NCBI RefSeq assembly: GCF_017084525.1
Contig: NZ_CP070950.1
Location: 2,356,001-2,420,000, forward strand
Direction: 5' to 3'
Length of the DNA: 64,000 bases
Origin: Conexibacter sp. SYSU D00693
GTDB taxonomy: Bacteria > Actinomycetota > Thermoleophilia > Solirubrobacterales > Solirubrobacteraceae
Shown: in pieces, positions 1 to 64,000 of the stretch
Layout of the letters: each line of letters begins with the position of its first letter
How positions within the stretch are numbered: position 1 is the first letter of the stretch
Notes under the pieces: generated by a model
Databases searched by the model: none
Seen by the model: only the letters and a program-made list of their open reading frames with translations
What the model was told of the DNA's origin: nothing
Translations under genes and position numbers: made by a program

Positions 1-1385
1 CCGGTGCCGCGCAGGAAGCAGGGGCCGTTCGTCGTGACCTTCACCGCGCCGAAGTTCGTCTGCTGGCAGGTCTGGGTGATGTTCGGGTCGCCGCCGCCGG
101 GGAGGCCCGCGAGGCCGGGGGCGCCGGTCGGCGCCCGGTTGCCGAAGCCGACGGCGACGATCTCGCCCGGGCTGGTGACACCGCCGGTGCGGTTGCCGAT
201 GAGGAAGCCGCCGCCGTCCTGCGCGGCCGCGAGCTCGAGCTGGCCCGCCGCGTCGCCCGCGAGCAGGAGCTTGCGCGTGCCGAAGCCGGTCCCGCCGACG
301 GCCGTGCGCAGGAAGACGCCCGCGGGGTCGCCGTTGGGCTCGGCGCGCCGGTTCTCCCAGGCGGCGAGCAGCCGGCCGCTCGGGTCCTGGGCGAGCGTCG
401 CGAACTGCGCGTCGTGGTTGGCGGGCGTGATCTGGGTCGGGGCGCTGAACGCCGACCCGGTGACCTGGCGGATCGAGAACGGGGCGCCGAAGCTCGGGCG
501 GTTCATGAACCACAGGCCGGCGGCGCCGCCGGCGATGACGGGCTCGACGCCCGGGACCGGCGCCGCCGGCGTCCACGTCGCCGACGACGTGATCGGGTCC
601 GCGCCCGACCACCGGCGCACGTAGGAGGTGTTCTGCAGGTCGTAGAACGCCGCGACCGGGGCGCCGCCGTCGACCGCGAGGTTCGCGCCGTACGCGCGGT
701 CGGGACCCTCGTCGCCGACCTTCGCGTTGTCGGCGTTGTAGCGCCCGCCGCGGATCTCCTGGACGCAGGCGCCGCACGGCCCCGTGTGGGCGATCGCGGC
801 GATGCGCGGCGAGTCCGGCGGGCCGTAGGCGACGGTGTTGCCGTTGATGTCGTTGGGCGCCGCGAGGACGCCGCCCGTCCACGTCGTGCCGCCGTCGTCG
901 CTCGTCCACATGAACGTGCCGCCGGAGCTGGCGCCACCGGGCTTGTCGACCACCGTCGGGTAGCGGTAGGTCAGGATCGCCAGCTGGTCGCCGACGCGGA
1001 TGATCTCCGGGCCGCCGTTGTCGATGTCGAACTGCGGCCCGTCGTTCTCGGGGTAGGTGCGCGGTGGCACGAGCTGGGTGCTCGCGTCGCACTGCGTCGC
1101 GCCGCGCTTGAGCCGGCAGTAGACCGCCGCGTCGGCCTCGTCGCCGCGGCCGATCGACCACACCATGTGCGCCGTGCCGGCCTCGTCGACCACGACGTCG
1201 GGGTGCAGGCCGTCGGGCGCCAGCACGACCGGCTGCGGCGGCTGCGCCGGGGTCGTGGTGGGCGTCCTCGTCGAGCCCTTGAAGCCGGGCGACCGGTAGG
1301 TCGGCAGCCTCTGCGCCTCCGCCGGCGCGGCCGTGACGGCCAGCGCGGCGAGGCACGCGATCAGCATCCCCCAAGCCCACCTCAT
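1..1385 (-). CDS. Secreted Asp-box repeat protein, truncated by window edge
   Basis: The minus-strand frame from the ATG at 1383-1385 stays open for 461 codons to the left edge, so the gene is incomplete at its 3' end. The N-terminus is an export signal: a short Arg/Trp start, a hydrophobic run (residues 8-22) and a likely cleavage after A-E-A at residue 24. About residue 162 there is an Asp box (SDDGGTTW), and the rest is rich in short beta-strand-like segments with W/Y and Gly-Asn, as in sialidase-type beta-propellers. Paired cysteines (CGAC near residue 200) suggest disulfides outside the cell. It may be a catalytically inactive propeller. It is divergent from the MOSC gene. I cannot name a substrate. 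Confidence 0.75.
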   Translation of the reverse strand, partial: MRWAWGMLIACLAALAVTAAPAEAQRLPTYRSPGFKGSTRTPTTTPAQPPQPVVLAPDGLHPDVVVDEAGTAHMVWSIGRGDEADAAVYCRLKRGATQCDASTQLVPPRTYPENDGPQFDIDNGGPEIIRVGDQLAILTYRYPTVVDKPGGASSGGTFMWTSDDGGTTWTGGVLAAPNDINGNTVAYGPPDSPRIAAIAHTGPCGACVQEIRGGRYNADNAKVGDEGPDRAYGANLAVDGGAPVAAFYDLQNTSYVRRWSGADPITSSATWTPAAPVPGVEPVIAGGAAGLWFMNRPSFGAPFSIRQVTGSAFSAPTQITPANHDAQFATLAQDPSGRLLAAWENRRAEPNGDPAGVFLRTAVGGTGFGTRKLLLAGDAAGQLELAAAQDGGGFLIGNRTGGVTSPGEIVAVGFGNRAPTGAPGLAGLPGGGDPNITQTCQQTNFGAVKVTTNGPCFLRGT

Positions 1386-1464
1386 GCCCGGCAAGCTCCC
1401 ACAGCGGGCCCGGCGGTTGGTGGTCTGCTTCGAACGGCGCAGTTCGGACGGTCACCGGCGGTCG

Positions 1465-1470
1465 TAGAGT
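1465..1470 (+). promoter_or_regulatory. -10 box of MOSC gene (TAGAGT)
   Basis: TAGAGT ends 6 bases before the ATG at 1477, so transcription would begin at the start codon itself (leaderless). No Shine-Dalgarno sequence is present. Confidence 0.55.
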
Positions 1471-1476
1471 CTCGCC

Positions 1477-2298
1477 ATGGGCGTCCTGGCGATCTGGCGC
1501 TACCCCGTCAAGGGCATGTTGGGCGAGCAGCTCGAGACCGTGGAGGTGGGCGCCGGCGGCCTCGAGGGCGACCGGCGGTGGGTCGTCGAGGACGAGGACA
1601 CCGGCGAGCAGATCGCGAGCAAGCGCGGGCCGACGGACCCGCGCCTGCGAGCGTGCCGGGCCCGGATGACCGCCGATGGCGAGCTCGAGGTGGTGCTACC
1701 AGGCGCGGGACCCGTGGTGCAGGGCGTGGTGGCCGTGGCCGCGGCGCTCGGCGACCTGCTCGGGCGGCGCATCACGGTCGTCGAGCACCGCGTCGTCCAC
1801 ACGGGCGGCTTCCTGGACACCGACGGCCACCACGACCTCGCGCCGCTGCACCTCGTGACGACGCGCTCCCTGGCCCACATGGCGCGGGTCGCGCCGAGCT
1901 CGGACTGGGACGTGCGGCGGCTGCGCCCGAACCTCGTCCTCGACGACGGCGCAGCGCCGGGCCTCAGCGAGCCGTCCCTGCTCGGGCGCGAGCTCGCGGG
2001 TGGGTCTGGCCTGCGCGTCAGCGTCAGTCTCCCCACTCCCCGGTGCGTCGTGCCGACGCGCGCCCAGGAGGAGCTGCCGCGGGATCCGTCCCTGCTCAAG
2101 GCGGTTGCGCGCGAGCAGCGCTGGGACCTCGGCCCGTTCGGCCGTCCCGCGTGCCTCGGGCTCTACGCCGAGGTCCCGCACGGCGGACGCGTCGCCGCGG
2201 GCGAGCGGCTCACGGTCGGCCCACCGAACGCCGCCACGCCCCATGGCGCGGTGGCCGCCGCGGTCGACGGTCTCGTGGCACGGCTGTCGGGGCACTAG
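1477..2298 (+). CDS. MOSC domain-containing protein
   Basis: 273 aa, cytoplasmic. The first ~100 residues match the MOSC N-terminal beta-barrel (WRYPVKGMLGEQL, then GLEGDRRWVV), followed by the MOSC domain proper. The segment TPRCVVPTRAQ places a cysteine at residue 190, the position that ligates molybdenum in mARC/YcbX-type proteins; a second cysteine lies at 226. MOSC proteins transfer sulfur to, or use, the molybdenum cofactor, and mARC-like members reduce N-hydroxylated substrates. No partner reductase is adjacent. The ATG at 1477 is chosen because a -10 box lies directly upstream and the YPVKG motif follows at once. The OsmC gene follows after 40 bp, so the two may be co-transcribed. Confidence 0.85.
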   Translation: MGVLAIWRYPVKGMLGEQLETVEVGAGGLEGDRRWVVEDEDTGEQIASKRGPTDPRLRACRARMTADGELEVVLPGAGPVVQGVVAVAAALGDLLGRRITVVEHRVVHTGGFLDTDGHHDLAPLHLVTTRSLAHMARVAPSSDWDVRRLRPNLVLDDGAAPGLSEPSLLGRELAGGSGLRVSVSLPTPRCVVPTRAQEELPRDPSLLKAVAREQRWDLGPFGRPACLGLYAEVPHGGRVAAGERLTVGPPNAATPHGAVAAAVDGLVARLSGH

Positions 2299-2338
2299 AA
2301 CGAGGGCCTCCACCCCACGACCCAAGGAGCACGACCCC

Positions 2339-2776
2339 ATGGCAACCCCTCCCCGCAGCGGCAGCGCGGTCTGGCGCGGTGACCTCCAGCAGGGCGACGG
2401 CGAGCTGACCGTCGGCGACGGCGTCTTCAGCGGCCCCTACACGTTCAAGTCGCGCTTCGAGGACGGCGACGGCACGAACCCCGAGGAGCTCATCGCCGCG
2501 GCCCACGCCTCGTGCTTCGCGATGGCCTTCAGCAACGTCCTCGCCGAGGCAGGCACGCCCGCCGACGAGGTCAAGGCCAGCGCCCGCGTCCAGCTGCGCA
2601 TCCTCGACGACGGCCCCGCGATCACGAAGATCGCCCTCCAGGTCGAGGGCAAGGTCCCGGGCATCGACGAGGCCACCTTCCTCCAGCACGCCGAGGCCGC
2701 CAAGGCCGGCTGCCCGGTCTCCAAGGCGCTGGCCGGCGTCCAGGAGATCACGCTCGACGCCAAGCTCGCCTCCTAG
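2339..2776 (+). CDS. OsmC/Ohr-family peroxidase
   Basis: 145 aa, the usual length of OsmC-type thiol peroxidases, which reduce organic hydroperoxides in the cytoplasm. The two redox cysteines are visible: Cys59 in AAAHASCFAMAFS and Cys125 in AGCPVSKAL. The AVWRGDLQQGDGEL start and NPEELIAAAHASCF core are typical of the OsmC/YhfA branch rather than Ohr proper. The start at 2339 is supported by AAGGAG at 2324-2329, nine bases upstream; this is one of the few genes here with a textbook ribosome-binding site. The physiological hydroperoxide cannot be read from sequence. Confidence 0.9.
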   Translation: MATPPRSGSAVWRGDLQQGDGELTVGDGVFSGPYTFKSRFEDGDGTNPEELIAAAHASCFAMAFSNVLAEAGTPADEVKASARVQLRILDDGPAITKIALQVEGKVPGIDEATFLQHAEAAKAGCPVSKALAGVQEITLDAKLAS

Positions 2777-2838
2777 TCGCCGCCGACGAGCGGCGGGCGC
2801 GTCACAGCGCTCGCCGCTCGTGCGACTGTCAGGCAGGC

Positions 2839-4413
2839 GTGTCCCTGACGGTCGACGACATCTCGGCGCTCTACGAGGCGCACGCACGTGAGCTGCGGGC
2901 CACCCTGGTGCGCCGTACGCGCGACCCGGAGCTCGCGCGCGACCTCGTCGCCGAGACGTTCGCCGTCGCGGTCGAGCAGCGCGCGAGGTTCCGCGGGCAG
3001 ACCCGCCAGGAGCAGGCCGCCTGGTTGCACGGCATCGCGCGCAGCCTCCTGCACACGGCGTGGCGGCGCCGCGCGGCGGAGCGTCGTGCCCTCGCCCGCG
3101 TGGGCGTGGAGACGGCCGACCCCGAGTTCGACGACGCCGAGGCCCGAGCCGACCTCGAACGCCGGCGTCCCGCCCTCACCGCCGGGCTGGACGGCCTTGA
3201 CGCCCGCCAGCGCGAGGCGGTCCAGCTGCGGGTCGTCGACCAGGTCGGCTACCGCGAGATCGCGGCCCGGCAGGGCGTGAGCGAGCAGGTCGTGCGCGCC
3301 CGCGTCTCCCGCGGTCTGCGCCGGCTGGCCGCCGTCCTCGCGGTGGGCCTGGCCGGCGTCGGCCTCGGCGTGCCGCTCGTCCTCGGCGACGAGGGTCCCG
3401 CCCCGTCCTTCCTCGAGCGCGCCTACGCCGCGGTGAGCGGGCCGGGGGTCGTGCACTGGGAGACCGACCTGCAGTTCTTCGTCGACGGCCGGCGCACGTG
3501 GCAGCGCCAGCGCACGGAGGGCTGGCAGGGCGGCGGCGTCACCCGCGTCCGGCAGTTCGAGCGCCACGGGCGGCGCTTCCAGCTCATGGCCGACCGCCGC
3601 ATCGCCGGGGGCACGCAGCGGGCGTACCTGCCCACCCAGGACGACGTCGTGACGCTGCCTGCCCCGCGCGGCGCGGTCGGCGGGGACGGGCTGCCCACCG
3701 GCGATCCGGTGCGCGCCTTCCGCGAGGCCTACCGCGAGGGGCGCCTGCGCCGCGTGGGCCCCGGCCGCTACCGCCTCGCGCTGAGCGGTGGCGTCGCCGC
3801 CACCTACACGTTCGACCGCACCACGGCCCGCGTGCGGCGGATCGTCTTCACCACCCCGGGCGGCCGCGGCGCGCAGGGAGCGCCCGCGAGCCGGATCGAG
3901 GTCACGGTCACCCGCTACGCGCTGCTGCCCGACTCGGCCGCGGCCCGCCGGGCGCTCGAGCTGCGCGTCCCTCCCAGCGCGGGCCCCGTGCCCATGGACG
4001 CCGCCGCGCACTTCGCGGTCCTGCGCACCGGGGCGCGGCCCACCGCCGCCGAGCGCCGCGCCGTGGAGCTCGCAGCGCGGATGCGGCGCCGCACGCCGAA
4101 CACCATGGCGATCGACGCGTCCGGGGCCCGCCGGGTGGGGCCCGGCCTGCTCCTCGTCCCCGGCCCGCAGCACGTCTGTCTCTGGCAGGTCGACGCGCGA
4201 GGCAGTGGCGGGACCTGCCGGACCACGCGCAACGCGCTGCGGCGGGGCCTGAGCATCGGCTCGCCGAGGACCGGCACCGCCGTGGCCGTGCCCGACGACG
4301 TGCGCGCGGTCCGCGGACCGGCGCGCGCCCGCGGCCGTCGCGCGACCTACGCCGTGCGCGGGAACCTCGCGCGCCTGCCCCGCGTGGGCGGGCCGCTGAC
4401 GCTCGTGCGCTAG
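2839..4413 (+). CDS. ECF sigma factor fused to membrane and extracytoplasmic domain
   Basis: 524 aa, about three times a normal ECF sigma factor. Residues 8-75 are sigma region 2 (ALYEAHARELRATLVRRTRD then ELARDLVAETFAVAVE) and ~112-165 region 4, ending in the helix-turn-helix EIAARQGVSEQVVRARVSRG. A single hydrophobic span (about 165-183, VLAVGLAGVGLGVPLVLG) follows at once. Residues 190-375 then form a beta-rich region beginning FLERAYAAVSGPGVVHWE, resembling LolA/RseB-like folds; a further ~120 residues hold a Cys pair (447, 460). This would tether the sigma factor to the membrane with a sensor outside, with no separate anti-sigma gene beside it. The GTG at 2839 is chosen because region 2 begins 8 residues later. 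Its stop overlaps that of the hemoglobin gene. Confidence 0.8.
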   Translation: MSLTVDDISALYEAHARELRATLVRRTRDPELARDLVAETFAVAVEQRARFRGQTRQEQAAWLHGIARSLLHTAWRRRAAERRALARVGVETADPEFDDAEARADLERRRPALTAGLDGLDARQREAVQLRVVDQVGYREIAARQGVSEQVVRARVSRGLRRLAAVLAVGLAGVGLGVPLVLGDEGPAPSFLERAYAAVSGPGVVHWETDLQFFVDGRRTWQRQRTEGWQGGGVTRVRQFERHGRRFQLMADRRIAGGTQRAYLPTQDDVVTLPAPRGAVGGDGLPTGDPVRAFREAYREGRLRRVGPGRYRLALSGGVAATYTFDRTTARVRRIVFTTPGGRGAQGAPASRIEVTVTRYALLPDSAAARRALELRVPPSAGPVPMDAAAHFAVLRTGARPTAAERRAVELAARMRRRTPNTMAIDASGARRVGPGLLLVPGPQHVCLWQVDARGSGGTCRTTRNALRRGLSIGSPRTGTAVAVPDDVRAVRGPARARGRRATYAVRGNLARLPRVGGPLTLVR

Positions 4414-4847
4414 CGCTCGCCGTGGAGCGTGATGGTGAGCGGCTGCGGCTCGCCGGGCTCGACCGGCAGGCCCTGGATGCGGCGGTGGAAGGCGCGCGCC
4501 ACCCGCGTGGCGTGCGCCTTCGCCAGCTGCGCCTTGGGGCCCGCGAAGAGCTCGTCGACGGTCTGGGTCCAGAGCGCCAGCCAGCGCTCGAAGTGCCCGC
4601 CGCGCAGCGGCGACAGGCGGTTGAGCGAGGCGTGCGGGGCGAAGGCGCCGCCGCTGTAGGCCGGGACCCCGAGGAGGATCGTCTCCCAGAACGAGGCGAT
4701 CACCGGCAGGTGCTCGTCGAGGTCGAGCTTCGCGACGTCGGTGAAGAGGTAGCCGATCATCGTGTCGCTCATGGCGCGCTCGTAGAACGCGCGCACCAGG
4801 CGCTCGACGTCGGCGCGGGTCTCGATGTCGGTCAGGGGCTCGGCCAT
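4410..4847 (-). CDS. Truncated hemoglobin, group III-like
   Basis: 145 aa, close to the usual truncated-globin length. The residues FYERAMSDTMIGYLF (B helix), HLPVIASFWETILLG (E helix) and HFERWLALWTQTVDELF (F/G helices) match group III truncated hemoglobins; His85 in GGHFERWL is the expected proximal heme ligand. Family members bind O2 or NO and are linked to NO or oxygen handling. The gene converges on the ECF-sigma gene, sharing the bases CTAG for both stops, and its start is 22 bp from the divergent acetyltransferase start, so that gene's promoter overlaps this gene's 5' end. Group assignment is from motif memory, not alignment. Confidence 0.85.
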   Translation of the reverse strand: MAEPLTDIETRADVERLVRAFYERAMSDTMIGYLFTDVAKLDLDEHLPVIASFWETILLGVPAYSGGAFAPHASLNRLSPLRGGHFERWLALWTQTVDELFAGPKAQLAKAHATRVARAFHRRIQGLPVEPGEPQPLTITLHGER

Positions 4848-4857
4848 GCGTCCTCCA

Positions 4858-4863
4858 TAGTGT
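4858..4863 (+). promoter_or_regulatory. -10 box of acetyltransferase gene (TAGTGT)
   Basis: TAGTGT is followed by exactly 6 bases and the ATG at 4870, predicting a leaderless transcript. It lies in the 22-bp gap before the divergent hemoglobin start. Confidence 0.55.
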
Positions 4864-4869
4864 GCCGCG

Positions 4870-5451
4870 ATGGGCGAGATGCTCGACCGGATGCTCCGCG
4901 GGGAGCTCTACCTGGCCGACGACCCCGAGATCGAGTCGTGGTGGGACGCGGTCGCCACGAAGGTCGAGGCCTACAACGCGCCCGGGCTTGCGCAGGCCGA
5001 GCGCGACGTCCTCCTGCGCGACCTCCTGGCCGAGGTCGGCGTGGGCGTCGTCGTGCGGCCGCGGTTCCTCGTCGAGTACGGCCAGGTCCGCATCGGCGAC
5101 GGCACGTTCATCAACTTCGACTGCGTGATGCTCGACGTCGCGCCCGTGACGATCGGGGCGCGCTGCTGGATCGCCACGCGGGTGCAGTTCCTGACCGCGA
5201 CGCACCCGATCGACCTCGGGCCGCGCAGCGCCGGCTGGGAGTACGCGAAGCCGATCGCGCTCGGCGACGACGTCTGGCTCGGCGGCGGCGTCATCGTCTG
5301 CCCGGGCGTCACGATCGGCGCCGGCAGCGTCATCGGCGCCGGCGCCGTGGTCACGAAGGACGTCCCCGCGGGCGTCGTCGCCGCCGGCAACCCCGCCCGG
5401 GTGCTGCGCGAGATCGGGGACGCCGACCGCGTCGACGTCCCCGAGCTCTAG
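4870..5451 (+). CDS. Sugar O-acetyltransferase (maltose acetyltransferase family)
   Basis: 193 aa. The N-terminal MGEMLDRMLRGELYLADDPE resembles the Mac domain of maltose/galactoside acetyltransferases, and from residue ~65 the left-handed beta-helix hexapeptide repeats run (VRIGDGTFIN, APVTIGARCW, ALGDDVWLGGGVIVCPGVTI). His112 in TATHPIDLG is the catalytic histidine. The enzyme would transfer acetyl from acetyl-CoA to a sugar hydroxyl in the cytoplasm; the acceptor is unknown. The ORF is complete, with the GNPARVLREI end typical of the family. It is followed after 7 bp by a convergent gene. Confidence 0.9.
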   Translation: MGEMLDRMLRGELYLADDPEIESWWDAVATKVEAYNAPGLAQAERDVLLRDLLAEVGVGVVVRPRFLVEYGQVRIGDGTFINFDCVMLDVAPVTIGARCWIATRVQFLTATHPIDLGPRSAGWEYAKPIALGDDVWLGGGVIVCPGVTIGAGSVIGAGAVVTKDVPAGVVAAGNPARVLREIGDADRVDVPEL

Positions 5452-5458
5452 CTCGCGG

Positions 5459-6580
5459 CTACCAGGTGTCGCCGACGACGCGCGGCTCGTTGACGAGCCC
5501 GAACGCCTTGAGCTGCCCGAGCAGCTCGCGGTGGCCGAAGGCCTGGCAGCCCGAGGCGAAGCCGGTCTTCTTCAGCGCGCCGGGCCGCAGGCACGCGAAC
5601 GCGCCGTAGGCCTGCAACAGGCCGGTCTGCTTGTAGTTGTTGATGCCGCGCAGCGTCACGGAGACGACGCCCGACGGACCGCTCGCGTGGACCGACTCCA
5701 TCGAGATGTTGATGCGCGTGTTCTCGCGCGGCGGGTCGTCGGACTGGATCTCCGCGGCCGTCTTGAGCAGGAACTCCTCGGCCTGCTCGGGCGTCATCTC
5801 CGCCGCCTTCGCGCCGACCTCACCCGCCGTCTGCACGACGCCCTCCATCAGCGCGCGGTCGTAGAGGCCGCCCATCGCCTTGCAGGACGAGACGCGCGGG
5901 TCGTGCTTGAACCACACGGGATGCGACGTGCCGCTCCAGTCCAGCGCGAGCGTCGTCTGGTGCTGGAACGGGACGACCGCCTCGGCGGTGAAGCCCGGCG
6001 CCCACGGGACGTACTCGTCGTGCTCGAGGTAGTAGCGCGGCGCGGTGAGCGTCGCGAAGATCGTCGCCGTCGACGCGATCGTCGGGAAGCCCTTCCACAG
6101 CACGAGGATGTCGAGCGTGTCGAGGCCCGGCGTCTCGAGCGCGATGTTCGCCGCGATCTCGCCCGTCGTGTACATCTGCGCGATGCCCGGGGAGAGCAGC
6201 AGGCCCTTCTCGGCGAAGTCGGCGCCGTGGACCTCGTCGCAGTGGCGGACCCACACCTGCTCGCCCGTCGTGTCGAGGTAGTGCGCGCCGGCGTTGGAGC
6301 ACGCCTGGACGACCTCGTCGCCGTACTTGATGAACGGCCCGACCATGTTGAGCACCACCGAGGCGCCGTCGAACAGCTCGCTGAGCGCGTCGACGGTGTG
6401 GTCGACCTGCCGGACCTCGTAGTCGGCGGTCTCGACGCCGGGCAGCGACGCCATCGCCTTCTGCAGCTTCTCCTCGTTGCGCCCCGCCGCGATGAAGGGG
6501 ACGCGGTACTCGCGCAGGTACTCGCAGACGAGCCGTCCTGTGTAGCCGCTGGCTCCGTAGACGACGACCGGCTTGCTCAT
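5459..6580 (-). CDS. Saccharopine dehydrogenase-like NAD(P)-binding protein (trans-acting enoyl reductase type)
   Basis: 373 aa. The Rossmann start VVVYGASGYTGRLVCEYL is that of saccharopine-dehydrogenase-like and mycobacterial trans-acting enoyl reductase families; the rest (VVLNMVGPFIKYGDEVVQAC, HYLDTTGEQVWV) also fits. In mycobacteria such proteins reduce double bonds on polyketide intermediates; here no polyketide synthase is adjacent, so the substrate is open. The start at 6580 is fixed by a strong GGAGGAG (6588-6594), 7 bases upstream on the minus strand; longer frames upstream lack a ribosome-binding site. No signal peptide. The neighbours on both sides are unrelated. Confidence 0.75.
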   Translation of the reverse strand: MSKPVVVYGASGYTGRLVCEYLREYRVPFIAAGRNEEKLQKAMASLPGVETADYEVRQVDHTVDALSELFDGASVVLNMVGPFIKYGDEVVQACSNAGAHYLDTTGEQVWVRHCDEVHGADFAEKGLLLSPGIAQMYTTGEIAANIALETPGLDTLDILVLWKGFPTIASTATIFATLTAPRYYLEHDEYVPWAPGFTAEAVVPFQHQTTLALDWSGTSHPVWFKHDPRVSSCKAMGGLYDRALMEGVVQTAGEVGAKAAEMTPEQAEEFLLKTAAEIQSDDPPRENTRINISMESVHASGPSGVVSVTLRGINNYKQTGLLQAYGAFACLRPGALKKTGFASGCQAFGHRELLGQLKAFGLVNEPRVVGDTW

Positions 6581-6692
6581 GCAGTTGCTCCTCCGTTGCT
6601 TGACGGTGGGCGAGCCTATGCCGGGGCCGGGGCGCCGCTGTTCGGCCTCGACCACAAACAGCACCGGCCTTCTTGGTCCGCGACACGGGCGG

Positions 6693-8183
6693 TCAGTCGA
6701 CGAGCACCCGCGGCGTCCCGCGCGGGATCGTCAGCGTCGCGTGGGTCACCGTCGGGCTGCGCGCGTCGGTCACCTCGCGCGGCCCGCGCAGGCGCACGCG
6801 CAGCGCGTCCTCGCGGGCCTCGAAGACCCCGTAGCCCTGGCGCGCGCCGTCGGCGTAGGCCCAGTGCGGGTTGGCGACGGCCTGGAGCTCGATGGCGCCC
6901 GCGGCGACCGCACGGTCGGCCCCCGGCGCCTCCGCCGAGGACGAGATCGCGCCGGCCACGACCTCGGTCGCCACCGCCGGCGCGTCGACGCGCCCGGTGG
7001 GCGACACCGTCCCGGCGTAGAACTCGTGCTCGTCGCCCGTGGCGAGGACGACGTCCTGGACGCCCTTGGCCTTCACCGTCTCGAGGATCGTCCGGCGCTC
7101 GCGGGCGAAGCCGTCCCAGCCGTCGGTGTCGTTCGTGCGGCCCGGCAGCAGGTCGTTGGCCATGCACATCGTCTGGTTGGCCACGATCCGCCACGACGCC
7201 CTGGACGTCTGCAGCTGCTCGAGCAGCCACGTCCGCTGCGCGTCGCCGAGCATGGTCCCCCGCGCGCGGTCGCGGTGCTGGCGGCCGTCGAGCAGCAGGA
7301 GGTCGGCGTGGGCGCCCAGGGACAGGGTGCGGAAGATCCGGAAGCGGTCGTCCACGAGCGGCGCGAAGGGCATCCACTCGAACCACGCGAGGTAGCCGTT
7401 GCGCCGGCGCTGGCTGAACGGCACGCGCCTCGCCGGCCCCTGCTCTCCGTCGTAGTCGTTGGCCGCCTCGTGGTCGTCCCAGATCGCGAGGAACGGGTGG
7501 GCCGCGTGCATCGCCTGCAGCTGGGGGTCCGAGCGGTAGCGGCGGTAGAGCGCGCGGTACTCGGCGAGCGTCTCGACCTGGCCGTCCTCCCCCGCGCTGA
7601 CGCGCACGTCGCGCCCCTCGACCTGGCCCTGGCCGTCGCGCTCGTAGACGTAGTCGCCGAGGCAGACCACGAGGTCGAGGTCCTCCTGCGCCAGGCCGGC
7701 GTGCGCGGCGTAGGTGCCGTGCGTGAAGTCCTGGCAGGAGAAGAAGCCGATGCGCACGGGCTCGCGCGAGTCGGCGGGACGCGGCACGGTGAGGCGGCCG
7801 ACGGGCGAGCTCCCCGTGGCGGTCGAGAACCGGTACCAGGCGCGCTCGCCGGGCCTGAGGTGGCGGCCGACGTCGACGCGCACGACGTGGTCGCGCACCG
7901 GCGCCGCGCGGGCCGTGAAGCGCGTGATGGTCTGGCGGAAGTCGGGGTCGCGGGCGAGCTCGACGCGGACCTTGCCCGCCTCGCGATCGCCCAGGCCGCC
8001 GACGCGCGTCCACACCGTCGCGCCCTGGGGCGCCGGCAGGCCGCTGGCCACGCCGGACCCGAAGGTGCCGCGGCGCAGGAGCGGCTCACGGCGCCTGGCG
8101 GCCGCCACCGCGGTGGACGGCAGGGTGCCCGTCGCGGCGAAGGCGACGGCGGCGCTGAGGGCCTGGCGGCGGGTCGTGGGCAC
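6693..8183 (-). CDS. phoD: Alkaline phosphatase D (PhoD), Tat-exported
   Basis: 496 aa from a GTG at 8183. The start has a twin-arginine signal (TTRRQALSAAVAFA), so it should be exported folded with its metals. The PhoD N-terminal Ig-like domain (about 37-135) is followed by the metallophosphatase core: FFSCQDFTHGTY (Cys150, a metal ligand in PhoD), LVVCLGDYVYE (Asp177), FLAIWDDHEAANDY (Asp236, Asp237, His238), WRIVANQTM and VVLATGDEHEFYAG (His386). PhoD cleaves phosphomono- and diesters using Fe/Ca. It is divergent from the acyltransferase operon across a 132-bp gap. A second, larger PhoD-type enzyme is encoded at 39206. Confidence 0.9.
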   Translation of the reverse strand: MPTTRRQALSAAVAFAATGTLPSTAVAAARRREPLLRRGTFGSGVASGLPAPQGATVWTRVGGLGDREAGKVRVELARDPDFRQTITRFTARAAPVRDHVVRVDVGRHLRPGERAWYRFSTATGSSPVGRLTVPRPADSREPVRIGFFSCQDFTHGTYAAHAGLAQEDLDLVVCLGDYVYERDGQGQVEGRDVRVSAGEDGQVETLAEYRALYRRYRSDPQLQAMHAAHPFLAIWDDHEAANDYDGEQGPARRVPFSQRRRNGYLAWFEWMPFAPLVDDRFRIFRTLSLGAHADLLLLDGRQHRDRARGTMLGDAQRTWLLEQLQTSRASWRIVANQTMCMANDLLPGRTNDTDGWDGFARERRTILETVKAKGVQDVVLATGDEHEFYAGTVSPTGRVDAPAVATEVVAGAISSSAEAPGADRAVAAGAIELQAVANPHWAYADGARQGYGVFEAREDALRVRLRGPREVTDARSPTVTHATLTIPRGTPRVLVD

Positions 8184-8225
8184 GGGGCGGGGACTGTGGC
8201 GTCCGCTCGCGCGGCGGCGGTGAAG

Positions 8226-8242
8226 CCGGTGTGAAGCACCGG
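8226..8242. repeat. Inverted repeat CCGGTG-N5-CACCGG
   Basis: A perfect 6-bp inverted repeat with a 5-base spacer in the gap between the divergent PhoD and WS/DGAT genes. It could be an operator; no regulator gene is adjacent, and repeats this short occur by chance in GC-rich DNA. Confidence 0.3.
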
Positions 8243-8315
8243 TCGCCGGCGGCCGGGCGTCTCGGCGCCGACTCGTGCCGTTTGCCACGTGCCGGAGCGG
8301 GGTGAGGCCCATCCC

Positions 8316-9749
8316 ATGACCGGTGACCGCCTCTCCGTCCTGGACAACTCCTTCCTGGAGCTCGAGCAGGGGCCGTCGCACATGCACGTCGGCGCGCTGC
8401 TGGTCTTCGACGGCCCGCCCCTGGACTGCGCCGACTTCCTCGAGCACACCCGCCGGCGCCTGCACCTCGTCCCGCGCTACCGCCAGAAGGTCCTCACGCC
8501 GCCGATGGACCTCGGGCGGCCGATGTGGGTGGACGACCCGTGCTTCAACCTCGACTACCACGTCCGCCACACCTCGCTGCCGCGGCCCGGCACGCAGGAG
8601 CAGCTGACCAAGCTCGTGGCGCGCGTGTTCTCCCAGCGCCTGGACCGCACCAAGCCGCTGTGGGAGATGTGGCTCGTCGACGGTCTCGAGGACGATCGCT
8701 TCGCGATCATCAGCAAGGCCCACCACGCCCTCATCGACGGGATGTCGGGCGTGGACCTCATCTCCGTGCTGTTCGACCTCACGCCGGACCCGCCCGAAGC
8801 GCAGCAGCCCGAGCCCTGGGAGCCCCAGCCGCTCCCGCCGACCACCCGCGTCGTCGCCGAAGGGGCGCGGGAGGTGGCGCTGGGGCCGGCGCGGCTGGCG
8901 CGCCGGGCCCTGCGGTCGGTGCGCGAGCCGGCCAGGGCGGTCGAGGGCGCGCTGGGCATCAGCCAGCTGCTGGGACCGCCGGTCGTCAGCCCCGCGCCGC
9001 GCAGCCCGATGAACACCTCGATCGGCCCGCACCGCCGGGTGCGCTGGGTGCCGGTCGAGCTCGACGCGGTCAAGCAGGTCAAGGACGAGCTGGGCGGGAC
9101 CGTCAACGACGTCGTCGTGACGGCGGTGGCCGGCGCGGTGCGCCGCTGGCTGCTGCACCGCGGCGCGCCGGCCGACCGCGAGCTGCGGGCCATGGTGCCC
9201 GTCTCCGTGCGCACGGAGGACCAGCGCCACACGCTGGGCAACCGCGTCGCCGCCATGCGCGCGCCGCTGCCGGTGCACGTCGAGCACCCCGTGGCACGGC
9301 TGGAGGCGGTGCGCTCCGCGATGACCGGGCTCAAGGAGTCCAAGCAGGCGGTGGGGGCCGAGGCCCTGACGGGGTTGCAGGACTTCGCGCCGCCGACCCT
9401 CCTGGCCCAGGCGGCGCGGATCAACTTCAGCACCCGCCTGTTCAACGTCATCGTGACGAACGTCCCGGGGCCGCAGTTCCCGCTCTACGTGCTGGGGCGC
9501 CGCATGGCCGAGATCGTGCCGTTCGCCTTCCTGCCCAAGGACCACGCCCTCGCGTTCGCGGTCATGAGCTACCACGGCGGCCTGCGCTTCGGGCTGCTCG
9601 GCGACTACGACGCCCTGGACGACCTCGACGTCGTGGCGGCCGCGCTGGAGGCGTCGCTGGCCGAGCTGATCGAGGCGGCAGGGGGCTCCCCGCCCCGCAG
9701 CGGACGCTTCGACCGTGCCGCCGCCGAGTCGCGGAGGGCCGTGCGATGA
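8316..9749 (+). CDS. WS/DGAT-type acyl-CoA:alcohol/diacylglycerol O-acyltransferase
   Basis: 477 aa, normal for the family. The N-terminal active-site motif HHALIDG (His136-His137-x3-Asp141) is intact, preceded by PLWEMWLVDGL (residue 114 on); the C-terminal WS/DGAT domain holds NFSTRLFNVIVTNVPGPQFPLY. These enzymes esterify acyl-CoA with fatty alcohols or diacylglycerol to make wax esters or storage lipid at the membrane. The ATG at 8316 is chosen over an upstream GTG frame because GGTGAGG lies 8 bases ahead. The stop overlaps the next gene's start (ATGA), implying translational coupling with the epimerase and probable co-transcription with the carboxyltransferase. Confidence 0.9.
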   Translation: MTGDRLSVLDNSFLELEQGPSHMHVGALLVFDGPPLDCADFLEHTRRRLHLVPRYRQKVLTPPMDLGRPMWVDDPCFNLDYHVRHTSLPRPGTQEQLTKLVARVFSQRLDRTKPLWEMWLVDGLEDDRFAIISKAHHALIDGMSGVDLISVLFDLTPDPPEAQQPEPWEPQPLPPTTRVVAEGAREVALGPARLARRALRSVREPARAVEGALGISQLLGPPVVSPAPRSPMNTSIGPHRRVRWVPVELDAVKQVKDELGGTVNDVVVTAVAGAVRRWLLHRGAPADRELRAMVPVSVRTEDQRHTLGNRVAAMRAPLPVHVEHPVARLEAVRSAMTGLKESKQAVGAEALTGLQDFAPPTLLAQAARINFSTRLFNVIVTNVPGPQFPLYVLGRRMAEIVPFAFLPKDHALAFAVMSYHGGLRFGLLGDYDALDDLDVVAAALEASLAELIEAAGGSPPRSGRFDRAAAESRRAVR

Positions 9750-10807
9750 GCCCGCAGACGCAGGCCGGCCAGCGGTTCACGCGCGAGGCCGCCCGCGACA
9801 CCCTGACCGTCGCCGTCACCGGGCCCACCGGCGACGTCGGCCGCTCGCTGCTGGCCGCGCTGGAACGCACGCCCGAGGTGGGGCGGGTGATCGGCATGGC
9901 GCGCCGCCCGTTCGACCCCGCGGCCCACGGCTGGACGAAGACCGAGTACCGCCAGGGCGACGTCCTCGACGCCGCGTCGGTGCGCGAGCTCGTCCGCGAC
10001 GCCGACGTCGTCGTCCACCTGGCGTTCCTGATCTTCGGCGACCGCGAGGAGACGCGGCAGGTGAACCTCCGCGGCACGCGCATCGTCTTCGAGGAGGCGG
10101 TGGCCGCGGGTGTGCGGCGGCTGGTCTACACCTCGTCCGTCGCCGCCTACGGCTTTCGCAAGGGACGCTCGCCGCGGCTGACCGAGGACCTGCACCCGGA
10201 GGGCACGGGCGACTTCTACTACTCGGCGCAGAAGGCCGAGCTCGAGGCGCTCATCGAGGACGTGGTGGGCGCCAGCGACACCGAGGCCTACGTCTTCCGC
10301 CCGTGCATCGTGGCCGGCTGCGACGCGCTCCTGCTCCTCGACGAGGTGGTCCGCCAGTTCCAGGTCGGCGGCCGCCTCGACGCCACGCGTGCGCTCCTGC
10401 GGCGTGTGCCGGTGCTGCGTCCGGCGATCCCCGACAACGGCGTGCCCTTCCAGCTGGTGCACCACGACGACGTGGCCGGCGCCCTGGCGGCGGCGATCGC
10501 CGGGCGCGGCGAGCCGGGCGTCTACAACCTCGCCGCCCAGGGCGAGCTCACGATGCGCGACGTCGCGCGGGAGCTGGGCTGGTGGGCGGTGCCCGTGCCC
10601 GACCTCGCGGTCGACGCGGCCTCGCAGGTCATCCGGCGGCTGCGCTTCCTGCCGACGGGCCTGGCCTGGGTCCACGCGCTGCGCGTGCCGTCGATCATGG
10701 AGACGGCCAAGGCCCGGCAGCAGCTCGGGTGGACGCCGCGCCACGACGCCCACGAGACGCTGCGCCAGACCGTCGCCTGCGCGCGCGAGCAGGGCGTCGT
10801 GGACTGA
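9746..10807 (+). CDS. NAD-dependent epimerase/dehydratase family protein
   Basis: 353 aa, an extended short-chain dehydrogenase. The nucleotide-binding motif TGPTGDVG lies at residues 25-32, the catalytic YxxxK at Tyr159-Lys163 (YYSAQK) and the preceding serine in VYTSSVAAYG. The substrate region is large enough for a sugar nucleotide, 3-hydroxysteroid or acyl-derived substrate. Overlap with the acyltransferase gene by 4 bp (ATGA) indicates a linked lipid function, so reduction or oxidation of a lipid or alcohol precursor is as likely as sugar epimerisation. No signal peptide. The exact reaction is not readable. Confidence 0.8.
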   Translation: MSPQTQAGQRFTREAARDTLTVAVTGPTGDVGRSLLAALERTPEVGRVIGMARRPFDPAAHGWTKTEYRQGDVLDAASVRELVRDADVVVHLAFLIFGDREETRQVNLRGTRIVFEEAVAAGVRRLVYTSSVAAYGFRKGRSPRLTEDLHPEGTGDFYYSAQKAELEALIEDVVGASDTEAYVFRPCIVAGCDALLLLDEVVRQFQVGGRLDATRALLRRVPVLRPAIPDNGVPFQLVHHDDVAGALAAAIAGRGEPGVYNLAAQGELTMRDVARELGWWAVPVPDLAVDAASQVIRRLRFLPTGLAWVHALRVPSIMETAKARQQLGWTPRHDAHETLRQTVACAREQGVVD

Positions 10808-10849
10808 AGGCGGCGGCACGCGGCGGCCGCGGCGGGCAGGATGGCGCCG

Positions 10850-12388
10850 ATGGCCGCGCCCGACCCGCCTGACGACCTCGCCGAACTGCTGCGCCGCCGG
10901 GCGCTGACCGAGGACGCGGCGCGCCCCGAGGCGGTGGCCAGGCGCCACGCCGCCGGCGGGCGCACCGCACGCGAGAACGTCGAGGACCTGGTCGACGCCG
11001 GGACGTGGGTGGAGTACGGGCGCTTCGCGGTCGCCGCGCAGCGCCGGCGCCGCCCCGTCGAGGAGCTCGTCGAGCGCACGCCGGCCGACGGGATGCTCGC
11101 CGGCACCGCCCAGGTCGACGGCCACCCGACGGCGGTGCTCGCCTACGACTACACCGTCCTGGCCGGCACCCAGGGCGCGCTCGGCCACCTCAAGAAGGAC
11201 CGGCTGTTCGAGCTCATCGACCGGATGCGCCTGCCGGTCGTGTTCTTCGCCGAGGGCGGCGGCGGGCGGCCGGGCGACACGGACTTCCCGGTCGTCTCGT
11301 CGCTGCACGTCCGCGCCTTCGCGCTGTGGGCGTCGCTGTCGGGCAAGGTCCCGCGCGTCGCGATCGTCAAGGGCCGCTGCTTCGCGGGCAACGCGGTGAT
11401 CGCCGGCTGCGCGGACCTCATCGTCGCCACCGAGGACGCGTCGATCGGCATGGGCGGCCCGGCGATGATCGCCGGCGGCGGCCTGGGCGACGTCCACCCC
11501 GACGAGGTCGGGCCGATCGCCATGCAGGAGCCCAACGGGGTCGTCGACGTCGTCGTGGCCGACGAGGCCGAGGCGGTCGCCCTGGCCAGGCAGTTGCTCA
11601 CCTACTTCCGCGGTCCGGCCGAGGCGTGGACGGCGCCCGACCAGGAGGCGCTGCGCCGCGCGCTGCCGCAGAGCGCCCGGCGCGCCTACGACGTCGTGCC
11701 GGTCATCCGCGGCCTGGCCGACGAGGACTCGGTGCTGGTGCTGCGCCCGCGCTTCGCGCCCGAGCTCGTGACGGCGTTCGCGCGCCTCGAGGGCCGGCCG
11801 GTCGGCGTCATCGCCAACAACACGCTGCACCTCGCGGGCACGCTCACCGCCGACGCCTCCGACAAGGCCGCGCGCTTCCTCCAGCTCTGTGACGCGTTCG
11901 GCATCCCGGTGCTCTCGCTGGTGGACACGCCCGGCTTCATGGTCGGCCCGAAGCACGAGGCGACGGCGCTCGTCCGCCATGCCTCGCGGCTGCTCGTCGC
12001 GGCCGCCGCGCTGACCGTCCCGCTGGTCGCCGTGGTGCTGCGCCGCGGCTACGGCCTGGGCGCGCAGGCGATGACCGGCGGCAGCCTCCACGAGCCACTG
12101 CTCACCGTCGCCTGGCCGGGCGCGCACCTGGGGCCGATGGGCCTGGAGGGCGCGGTGCGCCTGGCGCTGCGCAAGGAGCTCGAGGCCATCGAGGACGAGG
12201 CCGAGCGCGAGCAGCGCGTGCGCGACGTGACGGCCGCCGCGCAGGAGAACGCGAAGGCGATCAACGCCGCGCAGCTCTTCGAGCTCGACGACGTGATCGA
12301 CCCGGCCGAGACGCGCGGGGTCATCGCGGCGACGCTGGCGGCCGCGGGGGCGCCGCGGCCCAGCGGCCGCGTCGTCGACACCTGGTGA
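10850..12388 (+). CDS. Acyl-CoA carboxylase carboxyltransferase subunit
   Basis: 512 aa from the ATG at 10850. It is a crotonase-fold carboxyltransferase of the propionyl/methylcrotonyl/acetyl-CoA carboxylase beta type: GRTARENVEDLVDAGTWVEY at the N-terminus, GRCFAGNAVIAGCADLIVATE in the N half, and LVDTPGFMVGPKHE with GYGLGAQAMTGG in the C half. It transfers carboxyl from biotin to an acyl-CoA, and needs a biotin carboxylase/carrier subunit that is not in this window. An in-frame ATG at 10841 is possible; 10850 is preferred because CAGGAT at 10837-10842 could serve as a -10 box. Its place behind the acyltransferase and epimerase genes suggests supply of a malonyl-type extender or odd-chain catabolism. 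Confidence 0.88.
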   Translation: MAAPDPPDDLAELLRRRALTEDAARPEAVARRHAAGGRTARENVEDLVDAGTWVEYGRFAVAAQRRRRPVEELVERTPADGMLAGTAQVDGHPTAVLAYDYTVLAGTQGALGHLKKDRLFELIDRMRLPVVFFAEGGGGRPGDTDFPVVSSLHVRAFALWASLSGKVPRVAIVKGRCFAGNAVIAGCADLIVATEDASIGMGGPAMIAGGGLGDVHPDEVGPIAMQEPNGVVDVVVADEAEAVALARQLLTYFRGPAEAWTAPDQEALRRALPQSARRAYDVVPVIRGLADEDSVLVLRPRFAPELVTAFARLEGRPVGVIANNTLHLAGTLTADASDKAARFLQLCDAFGIPVLSLVDTPGFMVGPKHEATALVRHASRLLVAAAALTVPLVAVVLRRGYGLGAQAMTGGSLHEPLLTVAWPGAHLGPMGLEGAVRLALRKELEAIEDEAEREQRVRDVTAAAQENAKAINAAQLFELDDVIDPAETRGVIAATLAAAGAPRPSGRVVDTW

Positions 12389-13708
12389 TCAGGCGGGGAC
12401 GAAGCGCACCCGCATGGCCTCGATCCCCCGCAGCGAGGGGTTGAGCCGCCAGCGCGGCTCGTCGAGGAGCTCGACGCGGGCGACGCGCTCGACCAGGGTC
12501 TCGAGGACGATCCGCGTCTCGAGGCGCGCGAGGTGGGAGCCCAGGCAGAAGTGGATGCCGCTGCCGAAGGCGAGGTGCTCCTTGACCTCGCGCTCGAGGA
12601 CGAAGCGCTCGGGCTCCTCGAACGTCGACGGGTCGCGGTTGGCGGCGCCGAAGCTCAGCATCACGCGGGCGCCCGCCGGGATCGTCACGCCACCGGTCTC
12701 GTAGTCGGCGTTGGCGGTGCGGAAGAAGCCGGGGATGGGCGTCGACCAGCGCAGGCCCTCCTCGATCGCCTTGGGGATGAGCGCGTCGGGGTCGGACCTG
12801 AGGCGCCCGTAGGCGTCGGGGTCGCGGGCGAAGGCGAGCAGCAGGCCCATGAGGAGGGACGTCGTCGTCTCGTTGCCGCCGACGAGCAGCAGGAGCGTGA
12901 ACCAGAGCAGCTCGTCGGTGGTCAGCCGGCCCTGGTCGTCGTCGAAGGCCACGAGGCGGCTGAGCGCGTCGTCGCCGGGCTGCGCGCGGCGACGTTCGAT
13001 CTCGCGCTCGAAGTGCTCGAACATCTCCGAGCCGTCCTTGACGACGCTGAGCACGTCGCGCAGGCCGGCCGGACCCGGGGTGAGCGAGAAGCCGGTGACC
13101 GCGGCGTCGGACCAGCGGTGCAGGGACGCCCGGTCGGCGTCGGGCACGCCGAGGATCGCGGCGATGACGTCGAGCGGGATCGGCGCCGCGAGCGCCCGGT
13201 AGGCGTCGGCCCCCGCGGCGCCGCCGTCGAGGACGCGCTGGACCGCGGCGGTCGCGAGCTCCTCGATGCGCGGGCGCAGCAGGTCCATCCTGGCCTTGGT
13301 GAAGTCGCTGGCGAGGATGCGACGCAGGCGCGAGTGGTCTGGCCGGTCCATCGCGACGAGCATCGGGACGGGCGCGCGGACGCACATGATCCCGTGGCCG
13401 CTCGAGAGCACGTCGTGGGCGCGGGCGCCGGCGCGGACCTCGTCGAAGCCGTTGACGACGAAGAGGTCGCGCGGCGGGCAGTAGTGCACGGGCGCGCGGC
13501 GGTGCAGCTCGCGGAACCAGGGCTCGGGGTCGGCGAGCACCGCTCCGGCGAGCGGGTCGGCGTGGGTCAGCGGCGCGCCGGCGCCGGGGCCCTGGCCGCG
13601 CAGGCGCGCGACCCGGGTGCGCGCGGCGGCACGGGTGTCGAGCGCGATGCCCTCGGCGAACGCGCGGGTGACCGTGGCGACGTGCCGGCTGCGGTCCATG
13701 ACGGCCAT
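12389..13708 (-). CDS. Cytochrome P450 (first of three)
   Basis: 439 aa, soluble. All core P450 signatures are present: I-helix GGNETTT (residues 277-283, an AGxET variant), the K-helix E317xxR320 in EEGLRW, and the heme loop FGSGIHFCLGSHLARLE with Cys388 as the iron ligand. Bacterial class I P450s of this type hydroxylate steroids, terpenes or other lipids using ferredoxin. Its stop lies directly against that of the carboxyltransferase gene (TGATCA). The start at 13708 is chosen because a TACGGT box ends 6 bases upstream. The divergent AraC-type gene is its likely regulator. A ferredoxin and reductase are encoded at 29.3-31.0 kb. Confidence 0.92.
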   Translation of the reverse strand: MAVMDRSRHVATVTRAFAEGIALDTRAAARTRVARLRGQGPGAGAPLTHADPLAGAVLADPEPWFRELHRRAPVHYCPPRDLFVVNGFDEVRAGARAHDVLSSGHGIMCVRAPVPMLVAMDRPDHSRLRRILASDFTKARMDLLRPRIEELATAAVQRVLDGGAAGADAYRALAAPIPLDVIAAILGVPDADRASLHRWSDAAVTGFSLTPGPAGLRDVLSVVKDGSEMFEHFEREIERRRAQPGDDALSRLVAFDDDQGRLTTDELLWFTLLLLVGGNETTTSLLMGLLLAFARDPDAYGRLRSDPDALIPKAIEEGLRWSTPIPGFFRTANADYETGGVTIPAGARVMLSFGAANRDPSTFEEPERFVLEREVKEHLAFGSGIHFCLGSHLARLETRIVLETLVERVARVELLDEPRWRLNPSLRGIEAMRVRFVPA

Positions 13709-13714
13709 GGGGCG

Positions 13715-13720
13715 ACCGTA
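13715..13720 (-). promoter_or_regulatory. -10 box of P450 gene (TACGGT)
   Basis: Minus-strand TACGGT is separated by 6 bases from the ATG ending at 13708, predicting a leaderless mRNA. Confidence 0.5.
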
Positions 13721-13764
13721 GGCGGCGGCGGGGTGCCACAGCCAGGGCCGAGACGGCCGACTTC

Positions 13765-13796
13765 TTGACCGATGTGGCCACGAGCGTGGTAGGTGT
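13765..13796 (+). promoter_or_regulatory. Promoter of AraC-type gene (TTGACC ... TAGGTGT)
   Basis: TTGACC (13765-13770) and TAGGTGT (13790-13796) are 19 bases apart, and the GTG start at 13803 follows 6 bases later. Between the two boxes lies the inverted repeat CCACGAGCGTGG (13778-13789), a possible site for self-regulation or for control of the divergent P450. Confidence 0.45.
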
Positions 13797-13802
13797 CCCG
13801 GC

Positions 13803-14819
13803 GTGGTGGCCCTGTCCGAGACCGCACCGCGCAGCCCGGCCGGGACCCGGCTGCTCGTGGCGCTCGCGGGCGAGCACGGCGTCGACGCGGCGGTCGTCCT
13901 CGCGGGGACCGGGCTCGACGCGGCCGTCCTCGCCGAGCCGGACGCGGTCCTCGACCACCGCCAGGAGCTGCGCGCGCTGGCCAATGCCGTCCGCGCGCTG
14001 GGGGACCCGCCGGGCCTGGGCGCGCAGCTCGGCCGGCGCTTCTCGCTGGCCAACCACGGCGACCTCGGCTTCGCGGTGATGACGCAGGCGACGGCCCGCG
14101 AGGGGCTGGCGGTCGCGGTGCGCTTCTTCGGGCTGAGCGACGCGCTGGTGGGGATGCGCCCACGAGCAGAGGACGACGGCGACGCGGTGCTCGAGCTCGA
14201 CGCGTCCGGGGTGCCGCCCGAGCTGCGGGCCTTCGTCGTCGAGCGCGACGTCGGGGTCATGACGGCCGTGGTCGACCAGGCGCTGCCGGGCGCGGCGCTC
14301 GAGGTGACGCTGACGCTCGACCGCGCGCGGGTCGCGGCGGTTCGCCGGTGCGCCCCGGGGCACGTCGTGGCGGCCGGCCCCGTCGACGCCGTCCGCGTCC
14401 CGGCCGCGGCGCTGGAGCGGCCGATGCCCAACGCCGACGTCAGCGCCGCCCGGCGCTTCGTCGAGCGCTTGGAGGAGCAGGTCCGCCGGGTCGCCGCGGG
14501 CGGCGCGCTGGCGCCACGGGTGCAGCGGGCGCTGGTCGCCGCGCTGCCGGTCCGGCGCACCGCGCCGCAGGTCGCCGCCGAGCTCCACGTCGCCCCCCGC
14601 ACCCTGCGCCGCCGCCTCCAGGCCGAGGGCACGAGCTTCCAGGCGCTGGCCGACGCCGTCCTCGCCGACCACGCCCAGGCGCTCCTGCGCGAAGGCCTCC
14701 CCGTCGCGCTGGTCGCCGAGCGCCTCGGCTACGCCGAGACCGCCGCCTTCACCCGCGCCTTCCGCCGCTGGACCGGCTCCAGCCCCCGCGCCTGGGCCCG
14801 CCACACCGCAGGTGTCTGA
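13803..14819 (+). CDS. AraC-family transcriptional regulator
   Basis: 338 aa. The N-terminal ~200 residues match the arabinose-binding-like domain found in OruR/ArgR-type AraC proteins (GRRFSLANHGDLGFAVMTQA; VRFFGLSDALVG). The C-terminal ~85 residues are the double helix-turn-helix, with the first HTH at APQVAAELHVAPRTLRRRLQ and the second at ALVAERLGYAETAAFTRAFR, ending in SSPRAWAR. Regulators of this branch usually activate an adjacent operon in response to a small hydrophobic or amino-acid-derived ligand; here that is most likely the divergent P450. The second codon at 13806 is also GTG and could be the start. The TGA stop lies inside a palindromic element (14812-14848). Confidence 0.88.
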   Translation: MVALSETAPRSPAGTRLLVALAGEHGVDAAVVLAGTGLDAAVLAEPDAVLDHRQELRALANAVRALGDPPGLGAQLGRRFSLANHGDLGFAVMTQATAREGLAVAVRFFGLSDALVGMRPRAEDDGDAVLELDASGVPPELRAFVVERDVGVMTAVVDQALPGAALEVTLTLDRARVAAVRRCAPGHVVAAGPVDAVRVPAAALERPMPNADVSAARRFVERLEEQVRRVAAGGALAPRVQRALVAALPVRRTAPQVAAELHVAPRTLRRRLQAEGTSFQALADAVLADHAQALLREGLPVALVAERLGYAETAAFTRAFRRWTGSSPRAWARHTAGV

Positions 14820-14848
14820 CACCCGCCGGGGCGACAGGTGTCAGACGC
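14812..14848 (+). repeat. Stem-loop with GGTGTCTGACACC and GGTGTCAGAC units
   Basis: The left part GGTGTCTGACACC (14811-14823) is itself palindromic and pairs with GGTGTCAGAC (14837-14846), giving 10 perfect pairs around a 13-base loop. The AraC stop TGA (14817-14819) is inside the left arm. It probably acts as a terminator and looks like a REP-type unit; no T-run follows. Confidence 0.6.
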
Positions 14849-14857
14849 TCGTCGCTC

Positions 14858-14863
14858 TACGGT
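14858..14863 (+). promoter_or_regulatory. -10 box of 195-aa hypothetical gene (TACGGT)
   Basis: TACGGT followed by 6 bases and the GTG at 14870 fits the leaderless pattern seen across this window and fixes the start of the next gene. Confidence 0.5.
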
Positions 14864-14869
14864 GCGCTG

Positions 14870-15457
14870 GTGGCGCCGTTGGCGGTCACCTTCACCAAGC
14901 CCGTCGAGGGCCGCTTCTACCGGTCGACCATCCGGCGTGCCGACGGGTGCCTGGTCGCGTTCGACGGTGGCGGGTGGAACACGGTGGGCGGCCCGGCGCG
15001 CGAGCTGCCCCACGACCTGGCCCACTTCGTGGTCGAGGACGGGCTCGGGCTGACCAGCGGCGTGTGGGGCGTGCTCGCCGCGGGCGGGCTCTTCGGCCAC
15101 GCACAGGTCGTCGAGGGCCGCCAGGCGCCGCACGCGGCCACGCGCGGGAAGGCAATCGCCGACGCCGCGGCCGACGAGGTCATGCACGCCGAGCTGCTCG
15201 TCCGCGCGACCGCGGATCTCGCGCTCGCCGGCGCCCACGAGGACCGCGGCGCCTTGCGCGCCGCGCTGCGCGAGACGTGGTGGGAGGGCCACGATGCTGA
15301 CGCCGTCGCACGGACCTGCGTCGCGCTGCGCGACGCGAGCGGTGCGTGGGCCGCCCTCGAGCGGGGCGCGTCGCTCGAGCTCCTGTGGACGCTCGGCCCG
15401 GCCGCTACGCCGGCGCCGCGACGCCGAGGGCGTCGAGCAGCCCGCGGGCGTCCTTGA
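14870..15457 (+). CDS. Hypothetical protein with HDLAH motif
   Basis: 195 aa, no signal peptide, family not recognised. The protein starts VAPLAVTFTKPVEGRFYRST, continues with a beta-rich segment, then LPHDLAHFVVEDGLGL (residues ~45-60) and a mostly helical second half with many Ala, Glu and His residues. The HxxxH pair in HDLAH followed by E could bind a metal, but that is speculation. The last ~20 residues are Arg/Ala/Pro-rich and are encoded over the 3' end of the convergent gene (53-bp overlap), so the original stop may have been lost and the tail may be non-functional. The GTG at 14870 is chosen from the -10 box upstream; a longer frame would run through the AraC gene. Confidence 0.6.
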   Translation: MAPLAVTFTKPVEGRFYRSTIRRADGCLVAFDGGGWNTVGGPARELPHDLAHFVVEDGLGLTSGVWGVLAAGGLFGHAQVVEGRQAPHAATRGKAIADAAADEVMHAELLVRATADLALAGAHEDRGALRAALRETWWEGHDADAVARTCVALRDASGAWAALERGASLELLWTLGPAATPAPRRRGRRAARGRP

Positions 15458-15860
15458 CCTTCGCGCGGGGCACGTCGAACGACCACGTCTCGTCGCCGGC
15501 GAAGGCGATCGTCAGCGGGCTCGTGAGCTTGCCCTTCCCGATCTCCGCCCCCTGCACCGCGTCGCGCCCCGCCCGGGCCAGGACCTCGACCGCCTTCTGG
15601 CCGACGAGTCCCTGCTTGACCTTGGCGAGCACGAGCTCGTCGTCGGTGACCGCCAGGTAGCCGTAGGACCAGCCGCCGGTCGGCAGCGGCGACGCGCCCT
15701 TGCCCCGGCCCTCGAGCACCATCTCGGTCGAGACCTTCCCCAGCGACCCGCCGACCTGCGACGCGATCGCGCCGCCCAGCTTGGCCGCCGTCCCCTGCCG
15801 GGGCGCCACCAGGACGCCGGCGACGACCGCCGCGCCCACCACCTCCTCTGCCTGCTTCAT
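15405..15860 (-). CDS. Hypothetical protein, possible PH-like fold
   Basis: 151 aa from the ATG at 15860. The N-terminal 35 residues are Ala/Val/Gly-rich (EEVVGAAVVAGVLVAP), then a stretch of alternating beta segments: YGYLAVTDDELVLAKV, EIGKGKLTSPLTIAFAGDETWSFDVP and a closing helix VKDARGLLDALGV. The beta-strand order with a C-terminal helix resembles small bacterial PH-like domains that read out surface or lipid signals, but this is a fold guess. An in-frame start at 15929 would add 23 basic residues. The gene converges on the previous one with a 53-bp overlap, and is divergent from a secreted-protein gene. Confidence 0.55.
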   Translation of the reverse strand: MKQAEEVVGAAVVAGVLVAPRQGTAAKLGGAIASQVGGSLGKVSTEMVLEGRGKGASPLPTGGWSYGYLAVTDDELVLAKVKQGLVGQKAVEVLARAGRDAVQGAEIGKGKLTSPLTIAFAGDETWSFDVPRAKVKDARGLLDALGVAAPA

Positions 15861-15946
15861 GGCGCGCTTCTTCGCAGACCGCAGGCGCGCCCGGCAAGCG
15901 CCAGGCGATGACCGGCGCTCAGCGGACATGGCGCATCATCGGCGTC

Positions 15947-16579
15947 ATGGAGATGAGACTGCGCGCCGCCCTGCCCGTCATCGCGATCCTCGCCGCGCCG
16001 GGCCCGGCGGGGGCCACCCCAGCGCCGAACGTCGGCACGCTGCGCGCGAGCGCGGACCTCGGTCCGAGCGGCCGACAGACCACGTCCATCACGTTGACGC
16101 GGCTCCTCAGGCGCGACTTCCAGGTCCTGCGTCGCACGGCGTCGTCGGTCACCCTCGGCTACCCGGCCACCGAGACGGTGCGCCGCAACGGGATCAGCCG
16201 TCGTGTTCGGGCACGACCGTGCGCACGGGCGACGATCCGCCTGGCGCTCGTGGCGGGCAACGACGCCGTCGCGTTCGTCCGCCAGGCGCTTCCGACGGCG
16301 CGCGACGAGGGCACCGTCACCAGCGCGACCAGCTCGAAGCCCCTCGGTCAGGGGCCGACCGCCGTCGGCGCGTGGCGTCTGTCCTCCGCCATCGAGGACA
16401 GCTCGCGCCTCGTCGAGGCGGGTGTGGCCGCCCGGCCGCTGCGACCCGGCGGCCTCAGGGTGCTCAGCTTCTCGGCGCGCATGGTGCGCGTCGGTGGCGT
16501 CTGCGGCGGCACGAACACCTTCACCGTCGGCCCCGGGCTCGTGGACACCCTGCTCGCCGACATGCTCGTCGGAACGTGA
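15947..16579 (+). CDS. Secreted hypothetical protein
   Basis: 210 aa from the ATG at 15947; a second ATG follows at 15953. The start MEMRLRAALPVIAILAAPGP and following A-G-A-T form an export signal with cleavage near residue 24. The mature part has few cysteines (CARATIRLALV about residue 84; GGVCGGTNTF near the end) that could form one disulfide. It is rich in Ser/Thr/Arg and reads as a compact beta protein; no family recognised. The TetR gene that follows is convergent, with an 11-bp gap. Weak -10 candidate CATCAT at 15934-15939. Confidence 0.6.
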   Translation: MEMRLRAALPVIAILAAPGPAGATPAPNVGTLRASADLGPSGRQTTSITLTRLLRRDFQVLRRTASSVTLGYPATETVRRNGISRRVRARPCARATIRLALVAGNDAVAFVRQALPTARDEGTVTSATSSKPLGQGPTAVGAWRLSSAIEDSSRLVEAGVAARPLRPGGLRVLSFSARMVRVGGVCGGTNTFTVGPGLVDTLLADMLVGT

Positions 16580-16589
16580 TGACCCGCGC

Positions 16590-17192
16590 TCAGCGCAGGA
16601 TCAGCCGCAGCAGCGGCATCGCCGAGCCGGGCTCGGCGACCTCGCCGGTGATGAGCCGGCGGTGGACGTAGGTCTCGGCGACGCGGACGAGGGCGAGTGC
16701 CAGCTCGTCGACGTCCATGCCGGGGCGGAAGTCGCTCGTGGCCTGCGCGTCGCGGAGGAGGTCGGCGAACGCGCCGACCAGGCGGGGCTGGAAGCCGCCG
16801 TCGCCACGGGTCACCAGCCGCATGGCGAACTCGCCCTCCTCCTCGAGGAAGCGCTGCATGCCCGGGTGGACGAGCAGGTCGTCGATGAAGCCGCCGACGA
16901 TCGCCGCCACCCGGCGGCCGCCGCGGGCTCGGGTGCGCCGCGCCTCCAGCGCGAGCGTCTCCTGCGTGAGCCCCCAGAGCACCTCGGCCAGGAGCCGCTC
17001 CCGCGACCCGACCCAGCGGTGCACCGTGACGCGGCTGACCCCAAGCTCTGCGGCGACGGCCGTGACGTCGACCCGCCGCCCTTCGAGGAACGCGCGCCGG
17101 GCCACGCGCAGCGCGTCTAGCGGCGTCGGGCGCGGCTTGGGCGCCCCGTCGCGCAGCTGGCGGTCCAGCGCGGTGGTGGTCGGCGGCGCCAC
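16590..17192 (-). CDS. TetR-family transcriptional regulator
   Basis: 200 aa from a GTG at 17192. The N-terminal helix-turn-helix reads VDVTAVAAELGVSRVTVHRWVGSRERLLAEVLW, typical of TetR except that Trp replaces the usual Tyr in the recognition helix. The rest is helical and ligand-binding (FIDDLLVHPGMQRFLEEEGEF). A TAGGGT box lies 7 bases upstream of the chosen start; earlier in-frame codons would read through this promoter. The divergent neighbour encodes an exported LVIVD protein, and a perfect inverted repeat lies between the two, so the natural inference is repression of both genes. Ligand unknown. Confidence 0.85.
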   Translation of the reverse strand: MAPPTTTALDRQLRDGAPKPRPTPLDALRVARRAFLEGRRVDVTAVAAELGVSRVTVHRWVGSRERLLAEVLWGLTQETLALEARRTRARGGRRVAAIVGGFIDDLLVHPGMQRFLEEEGEFAMRLVTRGDGGFQPRLVGAFADLLRDAQATSDFRPGMDVDELALALVRVAETYVHRRLITGEVAEPGSAMPLLRLILR

Positions 17193-17199
17193 GTGCAGC

Positions 17200-17205
17200 A
17201 CCCTA
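17200..17205 (-). promoter_or_regulatory. -10 box of TetR gene (TAGGGT)
   Basis: Minus-strand TAGGGT, 7 bases from the GTG start at 17192. Confidence 0.5.
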
Positions 17206-17222
17206 TCCGCAGCGTGTCGTGG

Positions 17223-17248
17223 TGCAACACCCACCACCTGGTGTTGCA
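17223..17248. promoter_or_regulatory. Probable TetR operator, TGCAACACC-N8-GGTGTTGCA
   Basis: Perfect 9-bp inverted repeat with an 8-base spacer, placed between the -10 boxes of the TetR gene (17200-17205) and the LVIVD gene (17268-17273). Size, symmetry and position are those of a TetR operator able to block both promoters. Confidence 0.7.
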
Positions 17249-17267
17249 GAGCCGGCACGCGCGAGGT

Positions 17268-17273
17268 TAGGGT
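17268..17273 (+). promoter_or_regulatory. -10 box of LVIVD gene (TAGGGT)
   Basis: TAGGGT lies 8 bases before the ATG at 17282, so the mRNA would have almost no leader. Confidence 0.5.
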
Positions 17274-17281
17274 CGGCCGCG

Positions 17282-19075
17282 ATGTCCCTGCTCGCCCGCG
17301 GCCTCGCCGTCGCCGTCCTCGTCCTCGCCGCCGCGGCGCCCGCGGCCGTCGCCCACCTCCCGCTGCGCGACGCGGCCGGCCAGCAGCAGCCGCTGCTGCG
17401 CACGTGGCTCACCGAGCAGGGGTTGCAGGGCGTGATGCCGGGGGCGCCGCAGATCATCCCCGACCTCTACGGCGGCCCCCAGCCGCGGCGCGCGGAGCCG
17501 CCGCTGACCGCCACGCCGAAGGCCGACTGCGGGCCGGGGTCGCGACCGGAGACGAACCTCCAGGGCCGCGTCCCCAAGGGCGCCAAGGAGGGCTTCACCT
17601 GCAACGCCGAGCTGATCGCGAAGGAGGGCGCGACCGGCGGGTTCAAGGTCGAGCGCTACGTGGACAAGACGGGCCGCCAGTGCGCCTACTACGACACCGC
17701 GCTCGTCTTCCCGCTCAACGTCGTGCCGGACGTGCTCGCGGGCAAGCAGGCCGGGACCGCGGTCATCGACATGAGCGACCCGCGCAAGCCCGTGCGCACG
17801 ACGACGCTCCAGACCCCGGCGATGCTCTCGCCCCACGAGTCCTTGCTCGTCCACCAGGGCCGCGGCCTGCTCGCCGCCGGCATGGGCACCCCCGCCACCG
17901 CGCCGGCGTTCGTCGACCTCTACGACCTCAGCGAGGACTGCCGCTACCCCAAGCTCCTGAGCAGCCGGCTCATCTCGCTCTTCGGCCACGAGAGCGGCTT
18001 CGCCCCCGACGGCAAGACCTTCTACGTCACCTCGCTGTTCACGAACACCGTCGCCGCGATCGACGTCAGCGACCCCCGCAACCCGCGCGAGCTCGGCGTC
18101 TTCCTCTACCCCTCCCACGGCTTCGCCGTCTCCGACGACGGCACCCGCGGCTACGTCAACGGCTTCCGCGGCCTGCAGGTCGTCGACCTCACCGACGTCC
18201 AGCAGCGCAAGCCCAACCCGAAGGTGCCGCAGGTCTCGGGGCTCTCGTGGCGCTCGCTCTCCATCCCCCAGAACGCCGTCCCGGTGACGATCGGCGGGCG
18301 CAGGATGCTCGTCGAGAACGACGAGTTCGCCTACACCAACGGCTTCATCACGGCCAACGGCGACGACGTCGGCGCCGGGCGGATCATCGACCTCACCGAC
18401 GAGACCGCCCCGCGCGTCGTCTCCAACCTGCGCCTCGAGGTCCACCAGCCCGAGCACCGCAAGACCGTCAACGGCGACCCCGGCACCTCGTTCCTGGCCA
18501 CGGGCTACGCCATGCACTACTGCGGGGTGCCCAAGCAGGTCGACCCGGGCATCGTCGCCTGCTCCTCCATCGGCTCGGGCCTGCGGGTCTTCGACATCCG
18601 CGACCCGTTCGCGCCGCGCGAGATCGCCTACTACGTCGGCGAGCCCCGCTCGTTCCTCGGCCTGCCGGGGAACCTCGACCCGGCGAACTTCGCCATGTCG
18701 CGCCCCGCCTTCGACGAGGCCAACGGCGACATCTGGTACTCCGACGCCAACGCGGGCCTGCGCGTCGTGCACCTCACCAACGGCGTCTGGCCCTTCGCGC
18801 CCACGAGCCAGGCCGGCCTACCGGCAACCGACCGCTGCCTCAGCCGCCGCCGCTTCCCGATCCGCCTCGGCACCCGCAGGACGAGGCTGCGCTCGGCGAC
18901 GGTGACGCTCAACGGCAAGCGCGTCCGCGTCCGCCGCAGCGCCGGCCGCCTCGTGGCGACCGTCGACCTCCGCGGCCGCCCGCGCCAGACCGTCACCGTC
19001 CGCGTCGTCGCCCGCACCAAGGGTGGCCGGACGCTGCGCGAGACCCGGCGCTACCGGACCTGCACCAAGCGGTGA
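17282..19075 (+). CDS. Exported LVIVD-repeat protein with Arg-rich C-terminal module
   Basis: 597 aa. The start MSLLARGLAVAVLVLAAAAP and following AAVAHL form a signal peptide, cleaved near residue 24. The body holds LVIVD-type beta-propeller blades: TAVIDMSDPRKPVRTTTLQ, VAAIDVSDPRNPRELGVF, LQVVDLTDVQQRK, RIIDLTDETAPRVVSNLR, LRVFDIRDPFAPREIAYY. Such proteins are surface-exposed and of unknown function. The last ~75 residues (after CLSRRRFPIRLG) form a separate Arg/Thr-rich beta domain bounded by cysteines and ending RRYRTCTKR, which reappears on the GH3 enzyme at 34624. A 15-residue HDESG-like ligand motif is not evident. Probably repressed by the divergent TetR. Confidence 0.8.
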   Translation: MSLLARGLAVAVLVLAAAAPAAVAHLPLRDAAGQQQPLLRTWLTEQGLQGVMPGAPQIIPDLYGGPQPRRAEPPLTATPKADCGPGSRPETNLQGRVPKGAKEGFTCNAELIAKEGATGGFKVERYVDKTGRQCAYYDTALVFPLNVVPDVLAGKQAGTAVIDMSDPRKPVRTTTLQTPAMLSPHESLLVHQGRGLLAAGMGTPATAPAFVDLYDLSEDCRYPKLLSSRLISLFGHESGFAPDGKTFYVTSLFTNTVAAIDVSDPRNPRELGVFLYPSHGFAVSDDGTRGYVNGFRGLQVVDLTDVQQRKPNPKVPQVSGLSWRSLSIPQNAVPVTIGGRRMLVENDEFAYTNGFITANGDDVGAGRIIDLTDETAPRVVSNLRLEVHQPEHRKTVNGDPGTSFLATGYAMHYCGVPKQVDPGIVACSSIGSGLRVFDIRDPFAPREIAYYVGEPRSFLGLPGNLDPANFAMSRPAFDEANGDIWYSDANAGLRVVHLTNGVWPFAPTSQAGLPATDRCLSRRRFPIRLGTRRTRLRSATVTLNGKRVRVRRSAGRLVATVDLRGRPRQTVTVRVVARTKGGRTLRETRRYRTCTKR

Positions 19076-19088
19076 GGCGCTCAGCGCC
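19076..19088. repeat. Short palindrome GGCGCTCAGCGCC between convergent genes
   Basis: A 13-bp palindrome that spans the 5-bp gap between the LVIVD stop and the stop of the convergent binding-protein gene (TCA 19081-19083). It may help terminate both transcripts; the stem is only 6 bp. Confidence 0.3.
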
Positions 19089-20757
19089 GGCCGGTGAACG
19101 TCAGGTCCCAGAGCCCGAAGTACGGGCTCGCCGCAGCATCGACGTCGGCGCTGCGCACGAGGGTGCTGACGTCCCAGGTGTAGGGGACGACCGGCGCGAG
19201 GGCCATCGCGCGGCGGTCGACCTGGGCCCAGGCCGCGTCCCGCTCCGCACCCGGCGGCAGCAGGCGCGCGGCGGAGATCGCCCGGTTCACCCCCGTGCTG
19301 CGTAGCTGCGCGATGTTCGTGTTCCCCTCACGGGTGATCGCGCGTCCGTCGAAGTTCGGCGCCAGCAGGCTCTCGCCGTCGTCGTAGTCCTTGAACCAGC
19401 CGGCGGTCGCGCACACGGCGACGCGTCGCGCCGGGCGCTGGCAGAAGTCCGCGTAGACGCGGTCCTGGCTGAGGAGCCTCAGCCGCGTGCGGAAGCCCAG
19501 GCCCCGGAGCTGGCGCACCGCCTCGCGGGCCGTCGAGCGCCCCGGGTCGGTGTTCGCGCCCACCACGAGGAGCGGCCGGTGGTCGGGCGGGCGACCGCTG
19601 CGCGAGCCGGCCCGACGGAAGTACCGCCGGGCGAGGCGCCGGTCCGCGCGAGGCGAGCGCAGGAAGTCCAGTCCAGGCCCGGCCACGCCGCCGGCCTGCT
19701 CGAAGCCGGGGGTGCCGGGTGGCAGCCAGTGCGTCGGGACCAGGCCGGCCGCGGCGCCGCCGCGTGTGGCCCGCAGGCGCGTGCGGTCCATGCCGGCGAG
19801 CACGCCACGGCGGACGTCCACGTCGTCGAACGGGTTCATCCGCGTGTTGAGCGCCAGGTACCGCGTGCCGCCGGCGGCCGCCTCGGCGAGCTGTGCAGGC
19901 GCCGCGGCGCGGAGGCGGGGCACGAGTGCCGCGGGAACGACATCGGCCCCGACCGTCATCGAGCCGCGCAGCGTGCGCTCGGTCGTCGGCACGGAGCCTG
20001 GCACGTCGAGGTCGATGCGGATCGCGTCGGCGTAGGCCGGACGGAAGTCGGTCGCCGGGTCCCAGTTCGGGTTGCGCGTGAGGAGCATGAGCCGTCCGGC
20101 GCGCCGGGAGGTCAGGCGGTAGGCGCCGGAGGCGACCGGGCGCTGCTCGTACGTCGACCGCGCGCGCCGGTCGAGCGGTCCCGCGACCTCCTTCGGGACG
20201 GGCGCGGTGATCGGCAGCACGAGCGCGGCGGCGAGCGCCCCGGCGTTCGCCGTGCGCGTGCGCAGGATGAGCGTCCGGTCGTCGACGGCCTGCACGCCCT
20301 CGATGCCCTGCGGCGCCCTGGGCACGCGCGCGGGGGACGGCGCACCGACGAGGCCCTGGAAGTACGAGACGTACTGACCGCCGACGGAGGTGCTGAACGC
20401 CCGCTCGATCGCGTACTTGACGTCGCCCGCGACCACCGCACGGTCCACCGGCGGCTCGAAGCGGACCCCGGGACGCAGCCGGACCGTCAGCGTCCGCCCG
20501 CCGTCGCCGACCTCCGGCGGGCCGGCAGCGAGGTCCGGAACCGGCTTGGCCTCGCCCGGCCGGTACGCGTAGAGCGTCCGGTGCATGGTCATCGCGACCT
20601 GGAAGCCGAACTGGAAGTACGTCGCGCCGGGGTCCAGGTAGTCGACGTCACCCGACGCAAGGACGTTGAGCGTCCCGCCGCGCTGCGCCGCCTCAGCGCC
20701 CGGCACCGCCACCGTCACGGCGAGCGCCGCGACCGCCACTGCCATCCCCCGCCGCAT
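19081..20757 (-). CDS. Peptide/nickel ABC transporter substrate-binding protein (SBP_bac_5 family)
   Basis: 558 aa, the usual size for family 5 binding proteins. A signal peptide (VAVAALAVTVAVPGAEAA) is followed by the diagnostic GGTLNVLASGDVDYLDPG, then VMTLRxG-like LTVRLRPGVRFEPP, the SGAYRLTSRRAGRLMLLTRNPNW segment and the RRGVLAGMDRTRL region. It would capture an oligopeptide or similar solute outside the membrane. No permease or ATPase genes are adjacent, and there is no lipobox cysteine, so membrane attachment is unexplained. The ATG at 20757 is chosen because TAGGGT (minus strand 20765-20770) lies 7 bases ahead; a GTG at 20766 falls inside that box. Confidence 0.85.
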   Translation of the reverse strand: MRRGMAVAVAALAVTVAVPGAEAAQRGGTLNVLASGDVDYLDPGATYFQFGFQVAMTMHRTLYAYRPGEAKPVPDLAAGPPEVGDGGRTLTVRLRPGVRFEPPVDRAVVAGDVKYAIERAFSTSVGGQYVSYFQGLVGAPSPARVPRAPQGIEGVQAVDDRTLILRTRTANAGALAAALVLPITAPVPKEVAGPLDRRARSTYEQRPVASGAYRLTSRRAGRLMLLTRNPNWDPATDFRPAYADAIRIDLDVPGSVPTTERTLRGSMTVGADVVPAALVPRLRAAAPAQLAEAAAGGTRYLALNTRMNPFDDVDVRRGVLAGMDRTRLRATRGGAAAGLVPTHWLPPGTPGFEQAGGVAGPGLDFLRSPRADRRLARRYFRRAGSRSGRPPDHRPLLVVGANTDPGRSTAREAVRQLRGLGFRTRLRLLSQDRVYADFCQRPARRVAVCATAGWFKDYDDGESLLAPNFDGRAITREGNTNIAQLRSTGVNRAISAARLLPPGAERDAAWAQVDRRAMALAPVVPYTWDVSTLVRSADVDAAASPYFGLWDLTFTGRR

Positions 20758-20764
20758 GGCGCGC

Positions 20765-20770
20765 ACCCTA
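20765..20770 (-). promoter_or_regulatory. -10 box of binding-protein gene (TAGGGT)
   Basis: Minus-strand TAGGGT, 7 bases from the ATG ending at 20757. Confidence 0.5.
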
Positions 20771-20830
20771 CCGGCGCAGAGGACTGACCGCTCAGCCTCG
20801 CCTGAGCACCGGGCGGGGCGCCCGCGACGA

Positions 20831-20866
20831 CCGAGGGCCCCGGCGCGTGCGCGCCGGGGCCCTTGG
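20831..20866 (-). terminator. Strong hairpin terminator after the chemoreceptor gene
   Basis: A 13-bp perfect G+C stem (arms GGGCCCCGGCGCG and CGCGCCGGGGCCC, 20835-20847 and 20850-20862) with flanking pairs that extend it further, about 20 bases past the chemoreceptor stop. There is no U-run in either direction; hairpin-only terminators are common in high-GC actinobacteria. Confidence 0.75.
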
Positions 20867-20886
20867 GTCCTGCTGTGCGGGAGCGG

Positions 20887-22710
20887 CTAGACCGCGAGCT
20901 TGAACCGCTCGACGAGCGCCTGGAGCTGCTCGGCGTTGTGGGCGAGCTCCTGCGCCGACGCAGCGATCTGCTGCGTCGAGGCCGACGTCTGCTCGCTGGA
21001 GGCCGAGACCTCCTGCGAGGACGCGCTCGTCTGCTCGGCGACGGACGCGACCTCGACGATCTCGGCCGCCATGCTGGACGACGTGCCCGAGATCTGCTGG
21101 ATCGCGACGGCGATCTCGCTGACGTGGGCGCTGAGCTCGGCGACGCCGGCACCGATCTCGTCGAATGCCGCGCGGGCCTCGTCGACGGTGCGCGCGCCCT
21201 CGTCGGTGCGCTCGCCGCCGGTCTCGACGACGGCGACCACGCGCGAGGTCTCGCTCTGGATCTCCTGGATGAGCTCGGCGATGGAGCCCGCGGCGGCCTG
21301 GGACTCCTCGGCCAGCTTGCGGACCTCCTCGGCGACGACCGCGAAGCCGCGGCCCTGCTCGCCGGCGCGGGCGGCCTCGATCGCCGCGTTCAGGGCGAGG
21401 AGGTTCGTCTGCTCGGAGATGCCGGTGATCGTGTCGACGATGCCGCCGATCTGGTCGCTCTTGGCGCCGAGGTCGCGGATGGCGGTCGTGGCCTGCTGCG
21501 AGGCGGTGCGCACCGCCTCCATGGCCGCGGTGGCCTGGGTCACCGCGGTGGCGCCGGCCTGCGCGCGGTCGCGCGTCTGCTCGGCGACGGCGGCGGCCTC
21601 CTGGGCCTTGCTCGCGGACTGCTCGGTGGCGACGGCGAGCTGCTCCGTGCCCGAGCGGGCGGACTCGACCGAGCGCACCTGGCGCACGGTGCCCTCGGTG
21701 ACCTCGCCGACGGCGCGCGAGATCTCGCCGATGGCGCGACCCGCCTCGTCGGAGGCCTGGGCGACCTGGCCGGAGGCGCCGCGCACCGTGCGCGCGGTCG
21801 TCTGGACCGTGCCGAGCAGGTCCGCCAGGGCGTCGCGCGAGGCGTTGTAGGCCTCGATCGACACGACCATGCGCTCGCGGATCTCGTTCACCGCGTGGCC
21901 GACCTGGCCGATCTCGTCCTCGCCCGTCGTCGTGAGCGGCTCCGTCTTCGGCGCGGCGTTGTGGGTCAGGTCCCCGTCGGCGAGACGGCGCAGACCGGTC
22001 TCGAGGTCGGCCGTGTCGTGCTCACGGAGGGAGCTCAGCCGGTCCAGGACCGCATCGACGCGGCGCTTGATGTCGGCCGAGAGGGCGAGCGCGATGCCGA
22101 GGGCCACCAGGGCGGCGACGAGCCCGATGACGATGAGGTTGCGCCGCGTCGAGGCGCCGGTGGCCTCCTGGTCGCGGACGGCGTCCTTGACGAACTTCTC
22201 GGTGTCGGCGTCGATCTTGGCCGCCGTCGCGCGGAAGGCGTCGAACTCCTCCTTGCCCTCGCCGATCTTGGCCTGCGCCTGGGCCTTGCCGGCCGGGCCG
22301 GAGGCCACGAGCGCGATCTGCCCGGCGAAGTAGTCCTCGAGGCTCTTGATCTGCGGCTTGGCCTCAGCGATCAGGCCGGCCATGATCGGGTGCGCGGCCA
22401 GCAGGGGCTCGATCGCCTTGAGGTCCTCGGCGACCGCCTTGCGGCCCGCCTCGTAGGGCTCGAGCGACGCGCGGTCGCCGGTCACCAGGTAGCCGCGGAC
22501 GCCGGTCTCCTGGTTGACCATCTGGGAGAGGAGGTCCTTGGTCCCCGTCTGCAGGGCCATGGCGTCCTCGACGAACGTCTCGCGGGCGGAGTCGGTGAGG
22601 GTGGAGGTTGCGCGTGCCCCGAGGGCGACGACGATGACGAGGAGGGTCAGGACGGTGCCGAAGCCGGCGAGCAGCTTCGTGCGCAGCGACCAGCGCGTGA
22701 GCATGTGCAT
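20887..22710 (-). CDS. Methyl-accepting chemotaxis protein
   Basis: 607 aa. Order: short cytoplasmic start, transmembrane helix 1 (12-32, [20 protein letters not shown]), an extracytoplasmic four-helix region with the CHASE3-like motif [21 protein letters not shown] (about 66-86, written in part), transmembrane helix 2 (191-212), HAMP linker, and a long coiled-coil signalling domain containing [19 protein letters not shown], the conserved hairpin tip that contacts CheA/CheW. Repeats of Ala/Ser/Thr/Gln heptads dominate the end. No che genes are in the window. The start at 22710 is set by AAGGA 8 bases upstream; a longer frame to 22788 lacks a ribosome-binding site. Confidence 0.93.
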
Positions 22711-22844
22711 GGGTGAGGTCCTTCGGTGGGCGGAGGACGGCCGGCTGCCGTCCACGGACCCTCCGGTGGTCGGCCGCATGTGTCGCACATCCGCAGCTCA
22801 TCGCCCGACGGTCTGGCACGCGACCGCTCGTCGCGCCGTGGCCG

Positions 22845-22868
22845 CCGCTCGACCGCTCGACCGCTCGA
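22845..22868. repeat. Three tandem copies of CCGCTCGA
   Basis: The octamer CCGCTCGA occurs three times head to tail in the 169-bp gap between the chemoreceptor start and the SDR stop, with a degenerate fourth copy (GACCGCTCGT) 20 bases before. It is likely slippage-prone filler; a phase-variable role is not indicated because 8-bp units would not be read in a gene here. Confidence 0.55.
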
Positions 22869-22879
22869 CCGCCGCCGCG

Positions 22880-23716
22880 CTAGCGCGGCCCGAGGCGCTT
22901 GAGCCCGCGGACGACGAGCCCGGGGTAGCGCGACGGCACCAGCCGGACGAGCCCGTCGAGGGCCTTCGCGTCGTTGCCGACCATCACGCGGCCCTTGTTC
23001 GCCTCGACGCCCGCGATGATGGTCTCGGCCGCCTGGCCGGCGTCCATCTTCAGGAGCTTGTCGTTGTAGTAGCGGCGGCGGCGCTCGTCGGCCTCGGTGA
23101 CCGGGAGGCCGAGCTCCTTGGCGCGGGCGAAGGCGTTGTCGGCGATGGCGGTCTTGATGCCGCCCGGGTGCACGACCGTGACGCCGAGCCGGTGGCCGGC
23201 GGCGAGGGCCTCCATGCGCAGGGACTCGGTGAAGCCGCGAACCGCGAACTTCGAGGCGCAGTAGTGGCTCATCTCGGGCTGGGCGAGGATGCCGTTGAGG
23301 CTCGAGATGTTGATGACGTGGCCGTCGCCGGAGGCGACGAGGTGCGGCAGGAAGGCCTTCGTGCCGTGGATGACGCCCCACAGGTTGATCCCCAGGACGC
23401 GCTCCCAGTCCTCGAACTCCGACTCCAGCACGCTGCGCGAGAACGCGATGCCGGCGTTGTTGTAGACCTGGTGCACCACGCCGAAGTGCTCCGCGACCGT
23501 CGTGGCGTAGGCGACGACCGCGTCGCGGTCGCTGACGTCGAGGCGCTGCGTGTGGACGTCGCCGCCGACCTGCTGGGCGGTCGCCGCCAGACCCGCCTCG
23601 TCGACGTCGCTGAGCGCTACGCGGGCCCCGCGGCGCGCGAGTCCCAGGGCGAGCGCGCGGCCGATGCCCGACGCCGCCCCCGTGACGACGCAGACCTTCC
23701 CGCCGACGGCGCTCAC
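22880..23716 (-). CDS. Short-chain dehydrogenase/reductase
   Basis: 278 aa, classical SDR. The cofactor motif TGAASGIG lies at residues 12-19, NNAG in VYNNAGIAFS, the catalytic serine in INISSLNG and YxxxK in SHYCASKFAV, with PGGIKTAI after the active site. The C-terminal extension (KALDGLVRLVPSRYPGLVVRG) is typical of SDRs that act on lipids or steroids. The GTG at 23716 overlaps the stop of the monooxygenase gene (GTGA), so the two are translationally coupled; the SDR probably handles an alcohol or ketone before or after the Baeyer-Villiger step. The stop lies in a 16-bp palindrome (22874-22889). Confidence 0.9.
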   Translation of the reverse strand: MSAVGGKVCVVTGAASGIGRALALGLARRGARVALSDVDEAGLAATAQQVGGDVHTQRLDVSDRDAVVAYATTVAEHFGVVHQVYNNAGIAFSRSVLESEFEDWERVLGINLWGVIHGTKAFLPHLVASGDGHVINISSLNGILAQPEMSHYCASKFAVRGFTESLRMEALAAGHRLGVTVVHPGGIKTAIADNAFARAKELGLPVTEADERRRRYYNDKLLKMDAGQAAETIIAGVEANKGRVMVGNDAKALDGLVRLVPSRYPGLVVRGLKRLGPR

Positions 23717-25224
23717 GCCGCGGCCGCCTGCAGCTCGTCCGCGTCGCGGCCGCGGACGGCGCGGCGCTCGAGGCGCAGCTCGGGGTCCTCGACGGGGCCG
23801 CGCAGGAACGCGACGTCCTTCTTGTAGTCCATCGCCAGGTGCCACGGCTCGCGCGAGCCGGCCTTCGGCAGCTTGTCGAGCGCGCGCAGGACGTAGCCGG
23901 CCTTGAAGTCCAGCAGCGGGCGCTGCTCCATCGCGGGGTCGCTGTTGACCGGCATCGCGGTGTCGAACCCGCAGCGGTCCATGTGCGCGAGCAGGCGGCA
24001 GAGGTGCTCGCAGACGAGGTCGACCTTCAGGGTCCAGGACGAGTTCGTGTAGCCGATGGCGAACGCGAAGTTCGGGACCCCACTGCCCATCATCCCCTTG
24101 TAGGCCATGGTCTCCGGGATCGAGACCGGCCGGCCGTCGACCTCGAACTGCATCCCGCCGAAGATCAGGAGGTTCAGCCCGGTCGCGGTGACGATGACGT
24201 CGGCCTCGAGCTCGCGGCCGTCCTCGAGGCGGACGCCGCCCTCGGTGAAGCGGTCGATCTTCGCGGTCACGATCTCGGCGTCGCCCTTGCGCAGCGACCG
24301 GAAGAGGTCGCCGTTGGGCACCGCGCACAGGCGCTGGTCCCACGGGCCGTACTTCGGGTTGAAGTGGACGTCCACGTCGACGCCCGAGCCCTCGAGCTGC
24401 CTGGCGTTGACCCAGCGGATGAGCTTGCGCGCCGCGTTCGGGCGCTTCTGGCAGAAGCTGTAGAGCCAGCGCTGGCGGGCGACGTTCTTGCGCCGGGTCA
24501 GCTCGTGGCCGCGCTGGTCGCCGAAGACCCTGCGCAGGAGGTCGGCGATCGGGTCCTTCTCGGGCAGCGGCAGGACGTAGCTCGGCGAGCGCTGGAGCAT
24601 CGTCACGTGCGCGCCCTGGCGGGCGAGGGCCGGGACGAGCGTCACCGACGTCGCGCCCGAGCCGATGACGACGATCCGCTTGCCCGCGACGTCGAGGTCC
24701 TCGGGCCAGTGCTGGGGGTGCACGAGCCGGCCGGCGAAGTCCTCCTCGCCGGCGAAGCGGGGACGGAAGCCCTCGTCGTAGCGGTAGTAGCCCGAGGCGC
24801 AGAACAGCCAGCCGCAGGTGAGCTCGACCGTCTCGCCGTCGTGCTCGGCGCGCACGGTCCAGCGCGCGTCCTCGCTGGACCACGACGCCGCGAGGACCTT
24901 GTGGCCGTAGCGGATGTGCTGGTCGATCCCCGCCTCGCTGGCGGTCTCGCGCAAGTAGCGCAGGATGTCGGGACCGTCGGCGATCGCCTTCTCGCCCGTC
25001 CAGGGCTTGAACGCGTAGGCGAAGGTCGACAGGTCGGAGTCCGAGCGGATGCCGGGGTAGCGGAAGAGGTCCCACGTGCCGCCGCTGGCCTCGCGCGCCT
25101 CGAGGATCGCGTAGCTCTTGCCGGGGAGCTTGTCCTGGAGGTGCCAGGCGGCGCCGATGCCGGACAGGCCGGCTCCGACGACCAGGACGTCGACGTGGTC
25201 GGTGGCGGTGGCGGTCGCGGTCAT
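23713..25224 (-). CDS. FAD-dependent Baeyer-Villiger-type monooxygenase (EthA-like)
   Basis: 503 aa. The FAD-binding GxGxxG is at 17-22 (VGAGLSGIG), the second dinucleotide motif near 187 (VVIGSGATSVTLV), and the Baeyer-Villiger fingerprint F-x-G-x3-H-x3-W-P reads FAGRLVHPQHWP at 163-174. Length and sequence (SGGTWDLFRYPGIRSDSD) resemble mycobacterial EthA and its group. It would insert oxygen next to a ketone using NADPH and O2. It is the first gene of a two-gene operon with the SDR and is divergent from a PucR regulator, which is the likely controller; in mycobacteria EthA is controlled by a TetR protein instead. The true ketone is unknown. Confidence 0.9.
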   Translation of the reverse strand: MTATATATDHVDVLVVGAGLSGIGAAWHLQDKLPGKSYAILEAREASGGTWDLFRYPGIRSDSDLSTFAYAFKPWTGEKAIADGPDILRYLRETASEAGIDQHIRYGHKVLAASWSSEDARWTVRAEHDGETVELTCGWLFCASGYYRYDEGFRPRFAGEEDFAGRLVHPQHWPEDLDVAGKRIVVIGSGATSVTLVPALARQGAHVTMLQRSPSYVLPLPEKDPIADLLRRVFGDQRGHELTRRKNVARQRWLYSFCQKRPNAARKLIRWVNARQLEGSGVDVDVHFNPKYGPWDQRLCAVPNGDLFRSLRKGDAEIVTAKIDRFTEGGVRLEDGRELEADVIVTATGLNLLIFGGMQFEVDGRPVSIPETMAYKGMMGSGVPNFAFAIGYTNSSWTLKVDLVCEHLCRLLAHMDRCGFDTAMPVNSDPAMEQRPLLDFKAGYVLRALDKLPKAGSREPWHLAMDYKKDVAFLRGPVEDPELRLERRAVRGRDADELQAAAA

Positions 25225-25318
25225 CGCAGCAGAGATGGTGCCCGGTCGGTCACCGCGAGGCGATGGACGAAGTGCCCGGACCTACGCCACCGTGTTGTGC
25301 ATGCTGCCCATCCAACGG

Positions 25319-25324
25319 TACCGT
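25319..25324 (+). promoter_or_regulatory. -10 box of first PucR gene (TACCGT)
   Basis: TACCGT is followed by 7 bases and the ATG at 25332. Confidence 0.5.
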
Positions 25325-25331
25325 CAGACCC

Positions 25332-26558
25332 ATGGTCACCGCCTGGGAGCGCCCGTCCCCGCACGTCGCCGAGCTCATCCGCCAGGGCTGCGAGCTGCTC
25401 CTGGGCGCCCCCGAGGGCCTCTTCGACCAGGTCGACGACGCGACGCTCGCCGGCGCCGACCCGGGGATCCTCGCCGACCCCGCGCTCGTGGAGGCGATCC
25501 GCCGCACGAACCGCGCCAACCTCCTGCACTGGGCGCGGGCCAACCTCGAGGACCCCGGCGCGCGGGTGGCGCCGAACCTCGTCCCCGGGACCGTCGCCAT
25601 CGCCCGCGACCTGGTCCGGCGTGGCCTGGACTGGTCCTCCCTGGACGCCTACCGCACCGGCCAGAACGTCGCCTGGCGCGCGTGGATGGGCCTTGCGTTC
25701 TCGCTCACCCACGACCCCGACGAGCTCAGCGAGCTGCTCGACGTCACCGCCCGCTCGATCTTCACCTTCGTCGACGAGACGATCGCGGGCCTGGGCGAGC
25801 ACCTCCAGCGCGAGCGCGACCGCCTGCGCCGCGGCACCCACGCCGAGCGCCTCGAGGTCGTGACGCTCGTGCTCGAGGGCGCGCCGATCAGCCAGGAGCG
25901 CGCGTCGTCGCGGCTGGGCTACGCCCTCGACGGCCCGCACACCGCGGCCGTCGTCTTCTCCGACGCGGCGACGCCGGACCCCGGGCTGCTCGAGCGCGCC
26001 GCCGAGGTGCTCGCCCGCACCGCCGGCGCGCGGCGCCCGTTCACGGTGACCGGCAGCGCCGCGTCGCTCTGGGTCTGGCTGCCGGGCGAGGCCGGGCCGG
26101 ACCGCGAGGCGCTCGCCCGCGAGCTGCCCGCGCTCCCGGAGGCGCGCATCGCCCTCGGCCCGACGCTCCCCGGCATGGCGGGCTTCCGCCGCAGCCACCT
26201 CGACGCGCTCGCCGTCCAGCGCCTCCTGCACCGCACCTCGCCCGACGTCCGCCTCGCCACGTTCGACGACGTCCAGGTCGTCGCGCTCGCGACGCAGGAC
26301 GAGGAGCGCGCGCGGGAGTTCGTCGAGCGCACCCTCGGCGCGCTGGCCAGCGGCCCGGCCGAGCTGCGCGACACGCTGCGCACCTACCTGCGCGAGGAGC
26401 ACAACGCGAGCGCCACGGCGAAGGTCCTCTTCACCCACCGCAACACCGTCCTCAACCGCCTCGCGCGCGCCGAGGAGCTGCTGCCCGCGCCGCTCGCCGG
26501 CCGCGCGTTGCCCGTCGCGCTGGCGCTCGAGGTGGTGCGCTGGGTGGGCGCGCGCTAG
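25332..26558 (+). CDS. PucR/CdaR-family transcriptional regulator (first)
   Basis: 408 aa. The C-terminal helix-turn-helix of the PucR type is clear: LRTYLREEHNASATAKVLFT then HRNTVLNRLARAEELL. The middle region (GGDEF-like core, VTGSAASLWVWLPGEAG) and the helical N-terminal third (SSLDAYRTGQNVAWRAWM) follow the family plan in which the N-terminal part senses the ligand. It is divergent from the monooxygenase/SDR operon across 107 bp and is therefore its probable regulator. The TAG stop is reused as the first three bases of the next gene's -10 box. A second PucR gene at 43448 is similarly paired with a P450. Confidence 0.88.
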   Translation: MVTAWERPSPHVAELIRQGCELLLGAPEGLFDQVDDATLAGADPGILADPALVEAIRRTNRANLLHWARANLEDPGARVAPNLVPGTVAIARDLVRRGLDWSSLDAYRTGQNVAWRAWMGLAFSLTHDPDELSELLDVTARSIFTFVDETIAGLGEHLQRERDRLRRGTHAERLEVVTLVLEGAPISQERASSRLGYALDGPHTAAVVFSDAATPDPGLLERAAEVLARTAGARRPFTVTGSAASLWVWLPGEAGPDREALARELPALPEARIALGPTLPGMAGFRRSHLDALAVQRLLHRTSPDVRLATFDDVQVVALATQDEERAREFVERTLGALASGPAELRDTLRTYLREEHNASATAKVLFTHRNTVLNRLARAEELLPAPLAGRALPVALALEVVRWVGAR

Positions 26559-26561
26559 CGT
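26556..26561 (+). promoter_or_regulatory. -10 box of histidine kinase gene (TAGCGT), overlapping a stop codon
   Basis: TAGCGT begins with the PucR stop codon TAG (26556-26558) and ends exactly 6 bases before the GTG at 26568: one sequence serves as stop and promoter. Confidence 0.5.
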
Positions 26562-26567
26562 CGCGGC

Positions 26568-28034
26568 GTGTCCGCCGCCCGACAACGGGCCGTCCTCGCC
26601 GCGGCCGTGCTCGGCAGCGCGACGCTCGTCGCCATCCTGCTCACCAGCGACCGGCGCGACGCGACGATCGCCTGGGCGGTGCTCGGACCCGTCGTCGTCT
26701 GGAGCTTCGTCGGCACCGGCCTGTACGCGACGCACCGCCGTCCCGGCAGCCGCATCGGCCTGCTGATGGTCGCCCTGGGCCTCGCCTGGTGCCTCGCGGC
26801 GATCTCGCTGTCGAACTCCGCGCTGGTCTTCTCGGCCGGCCTCGTCGTCGGTGGCCTGTGGGGCGGGGTGTTCCTGCACCTGCTGCTGAGCTTCCCCACC
26901 GGCCGCCTGCAGCCGGGGACCGACCGCGCCCTGGCCCTCACCGGCTACGTCCTGTTCACCGTCGGCGGCATCCCGCCGCTGCTGTTCTCCGGGCAGGCCG
27001 AGCTCTCGTGCGACGACTGCCCGGACAACCTGTGGCTCGTCGACCGCGACCCCGGCGTCGCCGACGCGCTCGTCGCGGTGCAGACGACGCTCTACGCGGT
27101 GCTGTTCCTCGCGGTCGTCGCGCGGCTGTGGGGACGCTGGCGCGCGGCCGACGCGCTGGACCGCGTCCCCCTGACCCCGGTGTACCTCTGCGGCGTCGCC
27201 GCGTTCCTGGTCTCGGTCGCCGGGGCGGCGGTCGACACGCCGGCGTTCTGGTGGCTGGCCTTCGGCGCGACCGCGCTGCTGCCCATCGCGTTCCTCGGTG
27301 GGCTGCTGCAGAGCCACGTCGCCCGGCTCGACGCCGAGCTCGTCACGCGGTTGCAGGAGCTGCGCGCCTCGCGCGTGCGGCTCGTCAACGCCAGCGACAC
27401 CGAGCGCCGGCGCCTGGAGCGCGACCTCCACGACGGGGCGCAGTCCCGGCTGGTCAGCGTGAACCTCCTGCTCGGCCGGCTCAAGCACCTCGTCGAGCAC
27501 GACGACGCGGCGACCGCCCTGCTGGACCGGGCCCAGGACGAGCTGCGCACGGGCCTGGCCGAGCTGCGCGAGCTCGCGCGCGGCATCCACCCCGCGGTCC
27601 TCACGACGCACGGGCTCAAGCCGGCCGTCGAGGCGGTGGCGGGTCGCTCGGGCGTCCCCGTCGCGGTCGACGTCGACGACGCGCTCGACCTGCCCCAGCC
27701 CGTCGAGGTCGCCGCGTACTTCGTCGTCTCGGAGGCGCTGACGAACGTCGCGAAGTACGCGCAGGCGACCGCGGCCTCGGTCACCGTCCACGCGCGCGAC
27801 GGCCGCCTGCTGGTCGAGGTCGCCGACGACGGCCTCGGCGGCGCGGCCCCGAGCCCCGGCTCGGGGCTCGACGGCCTGCGCGACCGCATCGCCGCCCTCG
27901 ACGGCACGCTGATCGTCGACAGCCCACCCGGCGCAGGGACCCGCGTGCGCGTCGAGCTGCCGACCGGCGCGGCGGTGACGCTAGCGCCCGTCGAGGCCGC
28001 TGACCGCCCAGCGGCCGCGCTCGCGGACCAGTGA
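26568..28034 (+). CDS. Orphan sensor histidine kinase (HisKA_3 / NarL-type)
   Basis: 488 aa. Six to seven hydrophobic segments fill residues 5-250; an extracytoplasmic loop carries the pair Cys148-x2-Cys151 (SCDDCPDN). The phosphoacceptor region is ERRRLERDLHDGAQSRL with His288, and the ATPase domain follows (VVSEALTNVAKYAQATA, then a DDGLGG loop and GLDGLRDRIAALDGTL), i.e. the NarX/DesK class. These kinases normally pair with a LuxR-type response regulator; none is next to it. Its last 54 bp overlap the convergent hypothetical gene. The Ala/Pro-rich tail (residues ~470-488) is encoded in that overlap and may be dispensable. Confidence 0.9.
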   Translation: MSAARQRAVLAAAVLGSATLVAILLTSDRRDATIAWAVLGPVVVWSFVGTGLYATHRRPGSRIGLLMVALGLAWCLAAISLSNSALVFSAGLVVGGLWGGVFLHLLLSFPTGRLQPGTDRALALTGYVLFTVGGIPPLLFSGQAELSCDDCPDNLWLVDRDPGVADALVAVQTTLYAVLFLAVVARLWGRWRAADALDRVPLTPVYLCGVAAFLVSVAGAAVDTPAFWWLAFGATALLPIAFLGGLLQSHVARLDAELVTRLQELRASRVRLVNASDTERRRLERDLHDGAQSRLVSVNLLLGRLKHLVEHDDAATALLDRAQDELRTGLAELRELARGIHPAVLTTHGLKPAVEAVAGRSGVPVAVDVDDALDLPQPVEVAAYFVVSEALTNVAKYAQATAASVTVHARDGRLLVEVADDGLGGAAPSPGSGLDGLRDRIAALDGTLIVDSPPGAGTRVRVELPTGAAVTLAPVEAADRPAAALADQ

Positions 28035-28379
28035 GACGGTGAGCGTCGGGGCCGGGCGCCGGCGCACGCGGACCTCCGCCGCGTGCTTGCCCATCACCGG
28101 CGGCAGGACCTTCGGCGTCGGGCCGGCGAGGTCCTGGACCGGCGCGGTGCAGGGCCCGGCGTCGGCGTCGCGCAGTGGTTGCGCCGCCACCGCGCAGAGG
28201 CGGGCGGCGTCGCCGAGGCGCAGCGCGCGCACGAACTGCCGGGCGACGCGCCACGCGTCGGCCTTCGCGGTGTCCGACGCGCCCGCGGAGGACCCACCGC
28301 CGGTGGTCCCCGGCGTCGCTAGGCCCCCCAAGGCCATGGCCGCGAGCACGGCCAGCGTGGTGACAGCCCCCCTGCGCAC
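27981..28379 (-). CDS. Secreted hypothetical protein, NTF2-like
   Basis: 132 aa from a GTG at 28379. The start MRRGAVTTLAVLAAMALGGL is a signal sequence (possible cleavage near residue 25), followed by a low-complexity Gly/Ser linker. Residues ~40-132 have the pattern of a small NTF2-like/DUF4878 domain: AWRVARQFVRALRLGDAARLCAVA, a pair Cys63-Cys77 that could form a disulfide, and strands TLTVSLVRERGRWAVSGLDGR. No catalytic residue can be assigned. It overlaps the histidine kinase 3' end by 54 bp on the opposite strand; an inverted repeat lies just upstream at 28396. Confidence 0.6.
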   Translation of the reverse strand: MRRGAVTTLAVLAAMALGGLATPGTTGGGSSAGASDTAKADAWRVARQFVRALRLGDAARLCAVAAQPLRDADAGPCTAPVQDLAGPTPKVLPPVMGKHAAEVRVRRRPAPTLTVSLVRERGRWAVSGLDGR

Positions 28380-28395
28380 CGCATCCCAGTCTGTC

Positions 28396-28414
28396 GCAGT
28401 TCGTCAAGAACTGC
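28396..28414. repeat. Inverted repeat GCAGTTC-GTCAA-GAACTGC
   Basis: A perfect 7-bp inverted repeat with a 5-base centre in the 81-bp gap between the PhzF stop and the secreted hypothetical gene's start. It may terminate the PhzF operon or regulate the next gene; the centre reads TTGAC on the minus strand. Confidence 0.5.
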
Positions 28415-28460
28415 CTGCTCAGCGCGTCCGACGCACCGCTCGCGGCGGCGCTGGCGCCGC

Positions 28461-29300
28461 TCAGAGCGTGACGTGCCCCGCGACGACCGTCGCGGTTGCG
28501 CCGCCGACCCAGACGGCCCCCGCGTCGTCCTGCGCGACGTGGACGTCCCCGGCGCGGTGGATCGCCGTGCCCTGCCGGGCGACGTAGGGCGCCTGCGCGC
28601 GCCCCGTCGCGAGCAGCCACTGGGCCAGCGAGGCGTTGGCGCTGCCGGTCACCGGGTCCTCGACGACGGCGCCGGCGACCTCGAAGAACGCGCGGACCTC
28701 GAACGCGGCCGGGCCGCCGGGCGGGCGCGGGCCGATGGCGGCGACGAACAGGCCGCTGGACCGCGGGCGCAGTGCCAGGACGGCCTCGGCGCTGTCGAGC
28801 AGCACGCCGATCCACCCCGGGCCGTTGTCGCACCAGGCGAGGTCGCGGATCGCGGAGCGGTCGATCCGCAGCGCCTGGGCCACCGCACCGGCCGTCGCGT
28901 CGTCGACCGCACCTTCCCGGACGAGCGGCGGGGCGGCGAAGGCGAGCCGGTCGCCGTCGCGGCGGACCTCCACCAGCCCGACGCCGCACTCCTGCACCAC
29001 CACGCCCTCGCGGCGGGGCCGGCCGCCGTGCGACAGCCACGCGTGGCACGTGCCGAGCGTCGGGTGGCCGGCGAACGGCAGCTCGTCGGACGGCGTGAAG
29101 ATCCGCACGCGGAGGTCGGCGGCCTCGGGGTCGGTCGGCGGCAGGACGAACGTCGTCTCGGACAGGTTCGTCCAGCGCGCGACGCGCTGCAGCTCCTCGT
29201 CGTCGAGGCCCGCGCCGTCCAGCACGACCGCCACCGGGTTGCCCAGCAGCGGCCCGGCCCCGAAGACGTCGACCTGCTGGAACGGGCGGGCCCGCGCCAC
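28461..29300 (-). CDS. PhzF-family isomerase/epimerase
   Basis: 279 aa from a GTG. The family hallmarks are present: FQQVDVFGAGPLLGNPVAVVLD at the start (written in part), active-site Glu48 in NLSETTFV, DELPFAGHPTLGTCHAWL, and the mirrored C-terminal half with VEDPVTGSANASLAQWL. PhzF proteins isomerise small acids (trans-2,3-dihydro-3-hydroxyanthranilate in phenazine producers), but most family members are of unknown function; no other phenazine gene is here. It follows fprA after 11 bp on the same strand and likely belongs to the ferredoxin operon. Confidence 0.88.
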   Translation of the reverse strand: MARARPFQQVDVFGAGPLLGNPVAVVLDGAGLDDEELQRVARWTNLSETTFVLPPTDPEAADLRVRIFTPSDELPFAGHPTLGTCHAWLSHGGRPRREGVVVQECGVGLVEVRRDGDRLAFAAPPLVREGAVDDATAGAVAQALRIDRSAIRDLAWCDNGPGWIGVLLDSAEAVLALRPRSSGLFVAAIGPRPPGGPAAFEVRAFFEVAGAVVEDPVTGSANASLAQWLLATGRAQAPYVARQGTAIHRAGDVHVAQDDAGAVWVGGATATVVAGHVTL

Positions 29301-29311
29301 CTCGTCCGCCC

Positions 29312-30685
29312 TCAGGTGCCGCGCGCGACGCCCACGAGCTCCTCGCGGGAGGCGAGCTTCGTGCGCGGGCGCGAGGCGGCGGCGCCCGTGGAGCGCTCGT
29401 GCGCGTCGATCGCCCGCCAGCCGTCGGCCGTCACGAGGTCGGCGTGGCCGCCGAGGACCTCGGCGACGTCGCCGCCGGCCGGCTCGGGCAGCGCGCCGGC
29501 CTCCCAGTCCTCGACGAGGCAGGCGACCGTCTCGGCCGCGTCACGCTTGTTCGTGCCGAGGATCCCCGTCGGCCCGCGCTTGATCCAGCCCACGGCGTAG
29601 ATGCCGGGCAGCCGGTCGCCCGTCGCGGCGTCGAGCACGCGGCCGCGCTCGTTGGGCAGCACCTTGCGGCGCTCGTCGAACGGGACGTCGGGCAGCGGGA
29701 TCGCCTGGTAGCCGACGGAGCGCAGGACGAGCCCGGCCTCGACGACCTCGCCCGCGGGCTCGAGCGCGCGGGCGCGCAGCGCGCCCGCGTCGTCGCGGTA
29801 GAGCTCGTTCGTGACCAGCTCGACGCGCTCGGCGCGCCCGTCGCCCTGGACGGCCACCGGCGAGCGCAGGAAGCGCAGCTCGATCTCGCGCGGCGCGCCG
29901 GGGCGCGGCGGCTGGGCGGCGAACTGCTGGAGCACTTCGACGTTGCGCCGGGCCGTGAAGGTCCCCTCGGAGCTCAGCCACTCGGTCGAGACCGGGTCGA
30001 GCTGCGCCTCGTCGGGGCGCACGACGACGTTGACGCCCTCCATGCGCCCCAGCTCGCGCAGCTCGGCGTTGGTGAACGCCGCCTGCGCCGGCCCGCGGCG
30101 GCCGAGGACGACGACGCGGCGCACCCTGCTGGACCGCAGCGCCTCGAGCGCGTGGTCGGCGATGTCCGTGCGCGCCAGCTCCTCGACGCTGCGGGTGAGG
30201 ATCCGGGTGACGTCGGCGGCGACGTTGCCGTTGCCGATGACGACCGCCGTCTCGTGGGAGAGGTCGGGCGCGAGGTCGCGGAAGTCCGGGTGGCCGTTGT
30301 ACCAGCCGACGAACGCGGTGGCGGGCATCGAGCCGGGGAGGTCCTCGCCCGGGATGCCGAGCGACTTGTCGCTCTGCGCGCCGATGGCGTAGACGACCGC
30401 GTGGTAGCGGCGGGCCAGCTCGGCGTGCGGCAGGTCCTTGCCGACCTCGACGTTGCCGAAGAAGCGACAGCCCTTGGCGAACGTCGCGCGCTCGAAGGTC
30501 TCGTCGAGGGTCTTGATCGACCCGTGGTCGGGCGCCACGCCGGCGCGCAGGAGGCCCCACGGCGTGGGCAGCCGGTCGAAGACGTCGATGTCGAAGCGGT
30601 CGCCGCGGGCGCGCAGCTGGGCCGCGGTGAACGCCCCCGCCGGACCGGCGCCGACGATCGCGACGCGCAGCCGCCCGCGGCTCAC
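29312..30685 (-). CDS. fprA: Ferredoxin/ferredoxin-NADP reductase, FprA type
   Basis: 457 aa, matching FprA/adrenodoxin-reductase-type flavoproteins. The FAD motif is VAIVGAGPAGAFTAAQL; the phrase FDRLPTPWGLLRAGVAPDH is a family signature; the NADPH site is VIGNGNVAADVTRIL; and GRRGPAQAAFTNAELREL is also diagnostic. It moves electrons between NADPH and ferredoxin. The GTG at 30685 overlaps the ferredoxin stop (GTGA), so both proteins are made together. In actinobacteria FprA-ferredoxin pairs supply P450s; three P450 genes lie in this window, although none is adjacent. Confidence 0.93.
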   Translation of the reverse strand: MSRGRLRVAIVGAGPAGAFTAAQLRARGDRFDIDVFDRLPTPWGLLRAGVAPDHGSIKTLDETFERATFAKGCRFFGNVEVGKDLPHAELARRYHAVVYAIGAQSDKSLGIPGEDLPGSMPATAFVGWYNGHPDFRDLAPDLSHETAVVIGNGNVAADVTRILTRSVEELARTDIADHALEALRSSRVRRVVVLGRRGPAQAAFTNAELRELGRMEGVNVVVRPDEAQLDPVSTEWLSSEGTFTARRNVEVLQQFAAQPPRPGAPREIELRFLRSPVAVQGDGRAERVELVTNELYRDDAGALRARALEPAGEVVEAGLVLRSVGYQAIPLPDVPFDERRKVLPNERGRVLDAATGDRLPGIYAVGWIKRGPTGILGTNKRDAAETVACLVEDWEAGALPEPAGGDVAEVLGGHADLVTADGWRAIDAHERSTGAAASRPRTKLASREELVGVARGT

Positions 30686-30951
30686 TTGGCCACCGCGCGC
30701 TCGGCGAAGAACAGGGCGTTGAGGTCCAGCGAGTCCCGGTCCTTCTCGGGCAGCTCGAAGTCCGCGTAGATCGCGTTGACCGGGCAGGCCTCGACGCACG
30801 CGTCGCAGTCGATGCAGATCTCGGGGTCGATGTAGAGCTGCTCGGCCGTCTCGAAGTCCGGGTCCCCGGGCTTGGGGTGGATGCAGTCGACGGGGCAGAC
30901 CTCGACGCAGACGTCGTCCTTGACGCAGCTTCCGGCGATGACGTAGGTCAC
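30682..30951 (-). CDS. fdxA: Seven-iron ferredoxin (FdxA type)
   Basis: 89 aa from a GTG. Eight cysteines: Cys9, 15, 19 and 23 in SCVKDDVCVEVCPVDCI and Cys46, 49, 52, 56 in CIDCDACVEACPV. This is the layout of FdxA ferredoxins with one 3Fe-4S and one 4Fe-4S cluster, acidic C-terminal tail included. It is the small electron carrier for FprA, encoded directly downstream with a 4-bp overlap. A TACCTT box 7 bases upstream on the minus strand marks the start of the operon fdxA-fprA-phzF. Confidence 0.93.
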   Translation of the reverse strand: MTYVIAGSCVKDDVCVEVCPVDCIHPKPGDPDFETAEQLYIDPEICIDCDACVEACPVNAIYADFELPEKDRDSLDLNALFFAERAVAK

Positions 30952-30958
30952 GGCCTGG

Positions 30959-30964
30959 AAGGTA
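30959..30964 (-). promoter_or_regulatory. -10 box of fdxA operon (TACCTT)
   Basis: Minus-strand TACCTT, 7 bases from the GTG start at 30951. Confidence 0.5.
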
Positions 30965-30973
30965 TCGGGGCGC

Positions 30974-31330
30974 CTAGTCGAGCAGCTGCTCGAGGAAGGA
31001 CTTGCGCTTCTTGCGGTGGTGGCCGTGGTGGCCGTGCGAGCCGTGCTTGTAGGCCTTGAACTCGTCGAAGATCCGCTCGGCGGTCTTGCGGTCGAAGCCG
31101 GCCGGGGCGCCGCGCGGCGGGGCCTGGCCGCCCGCGCCCGTCACCTCCTTGAGGAACGCCTCGTCGTCCTGGTCCTGCTGGGCGAAGGCCTGGCCCTCGC
31201 GCTCGAGGATCTTGTCGAGCTCACCGCGGTCCAGCCAGACGCCGCGGCAGGTGCGGCACGCGTCGATGCGCACGCCGGAGCGCTCGACCTCGACCAGCTC
31301 GGAACCGTCTCGGGGGCAGGTGGCGGGCAT
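30974..31330 (-). CDS. zf-TFIIB zinc-ribbon protein with His-rich tail
   Basis: 118 aa. The N-terminal ~40 residues are a TFIIB-type zinc ribbon (PF13453 style): CPRDGSELVEVERSGVRID then CRTCRGVWLDRGELDKI. Of the four usual metal ligands Cys5, Cys25 and Cys28 are present, while the second position is Asp (CPRD). The middle is charged and helical, and the C-terminus is KHGSHGHHGHHRKKRK followed by SFLEQLLD, likely another metal-binding element. Function of this family is unknown. A TAGGGT box lies 8 bases upstream of the ATG. Confidence 0.8.
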   Translation of the reverse strand: MPATCPRDGSELVEVERSGVRIDACRTCRGVWLDRGELDKILEREGQAFAQQDQDDEAFLKEVTGAGGQAPPRGAPAGFDRKTAERIFDEFKAYKHGSHGHHGHHRKKRKSFLEQLLD

Positions 31331-31338
31331 GGGTCGCG

Positions 31339-31344
31339 ACCCTA
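31339..31344 (-). promoter_or_regulatory. -10 box of zinc-ribbon gene (TAGGGT)
   Basis: Minus-strand TAGGGT, 8 bases from the ATG ending at 31330. Confidence 0.5.
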
Positions 31345-31356
31345 GCCGCGCCCGTG

Positions 31357-32253
31357 TCAGGGCTCGATCACGTTGCGCGGGTCGGGCCGGCGCTCGGGCG
31401 GCGCCGTCGAGTAGTCGCCCCAGCGGGCGTCGCGCTCGCGCACGATGGCCGGGACGCCCTCGGTCGCCGCGCGGTCGATGAAGGCCCTGGCCTCCGGGAT
31501 GTTGCGCATGAGGCCGTCCAGGATCGGTCCCAGCGTCTGCGTCGCGCCCAGGCCCTGCTGCTCGTAGGCGTGGTTGACCATGAGCTTCTGGGCGGCGAGC
31601 TGGGCCATGGGGATCGACGCGAGCTCCTCGGCGCGCTCGGCCACCGTCGCCTCGAGGCGGTCGAACGGCACGGCCTCGGTGATGAGCTCGACATCGGCGG
31701 CCTCGCGGCCCGAGAGCGGCCGGCCGGTGAGCGCGTGGAGCTTCGCGCGGGTGAGGCCGAGGCGGTAGATCCACATCCCGCTCAGGTACGCGCCCCACAT
31801 CCGCGAGTACGGCGTGCCGATCTGGGCGTCCTCGCTGGCGATGACGAGGTCGGCGCACAGCGCGGTGTCGCTGCCGCCGCCCAGGCACCAGCCGTGGACC
31901 TGGGCGATGACCGGCTTGGGCGAGCGCCAGAGGGAGAGGAACTTCTGGGTCGGGGCGATCTGCGGCGCGGTGGCGAACCAGAAGTCCTTGCCGGGGTCCC
32001 ACGCGCCGTCGGTGGTGATCCACGCGTCCCAGTGCGAGAAGCCCTCGCCGAAGTCGTAGCCCGCGCAGAAGGACGACCCCGCGCCGCGCAGGACGATGAC
32101 CTTCACGCGGTCATCGCGCACCGCCTCGGTCACCGCCGCCTCCACCTCGTCGGGCATCGGCGGGACGATCGTGTTCAGCCGCTCGGGCCGGTTGAGCGTG
32201 ATCGTCGCGACCGGGCCGTCGACGGCGTAGAGGATCGTCTCATGTGGACTCAT
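31357..32253 (-). CDS. Crotonase/enoyl-CoA hydratase family protein, catalytic Glu pair absent
   Basis: 298 aa with the crotonase fold: LNRPERLNTI, the CoA/oxyanion segment RGAGSSFCAGYDFGEG and GWCLGGGSDTALCADLVIAS. In hydratases a Glu follows the GGG motif and a second Glu lies after the next strand; here those positions read Asp129 (GGGSD) and Tyr (GTPYSRMWG), so ordinary hydration of enoyl-CoA is unlikely. There is also an insert after the CoA loop (HWDAWITTDGAWDPGKDFW). Other crotonase activities (isomerase, thioesterase, decarboxylase) are possible. The divergent TetR gene and shared operator suggest it is a specific catabolic gene. Confidence 0.85.
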   Translation of the reverse strand: MSPHETILYAVDGPVATITLNRPERLNTIVPPMPDEVEAAVTEAVRDDRVKVIVLRGAGSSFCAGYDFGEGFSHWDAWITTDGAWDPGKDFWFATAPQIAPTQKFLSLWRSPKPVIAQVHGWCLGGGSDTALCADLVIASEDAQIGTPYSRMWGAYLSGMWIYRLGLTRAKLHALTGRPLSGREAADVELITEAVPFDRLEATVAERAEELASIPMAQLAAQKLMVNHAYEQQGLGATQTLGPILDGLMRNIPEARAFIDRAATEGVPAIVRERDARWGDYSTAPPERRPDPRNVIEP

Positions 32254-32260
32254 TCCACAT
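32242..32260. promoter_or_regulatory. Probable TetR operator ATGTGGACTCATTCCACAT
   Basis: Perfect 7-bp inverted repeat (ATGTGGA/TCCACAT, 5-base centre) that covers the crotonase start codon and abuts both -10 boxes (32260-32269). Binding here would block both divergent promoters; the TetR protein encoded alongside is the obvious candidate. Confidence 0.75.
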
Positions 32261-32269
32261 CTCTACCAT
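32260..32269. promoter_or_regulatory. Overlapping divergent -10 boxes (TAGAGA minus, TACCAT plus)
   Basis: Plus-strand TACCAT (32264-32269) is 6 bases from the TetR GTG at 32276. Minus-strand TAGAGA (32260-32265) is 6 bases from the crotonase ATG. The two share bases, so divergent transcription should be mutually exclusive. Confidence 0.55.
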
Positions 32270-32275
32270 GGCCGG

Positions 32276-32932
32276 GTGGGCGTCAGCTACGGCACGGGGC
32301 GCGAGCGGCTCCTCGCCGCGGCGCGCGAGGAGCTCGTGGCGACCGGCGGCGGGCTCGAGCTCGAGGCCGTCGCGGCGCGCGCCGGCGTCTCGAAGGGCCT
32401 GGTGTGGCGGCACTTCGGCAACCGGTCGGGCCTGCTGGTCGCGGTCGTCACCGCGTACTGGGACGCCTACGACGCGGTGGTCGACGACCCCGCCGTGCCG
32501 GGCGAGAGCTGGGGCGCGCGGGAGGGCGAGCGGCTGCGCCGGCTCGTCGCCTTCGTCCTGGCCGAGCCGCTGTCGCGGGTCGTGTTCGGCCGCCTCGACG
32601 GCGACGCCGCGGTGCACCGGCTGATGGCGCAGCGCCTCGCCCGCCGCACCGCGACCGCCGCCGCCAACATCCGCCGCGGCCAGCGCGCCGGCGAGCTGCC
32701 GCGCGCCCTCGACCCCGACGTCGCCGCGGCGTTCGTCATGGGCGGGCTGCACGAGGCGACGGCCCGGGCCCTGGCCGCCCACCGCGCGCCCGACCGCGAG
32801 GCGCTGACCGCCGCGCTGTGGGCGGCGACCGCCGCGGCGCTCGGCGTCTCGCCGAGCCGCCTCCCAGCCTCGTCGCCGGCGGGTCCGCGAGGCGGATCCG
32901 AGCGCCAAGGCGCCCGCGCCCGAGAGGTGTGA
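32276..32932 (+). CDS. TetR-family transcriptional regulator (second)
   Basis: 218 aa from a GTG. Helix-turn-helix: LELEAVAARAGVSKGLVWRHFGNRSGLL, a close match to the TetR consensus with VWRHF as recognition helix. The ligand domain is Ala/Arg-rich helical. The C-terminal 20 residues (PAGPRGGSERQGARAREV in part) look like an unstructured extension. It is divergent from the crotonase gene across 22 bp that hold both promoters and a perfect operator, so autorepression and crotonase repression are inferred. The TGA stop lies in the left arm of a palindromic element at 32924. Confidence 0.88.
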   Translation: MGVSYGTGRERLLAAAREELVATGGGLELEAVAARAGVSKGLVWRHFGNRSGLLVAVVTAYWDAYDAVVDDPAVPGESWGAREGERLRRLVAFVLAEPLSRVVFGRLDGDAAVHRLMAQRLARRTATAAANIRRGQRAGELPRALDPDVAAAFVMGGLHEATARALAAHRAPDREALTAALWAATAAALGVSPSRLPASSPAGPRGGSERQGARAREV

Positions 32933-32972
32933 CCTCTCCAGCACCCCTGGCATGCCCAAGGGGTCACACCTC
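32924..32972 (+). repeat. Palindromic element GAGGTGTGACC ... GGTCACACCTC
   Basis: Arms of 11 perfect pairs (32924-32934 and 32962-32972), extended to 14 pairs with one wobble, around a loop that contains a small CCAG/CTGG hairpin. The left arm contains the TetR stop codon TGA. It resembles a REP-type unit and probably terminates the TetR transcript. Confidence 0.65.
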
Positions 32973-33040
32973 GCCCCGCGACCACCGCGCCTGACCGCGC
33001 GAAGCTCCTCCCGCGCCGTCCCCCGTGGTAGGCATGGGCC

Positions 33041-34081
33041 ATGCAGCTCGGGCTGAACGTGGGGTACTGGGCCGGCGGCCCGCCGCAGGACATGGACGCG
33101 CTCGTGGCCGAGGCCGAGCGCCTGGGCTTCGACTCCATGTGGTGCGCGGAGGCCTACGGCTCCGACGTGCTCACGCCGCTGGCGTGGTGGGGCTCGCGCA
33201 CCACGTCCCTGCGCCTGGGCACCGCGATCGCGCAGATGAGCGCCCGCCAGCCCGCGGCCACGGCGATGGCCGCCATGACGCTCGACCACCTCAGCGGCGG
33301 GCGCTTCGTCCTGGGGCTCGGCGCCTCGGGCCCCCAGGTCGTCGAGGGCTGGTACGGCATGCCGTTCGAGAAGCCGCTTGCCCGCACGCGCGAGTACGTC
33401 GGCATCCTGCGCGACGTCTGGGCGCGCGGCGGCCCCGTGACCAACGACGGCCCCGCCTACCCGCTCCCGCTGCCGGCCGACGCGCCGCGCGCCGTCGGCC
33501 TCGGCAAGCCGCTGAAGTCCTCGATCCGGCCGCTGCGCGAGGACATCCCGGTCTTCCTCGCCGCCGAGGGCCCGAAGAACGTCGCGCTCGCCGCGGAGGT
33601 GTGCGACGGCTGGATCGCGATGCTGCTCGACCCCCAGGAGTCCTTCTACGCCGACGCGCTCGCCGAGGGCTTCGCGCGCGAGGGTGCCCGGCGCAGCGCC
33701 GAGGACTTCGAGGTCGCCGCGATGGTGCCGTTCATCGTCCACGACGACGTCGAGCAGGCCGTCGACCTGGTGCGCCCGTTCTACGCCCTGTACTTCGGCG
33801 GCATGGGCGCCAAGGGCGGCAAGAACTTCCACGCGAACGTCGCCATCCGGATGGGCTACGAGGAGGACGTGGTCGCCATCCAGGACCTCTACCTCGACGG
33901 CAAGAAGGACGAGGCCGCCGCGCGCATCCCGTCCGAGCTCATCCAGCGCATGTCGCTCCTCGGCCCGGCCGACAAGATCCGCCACGACCTCGCGGCGTGG
34001 GAGGACTCGTTCGTCACGACGCTGCTCGTCCAGGGCGACGCGGCGATGCTGCGTCAGACGGCCGAGCTCGTCCTGGGCTGA
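33041..34081 (+). CDS. LLM-class F420-dependent oxidoreductase
   Basis: 346 aa, luciferase-like TIM barrel. It opens MQLGLNVGYWAGGPPQDMDA and contains AERLGFDSMWCAEAYGSDVL, LRLGTAIAQMSARQPAATAM, LDHLSGGRFVLGLGASGPQV and FLAAEGPKNVALAAEVCDGW, all typical of actinobacterial F420-dependent members rather than FMN luciferases. It would reduce or oxidise a substrate by hydride exchange with F420. Length matches the family. A TAGGCAT sequence ends 5 bases before the ATG. The gene stands alone between two palindromic elements (32924 and 34097); substrate unknown. Confidence 0.9.
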   Translation: MQLGLNVGYWAGGPPQDMDALVAEAERLGFDSMWCAEAYGSDVLTPLAWWGSRTTSLRLGTAIAQMSARQPAATAMAAMTLDHLSGGRFVLGLGASGPQVVEGWYGMPFEKPLARTREYVGILRDVWARGGPVTNDGPAYPLPLPADAPRAVGLGKPLKSSIRPLREDIPVFLAAEGPKNVALAAEVCDGWIAMLLDPQESFYADALAEGFAREGARRSAEDFEVAAMVPFIVHDDVEQAVDLVRPFYALYFGGMGAKGGKNFHANVAIRMGYEEDVVAIQDLYLDGKKDEAAARIPSELIQRMSLLGPADKIRHDLAAWEDSFVTTLLVQGDAAMLRQTAELVLG

Positions 34082-34096
34082 GGCGAAGGCCACACC

Positions 34097-34125
34097 GTGG
34101 CGCGCTCGCGTTGGTGGCGCGCCAC
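34097..34125 (+). terminator. Hairpin after LLM oxidoreductase gene
   Basis: Nine perfect pairs (GTGGCGCGC, 34097-34105, with GCGCGCCAC, 34117-34125) around an 11-base loop, 15 bases after the stop. No T-run follows. Confidence 0.6.
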
Positions 34126-34161
34126 GAACCCGGGCCCCCGCGGGCTGGCGAGGATCGGCCC

Positions 34162-34587
34162 ATGACCGCCACCGCCACCCTCACGGGCCGCTGCCTGTGC
34201 GGCGCCGTCACCTACGAAGCGGGCGAGCCGCTGATGTCCGCCCTGTGCCACTGCGAGGACTGCCAGCGCGCGAGCGGCAGCCCGTACTCGCTCAACGTCG
34301 TCGTCACCGCCGACGGCTTCGCCCTCCAGGGCGAGGAGCACCTCAAGACCTTCGAGACGACGGGCACGGACACCGGCCTGCCGCGCCAGCGCGTCTTCTG
34401 CGCCGAGTGCGGCTCGACGCTGCTGACCTACCTCGAGGAGATGGAGGGCATGGTCGTCCTCAAGGCCGGCACGCTCGACGACCCCTCGCGCATCACGCCC
34501 GAGCTCGAGCTGTGGTCCGAGCGCGCGCAGCCGTGGCTGGCGGGCGACGCCGAGCGCGGCGTCATGCCGCGCGGGCTCGAGACGTAG
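34162..34587 (+). CDS. GFA-family zinc protein
   Basis: 141 aa. The cysteine layout of the GFA (glutathione-dependent formaldehyde-activating enzyme-like) family is complete: Cys11-x-Cys13, Cys29-x-Cys31-x2-Cys34 (CHCEDCQRASG) and Cys80-x2-Cys83 (FCAECGSTL). These bind zinc in a Mss4-like fold. Actinobacteria usually lack glutathione, so the name does not give the reaction; the likely role is unknown thiol or aldehyde chemistry. The ATG at 34162 starts a frame matching the family; the region before it belongs to no gene. Confidence 0.9.
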   Translation: MTATATLTGRCLCGAVTYEAGEPLMSALCHCEDCQRASGSPYSLNVVVTADGFALQGEEHLKTFETTGTDTGLPRQRVFCAECGSTLLTYLEEMEGMVVLKAGTLDDPSRITPELELWSERAQPWLAGDAERGVMPRGLET

Positions 34588-34589
34588 GG

Positions 34590-34595
34590 CACAAT
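34590..34595 (+). promoter_or_regulatory. Possible -10 box of GH3 gene (CACAAT)
   Basis: CACAAT lies 28 bases before the ATG at 34624, which has AAGGA at 34607-34611. Unlike most genes here this would give a short leader with a ribosome-binding site. Confidence 0.4.
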
Positions 34596-34623
34596 CCCCG
34601 GCGTCCAAGGACGACGGGGGTCG

Positions 34624-37068
34624 ATGGTCGTGAAGCGGGTGATGGGGGCGGCGCTGCTGGCCGCGGCGCTGCTGGCAGGCGGCGCCACGCCGGCGCAGGC
34701 CCAGGGACCGGGCGGCGCCGCCGGCTGCCCGTGGATGGACGCGCGCAAGACGCCCGAGCAGCGGGCCGGCGAGCTCATCGGCGCGATGACGCGCGAGCAG
34801 AAGCTCCGGGCGACGACGTACAGCATGCCGCCGTGGCTGACCTGGTTCGGCACCGCCGGCCACGTCGACGGCATCCCGTCGCTGTGCGTCCCGACGCTCG
34901 TGCTCAGCGACGCGGGCTCCGGCGTCGCCGGCCTCCAGGTCAACACCACGACGTTCCCCAGCGGCGTCGCGCAGGCCGCGGCCTGGGACCCCGGCCTGGC
35001 CAAGCGCTTCGGCAAGGCGCTGGGCGAGGAGGCCTTCGCCAAGGGCATCAACGTCATGCTCGCCCCGGGCATGAACATCGCCCGCCTCGCCAACGGCGGG
35101 CGCAACTTCGAGTACCTCGGCGAGGACCCGGTCCTCGCCGGCCAGACCGCGGCGGCGATCGTGCAGGGCATCCAGAGCAACCCGGTGCTCGCGCAGCCCA
35201 AGCACTTCGCGCTCAACGAGCAGGAGACCCAGCGCAACTTCGTGAACGTCGACGTCGACGACCGGACGCTGCACGAGGTCTACCTCGCGCCGTTCGAGGC
35301 GGCGGTCAAGCAGGGCGGCGCCGGCTCGATCATGTGCTCCTACAACCTCGCGTTCGGCAAGCACGTCTGCGAGAGCGAGAAGCTCCTGACCGGCGTCCTG
35401 CGCGACCAGTGGGGCTTCGACGGCTTCGTCACCAGCGACTGGGGCGCGACGCACTCCACGGCCCCGTCGGCCAACGCCGGCATGGACCTCGAGATGCACG
35501 CCGCGCCGCCGCAGTACTTCGGCAGCCGCCTGGGCGAGGCGATCGACGCCGGCCAGGTCTCGCCCGAGCGCCTGGACCTGATGCTCAAGCACATCTACGT
35601 GCCGATGTTCCGCTTCGGGCTCTTCGACAAGCCGGCGGTCGGCCAGCCCGAGGCGTTCCTCAGCAAGGTCGACTCGCCGGCCCACCGCGCGCTCGCGCGG
35701 CAGATGTCCGAGCAGTCCGCGGTCCTGCTCAAGAACGAGGACGACCTCCTGCCGTTCGTGGGCGCCCGCCAGCGGCGCATCGCGGTGGTCGGCAGCGCCG
35801 CGAACATCGTCGGCGCGTCGGGCGCCTCGGGCGGCGGCGGCAGCTCGCACGGCTCGGGCGTCCCGCTGCCGGTCAGCCCGCTGCAGGGCATCCGCCGCGC
35901 CGCGCGCAGCCACGGCGACCGCGTCACCTACGGCGCGACCGCCTCGTCCGGGGCGGCGGCGGCCAAGCGCGCCGACGTCGCCGTCGTCGTGATCGCCGAC
36001 ACCGCCTCGGAGGGCGCCGACGACCGGACGCTCGACGCCACGCCCGGCCTGTGCGTGACGCTCGTCTGCCTGCCCACGGGCGAGGACCAGAACGCCCTCG
36101 TGCGCGCGGTGGCCAAGGCCAACCCGAACACCGTCGTGGTCGTCAACGGCGGTGGTCCGATCTCCATGCCGTGGCTGGGCAGCGTGAAGTCCGTGCTGCA
36201 CGCGTGGTTCGCCGGGACGGAGAACGGCAACGCGCTGGCCGCGCTGCTCTACGGCGACGCCAACCCGTCGGGTCGCCTGCCGCAGACGTTCCCGCGGTCC
36301 CTGGGCGACATGCCGACGACGACGCCCGAGCAGTACCCGGGCGTCGGCGACCAGGTCCGCTACACCGAGGGCCTCGAGGTCGGCCACCGCCACTTCGACG
36401 CCAAGGGCATCGAGCCGCTGTTCCCGTTCGGCTTCGGGCTCTCCTACACCTCCTTCGGCTACCGCGACCTGCGCGTGGCCCCCGCTGGCGACGGCGCGAA
36501 GGCGACGTTCACGGTCACGAACACCGGCAAGCGAGCGGGCGCCGACGTCGCGCAGGTGTACGTCGCCTTCCCGAAGGCCCTCGGCGCCCCGCCGCGCCAG
36601 CTCAAGGGCTTCCGGAAGGTGTCGCTCGAGCCGGGCGAGTCCAGGACGGTGACCGTCGACCTCGACGGGCGCGCGTTCTCGTTCTGGGACAGCCCGAAGC
36701 AGGGCTGGACGCGCGCCAAGGGCTGCTACGGCGTCCACGTCGGGAGCTCGTCGCGGTCGCTGCCGCTCAGCGGCGTCGTGCCGATCGCCGGCGCCGCCTG
36801 CACGCCCAAGGCCCTGCCGGCGTGCAAGGCCAAGCGGCGCGCGACGACGATCACGCTGCGGGGCGCCCGCGGCGCGCGGCTGCGCCAGGTCGCGGTGTAC
36901 GTCGACGGCCGGCGCGTGCGCACCCAGCGCGGCGCGCGCCGGAGGGTCCGGCTCGACCTCTCGAGGCGGGCGACGCGCACCACGCGGGTGCGGCTCGTGC
37001 TGACGACGGCCAGCGGACGCCGGGTGACCGAGCGGCGGACCTTCCGCGCCTGCCCGACCACCACGTAG
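34624..37068 (+). CDS. Secreted glycoside hydrolase family 3 (beta-glucosidase type)
   Basis: 814 aa. Signal peptide MVVKRVMGAALLAAALLAGG, cleaved near APAQAQ-type residues 24-27. GH3 N-domain: PKHFALNEQETQRN and the catalytic nucleophile Asp272 in GFVTSDWGATHST. The C-domain begins near residue 370 (LLKNEDDLLPF), with KANPNTVVVVNGGGPISMPW, and a fibronectin-III-like domain follows (YTEGLEVGHRHFD, FGFGLSYTSFGY, VTNTGKRAGADVAQVYV). The last ~90 residues (CTPKALPACKAKRR to FRACPTTT) are an additional Arg-rich, cysteine-bounded module shared with the LVIVD protein at 17282. It would hydrolyse beta-glucosides outside the cell; no transporter is adjacent. Confidence 0.93.
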   Translation: MVVKRVMGAALLAAALLAGGATPAQAQGPGGAAGCPWMDARKTPEQRAGELIGAMTREQKLRATTYSMPPWLTWFGTAGHVDGIPSLCVPTLVLSDAGSGVAGLQVNTTTFPSGVAQAAAWDPGLAKRFGKALGEEAFAKGINVMLAPGMNIARLANGGRNFEYLGEDPVLAGQTAAAIVQGIQSNPVLAQPKHFALNEQETQRNFVNVDVDDRTLHEVYLAPFEAAVKQGGAGSIMCSYNLAFGKHVCESEKLLTGVLRDQWGFDGFVTSDWGATHSTAPSANAGMDLEMHAAPPQYFGSRLGEAIDAGQVSPERLDLMLKHIYVPMFRFGLFDKPAVGQPEAFLSKVDSPAHRALARQMSEQSAVLLKNEDDLLPFVGARQRRIAVVGSAANIVGASGASGGGGSSHGSGVPLPVSPLQGIRRAARSHGDRVTYGATASSGAAAAKRADVAVVVIADTASEGADDRTLDATPGLCVTLVCLPTGEDQNALVRAVAKANPNTVVVVNGGGPISMPWLGSVKSVLHAWFAGTENGNALAALLYGDANPSGRLPQTFPRSLGDMPTTTPEQYPGVGDQVRYTEGLEVGHRHFDAKGIEPLFPFGFGLSYTSFGYRDLRVAPAGDGAKATFTVTNTGKRAGADVAQVYVAFPKALGAPPRQLKGFRKVSLEPGESRTVTVDLDGRAFSFWDSPKQGWTRAKGCYGVHVGSSSRSLPLSGVVPIAGAACTPKALPACKAKRRATTITLRGARGARLRQVAVYVDGRRVRTQRGARRRVRLDLSRRATRTTRVRLVLTTASGRRVTERRTFRACPTTT

Positions 37069-37089
37069 CCGCGGCGGCGGCAGCGAAGG

Positions 37090-37103
37090 TGACCAGCCGG
37101 TCA
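37090..37103. promoter_or_regulatory. Inverted repeat TGACC-AGCC-GGTCA before second P450
   Basis: Perfect 5-bp inverted repeat 11-24 bases before the P450 -10 box (37114), overlapping the expected -35. Candidate operator; no regulator is adjacent. Confidence 0.4.
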
Positions 37104-37113
37104 GCTCGCCTGG

Positions 37114-37119
37114 TACTCT
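37114..37119 (+). promoter_or_regulatory. -10 box of second P450 gene (TACTCT)
   Basis: TACTCT is 8 bases from the GTG at 37128, giving a near-leaderless mRNA. Confidence 0.5.
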
Positions 37120-37127
37120 GGGATACC

Positions 37128-38480
37128 GTGACCGTCGCCGCCGCTCCCGCCACCACCTCGCTGCCCCGTGGACCGCGCCTGCCGGTGCCGGTCCAGACCC
37201 TCGCGATGCTCGCCCGCCAGCGCCCCTGGCTCGAGCGCGCGCGCCGGCGCTACGGCTCGGCGTTCCGCATCGGCATCGCCGGCCTGGGCGACGTCGTGAT
37301 CGTCTCGGACCCCGCACTGGTCAAGCAGGTCTTCCGCGCCCCGGCCGACGTCCTGCACGCCGGCACGCAGAGCCCCCTGCGCCGCGTGCTGGGCCCGAAC
37401 TCGCTGTTGGGCATCGACGAGGACCAGCACATGCAGCAGCGCAAGCTCCTGCTGCCGCCCTTCAAGGGCCAGCGGATGAAGGCCTACGAGTCGACGATCG
37501 CCGACATCACCAACGCGGAGATCGACACCTGGCCCGACGGCGTCGAGCTCACCATGGCCGAGCCGATGCAGCGCATCACGCTGCGGGCGATCCTCCAGGC
37601 GGTCTTCGGCGCCCAGGGCGCGCGGATGCACCGCCTCGAGGAGCTCATCCCGCCGTGGACGGCGCTGGGCTCGCGGCTGGCCGGCCTGCCGTTCCTCCAG
37701 CGCTACGGCGGCCCGGGCTCGCCGTGGTCGCGGTTCACCGTGCTGCGCGCGCAGATCGACGCGGTCCTCGACGAGCTCATCGCCGTGGCGAAGGCCGACC
37801 CCGAGCTCGAGCAGCGCCCCGACGTCCTCGCGCTCATGGTCCAGGCCCGCCACGAGGACGGCTCGCCCATGAGCAACGAGGAGATCCGCGACGAGCTCGT
37901 GACGATGATGGCCGCCGGCCACGAGACCACCGCGCATTCGCTGTCGTGGGCGGTCGAGCGGCTCACGCGGCACCCGCACGTCCTCGACCGCCTCGTGGCC
38001 GAGGTCGACGCGGGCGGCAAGGCCCTGCGCGAGGCGACGATCCGCGAGGTCCAGCGCACCCGCCCGGTCATCGCCTTCGCCGGGCGCGGCGTGCGCAAGC
38101 CCTACGAGCTCGACGGCCACCTGCTGCCGGTCGGCACGCGGATCTTCCTCGCCGCGTGCCTCACGCACTACGACCCGGCGCTCTTCCCGCGCCCCGACGT
38201 CTTCGACCCGGACCGCTTCCTCGACGTGGTGCCCGACACCTACTCGTGGATCCCGTTCGGCGGCGGCGTGCGCCGCTGCATCGGCGCGACCTTCGCCCAC
38301 ATGGAGATGGACGTCGTCCTGCGCACGCTGCTGGGGCGCGTGACGCTGCAGCCGACGACCGCCCCCGACGAGCCGTGGCGCTTCCGCGGTGTGGCGTGGG
38401 CGCCGGGCCACGGCGGCCGGGTGACCGTCCAGGCGCGGCGCGTGCGCGAGCGGCCCGAGCCCGAGCTCGTCGCGGCGTAG
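37128..38480 (+). CDS. Cytochrome P450 (second)
   Basis: 450 aa from a GTG; the same reading frame is open far upstream but only this start is followed by P450 sequence (PRGPRLPVPVQTLAMLARQR). Signatures: I-helix AGHETT (263-268), K-helix Glu307-x2-Arg310 (REVQR), PERF-like PDRFL and the heme loop FGGGVRRCIGATFA with Cys384. The sequence resembles CYP138/CYP110-type bacterial P450s with a eukaryote-like heme loop. It may use the FdxA/FprA pair at 29.3-31.0 kb. The stop TAG doubles as part of the next gene's -10 box. A dienelactone hydrolase and a PhoD gene follow on the same strand. Confidence 0.93.
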   Translation: MTVAAAPATTSLPRGPRLPVPVQTLAMLARQRPWLERARRRYGSAFRIGIAGLGDVVIVSDPALVKQVFRAPADVLHAGTQSPLRRVLGPNSLLGIDEDQHMQQRKLLLPPFKGQRMKAYESTIADITNAEIDTWPDGVELTMAEPMQRITLRAILQAVFGAQGARMHRLEELIPPWTALGSRLAGLPFLQRYGGPGSPWSRFTVLRAQIDAVLDELIAVAKADPELEQRPDVLALMVQARHEDGSPMSNEEIRDELVTMMAAGHETTAHSLSWAVERLTRHPHVLDRLVAEVDAGGKALREATIREVQRTRPVIAFAGRGVRKPYELDGHLLPVGTRIFLAACLTHYDPALFPRPDVFDPDRFLDVVPDTYSWIPFGGGVRRCIGATFAHMEMDVVLRTLLGRVTLQPTTAPDEPWRFRGVAWAPGHGGRVTVQARRVRERPEPELVAA

Positions 38481-38483
38481 GCT
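38478..38483 (+). promoter_or_regulatory. -10 box of dienelactone hydrolase gene (TAGGCT), overlapping a stop codon
   Basis: TAGGCT starts with the P450 stop codon TAG and ends 7 bases before the ATG at 38491, allowing separate initiation within the gene row. Confidence 0.4.
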
Positions 38484-38490
38484 CGCCGCC

Positions 38491-39204
38491 ATGGGCGACA
38501 CGACGTTCGCGGCGGCGACCGGGACGCTCGGCGGCTACGTCGCCGAGCCCGAGGGCGACGGGCCGTTCCCCGGCGTCGTCGTCGTCATGGACGCCCTCGG
38601 CCTCTCCGACGACATCCGCCGCCAGGCCGACCGCCTCGCCGCCGCCGGCTTCCTGGCCTTCGCGCCCGACCTCTACTCCGGTCGCGGCCTCACGTGCGTG
38701 ATGGCCACGCTCAAGGCCTCGCGCACCGGCAAGGGCCGCGCCTACGAGGACCTCGAGGCCGCCCGGCGCTGGCTGCTGGACCGCGAGGACTGCACCGGCA
38801 GGGTCGGCATCATCGGCTTCTGCATGGGCGGGGGCTTCGCCGTGCAGTCCGCGCCGCGCGGGCTCTACGCCGCCGCGTCGGTGAACTACGGGGAGCTGCC
38901 CAAGGACCCAGAGGACGCGCTGGCCGGCGCCTGCCCGGTCGTCGGCAGCTACGGCGCTCGCGACCTCACGCTGCGCGGCCGCGCCGACCGCCTGCGCAAG
39001 GCGCTGGACCGCCACGGGATCCCCAACGACGTCAAGGAGTACCCCGGCGCCGGCCACTCGTTCATGAACGAGGTCGACACGCCGCTGCCCGACGTCGTCC
39101 TGCGCGTCACGCGCTTCGACCACCACCCGGCCGACGCCGAGGATGCGTGGTCGCGGATCCTCGCCTTCTTCGGCGAGCACCTGGCGCAGCCCGCGGACGC
39201 CTGA
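38491..39204 (+). CDS. Dienelactone hydrolase family protein
   Basis: 237 aa, alpha/beta hydrolase of the DLH type. The nucleophile is a cysteine, Cys111 in GIIGFCMGGGFAV, with the partners Asp158 (YGARDLTL) and His189 (YPGAGHSFMN); the order and spacing match dienelactone hydrolases. The reference reaction is ring opening of dienelactone in chlorocatechol degradation, but many family members act on other lactones or esters, and no ring-cleavage dioxygenase is nearby. It follows the P450 after 10 bp and precedes the second PhoD after 1 bp; the row may be an operon. Confidence 0.9.
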   Translation: MGDTTFAAATGTLGGYVAEPEGDGPFPGVVVVMDALGLSDDIRRQADRLAAAGFLAFAPDLYSGRGLTCVMATLKASRTGKGRAYEDLEAARRWLLDREDCTGRVGIIGFCMGGGFAVQSAPRGLYAAASVNYGELPKDPEDALAGACPVVGSYGARDLTLRGRADRLRKALDRHGIPNDVKEYPGAGHSFMNEVDTPLPDVVLRVTRFDHHPADAEDAWSRILAFFGEHLAQPADA

Positions 39205-39205
39205 G

Positions 39206-41581
39206 GTGGCCGACGGCGGCGCGGACGGCCTGCGTCGCCGCGACCTGCTCCAGGCCGGGCTGGCCGCGGGTGCCGGCCTCGCCCTGGCCGGCATCGACGT
39301 CGCCCAGGGCGAGGACGGGACGACCGTGCGTCGCGCCGCGTTCGGCGCGCTGGCCGACGGCGAGGGCTGGGGCGCGGCGTGGGCCTGCCCGGGCGTCGCC
39401 AACCTGCGCGTGCGCGGCAGCGCCGGCGTCCTCGAGGCGGGCTCCGACGTCTTCCCGGACGACCCGCGACCCGTCGCGTTCCTCGTCGACTGCCGGGCCC
39501 TCGACGCGACGGTGCGGGCCGACGTCGCGCGCGCCGGGTCGATGGTCGGGGTGGTCGTGCGGCGCACCGGCCCCCGCGCCTTCTACGCCGCGGTGCTCGA
39601 CCGCGAGCGGGCGGTCCTCGCGATCGTCCGGCGCAGCGACAGCGCGTGGGACGTGCTGGCGCAGACGCCGGTCCTCGCCCCGGCGGGGGACCTGCAGCTC
39701 GAGCTGCGCGCCGCGGGAGCGTCGCCCACCACCCTGGCGGCCAGCCTCACCTCCTCCCTGGGTCGCGCCGGCGTCGAGGTCCGCGACGGTCATCCGCCGC
39801 TGCAGGCGCCCGGTGACCCGGGCGTCCTCGCCCAGGCGCGCACGCTGTTCCCGAGCGCCGGCCCCGCGGTGCTCCCCGCCCTGGGCAACCTCCACCTCCT
39901 GCCCTACGGCGTGCAGGAGGGCGCCGTGGTCCTGGAGTCGCCCGGCGGCCAGGTCCTCGTCGGGCAGATCCGCGAGGCGTCGAGCGCGACCTTCCGCGAG
40001 GTCGCGGTGACCACCGCGGGACCGCCGCAGCCGACGCCGGCGTCCGTCGTCGCCGCGACCACCGGCGTCCCGGCCCGGGGCGGAGCGCGGCTGCACGTCG
40101 CCAGCGACCTGCCCGCCGAGGTCGTGCTCGAGGTGGCCGACGGCCCGGACTTCGCGCACCCGCGCCGCGTCGCCGCCGGGCCGACCGGCCCCTTCGAGGC
40201 GTTCACCGCGACGGTGCGCGGCCTGCCCGCCGGCCGTGCGGCGCACTGGCGCGCCACGCTGCGCCGGGCGGGCACGACGTCGCAGGGCCCGGTCCGCCGC
40301 CTCCCGGTCCTCCCCGGGTCGGGCAGCCCGGACCGCGCGCGGCTCGCCGTCGCCTCCTGTGCCGCGCAGTTCGGGCCGATCTTCGACCACCTCGCCCGCG
40401 AGCGGCCCGACGTCCTGGTCTGGCAGGGCGACCTGAACTACCCCGACACGCACGGCCCGCTCGCCCAGACGACGACCGGCTACGCCGGCATCTGGCGCGA
40501 CTTCCTGGCCAACCCGCGGCTCGCGCCGCTGCTCGAGCGCTCGGCGTTCGTCGCCGTCCGCGACGACCACGACTACGCGGCGCAGGACTCCAACGCGCAG
40601 ACGATCGCTCGCACACCCTGGGGCGTCGCGCCGTGGGACGCGCTGATGGGCGACGGCCTCGGGCACCGGTTCTCCGCCGGCCTCGCCGACGTCTGGGTGC
40701 TCGACCAGCGCCGGCACAAGAGCGACCCCACGCTGCCCGACCGCCCGGGCAAGACCCTGCTCGGCCCGGAGCAGTGGGCGTGGCTGCTCGAGGGCCTCGC
40801 CGCCTCGACCGCGCCCTTCAAGGTCATCTGCTCGCCGTGCACGGTCTTCATGCCGTTCAACGCCCGCGACGGCAACTGGGCGACCGGCTTCACGGCCGAG
40901 CGCGACGCGCTGCTCGAGCACCTCGACCGGCGGGTGTCGGGGCGCACCGTCTTCGTCACCGGCGACACGCACCTCACGGGGGTCTTCGACGACGACCGGC
41001 GCTTCGAGGTGCGCGCCGCGCCGCTGGACATCCCGGTGCCCAACGACGTGACGCTCTCCGACCCGCTCGCCGGTCGCCGGTTGCGCGCGACCCCGGGCGT
41101 GGCCTACGCCGACGAGCGCGGGCACGTCGCGCTGCTCGACGTGCGCGGCGACGGGGACACCGCGGTCCTCGAGGTCCGCCTGCTGCGCCAGGACGGCCAG
41201 GTCGCGCACCGCCGGACGTTCCGCGAGCCGATCCCGGACCCGGACCTGCGCGTCGCCGTGCCGCGCACCGGCCTGCGGGCGCTGCGCGAGGGCCGGCGCC
41301 TGCGCGTCGACGTCGCGCTCGACCGCCCCGGGCGCGTGCGCGTGCGCGTGACGCTCGAGCGGCTGCGGGGCGGCCGCCGGGCGCTCACCCGCCTCGCCGA
41401 CCGCCTCGTCGGCTTCGACGGGGCCGGCCGGCGGCGGGTGACGCTCGTCCTGCCGCGGCGCCGCGCCCTGGCGCTGGGGCGGCCGGGACGGCTGCGCCTG
41501 CGGGTGCTCGCCCGCCACCGGCCGCCGTCCGGGCGCGCCGTGCTGCGCCGCGCCCGGCGCACGCTGCGCCGGGGCGGCTAA
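39206..41581 (+). CDS. Large Tat-exported PhoD-like phosphatase with extra N- and C-terminal domains
   Basis: 791 aa from the GTG at 39206. A Tat signal (LRRRDLLQAGLAAGAGLALA) is followed by a ~200-residue beta-sandwich-like region of unknown role (VANLRVRGSAGVLEAGS onward), then an Ig-like segment and the PhoD core: LAVASCAAQFGPIFDHL, VLVWQGDLNYPDTHG, VAVRDDHDYAAQDSN, FKVICSPCTVFM and FVTGDTHLTGVF. Residues ~680-791 form an Arg-rich beta domain ending RRARRTLRRGG, related in pattern to tails on the PKD and cupredoxin proteins. It would cleave phosphate esters outside the cell. It follows the dienelactone hydrolase after one base. Confidence 0.85.
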   Translation: MADGGADGLRRRDLLQAGLAAGAGLALAGIDVAQGEDGTTVRRAAFGALADGEGWGAAWACPGVANLRVRGSAGVLEAGSDVFPDDPRPVAFLVDCRALDATVRADVARAGSMVGVVVRRTGPRAFYAAVLDRERAVLAIVRRSDSAWDVLAQTPVLAPAGDLQLELRAAGASPTTLAASLTSSLGRAGVEVRDGHPPLQAPGDPGVLAQARTLFPSAGPAVLPALGNLHLLPYGVQEGAVVLESPGGQVLVGQIREASSATFREVAVTTAGPPQPTPASVVAATTGVPARGGARLHVASDLPAEVVLEVADGPDFAHPRRVAAGPTGPFEAFTATVRGLPAGRAAHWRATLRRAGTTSQGPVRRLPVLPGSGSPDRARLAVASCAAQFGPIFDHLARERPDVLVWQGDLNYPDTHGPLAQTTTGYAGIWRDFLANPRLAPLLERSAFVAVRDDHDYAAQDSNAQTIARTPWGVAPWDALMGDGLGHRFSAGLADVWVLDQRRHKSDPTLPDRPGKTLLGPEQWAWLLEGLAASTAPFKVICSPCTVFMPFNARDGNWATGFTAERDALLEHLDRRVSGRTVFVTGDTHLTGVFDDDRRFEVRAAPLDIPVPNDVTLSDPLAGRRLRATPGVAYADERGHVALLDVRGDGDTAVLEVRLLRQDGQVAHRRTFREPIPDPDLRVAVPRTGLRALREGRRLRVDVALDRPGRVRVRVTLERLRGGRRALTRLADRLVGFDGAGRRRVTLVLPRRRALALGRPGRLRLRVLARHRPPSGRAVLRRARRTLRRGG

Positions 41582-41599
41582 CACGGGGCGCAGGGTGCC

Positions 41600-44680
<3,081 letters not shown>

Positions 44681-44696
44681 GGACGGATGCGGTGGA

Positions 44697-44703
44697 TGCA
44701 CAA
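44697..44703. promoter_or_regulatory. Possible extra half-site TGCACAA
   Basis: TGCACAA repeats the centre of the palindrome at 44723-44740 (TTGCACAA) and lies 26 bases to its left, close to the PucR start. It may be a second, weaker contact site. Confidence 0.3.
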
Positions 44704-44722
44704 CGGCGCCCGCGCCTCTGCG

Positions 44723-44740
44723 GCGTCTTGCACAAGACGC
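44723..44740. promoter_or_regulatory. Probable PucR operator GCGTCTTGCACAAGACGC
   Basis: Perfect 8-bp inverted repeat (GCGTCTTG/CAAGACGC, 2-base centre) in the gap between the PucR and P450 genes, 17 bases upstream of the P450 -10 box at 44757. This position suits an activator or a repressor. Confidence 0.7.
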
Positions 44741-44756
44741 GCCGTCGCGCCGACCC

Positions 44757-44762
44757 TAGCTT
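44757..44762 (+). promoter_or_regulatory. -10 box of third P450 gene (TAGCTT)
   Basis: TAGCTT lies 9 bases before the ATG at 44772, downstream of the palindrome. Confidence 0.5.
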
Positions 44763-44771
44763 CGCCCCGCC

Positions 44772-46037
44772 ATGACCGCCACCCGCTTCTCGCCCTTCGA
44801 GACCCACCTCGGTGACCTCGACACCTTCGCCGACGGTCCGCCGCACGCGCTCTTCGCCCGCATGCGCGAGGAGGCGCCGGTGATGTGGACGCGCGCGCCC
44901 GACGACTTCCCCGAGGCCGACCAGCCCGGCTTCTGGTCGGTCACCCGCGCCGAGCACGTCACCCAGGTCGGCAAGGACCCGGCGACCTTCTCCTCCTGGC
45001 TCGGGGGCTTTGCGATGCGCTCGGACGAGGTCGGCTCGCTCGAGGTCGCCCGCAGCGTGATGATCGGCAAGGACGGCGACGAGCACGCGCGGATGCGCGG
45101 CACGGTGAGCAAGGCCTTCACGCCGTGGCGCGTGCGCGACCTCGAGCCCGTCATCCGCGAGCGCACCCGGGCGCTCATCGACGCGGTGCTCGACGCGGGC
45201 GAGTGCGACGTGTGCACCGACCTCGCCGGGCCGCTGGCCAACGCGACGATGAGCGACCTGCTCGGCGTGCCGGAGGCCGACCGGCCGCAGATCAACCGCT
45301 GGACCGACGCGTTCCTGGCCCGCCACGACGAGCTCGCGGGCGGCATGGCGGGCGACGAGGCGATGGCCGCGACGGCCGTCTACCTCGACGGCCTGCTGCG
45401 CGAGCGCGAGGCCCATCCGCAGGACGACCTCATCACCGCGCTGGGGCTGGCGACCTACGACGGCGAGCCGATGCCGCGCGAGGAGCAGATCGGCGTCTTC
45501 AGCCAGCTCTTCGCGGCGGGCATCGACTCGACGAAGGCGACGATGGCCAACGGCCTCAAGGCGCTGCTCGAGCACCCCCGCCAGCTCGCCCTGCTCCAGC
45601 GCGACCTGTCGCTGGTCCCGGCGGCGGTGGAGGAGGTGCTGCGCTGGAACCCGCCGTTCACGCACCAGCGGCGGACCGCGACGCGCGACACCGAGCTCGG
45701 CGGCCAGACGATCTTCGCCGGCGACTCCGTCGTCATGTGGCTGCAGTCCTCGAGCCGCGACCCGCGGGCCATCGACCGCCCCGACGTCTTCGACGTCACC
45801 CGCGGCGCCAAGGGCTGCCCGCACCACGCCTTCGGCGGCGGCGGGCGTCACTTCTGCCTCGGCGCGGGCCTCGCCCGCCTCGAGCTGACCGTCTTCTTCG
45901 AGGAGCTGCTGAGCCGCATGCGCGCCATCACGCTCACCGGCGACGTCGAGCGGATCCGGTCGTGCTTCGTCGACGGCCTCAAGCGCATGCCGATCGCCTT
46001 CGTCCCCGTCCCCCGCCGCGACGCCGTCGCCGCCTAG
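44772..46037 (+). CDS. Cytochrome P450 (third)
   Basis: 421 aa. The I-helix reads AGIDST (249-254), the K-helix Glu288-x2-Arg291 (EEVLRW) and the heme loop HHAFGGGGRHFCLGAGLARLE with Cys362. The I-helix has Asp-Ser-Thr instead of the usual Glu/Asp-Thr-Thr, still placing an acid-alcohol pair for oxygen activation. Two out-of-ordinary cysteines (C145, C148 in GECDVCTDL) lie in the D-E region. The aldehyde dehydrogenase gene follows after 17 bp, so the pair could oxidise an alcohol, ether or methyl group to an aldehyde and then to an acid. Divergent from a PucR regulator with an operator between them. Confidence 0.93.
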   Translation: MTATRFSPFETHLGDLDTFADGPPHALFARMREEAPVMWTRAPDDFPEADQPGFWSVTRAEHVTQVGKDPATFSSWLGGFAMRSDEVGSLEVARSVMIGKDGDEHARMRGTVSKAFTPWRVRDLEPVIRERTRALIDAVLDAGECDVCTDLAGPLANATMSDLLGVPEADRPQINRWTDAFLARHDELAGGMAGDEAMAATAVYLDGLLREREAHPQDDLITALGLATYDGEPMPREEQIGVFSQLFAAGIDSTKATMANGLKALLEHPRQLALLQRDLSLVPAAVEEVLRWNPPFTHQRRTATRDTELGGQTIFAGDSVVMWLQSSSRDPRAIDRPDVFDVTRGAKGCPHHAFGGGGRHFCLGAGLARLELTVFFEELLSRMRAITLTGDVERIRSCFVDGLKRMPIAFVPVPRRDAVAA

Positions 46038-46054
46038 CCCGAGAGAGGCCGACC

Positions 46055-47521
46055 ATGTCCCTCGCCACCTCCACCATCGTCGACCGCGACCAGGCGGCCG
46101 CGTCCGACGCGCCCGCGATCGAGCGCCTGCAGGAGAGCCTCGCGCTCCAGCGGGCGGCGTTCCGCAAGGACCCGATCCCCACCAAGGCGCAGCGCGTCGA
46201 GCACCTCCAGGCGCTCGCCGGCATGCTCGTCGCCAACCGTGCGCGCATCGAGGCCGCGGTCGCCGAGGACTTCGGTGCGCATCCCGCGCTGTTCTGCGAC
46301 CTGCTCGAGGTCCTCGGACCGGCGGGCCGCGCCGTCGCCGCCATCGAGGCGCTCGATGACTGGATGGCCGCCGAGCAGCGCGCCGCCGACCCGGCCCTGT
46401 GGGGCGACGCGCGCGTCGAGATGCGCCTCGAGCCCAAGGGCGTCATCGGCAACATGGCGCCGTGGAACTTCCCGTTCGAGATCGGGTGCGGTCCGGTGGT
46501 CGAGATGCTCGCCGCGGGCAACCGCGTCGTGGTCAAGCCCTCGGACCTCACGCCGGCCTGCGCGGCGCTGCTCGAGGAGCTCGTCGCCCAGACCTTCGAC
46601 CGCGATCGGGTCACGACCGCCGTCGGCGGCCTCGAGCTGGCGCGCGCGTTCACCCGCCAGCCGTGGGACCACCTGATGTACACCGGCAGCCCCGGCGTCG
46701 GGCGCGAGGTCATGCGGGCCGCGGCCGAACACCTCGTGCCGGTCACGCTCGAGCTGGGCGGCAAGTGCCCGGCGGTGCTGACGGCGTCGGGCGTCACCCG
46801 CGAGGCGGTCGCGTCGATCCTCGGCACGAAGCTCGTCAAGAACGGCCAGATGTGCATCACCGTCGACCACGTCCTCGTCCCGCGTGACCGCCTGGAGGAC
46901 CTCGTCGACCTGCTCGTCGGCTTCGCGCGCGACGTCCTCCCCGGCCACTCCACGACGGCCGACGCCGTCGGCCTCATCACCGACCGCCACCTCGCCCGCA
47001 TCGAGGCGATGCTCGACGAGGCGCGCGAGGCCGGCGCGCGGATCGTCGAGCTCGAACCCGGCACCGGCGTCGATCGCGCCACGCGCCGCATGCCGCTGTC
47101 GCTCGTCGTCGACCCGCCCGCCGGCCTGCGCCTCATGCAGGAGGAGGTCTTCGGCCCGCTGCTGCCGGTCATCCCCTACGACGACCTCGACGAGGCGCTC
47201 GCCGCCATCGACGCCCAGGACCGCCCCCTCGGCCTCTACGTCTTCGGCGACGACGCCGAGGAGTGCGAGCACGTCGTGCGCACCGTGCGCTCGGGCGGCG
47301 CGTGCATCAACGGCTGTGCGCTGCAGGGCGCCGTCGCCTCCCTGGGCTTCGGCGGCAGCGGCACCAGCGGCATGGGCCGCCACCACGGCATCGAGGGCTT
47401 CCGCGAGTTCAGCACCGCCCGGGGCGTCGTGGTCCGCGGCACCCACGACGACACCGACGTCCTCTTCCCGCCCTACGGCGCGAAGGCGCAGGCGGTGGTG
47501 GACGCCGCGCTGGGCGGCTGA
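46055..47521 (+). CDS. Aldehyde dehydrogenase, coniferyl-aldehyde dehydrogenase-like
   Basis: 488 aa, in the size range of class 3 (ALDH3-like) enzymes. Catalytic Cys267 is in VKNGQMCITVDHV, the general base Glu233 in TLELGGKCPAV, and the cofactor loop is YTGSPGVGREVM; the proline-phenylalanine block NMAPWNFPFEIG is also family-typical. Sequence style is closest to coniferyl aldehyde dehydrogenases, i.e. oxidation of a phenylpropenal or long aldehyde to the acid with NAD(P). GAGAGAGG lies 6 bases before the ATG at 46055, confirming the start. Transcribed with the P450 immediately upstream. Confidence 0.9.
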   Translation: MSLATSTIVDRDQAAASDAPAIERLQESLALQRAAFRKDPIPTKAQRVEHLQALAGMLVANRARIEAAVAEDFGAHPALFCDLLEVLGPAGRAVAAIEALDDWMAAEQRAADPALWGDARVEMRLEPKGVIGNMAPWNFPFEIGCGPVVEMLAAGNRVVVKPSDLTPACAALLEELVAQTFDRDRVTTAVGGLELARAFTRQPWDHLMYTGSPGVGREVMRAAAEHLVPVTLELGGKCPAVLTASGVTREAVASILGTKLVKNGQMCITVDHVLVPRDRLEDLVDLLVGFARDVLPGHSTTADAVGLITDRHLARIEAMLDEAREAGARIVELEPGTGVDRATRRMPLSLVVDPPAGLRLMQEEVFGPLLPVIPYDDLDEALAAIDAQDRPLGLYVFGDDAEECEHVVRTVRSGGACINGCALQGAVASLGFGGSGTSGMGRHHGIEGFREFSTARGVVVRGTHDDTDVLFPPYGAKAQAVVDAALGG

Positions 47522-47534
47522 GGCCCGGCTGACC

Positions 47535-47565
47535 GCTGGTCGCGCGGCGTTGCCGTGCGACCAGC
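47535..47565 (+). terminator. Hairpin after aldehyde dehydrogenase gene
   Basis: Perfect 9-bp stem (GCTGGTCGC, 47535-47543; GCGACCAGC, 47557-47565) with a 13-base loop, 13 bases after the stop. It also overlaps the -35 region of the next gene, so an operator role is possible. Confidence 0.55.
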
Positions 47566-47573
47566 TTCCGGGG

Positions 47574-47579
47574 TAGCGT
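47574..47579 (+). promoter_or_regulatory. -10 box of CocE-like hydrolase gene (TAGCGT)
   Basis: TAGCGT ends 5 bases before the ATG at 47585. Confidence 0.5.
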
Positions 47580-47584
47580 CAGCC

Positions 47585-49855
47585 ATGGCGTCATGGGTCA
47601 AGGCCGGCGTCGCAGCGGTGCTCGCGGCGCTCCTCGTGCCGGTCGCGACCGCGCAGGCGTTCACCGCGCGCGGCAGCGTCGAGCAGGTCGCCGCGGAGGG
47701 GCTGGCCCCGGGGGTCTCGGTCGCGCTGGTCGACGGCGCCGGCCGGACCGTCGAGCAGCGGACGGCCAACGCGCTGGGCGCGACGCTCTTCCGCGGCGTC
47801 GAGCCGGGCCACGGCTACCGCGTGCGCGCGGGCGGCGAGGAGTCGGGCGCGCTGACCGTCCTGTCGACGGCCTCGGCGCCGCCGAGCACGAAGGTCTACG
47901 ACCAGGCGATCCCGCCCGACGGCTACGGCTACCTCACGACGCGCGACGGGACGAAGCTCGCGTACTCGGTGCACCCGCCGACCGACGTCACGAACGTCCT
48001 CGGCGTCGACCTCCCGGGGCTGCCGGTCGCGGGGCCCTACCCGACGCTCATCGAGTACTCCGGCTACGCCTACGCGCGCCCGTCCGGGCCGGCGAGCGGC
48101 ATCGCCACGCTCGCCAACCTCATGGGCTTCGCCGTCGTCGACGTGAACATGCGCGGCACGGGCTGCTCGGGCGGGGCGTTCGACTTCTTCGAGCCGCTGC
48201 AGGGCCTGGACGGCTACGACGTCATCGAGACCATCGCCCGCCAGCCGTGGGTCAAGGGCGGCAAGGTCGGGATGCTCGGCATCTCCTACGGCGGGATCTC
48301 GCAGCTGTTCACCGCCGCGACGCAGCCGCCGAGCCTCGCGGCGATCACGCCGCTGTCGGTGATCGACCAGACGCAGACGACGCTCTACCCCGGCGGCATC
48401 CTCAACACGGGCTTCGCCTTCAACTGGGCCAAGGAGCGCGCGAAGGAGGCGCTGCCCTCAGGGCCCGACGCCGGCCAGCCCTACGCCGCGGAGCGCATCG
48501 CGGGCGGCGACACGGTCTGCAAGGACAACCAGGCGCTGCACGCCGAGGCGATCGACCTCCTCAAGAAGGTCCGCGACAACGACCACTACGTCCCGGAGGT
48601 CGCCGACCCGCTGGCGCCGGTGACGTTCGTCGACCGCATCAAGGTGCCGACGTTCCTGGCCTGCCAGTCCACCGACGAGCAGACCGGCGGCCACTGCCCC
48701 ACGCTGTTCTCCCGTCTCACGGGCACGAAGCGCAAGTGGTTCACCTTCACCAACGGCACGCACGTCGACTCGCTGGCGCCCGAGACGTTCAACCGCCTGC
48801 TCGACTTCCTCTCGATCTACGTCGCCGACCAGTCGCCCGCGGCGCGCAACCTCGTCCCGCGCACCGCCGCGGGCCTGGTCTACGACACGGCGATGGGCGT
48901 CTCGGGACTCACGCTGCCGCGCGACCCCATCCAGGAGGAGCCGAACTTCGCGGCGGCCAAGCAGCAGTTCGAGCGGCTCGACCCGGTGCGGATCCTCTTC
49001 GACAACGGCGCCGGCCGGGCGCCGGGCCAGCCCTACCCGGGCTTCGAGCGCAGCTTCCGCGGCTACCCCGTTCCGGGCACGACGGCGGGCCGCTGGTACC
49101 TCACCGCGGGCGGCGCGCTGCAGCCGCAGCGCGCCCGGGTGCCCCGCGCGGCGACGTTCACGTGGGACGCGCGGGCGCGGCCGCTGACGAACTTCACCGG
49201 CGACACGGGCGCCGGGACGGACGGCCTGTGGACCGCCACCCCGCCCTACCGGTGGGAGCAGGACCCGCCCGGCTCCGCGGCCGGCTTCCTGACCGCCCCG
49301 CTCGAGCGCGACACGCTCGTCGTGGGCGCCGGCGCGGTGAAGGCGTGGGTGCGCTCGTCGGCGCGCAGCGTCGACCTCCAGGCGACGATCAGCGAGGTGC
49401 GGCCCGACGGCAAGGAGGTCTTCGTCCAGGGCGGCTGGCTGCGCTCGCGCGCCCGCAAGCTCGACAAGGCCAAGAGCACGCCGCTGGCCCCCGTGCTGAG
49501 CCTGCGCAAGGCGGACGTCAAGGCGATGCCGAAGGGCAGGTACGTCCCGGTGACCATCCCGCTCTACCACCAGGCCCACGCCTACCGGGAGGGCTCGCGC
49601 ATCCGCCTGCGGATCTCGGCGCCCAACGGCGACCAGCCGATCTGGGCCTTCGAGGAGACACTGCCCGCCGGCAAGGCGCGAGTCGCGGTGGGCGCCGGCG
49701 GGCGGATGACCTCCCGGCTGCTGCTGCCGGTCGTCCCGGGTGGCGCGCCGACCCCGCTGCCACCCTGCCCGGGCCTGCGCGGCGAGCCGTGCCGGGACCA
49801 GGTGCCGTTCGCCAACCGGACGGCGCGGGTGCGGGCGCGGGCGATCAGCGGGTGA
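47585..49855 (+). CDS. Secreted CocE/NonD-family hydrolase (X-Pro dipeptidyl-peptidase S15 type)
   Basis: 756 aa. Signal peptide VKAGVAAVLAALLVPVATAQ cleaved near AQA at 25. After a ~75-residue beta domain, the alpha/beta-hydrolase core has YSGYAYARPSGPASG, the G-x-S-x-G of GMLGISYGGISQ with nucleophile Ser234, and MRGTGCSGGAFDFFE; the His partner is probably His394 in FTNGTHVDSLAPE by position. The C-terminal third is the jelly-roll of S15/CocE proteins (TFTWDARARPLTNFTGD ... PNGDQPIWAFEETL). Family members cleave esters, amides or X-Pro dipeptides outside the membrane. The last codons overlap the convergent PKD gene by 11 bp. Start is at 47585, since an in-frame GTG at 47555 is inside the upstream hairpin. 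Confidence 0.87.
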   Translation: MASWVKAGVAAVLAALLVPVATAQAFTARGSVEQVAAEGLAPGVSVALVDGAGRTVEQRTANALGATLFRGVEPGHGYRVRAGGEESGALTVLSTASAPPSTKVYDQAIPPDGYGYLTTRDGTKLAYSVHPPTDVTNVLGVDLPGLPVAGPYPTLIEYSGYAYARPSGPASGIATLANLMGFAVVDVNMRGTGCSGGAFDFFEPLQGLDGYDVIETIARQPWVKGGKVGMLGISYGGISQLFTAATQPPSLAAITPLSVIDQTQTTLYPGGILNTGFAFNWAKERAKEALPSGPDAGQPYAAERIAGGDTVCKDNQALHAEAIDLLKKVRDNDHYVPEVADPLAPVTFVDRIKVPTFLACQSTDEQTGGHCPTLFSRLTGTKRKWFTFTNGTHVDSLAPETFNRLLDFLSIYVADQSPAARNLVPRTAAGLVYDTAMGVSGLTLPRDPIQEEPNFAAAKQQFERLDPVRILFDNGAGRAPGQPYPGFERSFRGYPVPGTTAGRWYLTAGGALQPQRARVPRAATFTWDARARPLTNFTGDTGAGTDGLWTATPPYRWEQDPPGSAAGFLTAPLERDTLVVGAGAVKAWVRSSARSVDLQATISEVRPDGKEVFVQGGWLRSRARKLDKAKSTPLAPVLSLRKADVKAMPKGRYVPVTIPLYHQAHAYREGSRIRLRISAPNGDQPIWAFEETLPAGKARVAVGAGGRMTSRLLLPVVPGGAPTPLPPCPGLRGEPCRDQVPFANRTARVRARAISG

Positions 49856-51668
49856 CGGTGAAGGCCAGCCGCACCGCGCTCGACGCGCGGCCGTCGGCGG
49901 TCGCGGTGAGCGTCGCGCGGTAGCGCCCAGGCGCGAGCCGCTTGCCCTTGACGCGGCCGCTGAAGCTCAGCTTCGCGCGGCCGGCGGCCAGCGTCTTGCG
50001 CGGCAGCGCCCCGACGCGCGACCAGCGCTTGCCGCGCCGCCGGTCGATCGTCACGGTGACGGCCGACGGGCGGCTGAGCGTGAAGCGGAACGCGAGGCCC
50101 TTCGCCGTTCGGCGGAAGCGCTTGCGGAAGGAGACCTTCGTCAGCGACGGCCGTGCCGGGACCGTCGTCGTCGGCGTTCCGGGCAGCGGCGTGGGGGGCG
50201 TCGAGCCGCCGGGCGCGGCCGCCACGGTCGTCGTCCCGCTCGCGCTCGCCGTCTGGCCCGTCGGGTCCTTGACCGTGACCTTCCAGGCGAAGCTGCCCGC
50301 CCTGGCGAAGGCGTGCGACGGCGCCGCGTCGGTGGACGTCGTCCCGTCGCCGAACTCCCATGCGTAGGTCAGCGGGTCGCCCGGGTCGGGGTCCGTGCCC
50401 GTCGCGGAGAAGCCGCCCGCCTGCCCGGCCGTGAGCGTCGCGGGGCCGCTGGCGCTCACCGCCGGGGCCCGGCGCTGGTACTCGTAGGCGCCGACGTCCA
50501 TCGCGCCGTTGACCAAGCGCGCGAGGCCGTCGTTGTCGAGGCGGTCCGGCCATGGCGTGACGTTCGGCCCGACGGCCTCGACGAGCGGCGAGTCCCAGCG
50601 CAGGTGCAGGTCGTCGCCGCCGACGAAGCCGAACGTCGCCGGCAGCGGGAAGGACTCCGTGAGCGTGCCCGTGCCCGTCGAGATGATGGACGCCGCGTCG
50701 TAGGCCGAGCGGGTGAGCGTGAGGTTGGCCGCGGCGCCGGGCGACCCCTGGCGGGCGGCGGCGCGCTGGAAGCCGGTGATGATGGAGTTCTCGACCTCCA
50801 TGGTGGCGGCGAAGCCGCTGGCGCCGTTGAACAGGCCCGCGCCCGTGGAGCTCGTGCCCGGCCCCACGAGCGTGAGGCCGGTGACGGAGGCGGTGGGCGA
50901 GGCGCTGGTCGTCTCGGTCGCGATGCCGACCCCGTTGTCGGCGGTCATGCGGATGACGCTGTCGCGCACCAGCGCGCTGCGACCCACGCGGATCCCGGTC
51001 GATCGGGCGCTGATGCGCAGCCGGTCGAGCAGCGTGCCCAGGCCGAAGTTCACGACCGCGACGTTGCCGCTGAGGTCGAGGTCGCGCATCACGCCGTTGG
51101 GACCCTGGACGTTGAGCGCGTTGCCCGAGCCGCCGGCCACGCTGCGCCCCGTGACCCACCGGGCGCTCGCCGCGCCGTTGGCGAAGAGCACGTTGTTGGT
51201 GAAGTTCCCGATGACCTGGTCGGGGTTGAGGACGTCGACGCGCTCGAGCTCGAGCCCGCCGGTGCCGCCGACGATGCCGTGGTGGTTGGCGCCCGGCGTC
51301 GCCCGGACGGTGAGGTCGCGCACGTGGGTGACGCCGGAGACGCCCGCCACGTCGAGCACCGCGCCGGAGGCCGCCGCGGTGTTCGTGACGACGGTCTTGT
51401 CGCGCCCCGCGCCCAGGATCGCCACGCCGCCGCTGAAGTCCGTCGAGCTGAAGGAGGCGGCGCCGGCGCTGTAGGTGGCGGCGCCGAGGAGGATCGTGTC
51501 GTCGCCGGCGTTGGACGCCGCGTCGTCGAGCGCGTGCTGCAGGGTCGCGGCAGGGGCGGTGTCGCACGTCGCCGGGGCGACGCAGAACGTCGCCGCGGAG
51601 GCGGACGCAACCGGCGTCGCCAGGCCGGCGACGAGCAGGAGCAGGGGCAGCCGACGGGCGCTGGACAC
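49845..51668 (-). CDS. Secreted PKD-domain protein with beta-helix-like region
   Basis: 607 aa from a GTG at 51668; GAGCAT ends 6 bases before it. Signal peptide RLPLLLLVAGLATPVASASA. Residues ~30-380 read as repeating right-handed beta-helix rungs (TILLGAATYS, GVAILGAGRDKTVVTN, DLTVRATPGANHHGIVGG, NSIITGFQ), as in choice-of-anchor/pectate-lyase-fold proteins. A PKD domain follows near 405-485 (YAWEFGDGTTSTDAAPSHAF), then a Pro/Thr linker and an Arg-rich beta domain of ~100 residues (SLTKVSFRKRFRRTAKGLAF to RLAFTVTR). No catalytic site is visible; adhesin or surface coat protein is the guess. Confidence 0.8.
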   Translation of the reverse strand: MSSARRLPLLLLVAGLATPVASASAATFCVAPATCDTAPAATLQHALDDAASNAGDDTILLGAATYSAGAASFSSTDFSGGVAILGAGRDKTVVTNTAAASGAVLDVAGVSGVTHVRDLTVRATPGANHHGIVGGTGGLELERVDVLNPDQVIGNFTNNVLFANGAASARWVTGRSVAGGSGNALNVQGPNGVMRDLDLSGNVAVVNFGLGTLLDRLRISARSTGIRVGRSALVRDSVIRMTADNGVGIATETTSASPTASVTGLTLVGPGTSSTGAGLFNGASGFAATMEVENSIITGFQRAAARQGSPGAAANLTLTRSAYDAASIISTGTGTLTESFPLPATFGFVGGDDLHLRWDSPLVEAVGPNVTPWPDRLDNDGLARLVNGAMDVGAYEYQRRAPAVSASGPATLTAGQAGGFSATGTDPDPGDPLTYAWEFGDGTTSTDAAPSHAFARAGSFAWKVTVKDPTGQTASASGTTTVAAAPGGSTPPTPLPGTPTTTVPARPSLTKVSFRKRFRRTAKGLAFRFTLSRPSAVTVTIDRRRGKRWSRVGALPRKTLAAGRAKLSFSGRVKGKRLAPGRYRATLTATADGRASSAVRLAFTVTR

Positions 51669-51771
51669 GGGCGCATGCTCCGTGCGGGACCGTCCGCGCG
51701 CAAGTGCGACGTCTGTCCACGCGACGAACGGCGCGCCCTGCGACCGTCGGCGTCGACGGTCCGCCTGTCGA

Positions 51772-51800
51772 TTGACATTCGATAGATGATGCGCGATCCT
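51772..51800 (+). promoter_or_regulatory. Promoter of DUF2975/XRE operon (TTGACA, 17 bp, GATCCT)
   Basis: A consensus TTGACA (51772-51777), a 17-base spacer and GATCCT (51795-51800) are followed by 6 bases and the ATG at 51807. Spacing is ideal for a leaderless sigma-70 promoter. Direct repeats TCGAT (51769 and 51779 area) flank the -35 and might be the target of the XRE protein. Confidence 0.6.
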
Positions 51801-51806
51801 CGATGC

Positions 51807-52286
51807 ATGGACATCGAGCGTCGTGCGGTCACCGCCCTCCGGGTCTTCCTGGTCGTCCTCTTCGGGATCCTCCTGCTCCTCCAGGTCATGTCACTGCCCG
51901 GCCAGTTCGCGCACATGGCCGAGGAGGAGCCCGACCTCGCCTACCTGCGCTGGCCGCTGACCGTCGTGACGATCTTCTGGGTCTTCTGCGCCCAGGTCGT
52001 CGTCGTGTCGACGTGGAAGCTCCTGGACCTCGTGCGCGCCGACCGGATCTTCAGCGACGCCTCGTGGACCTGGGTCGACGCGATCGTGCTCGCCATCGCG
52101 GCGGCGTGGACCACGTTCCTGGGCTTCTTCCTCTACGTCGGCTTCAAGGCCGACGACCCCGGCATGCCGCTGCTGCTGTTCCTCCTGCTCCTCGCCCTCA
52201 GCGTCGTGGGGCTGGTGATGCTCGTCATGCGCGCGCTGCTGCGACAGGCCACGAACCTCCGCACGGAGGTCGAGGCGGTCATCTGA
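51807..52286 (+). CDS. DUF2975-type membrane protein (YoaS-like)
   Basis: 159 aa with four hydrophobic helices: ALRVFLVVLFGILLLLQVM, LTVVTIFWVFCAQVVVVST, AIVLAIAAAWTTFLGFFLY and LLLFLLLLALSVVGLVMLVM. The central loop LDLVRADRIFSDASWTWVDA is the signature of DUF2975 proteins. The ATG at 51807 is used rather than 51786, because a -10 box ends 6 bases ahead. The stop is fused to the next start (TGATG). DUF2975 proteins are repeatedly encoded with a small XRE regulator (YoaS/YozG in Bacillus), and their role is unknown. Confidence 0.85.
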   Translation: MDIERRAVTALRVFLVVLFGILLLLQVMSLPGQFAHMAEEEPDLAYLRWPLTVVTIFWVFCAQVVVVSTWKLLDLVRADRIFSDASWTWVDAIVLAIAAAWTTFLGFFLYVGFKADDPGMPLLLFLLLLALSVVGLVMLVMRALLRQATNLRTEVEAVI

Positions 52287-52534
52287 TGGCCATCGTGGTG
52301 CGCATCGACGTCGAGCTCGCCCGCCGCAAGATGAGCGTCGGCGAGTTCGCCGAGCGCGTCGGGATCTCGCCCGCGAACGTCGCGGTGCTGAAGAACGGCC
52401 GCGCGAAGGCCGTGCGCTTCAGCACCCTCGAGGCGATGTGCCGCGTGCTCGAGTGCCAGCCCGGCGACCTCCTCGAGTTCGTCGACCACGAGGACGAGGA
52501 CGCGAGGATCGCCGCCGGCGCCGGCTCGGGCTAG
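52286..52534 (+). CDS. Small XRE-type transcriptional regulator (YozG-like)
   Basis: 82 aa. Almost the whole protein is one helix-turn-helix: VELARRKMSVGEFAERVGIS, PANVAVLKNGRAKAVRFSTL, EAMCRVLECQPGDLLEFVD, the Cro/CI layout typical of YozG. Its start shares a base with the upstream stop (TGATG), so it is translated with the membrane protein. The pair probably regulates itself, with the membrane protein perhaps modulating the repressor; this is inferred from gene linkage alone. The stop shares CTAG with the convergent monooxygenase stop. Confidence 0.88.
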   Translation: MAIVVRIDVELARRKMSVGEFAERVGISPANVAVLKNGRAKAVRFSTLEAMCRVLECQPGDLLEFVDHEDEDARIAAGAGSG

Positions 52535-53928
52535 GCCACCCACGCCACGTGGCCGTCAGGCCGGACGAGGACGGCCCCGGGCCCAAGGACCTCGCCGACC
52601 ACCGGCAGCTCCCACGGGCCCTCCGCCCGCGCGGCGACGACCCGTGCGCGCTCGGGCCGCGGCGCGCCGTCGAGACCACCGCCCAGGTCGAGCAGCAGCG
52701 GCCGCGCGTCGTGCAGGAGCGCGAAGACCCGCGTGGGCTCGCCGCCCTCGGTGACGAGGTCGAGGTCCGGCATCCGCCGCCCCACGAGCGGGTGGTCGCC
52801 GCCGAGGTCGTAGCGGACGTCGAGCCCGCTGAGCTCGGCCGCCAGCCGCGTGCGTGACTCCTCGGCGTCGAGCAGGTCGACGACCTTCTCGCGCAGGGCG
52901 TCCATCCGGTCGTCGACGCGCTGCAGGGCCGTCAGCGCCATCGTCGTGCGCAGCACCCGCGCGCCGACGGGACGGCGCTCGGCCTCGTAGGTGTCCAGGA
53001 GCGCGTCGGGCGCGGTGCCGTGCACGACCTCGGCGAGCTTCCAGCCGAGGTTGACGGCGTCCTGCACGCCGGTCCCCAGCCCCTGGCCGCCGATCGGCGA
53101 GTGGATGTGCGCGGCGTCGCCGGCGAGGAGGACCCGCCGGTCGCGGTAGGCCGCGGCCTGCAGCGACGCGTCGGTGAAGCGCGAGACCCAGTCGGCGCGG
53201 CGCAGCCCGAAGTCGGTCCCGAAGACGGCGACGAGCTCGGCGCGCAGGTCCTCGAGCGTCGGCTGACCCCCGCGCGTGGGGTCGGGCTCGCGCACGACGA
53301 CGCCGAAGCGCCCGTCGCCGAGCGGCCCGATCGCGTACGTGCCGTGCTCGTCGTGCTGGACGCCGAGCACCGGCTCGCCGGTCATCTCGACCTCGGCCTG
53401 GAGCATGCTCGTGGACGCGTCCCAGCCCTCGAACGCGATGCCGGCGGTCTTGCGCACGAGGCTGCGCGCGCCGTCGCAGCCGACGAGGTACCGCGCCCGC
53501 ACCCGCTCGCCGTCGGCCAGGTCGACCGTCACGCCGTCGACGTCCTGGGCGAAGCCGGTGACCTCACGCCGGCGGTGCAGCGCGACCGGCAGCTCCTCCA
53601 CCCATGCCCCGAGGATCGCCTCGATGCGGTCCTGGGTCAGCGCCAGCCCGTAGGGGTGGCGCGTCGGGAAGCCGGTGAGGTCGAGCCGCCGCCCGGCGAA
53701 GGCGACGATCTGCGCGCGCTCCCCCTCGGCGAGGAACCGGTCGGCGATGCCGCGCTGGTCCAGGACCTCGATCGTGCGCGCCTGCAGGCCGCGGGCCCGC
53801 GCGCTCTCGAGCTGCGTGCCGCCACGGCGCTCGAGCACGCCGACGTCCACGCCGGCCAGCGCGAGCTCGGCGGCGAGCACGTGCCCGGTCGGCCCGCCGC
53901 CGACCACCACCACCTCGTGCTCGATCAC
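52531..53928 (-). CDS. FAD-dependent aromatic monooxygenase (PHBH fold, Rox-like)
   Basis: 465 aa from a GTG at 53928. FAD motifs of the p-hydroxybenzoate hydroxylase class: [20 protein letters not shown] at the N-terminus, [15 protein letters not shown] (DG motif) and [20 protein letters not shown] with [13 protein letters not shown] (GD motif). The C-terminal thioredoxin-like domain ([11 protein letters not shown]) is present. This architecture covers MhpA-like, tetracycline and rifampicin monooxygenases. Its start overlaps the stop of the glycosyltransferase gene (GTGA), so both act on a common pathway; hydroxylation plus glycosylation is a known route for inactivating aromatic antibiotics, but a catabolic role is equally possible. 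Confidence 0.9.
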
Positions 53929-55157
53929 GCCGTCACCGCCAGCCGGTCGCGCTCGACGACGTCGACGAGCAGCCGCGCGGCGACCGCCGCCCCGTCCGTG
54001 CGGACGTGCGCCGCCACGGCGGCGGCGCGCTCACGCACCTCGGGCGCGAGCGCGACCTCCAGCGCCGCCGTGAGGGACGCGACGGTGGGCGCCGGGCCGT
54101 CGTGGGCGGCGCCGATGCCCAGGTCGGCGACGCGGCCGGCCCAGTAGGGCTGGTCGGCCGCCTGCGCGACGACGACCTGCGGGACGCCGGCGCGCGTCGC
54201 CGTGAGCGTCGTCCCCGCACCGCCGTGGTGGACCGCGGCGGCGACGCGGCCGAACAGCGCGGCCTGGTCGACCTCGCCCACGACGAGGACGTCGTCGCCC
54301 TCGACCGCCGTCAGGTCGGCCCAGCCGCGCAGCAGCACGGCGCGCCGGCCGTGGGCCCGGACCGCGGCGAGCGCGACCTGCGCCACGTCGGCGGCCGCGT
54401 GCATCGGCATGGAGCCGAAGCCGACGTAGACCGGCGGGTCGCCCGCGTCGAGGAACCGCTCGACCTCGGGCGCCAGCCTGCCGTCGCTCGGCGCGAACCA
54501 CGCGCCCGTCTGCACGATCTCCAGGCCCGGCGTGGGGATCCACGGGTCGAGCACCGGGTCGCTGGCCAGCCACGGCCGGTCACCCAGCACGTAGCCGCGC
54601 ACGTCGTCCACCGGCACGAGCCCGAGCGTCGCCCGGCTCGCGTTCAGGCCGTCGCGGAACAGGTCGTTGATCGCCTCGCGGTCGTGCCGCCACAGCACCC
54701 GGTGGTCGGTCTCGCCGGGCGGCAGCGGATGGCCCGGGTAGGCCAGCGGCCGCCGGTGGGCGGCGGGCAGCGTCAGCTGCTGGAAGGTCACCGACACCGC
54801 CGGCACACCGACCGCCTCGGCGACGCTCAGCGCGCCGGCCGCCGCCGGGACCATCCCGGTCGCCACGAGGGCGTCGGCGCCCTCGGCCACGGGGGCGATG
54901 GCCCGGACCTGATCCGCGACGATCTGCGCCGCCCGTTCGGGGATCGACGTCGGCGGCGGCGCGGCCCGCGTCAGCGCCCTAGCCGACGGTCCGACGCCGA
55001 CCAGGGCGACGCCGATGCCCGCCAGGCGCTCCACGAAGTCCTCGTCGGGCGGCGCGCACACCTGCACCTCCGCGCCCATCGCCTGCAGCTCCACCGCCAG
55101 CCCGACCAGCGGCTCCACATCTCCTCGCGACCCGTAGGTCGACAGCACGACTCGCAC
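53925..55157 (-). CDS. MGT/UGT-type glycosyltransferase
   Basis: 410 aa from a GTG at 55157, with GGAG 7 bases upstream. GT-B fold: the N-terminal domain opens [19 protein letters not shown], as in sterol and macrolide glycosyltransferases, and the C-terminal sugar-nucleotide domain holds [15 protein letters not shown] and the HHGGAGTT motif ([20 protein letters not shown]). It would transfer a sugar from UDP- or TDP-sugar to a hydrophobic aglycone. The 4-bp overlap with the FAD-monooxygenase gene implies one substrate for both enzymes. It is divergent from the alcohol dehydrogenase gene across 201 bp. Confidence 0.9.
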
Positions 55158-55214
55158 GTTCAAGCTCCCATCGCTCGTAGGCCTGGACCCTTCGAGCGGG
55201 GCATGGTGAGGCAC

Positions 55215-55243
55215 GGTGGGGGGCTTGAATCAAGCCCCCCACC
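55215..55243. promoter_or_regulatory. 13-bp inverted repeat GGTGGGGGGCTTG / CAAGCCCCCCACC
   Basis: A perfect 13-bp inverted repeat with loop AAT in the gap between the divergent glycosyltransferase and dehydrogenase genes. Its centre supplies TTGAAT, the -35 of the dehydrogenase promoter. Because no gene ends here, it is more likely an operator than a terminator. Confidence 0.6.
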
Positions 55244-55253
55244 CGGCCATAAT
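55225..55253 (+). promoter_or_regulatory. Promoter upstream of alcohol dehydrogenase (TTGAAT, 17 bp, CATAAT)
   Basis: TTGAAT (55225-55230), 17 bases, CATAAT (55248-55253): the best -35/-10 pair in this gap. It would give a leader of about 100 bases. A TACCTT at 55345-55350, 8 bases before the ATG, could be a second, leaderless start. Confidence 0.55.
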
Positions 55254-55358
55254 CTGGACCCGGAGAGGAGAGCGGCGCCGTCTTGCGCCCCTTCGGCTCC
55301 AGGTCAGGCCGTCCCCGCGCAGCCCCAAGCGGACGCCGAGGTCCTACCTTCTGGTCCC

Positions 55359-56435
55359 ATGACCGAGACCAGCACGCGCGCCCCCTCGGGCGAGACGACC
55401 AGCGCCCGCGCCGTCGGCGCCCATGCCGCCGACGCCCCGCTCGAGGCGCTCGAGGTCCAGCGCCGCGCCGTCGGGCCCAAGGACGTCCGCATCGACATCA
55501 GGTTCTGCGGCATCTGCCACTCGGACATCCACTTCACCCGCGGCGAGTGGGGCGACGTGCCCTACCCCGCCGTCCCGGGCCATGAGATCGCGGGCGTCGT
55601 CGCGGAGGTCGGCCGCGAGGTCACGAAGTTCGCGCCAGGCGACCGCGTCGGCGTCGGCTGCATGGTCGACTCGTGCCGGGAGTGCGAGAACTGCCAGGCC
55701 GGCGACGAGCAGTACTGCATCCCCGGCAACACCCAGACCTACGGCTCGACGGACCGCGACGGGACGATCACCTACGGCGGCTACTCCGACCACGTCGTCG
55801 TCGACGAGGACTTCGTCCTGCGCATCCCGGACGGCCTCGAGCTCGACGCCGCCGCGCCGCTCCTGTGCGCCGGCGTCACCACCTACTCGCCGCTGCGCCA
55901 CTGGGAGGCCGGTCCGGGCACGCGCGTGGCCGTCGTCGGCCTCGGCGGCCTCGGCCACCTGGCGGTCAAGATCGCCAAGGCGATGGGCGCCGAGGTCATC
56001 GTCCTCTCGCAGTCGCTGCGCAAGAAGGACGACGGCCTGCGCCTCGGCGCCGACGGCTACTACGCCACGAGCGACAAGGCGACGTTCAAGGAGCTGCGCG
56101 GCTCGCTGGACCTGATCATCAACACCGTGAGCGCGGGCGTCGACATCGGGCGCATCCTGAACCTGCTCAAGAAGGACGGCACGCTCGTCAACGTCGGCGC
56201 GCCGCCCGAGCCGCTGCCGGTCCCGGCCTTCGGACTGATCATGCAGCGCCGCTCCTTCGCCGGGTCGCTCATCGGCTCCATCCGCGAGACCCAGGAGATG
56301 CTCGACTTCTGCGCCGAGCACGGGATCGCCGCGGAGATCGAGGTCATCCCGGCCTCGCAGGTCAACGAGGCGTGGGAGCGCGTCCTCAAGTCCGACGTCC
56401 GCTACCGCTTCGTCATCGACAGCTCGACGCTCTAG
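55359..56435 (+). CDS. Zinc-dependent NAD(P) alcohol dehydrogenase (cinnamyl alcohol dehydrogenase type)
   Basis: 358 aa, medium-chain dehydrogenase. Catalytic zinc ligands Cys50 ([11 protein letters not shown]), His75-Glu76 (PGHEIAG); structural zinc Cys106, 109, 112 and 120 ([15 protein letters not shown]). The cofactor motif is [19 protein letters not shown] and the block [20 protein letters not shown] is typical of YahK/AdhC-like, NADPH-preferring aldehyde reductases of the CAD group. The first 25 residues, Thr/Ala-rich, are longer than usual. Likely role: reduction of aromatic or aliphatic aldehydes in the cytoplasm. The gene has its own promoter region with a striking palindrome. Confidence 0.93.
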
Positions 56436-56441
56436 CGCCGC

Positions 56442-57161
56442 CTAGCGCACGAGGGTGACCGCCGCGCGCAGCGTCCGCGAGACGTTGTTCGCGGCGTCGA
56501 TCGCCGAGACGGTCAGCCGGTAGCGCCCGCGGCGCAGGCGCTGGACGCCGAGCGTCGCGCGGTGGGTGCCGGCGGCGCGGTTCAGCGACCGGGTGAGGAC
56601 GCGCTGGGCCGACCGGCCGGGGCGCAGGCGCTCGACCCCGAGCTCCACGTCGGCGCGCTCGTCGAGGCGGAAGCGGACGGCGAGCTTGGAGCGGGCGCGC
56701 CTGGTCACCCGCAGGCGGTCGACGACCGGGCGGGTGTCGTCGGCCGCGGGGGACGTGCTCGTGGGGTCGGTCGTCGTGCCGGCGCCGTCCGCCGCGGGTG
56801 TGACGACGACGGTCCCGCGCATGGTCGGGTGGACCTTGCAGAGGTAGCGGTAGGTGCCCGGGGTGCGGAAGACCCAGCTGTAGCCGCGCCCCTGCGGCGC
56901 CGGCCGGACGCCCTGCGGGTCGGAGTCGAAGGCCTCGGCCTGACCGGGCTCGGCGGTGACCGAGTGGTTGCGGTCCAGGCCGGTCCACGTCCACAGGACC
57001 TCCTCGTTGGCCGCGATGGTGACCGACGAGGGCGAGAAGGCGTAGCCGCGGATCTCCACCGGGGCGAAGTGGTGCGCGGGGGCGACGGTGGTGGCGACGA
57101 GCGCTCCGCCGGTGGCGACCGGGAGCGCGAGGAGCGAAGCGAGGCGGGTCCGCATGCGCAT
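56442..57161 (-). CDS. Exported cupredoxin with Arg-rich C-terminal domain
   Basis: 239 aa from the ATG at 57161 (a second ATG lies at 57155). Signal sequence TRLASLLALPVATGGALVAT, with cleavage near APAHH. The cupredoxin domain (~35-120) holds all type I copper ligands: His66 (RNHSVTA), Cys108 and His111 (LCKVHPTM), Met114. Thus it is a plastocyanin-like electron carrier on the outer face of the membrane. A Thr/Ser linker (~125-145) leads to an Arg-rich beta-sandwich domain (VDRLRVTRRARSKLAVRF ... AAVTLVR) of the same type as in the PKD protein. A TATCGT box precedes the start by 5 bases. Divergent from a small secreted protein. Confidence 0.87.
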   Translation of the reverse strand: MRMRTRLASLLALPVATGGALVATTVAPAHHFAPVEIRGYAFSPSSVTIAANEEVLWTWTGLDRNHSVTAEPGQAEAFDSDPQGVRPAPQGRGYSWVFRTPGTYRYLCKVHPTMRGTVVVTPAADGAGTTTDPTSTSPAADDTRPVVDRLRVTRRARSKLAVRFRLDERADVELGVERLRPGRSAQRVLTRSLNRAAGTHRATLGVQRLRRGRYRLTVSAIDAANNVSRTLRAAVTLVR

Positions 57162-57166
57162 GCGCG

Positions 57167-57172
57167 ACGATA
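57167..57172 (-). promoter_or_regulatory. -10 box of cupredoxin gene (TATCGT)
   Basis: Minus-strand TATCGT, 5 bases from the ATG ending at 57161. It lies in the 19-bp gap to the divergent start at 57181. Confidence 0.45.
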
Positions 57173-57180
57173 CGCGGCCG

Positions 57181-57477
57181 ATGTCGCCGTCGCGCCTCCT
57201 GCTCCCCGTGGTCGTCGCCGCCGCCCTCGTCGCCGCGCCGGCCGCCGAGGCCACCCGCCCCGCCAAGGACTGCGGGACCGTGACGCTCGGCGTCAAGCGC
57301 TATCGCGTCAAGGAGGACGGCCCGGGGTGCCAGAACGCGCGGGCGGCGGCGTCGCGGTACCTGAAGAAGCGCGTCGCCCCGCGCGGGTGGACCTGCCAGC
57401 GGTTCCCCGACAAGCCGCGGCGCGTGCGCTTCACCTGCAACGCCGGCCAGCGGCTGTTCTTCGCCGTTCGCGTGTGA
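57181..57477 (+). CDS. Small secreted cysteine-containing protein
   Basis: 98 aa. MSPSRLLLPVVVAAALVAAP is a signal sequence with cleavage near AEA (residue 24). The mature ~74 residues have four cysteines (31, 50, 72, 86), enough for two disulfides, within the pattern CGTVTLGVKRYRVKEDGPGC and WTCQRFPDKPRRVRFTCNAG. I do not recognise a family; the layout suggests a compact, disulfide-stabilised domain. The stop overlaps the next start (GTGA), coupling it to the lipoprotein gene. It starts 19 bp from the divergent cupredoxin gene. Confidence 0.75.
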   Translation: MSPSRLLLPVVVAAALVAAPAAEATRPAKDCGTVTLGVKRYRVKEDGPGCQNARAAASRYLKKRVAPRGWTCQRFPDKPRRVRFTCNAGQRLFFAVRV

Positions 57478-58397
57478 GGGGCGCGGCTGCCGCGCTCCTC
57501 GCGGCGCTGTCGCTCGCCGCGGCCGGGTGCGGCGACGACGCCGGCGGCACCGGCAGCGCAGGTGCGGCGCGGTCGTCGTCGCTGGTCGACACGCGCGCCG
57601 AGCGGCCGTGGGTCAACGCCTTCGACGTGCTGCCGCGCAGCGGCGACCTGCTGCTCGCGACGAACCGCGGGCTGTTCCGCATCGCCGCCAACGGGTCGTC
57701 GGTCCGGCGCGTGCGCGGGCGGGTCCGCGACGCGGCCGGGACGTCCCCGGTCGGGACGTTCCTCTTCCTGCGCGCGATCGGCGGGCGGACGCTGCTGGGC
57801 TCCGGCCACCCGGACGACGAACGCGCGCTGCCGCCCTACCTGGGCCTGATCCGCTCCGAGGACGAGGGGCGGTCCTGGACGGTGGTGTCGCGCCTCGCCG
57901 AGGCCGACCTGCACCAGGTCCGCCTCGCCGGCCGCGAGCTGTACGCCTTCGACGCCGCGACGTCGTCGATGCTGCGCTCGCAGGACGGCGGCCGCACGTT
58001 CCAGGACTCCGCGCCGCCCGAGCCGCTGCTCGTCGACTTCGTCGTCGACCCGGCCGATCGCGACGTCCTCGTCGCCTCCGGCGAGAACGGGCTCTACCGC
58101 TCGCAGGACGGCGGGCGCCGTTGGCGCCGCCTCGAGCGCGACGTCTCCCCGCGCCTGGCCTGGCCTTCCGCCGACCGGCTGCTGCGCGCGGACCGCGACG
58201 GCCGCGTCCGCCGATCGGGCGACGGCGGCCGCACCTGGCACGACCTCGGCCGCGTCGACGGCGAGCCCGTCGCCCTGGCGGTCGGCCGCGGCGGCGAGCT
58301 GCTCCTGGCCCTCACCGACGGCACGGTCCTCGCGTCGTCCGACGGCGGCGCGACGTTCGAGACGCGCTTCACGCCGCCGACGCGCACGCCGCGGTGA
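57474..58397 (+). CDS. Asp-box beta-propeller lipoprotein
   Basis: 307 aa from a GTG that overlaps the previous stop. The start RGAAAALLAALSLAAAGCGD has a lipobox (AAGC) with Cys19 as the lipidation site. The mature protein carries repeated Asp boxes, each at a blade turn: SEDEGRSWTV, SQDGGRTFQD, SQDGGRRWRR, SGDGGRTWHD, SSDGGATFET. This is the F510_1955/BNR-type propeller seen in surface-anchored binding or glycosidase-like proteins; catalytic residues of sialidases are not evident. It likely works with the small secreted protein encoded upstream. The TGA stop is inside a palindromic repeat (58394-58426). Confidence 0.85.
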   Translation: MRGAAAALLAALSLAAAGCGDDAGGTGSAGAARSSSLVDTRAERPWVNAFDVLPRSGDLLLATNRGLFRIAANGSSVRRVRGRVRDAAGTSPVGTFLFLRAIGGRTLLGSGHPDDERALPPYLGLIRSEDEGRSWTVVSRLAEADLHQVRLAGRELYAFDAATSSMLRSQDGGRTFQDSAPPEPLLVDFVVDPADRDVLVASGENGLYRSQDGGRRWRRLERDVSPRLAWPSADRLLRADRDGRVRRSGDGGRTWHDLGRVDGEPVALAVGRGGELLLALTDGTVLASSDGGATFETRFTPPTRTPR

Positions 58398-58426
58398 GAA
58401 GAAAGGGACAGGCCCCTTCTTCTCAC
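58394..58426 (+). repeat. Palindromic repeat, copy 1 (GAAGAAAGGGACAG core)
   Basis: 33-bp hairpin: left arm GTGAGAAGAA-A-GGG and right arm CCC-C-TTCTTCTCAC, with one A.C mismatch and loop ACAGG. The lipoprotein TGA stop is in the left arm. Copy 2 lies 122 bp away in the same orientation. Confidence 0.8.
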
Positions 58427-58515
58427 GCCTCGCGCCACGAGGGCCAGAACCCGCTCAAGAGCAGGCTTTTTGCGCCGCGGGTGCCGGCGCGACCCGCAGG
58501 GCTTGAGGCGGGGTG

Positions 58516-58548
58516 GTGCGAAGAAAGGGACAGTCCCCTTCTTCTCAC
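58516..58548 (+). repeat. Palindromic repeat, copy 2 (GAAGAAAGGGACAG core)
   Basis: 33 bases differing from copy 1 at two positions (GTGCG for GTGAG, ACAGT for ACAGG). It lies in the 189-bp gap before the mutase stop. No gene is found between the copies; a TTTTT run at 58478 follows a very short inverted repeat and is not a convincing terminator. Confidence 0.8.
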
Positions 58549-58586
58549 GCGCAGAGGATGGACAGCCCGACCGCGTTGGCGTCCTC

Positions 58587-60248
58587 CTAGAAGACGGGGG
58601 TCTCGGTGTAGTCGCCCCAGACGTCTTGGAGGGCGTGGACGATCTCGCCTTCGGTGGCGTGGGCGCGGGCGCAGTCCAGGAGGATGGGCATGAGGTTCTG
58701 GTCGGTGGCGGCGGCGGCCCGCAGCTGCGCCAGGACGTCGGTGACGGCCTGGGAGTCGCGGCGGCCGCGGACGGCTTTGACGCGGTCGATCTGCTTGCGC
58801 TCCAGCGCCGGGTCGATCCTGAGGATCTCGATGGGCTGCTCGTCGACGTGCTGGAAGCGGTTGACGCCGACGACGACCCGGGAGCCGGCGTCGATGCGGT
58901 GCTGGAGCTCGTAGGAGGCGTCGGCGATCTCGCGCTGGGGGTAGTTCTCCTTGACGGCCTGGACCATGCCGCCGAGCTCGTCGATGCGCCGGAAGTAGTC
59001 ATAGGCCTGCGCCTCGAGCTGATCGGTCAACGCCTCCACGAAGTACGAGCCGCCCAGCGGATCGATCGTGTTCGTCACCCCGGTCTCATGCGCGATGACC
59101 TGCTGGGTGCGCAGCGCGATGCGCACCGCCTCCTCGGTGGGCAGCGCGAGCGCCTCGTCATAGGAGTTGGTGTGCAGCGACTGCGTCCCACCGAGCACGC
59201 CGGCCAGCGCTTCGATCGCGGTGCGGGTGATGTTGTTCAGCGGCTGCTGCGCGGTCAGCGACACCCCGGCGGTCTGGGTGTGAAAGCGCATCAACCACGA
59301 CTTCGGGTTCTTGGCCCCGAACGTCTCCTTGAGCTCGCGGGCCCAGATCCGCCGCGCGGCGCGGTACTTGGCGATCTCCTCGAAGAAGTCGATCTGCGCG
59401 TTGAAGAAGAACGACAACCTGGGCGCGAAGTCATCGACGTCCAGGCCCCGCTCCACCGCCTGCTCCACGTACGTCAGGCCGTCCTTGAGGGTGAACGCGA
59501 GCTCCTGCGCCGCCGTCGAACCCGCCTCGCGGATGTGGTAGCCCGAGATCGAGATCGGATGCCAGCGGGGCATCTCCGTCGAGCACCACTGCACCATGTC
59601 GCCGAGCAGTCGCATCCCCGCATCGACCGGAAAGCACCACTCCTTCTGCGCGATGTACTCCTTGAGGATGTCGGCCTGGATCGTCCCCCCAAGACGATCC
59701 GCCGGCACCCCGGACTTCTCCGCCGCCACGACGTAGAACGCCATCGCGATCGCCGCCGGCGCGTTGATCGTCATCGACACCGACACCTCACCGAGATCGA
59801 TCCCGGCGAACAGGTCCTGCATGTCATCCAGCGTGTCGACCGCCGTGCCCTCCCGCCCCACCTCACCCAGGCTGAGCGGCGAATCGCTGTCGTGGCCCAT
59901 CAACGACGGCATGTCAAACGCCGTCGACAACCCCGTCTGCCCATGATCGAGCAGGTAGTGGAAGCGCTCGTTGGTCTCCTCCGCCGTCCCGAACCCCGCG
60001 AACTGCCTGACCGTCCACAACCGCCCCCGGTACATCGACGGATACACCCCACGCGTGAACGGAAACGCCCCCGGCAACCCGATCTGGTCGCGCTCCGGGA
60101 GATCAGCCTCCGTGTACAACGGCCGAACCTCCTCCCCGGAGAGCGTCAGGAACTCCGCGTCCTGACGCTCCGGGGTGAGGTCGTAGAGGGCCTGCCAGTC
60201 GTCGAACGTCTGGGGCTGGGAGGGCGGTGCAGCGGAATAGGCGGACAT
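58587..60248 (-). CDS. Acyl-CoA mutase large subunit (methylmalonyl-CoA mutase family, no B12 domain)
   Basis: 553 aa: only the substrate-binding TIM barrel of coenzyme-B12-dependent mutases; the ~130-residue cobalamin-binding domain must be a separate protein, not in this window. Family blocks: [92 protein letters not shown]. Tyr73 matches the conserved Tyr89 of methylmalonyl-CoA mutase, but Gln201 stands where that enzyme has Arg207, which binds the substrate carboxylate; isobutyryl- and 2-hydroxyisobutyryl-CoA mutases have Gln there. Thus a non-dicarboxylic acyl-CoA is the more likely substrate. TTGCAC-17-GACCTT on the minus strand is a plausible promoter. Confidence 0.9.
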
Positions 60249-60307
60249 CAGACAGTCGGAAGGTCGCACATCGCGCGAGGCGGTGCAACACGCCCAGGTG
60301 ACGGCGC

Positions 60308-61102
60308 CTACATCTGCTCCTGGGTCGGCATGACCGTGACCTGCTGGAGGTTCACCCGCCGCGGCAGGCCGGCGAGGTAGGTGACCACGGAGGCGATGTC
60401 CTGCGGCTGCAGGAGCTCCATCGTCTGCGCGGCGTCGGCCAGCCACGCCTTGCTGGCCTCGTCGGTCACGTGGCCCTGCAGCTCGGTCTCGGTGATGCCG
60501 GGCTCGATGGTGCTGACCCGCACGCCCTGAGCGCCGAGCTCGGCCCGCAGGGTGCGCGACAGGTGCGTCACGAACGCCTTGGTCGCCGAGTAGACGGCGA
60601 AGCCGGGGAAGATGTTCTGGGCGGCGATCGAGCTCGTGTTGATCAGGTCGGCCGTGCCGCCCGCCTGACCGGCCTCGACGAGCTGCGGGACGAACGCGCC
60701 GATCGTGTGCATGAGGCCGGTGACGTTGAGGTCGATCTGGTGCTGCCACTCGTCGCGCGGCTGCTGGGTGATCGGCCCCGGGAGCATGACGCCGGCGTTG
60801 TTGAACACGAGGTCGACGCGCCCGAGCTGCTCGCGCACGCGGGCGGCGACCGCGTCGGCCGCGTCCTGGTCGGTCACGTCGAGCTGATGAGCGACGACCT
60901 CGGCGCCGGTCGGGGCGAGCCGCTCGACGAGGGCGTCGAGGCGGTCCTTGCGACGGGCGAGCAGCGCGACCTTCGCGCCGGCGGCGGCGAGCGACTCGGC
61001 GGTGGCGGCGCCCATGCCGGAGGAGGCGCCGGTGATCACGGCGACGCGGCCCGTGAGGGGGCGCTGGTCGCTGGGGGTGTCGGCGGCGGTGAGCGTGGTC
61101 AT
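60308..61102 (-). CDS. Short-chain dehydrogenase/reductase (second)
   Basis: 264 aa from the ATG at 61102. Classical [11 protein letters not shown] at 24-31, NNAGVMLPG, catalytic serine in INTSSIAA and YxxxK in [10 protein letters not shown], with PGITETEL after it. The closing segment [18 protein letters not shown] is typical of oxidoreductases of the YdfG-like group. CAGCAT ends 7 bases before the start; an in-frame ATG at 61111 falls inside that box. The divergent gene encodes an XRE/MmyB-type regulator. This pairing of an SDR with an MmyB regulator is a common actinobacterial arrangement. Confidence 0.9.
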
Positions 61103-61140
61103 GGGCGCCATGCTGGGCGCGCCCACCGAGGCTCACAAGC

Positions 61141-61156
61141 GACGGGATCACCCGTC
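61141..61156. promoter_or_regulatory. Inverted repeat GACGGG-ATCA-CCCGTC
   Basis: Perfect 6-bp inverted repeat 16 bases before the main palindrome in the SDR/XRE gap; possible second operator. Confidence 0.4.
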
Positions 61157-61171
61157 GGCCGGCCGAACCTG

Positions 61172-61185
61172 GGTCCAGCTGGACC
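61172..61185. promoter_or_regulatory. Probable operator GGTCCAGCTGGACC
   Basis: Perfect 14-bp palindrome in the middle of the 132-bp gap between the SDR and XRE/MmyB genes. Its position suggests the XRE protein binds here to control both. Confidence 0.65.
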
Positions 61186-61234
61186 ACCCTCAGGGGCTGG
61201 ACATCGCGCCGGCGCGAGGCATGATGGAGCGGCG

Positions 61235-62098
61235 ATGTCGGCCAACCACGAGCTCCGCGAGTTCCTGCGCTCCCGCCGCGCGCGGCGCACCCCCGACGAG
61301 GTCGGGATGGCGCCGGGGCCGGGGCACCGCCGCGTCCCGGGGCTGCGCCGCGAGGAGGTCGCGCAGCTCGCCGGCGTGAGCGTCGACTACTACGTCCGCC
61401 TCGAGCAGGGGCGCGCCAGCAGCGTCTCGACGGACGTGCTCGAGGCGATCGCGCGGGCACTGTGCCTCGACGAGGCCGAGCGCGCGCACCTCCTCCACCT
61501 CGCCAAGCCGGTCCTCGCGCGGCGCCGCGGCCCGGACCCTGGCGGCCAGCGCGTGCGGCCGGGCGTCCAGCTGCTGCTCGACACCCTGCGCACGCCGGCG
61601 TTCGTCCTTGGGCGGCGCACCGACGTCCTGGCGACCAACGCCATGGCCCGCGCTCTGCTCTGCGACTTCGACGCCCTGGAGCCGCGCGAGCGCAACCACG
61701 CCCGGTGGGTGTTCCTCAACCCGGTGGCGCGGGAGCGCTACGTCGACTGGGAGGCGGTCGCGCGCGACAACGTCGCGGCCCTGCGCCTCGACGCCGGACG
61801 CTTCCCGGACGACGCCGTCCTCAACGAGCTCATCGGCGAGCTGAGCGTCAAGAGCCGCGAGTTCGCCGCCTGGTGGGCCCAGCACGACGTGGTGCGCCTG
61901 GCGCACGGGACCAAGGGCTACCGCCACCCGGTGGCTGGCGACGTCGAGGTCCAGTACGAGGCGCTCGACCTCCCCGCCGACCAGGACCAGACGCTCTTCG
62001 TCTACTCCGCGCCGGAGGGCAGCGCCTCCGCCAAGGGCCTGGACCTGCTCGCGAGCTGGATCGCCGAGCCGGCCGGGCCGGGTCTGCTCACGACCTGA
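61235..62098 (+). CDS. XRE-family regulator with MmyB-like ligand domain
   Basis: 287 aa. The N-terminal helix-turn-helix spans residues ~8-85: [19 protein letters not shown], then [20 protein letters not shown] and [21 protein letters not shown]. The remaining ~190 residues match the MmyB ligand-binding domain: [20 protein letters not shown]-like sequence, [47 protein letters not shown]. This regulator type senses small lipophilic molecules, possibly fatty acids. It is divergent from an SDR gene and a perfect palindrome lies between them. Two tandem hairpins follow its stop. Confidence 0.93.
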
Positions 62099-62103
62099 GG
62101 CGG

Positions 62104-62144
62104 GCGCCGGCCAGCCGGCGCGCCTCGGCCAGGATCCGGCCGAG
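62104..62144. terminator. Tandem hairpins between convergent XRE and TetR genes
   Basis: Hairpin 1: GCGCCGGC (62104-62111) with GCCGGCGC (62114-62121). Hairpin 2: CTCGGCC (62124-62130) with GGCCGAG (62138-62144). Both are perfect and lie in the 108-bp gap between convergent genes; they should stop transcription from either side. Confidence 0.6.
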
Positions 62145-62206
62145 CCCCGGGTCGCCAGCGCGCCTCTCGGCCGTCCGGGGCGGGGCAGTGGCCCAGCCGC
62201 GGTGGC

Positions 62207-62785
62207 TCACCGGGGCGCCGGGAACAGCCGCTCGGCGGCGAGCACGGCGGCGGCCCGGCGGCGGGCGACGACCTCGGGGTCGGCGGGATCCTCGAGCTGG
62301 TGGAACTCGACCGCCATCAGCCATCCCATGCTGAGGTGGACGAGGAGGAGCAGGACGTCGAGCGGCGCGAAGGCGTCGTCGAGCACCCCGTCGGCCTGGC
62401 CCTGGGCGATCGTGGCGAGCTTGGCCCGCAGCGACGCCTGTCCGGCGGCGCCCATCCCGGCGAGTGCCTCGTTGGGCTCCAGCCGTCCCCACCCGACGAG
62501 CCGCAGCATCTCGGGGTGCGCGACGTAGAAGTCGAACAGCTCGCCCACGTAGCCCGGCAGGTCGGCGGGGTCGAGCTGCGTGCTCTCCATGACCTGCTGC
62601 AGCTGCCCGGCGGCGACGGCCACGTACAGCTCGTCCTTGGAGCGGAAGTACGCGTACACGCGCTCCTTGCTGGTCTTCGCCGCTCGCGCGATGCGGTCGA
62701 CCCGCGCCCCCGCCACCCCGTGCTCGGCGAACTCGCGCAGCGCCGCGTCGAGCACTCGCTCCCTGGGCGTGACGGTCGTCGGCAC
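62207..62785 (-). CDS. TetR-family transcriptional regulator (third)
   Basis: 192 aa from a GTG at 62785. Helix-turn-helix: RERVLDAALREFAEHGVAGA, RVDRIARAAKTSKERVYAYFRSKDELYVAV, very close to the TetR consensus. The C-terminal helices (MESTQLDPADLPGYVGELFDFY, LDVLLLLVHLSMGWLMAVEF in part) match TetR proteins of the TetR_C_35-like group. A TATGCT box ends 6 bases before the start. It is divergent from the aldo/keto reductase gene, and a 25-bp near-perfect palindrome occupies that gene's promoter, making it the likely repressor of the reductase. Confidence 0.93.
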   Translation of the reverse strand: MPTTVTPRERVLDAALREFAEHGVAGARVDRIARAAKTSKERVYAYFRSKDELYVAVAAGQLQQVMESTQLDPADLPGYVGELFDFYVAHPEMLRLVGWGRLEPNEALAGMGAAGQASLRAKLATIAQGQADGVLDDAFAPLDVLLLLVHLSMGWLMAVEFHQLEDPADPEVVARRRAAAVLAAERLFPAPR

Positions 62786-62791
62786 GCCCCG

Positions 62792-62797
62792 AGCATA
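62792..62797 (-). promoter_or_regulatory. -10 box of third TetR gene (TATGCT)
   Basis: Minus-strand TATGCT, 6 bases from the GTG at 62785. Confidence 0.5.
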
Positions 62798-62815
62798 GAT
62801 CGCGCGGGAGCGTGG

Positions 62816-62821
62816 TAGTGT
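62816..62821 (+). promoter_or_regulatory. -10 box of aldo/keto reductase gene (TAGTGT)
   Basis: TAGTGT ends where the palindrome begins; transcription would start about 62828, inside the operator, giving a leader of about 36 bases with AAAGG before the ATG. Confidence 0.5.
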
Positions 62822-62844
62822 CAAACCGAACCGTTTGGTTTGAC
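62820..62844. promoter_or_regulatory. TetR operator, near-perfect 25-bp palindrome (GTCAAACC ... GGTTTGAC)
   Basis: Eleven of twelve base pairs match around a central C; outer arms GTCAAACC and GGTTTGAC, inner AAC and GTT. It covers the predicted transcription start of the reductase gene and faces the TetR gene. Confidence 0.8.
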
Positions 62845-62863
62845 CACGACTGAAAGGCACGAC

Positions 62864-63850
<987 letters not shown>

Positions 63851-63876
63851 TCGGCCCGGTCCCGCGACCACCGTGG

Positions 63877-63903
63877 GCGCCGCACGGCCGTGCCGTGCGG
63901 CGC
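63877..63903. terminator. Strong hairpin between aldo/keto reductase and the right-edge gene
   Basis: Perfect 11-bp stem (GCGCCGCACGG / CCGTGCGGCGC) with a 5-base loop CCGTG, 26 bases after the reductase stop and directly before the stop of the convergent gene; probably a bidirectional terminator. Confidence 0.75.
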
Positions 63904-64000
63904 TCAGGTCGTGGCGTTGTCGCGGTAGAAGGGCAGCACGCAGATCCGCACGATGAAGCGGAACTGGAACAGGCTGCAGTCGGGCAGCACGGTGAACGCC
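63904..64000 (-). CDS. 3' end of a gene running off the right edge
   Basis: A minus-strand frame of 31 codons plus a TGA (63904-63906) is open to the window edge and reads AFTVLPDCSLFQFRFIVRIC then VLPFYRDNATT. The stop sits immediately after a terminator-like hairpin, which favours a true gene end. Too short to name; the hydrophobic/aromatic tail with two cysteines could belong to an exported protein. Confidence 0.45.
   Translation of the reverse strand, partial: AFTVLPDCSLFQFRFIVRICVLPFYRDNATT

What the first reader, a model, noticed from the sequence alone, without database searches (positions are those of the whole stretch)
2839..4413. ECF sigma factor fused to a membrane span and an extracytoplasmic domain
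The protein contains sigma regions 2 and 4, one transmembrane helix immediately after the DNA-binding domain, and ~340 further residues with a LolA/RseB-like look outside. If correct, one polypeptide carries sensor and sigma factor with no anti-sigma partner, so release from the membrane (for example by proteolysis) or activity at the membrane would be needed. The domain order is visible; the fold of the outer domain is inferred from strand pattern only.
Basis: partly seen in the sequence, partly recalled or inferred. Interest (0 to 1): 0.75.

Follow-up and report, generated by a model that had tools for sequence, protein, structure and literature searches.

The report
Sigma factor fused to membrane sensor
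In this actinobacterium a gene-switching protein (an ECF sigma factor) is joined in one chain with the membrane-spanning sensor that its relatives make as a separate neighbouring protein, so the switch is probably freed by cutting the chain at the membrane; this independently re-creates a design known from the Pseudomonas protein IutY.

Summary
ORF 2839-4413 (524 aa) is one continuous coding frame: ECF sigma factor (sigma2 11-79, sigma4 115-163), one transmembrane segment (about 164-184) abutting the last sigma4 helix, and about 340 extracytoplasmic residues. Residues 388-524 form an extra beta-rich domain holding the protein's only two cysteines.

In genus and family the same parts are normally two genes: a sigma gene and, usually overlapping it by 4 bp, a membrane partner with a short cytoplasmic tail, one TM segment and a variable sensor. 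Only the window has them fused (1 of 146 family genomes searched), and the fusion lacks the partner's cytoplasmic tail. The sigma part keeps 27 of 28 clade-conserved residues. Sigma and sensor come from different sigma-partner lineages, so the fusion is a mosaic.

Most likely mechanism: membrane-tethered latent sigma, released by regulated intramembrane proteolysis, as shown for IutY. The kind is known; this is an independent, so far unique variant with a LolA/RseB-type sensor. Not excluded: an assembly error, or a protein under relaxed constraint.

The parts
2839..4413 (+). Whole fusion gene, GTG start, TAG stop, 524 aa: ECF sigma factor - TM segment - extracytoplasmic sensor
   Evidence: ORF list and sequence; uniform GC3 across ORF
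2869..3075 (+). sigma2 (residues 11-79)
   Evidence: Pfam PF04542, E 3.3e-9; helical in full-length model
3181..3327 (+). sigma4 with helix-turn-helix (residues 115-163); final helix 149-171 runs into the membrane segment
   Evidence: Pfam PF08281, E 1.4e-10; full-length model; 27 of 28 clade-conserved residues kept over the sigma part
3328..3390 (+). Transmembrane segment AAVLAVGLAGVGLGVPLVLGD (residues 164-184), N-in by positive-inside rule; Gly/Pro-containing
   Evidence: Hydropathy 2.32, controls in unfused sigmas
3406..3984 (+). LolA/RseB-fold sensor domain (residues 190-382), extracytoplasmic
   Evidence: AlphaFold2 model of residues 164-524, mean pLDDT 81.8; Foldseek LolA E 2e-6; VIA Z 14.2 (4mxt), 13.1 (8cgm), RseB 11.2 (2v43); 36% identity to L008 partner over 203-519
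4000..4410 (+). C-terminal beta-rich subdomain (residues 388-524) found only in the closest relatives (L008, L017, L009 remnant); fold not separately tested
   Evidence: Alignments; secondary structure of the models
4177..4218 (+). Cys447 to Cys460, the only two cysteines of the protein, conserved as a VC...GxxC pair; candidate disulfide, fitting an outside location
   Evidence: Cysteine count; alignment

Best explanation
A single-polypeptide signalling system: a membrane-tethered, latent ECF sigma factor. The sigma domain is held at the inner face of the membrane because its last DNA-binding helix continues into a TM segment; the outer part is a LolA/RseB-fold sensor, which may bind a lipid, a lipoprotein or another hydrophobic ligand, plus a small domain with a probable disulfide. 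A signal outside makes the outer domain cleavable; a site-1 protease trims it and a site-2 (M50) protease cuts in the TM segment, freeing the sigma factor to join RNA polymerase. It arose by joining a sigma gene to a membrane-partner gene of the kind that relatives keep separate, with loss of the partner's cytoplasmic tail. Shown: anatomy, fold model, two-gene state in relatives, conserved sigma residues. Inferred: topology, latency, proteolysis, ligand.
For: Domain content and TM. LolA/RseB fold. Same parts as adjacent genes: L008 sigma 710-1315 and partner 1312-2568 sharing ATGA; 42 of 58 ECF loci (genus plus some from the family) have a TM partner next to the sigma gene, 37 loci have a 4-bp overlapping start. 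Sigma intact: 27 of 28 conserved residues, as in unfused family members, which depart at 0-6. Own genome has M50 site-2 protease candidates (best 199 bits) and an S41 (Prc-family) peptidase (168 bits), as most bacteria do. Precedent: IutY has sigma4 ending at 164, then a TM segment, then a periplasmic anti-sigma domain, and is activated by Prc then RseP; its truncated forms are constitutively active and, if the TM is present, need RseP (PMC5411451, PMC9249621).
Against: The fusion is a singleton, so no conservation of the fused state can be shown. The sigma part has a long branch (0.83; median end branch 0.31), which may mean relaxed or shifted constraint. No target promoters, no cognate protease and no ligand identified. 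How the sigma is kept inactive without a cytoplasmic anti-sigma segment is unknown; tethering may be enough.
Confidence: 0.6

Rival explanations
1. Tethered sigma that works at the membrane without release: the sensor changes conformation or oligomerises and the sigma domain recruits RNA polymerase to promoters near the membrane, as one-component membrane regulators of the ToxR/CadC type do.
For: The sigma4 recognition helix is continuous with the TM segment in the model, giving a direct mechanical path; no cytoplasmic anti-sigma segment needs to be removed.
Against: RNA polymerase holoenzyme is large and sigma4 must contact both the flap and -35 DNA while almost no linker separates it from the membrane; no precedent among ECF factors found in the papers read; IutY requires RseP cleavage (PMC5411451). 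The junction has low model confidence (pLDDT under 50 at 163-184).
Confidence: 0.12
2. Evolutionary accident or relic: a deletion or rearrangement joined two genes and the product is being lost or serves only as a sensor or dominant-negative protein.
For: Singleton. Deletions do break this family: in G001 an out-of-frame internal deletion joins sigma region 2 to the partner's C-terminal domain beside lgt. Long sigma branch; sensor homologs L008 and L017 pair with a different sigma clade.
Against: 27 of 28 conserved sigma residues kept; full-length open frame with high GC3 throughout; sensor keeps the Cys pair and a confident fold.
Confidence: 0.15
3. Assembly or sequencing artefact: two overlapping genes collapsed in frame by a missing stretch of roughly 100-200 bp.
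For: Only one genome carries it; relatives have stop, start and a 30-60 residue tail exactly where the window has none.
Against: Single-contig genome; uniform codon pattern; a loss would have to be in frame and remove a whole tail; sigma and sensor belong to different pair lineages, so it is not a simple collapse of a known pair.
Confidence: 0.07
4. Two products from one gene: an internal start (GTG 3277 or 3292) makes a separate membrane partner with a short cytoplasmic tail, so the two-protein system persists in overlapping form.
For: In-frame GTG codons at 3277 and 3292 just before the TM segment; the stretch GGCAGGGC before GTG 3277 resembles GGCAGGC before the gene start.
Against: Weak Shine-Dalgarno likeness only; the internal product would hold part of sigma4 instead of a partner-like tail; the fusion product would still be made.
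Confidence: 0.06

Closest known systems
IutY of Pseudomonas putida (ECF243 sigma/anti-sigma hybrid)
   Same: ECF sigma2-sigma4, a TM segment directly after sigma4 (sigma4 100-164 in IutY, 115-163 here), extracytoplasmic sensor; classical relatives are two separate proteins
   Different: IutY's outer part resembles FecR and answers to the TonB-dependent receptor IutA; here it is LolA/RseB-fold plus an extra domain, in an actinobacterium; proteolysis is shown for IutY only (PMC5411451, PMC9249621)
ECF48, ECF52 (SCO4117) and ECF53 sigma factors of Actinobacteria
   Same: Single-chain sigma, TM and long outer extension in Actinobacteria; proteolytic activation expected (PMC8999054, PMC5826349)
   Different: Those carry a zinc-finger (anti-sigma-like) domain as well as the TM helices; here there is none and the TM segment follows sigma4 at once
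Two-gene sigma plus membrane-partner pairs of Solirubrobacteraceae, including CU044_5270 (NF038083) partners
   Same: Same parts and order; L008 and L017 partners share the sensor (36-39% identity)
   Different: Partner is a separate protein with its own cytoplasmic tail; the window sensor itself gives no NF038083 hit
RseB/MucB with RseA/MucA
   Same: LolA-type fold used in envelope sensing that controls an ECF sigma
   Different: RseB is a separate soluble periplasmic protein acting on the anti-sigma factor; its second domain is not shown to match here

Membership tests
ECF sigma factor | sigma2 and sigma4 as the only sigma-70 regions | tested here: met
   Pfam and NCBIfam hits above cut-off, no other sigma-70 region hit; helices in model
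ECF sigma factor | binds core RNA polymerase and initiates at a promoter | not testable with these tools
   Conserved residues kept 27/28, function not tested
IutY-type sigma/anti-sigma hybrid | sigma, one TM segment, extracytoplasmic regulatory domain in one chain, with the TM directly after sigma4 | tested here: met
   IutY limits from PMC9249621
IutY-type sigma/anti-sigma hybrid | FecR-like periplasmic domain | tested here: not met
   No Pfam hit of the outer part at E 10, FecR included; the model of residues 190-382 matches LolA-type folds. Hence not filed as an IutY/ECF243 member
IutY-type sigma/anti-sigma hybrid | activation by site-1 then site-2 proteolysis | not testable with these tools
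   Only candidate proteases present
ECF48/ECF52/ECF53 | zinc-finger anti-sigma-like domain in the extension | tested here: not met
   Sigma4 ends at 163, TM starts at about 164; the only cysteines are 447 and 460
LolA/RseB fold (outer domain) | LolA-type half-barrel fold | tested here: met
   Foldseek E 2e-6, VIA Z up to 14.2 on a model of mean pLDDT 81.8; shared fold shows no function
CU044_5270 family (NF038083) | NCBIfam score over the curated cut-off | tested here: not met
   No hit for window or L008 sensor; weak partial hits of related partners L019, L021

The most novel reading that the evidence does not exclude
An ECF sigma factor that acts while anchored in the membrane, with sigma4's DNA-binding helix continuous with the TM segment and a lipid-sensing LolA-type domain outside, so that transcription is started at the membrane without proteolytic release.
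Probability: 0.1. Interest if true: 0.8.

Novelty: new variant of a known kind. Interest (0 to 1): 0.45.

Why it matters
It is a second, independent case of the IutY design (sigma directly followed by TM and sensor), in another phylum and with a different sensor fold. The genus keeps dozens of close two-gene relatives, so fusion and pair can be compared directly: does plain tethering replace an anti-sigma segment? The family also shows a broad sensor repertoire attached to one membrane-partner plan, mostly undescribed in the papers searched, with LolA/RseB-type sensors inside the ECF partner itself rather than in a separate RseB.

Tried and rejected
Genome-contig scan with the full protein found nothing; with the sensor alignment only Solirubrobacter soli, the same genome as G164. 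Pfam and NCBIfam gave no name to the outer part. PDB profile search of the outer part gave only chance hits. Twenty long-frame ECF candidates from the family were read for further fusions: nineteen end 6-19 residues after sigma4, one (L121) matches only to residue 109 and then shows no hydrophobic stretch. Conserved neighbourhood: globin relatives in the genus have neither OsmC nor the fusion within the fetched flanks. Own-genome lgt has no sigma/partner pair beside it; the weak tblastn hits there lie in Ala/Pro/Arg-rich sequence. Alignments A3, A5 and A7 misplaced the partners and were not used for folding. CU044_5270 is not mentioned in the paper library; two ECF classification/evolution papers (PMC7826278, PMC7671368) were not held, so ECF groups with a sigma4-TM junction described there could not be checked.

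Full report
What is there. The window lies in a 4.43-Mb single-contig genome (G000) of a relative of Solirubrobacter: one genome of the same family, G164, has a contig of the same length and place as Solirubrobacter soli DSM 22325, which puts the window in the Solirubrobacteraceae (Actinomycetota, Thermoleophilia). The ORF at 2839-4413 encodes 524 residues. Residues 8-164 are a complete ECF sigma factor. A single TM segment follows at once, at about 164-184. The rest, about 340 residues, has no Pfam or NCBIfam name. GC at third positions stays at 0.92-1.00 along the entire frame, so the junction is not a frameshift effect.

The outer part. An AlphaFold2 model from eight sequences has mean pLDDT 81.8. 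Foldseek against the PDB returns LolA, LolB, RseB, MucB and LprG, best E 2e-6; VIA-align gives Z 14.2 (rmsd 3.1, 163 aligned) for 4mxt, 13.1 (3.9, 174) for LolA 8cgm and 11.2 (4.3, 154) for RseB 2v43. The match covers protein residues 190-382. Residues 388-524 form a second beta-rich part whose fold was not tested alone. It holds the protein's only two cysteines (447, 460), conserved in the closest relatives, in keeping with a disulfide outside the cell. In the full-length model the last sigma4 helix (149-171) runs into the TM segment, where confidence is low (pLDDT under 50 at 163-184); sigma and outer part fold as separate units.

The state in relatives. The nearest sensor relatives are partner proteins, not fusions. 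In G006 (same genus) the sigma gene L008:710-1315 and the partner gene L008:1312-2568 share ATGA; the partner is 36% identical to the window over residues 203-519. Solirubrobacter soli (L017/L107) has the same two-gene form. In 58 ECF loci taken from the genus and some from the family, 42 have a partner with an early TM segment and 37 have a 4-bp overlapping start. These partners begin with about 30-60 residues, often with a DLxxLR-like start and an Arg-rich stretch, then the TM segment, then very different outer domains. The window fusion lacks this tail entirely: sigma4 goes straight into the membrane. Some of the partners belong or are related to NCBI's CU044_5270 family; the own genome has five matches, two of them (L010, L011) directly after ECF genes.

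How rare the fusion is. Of 61 genomes searched first, only three, the own one included, have a sensor match; of 146 family genomes ten match a two-row profile; the sensor match is fused to sigma only in the window. Among ECF genes of 146 family genomes, I read 20 listed ones with frames of at least 300 aa that had not been examined before; none is a fusion. The limits are that only 25 candidates per genome were scored and that the listing was cut, so a distant fusion could be missed.

History. The sigma domain falls in a well-supported 25-row clade of the genus, whereas the closest sensor relatives (L008, L017) are paired with sigmas of a distant, also supported clade. The gene is thus a mosaic, not just a collapsed pair. 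In G001 the pair beside lgt is broken by an internal, out-of-frame deletion that joins sigma region 2 to the sensor's C-terminal domain, so deletions do occur in such operons. In the own genome lgt lies 1.9 Mb away, without such a pair.

Is it functional? The sigma part keeps 27 of 28 residues that are at least 90% conserved in its clade, like true members (0-6 departures). Its branch is long (0.83 against a median of 0.31), which is a caution.

Mechanism. IutY of P. putida is the tested precedent: sigma4 ends at residue 164, a TM segment follows, then a FecR-like periplasmic domain; Prc trims the outer part and RseP cuts at the membrane to free the sigma factor; truncated forms that keep the TM segment still need RseP (PMC5411451, PMC9249621). 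The window protein has the same layout with another sensor. The own genome has M50 and S41 peptidases, which is permissive only, since most bacteria have them. I take release by regulated intramembrane proteolysis as most likely (0.6). The LolA-type fold suggests a hydrophobic ligand (lipid, lipoprotein) by analogy with LolA, RseB and LprG; this is inference, and the lgt neighbourhood of the two-gene relatives in G006 and G001 is only suggestive.

Comparison. ECF48, ECF52 and ECF53 are actinobacterial sigma-TM fusions too, but their extensions hold a zinc-finger domain (PMC8999054, PMC5826349); that feature was tested and is absent here. FecR likeness, which marks IutY, is also absent. So it works like IutY but is not a member of its group: a new variant of a known kind.

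Noticed in passing
window 4410-4413: The fusion gene and the convergent gene on the minus strand (4410-4847, group III truncated haemoglobin by PDB sequence match 2ig3, E 1e-6) share the palindrome CTAG: each uses a TAG from it as stop, so the genes overlap tail to tail.
   Followed up: partly
window 2402-2776: An OsmC-family protein (Pfam E 1e-18) ends 62 bp upstream of the fusion on the same strand; possible co-transcription with a peroxide-related gene.
   Followed up: no
L009 1498-2062 (G001): Broken sigma-partner operon: an out-of-frame internal deletion joins sigma region 2 to the partner's C-terminal domain, next to lgt and a conserved 128-130 aa ORF without Pfam match.
   Followed up: partly
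L008 2550-3850 (G006) and L009 226-1513 (G001): The two-gene relatives of the sensor sit beside lgt (prolipoprotein diacylglyceryl transferase), tempting for a LolA-type sensor; not so at the window gene, whose genome has lgt elsewhere.
   Followed up: partly
L002, L046, L066, L070 and other genus loci: A large set of ECF genes (21-26 matches in the richest genomes of the genus) with ATGA-overlapping membrane partners that share a short cytoplasmic tail plan but carry many unrelated outer domains; a largely undescribed sensor repertoire.
   Followed up: partly
L005 1498-2631 (own genome): A second ECF fusion without TM: sigma2 and sigma4 followed by a Peptidase_C26 / class-I glutamine amidotransferase-like domain (Pfam E 2.5e-38), 377 aa in one frame. 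An enzyme domain attached to a sigma factor is unusual and was not pursued.
   Followed up: partly
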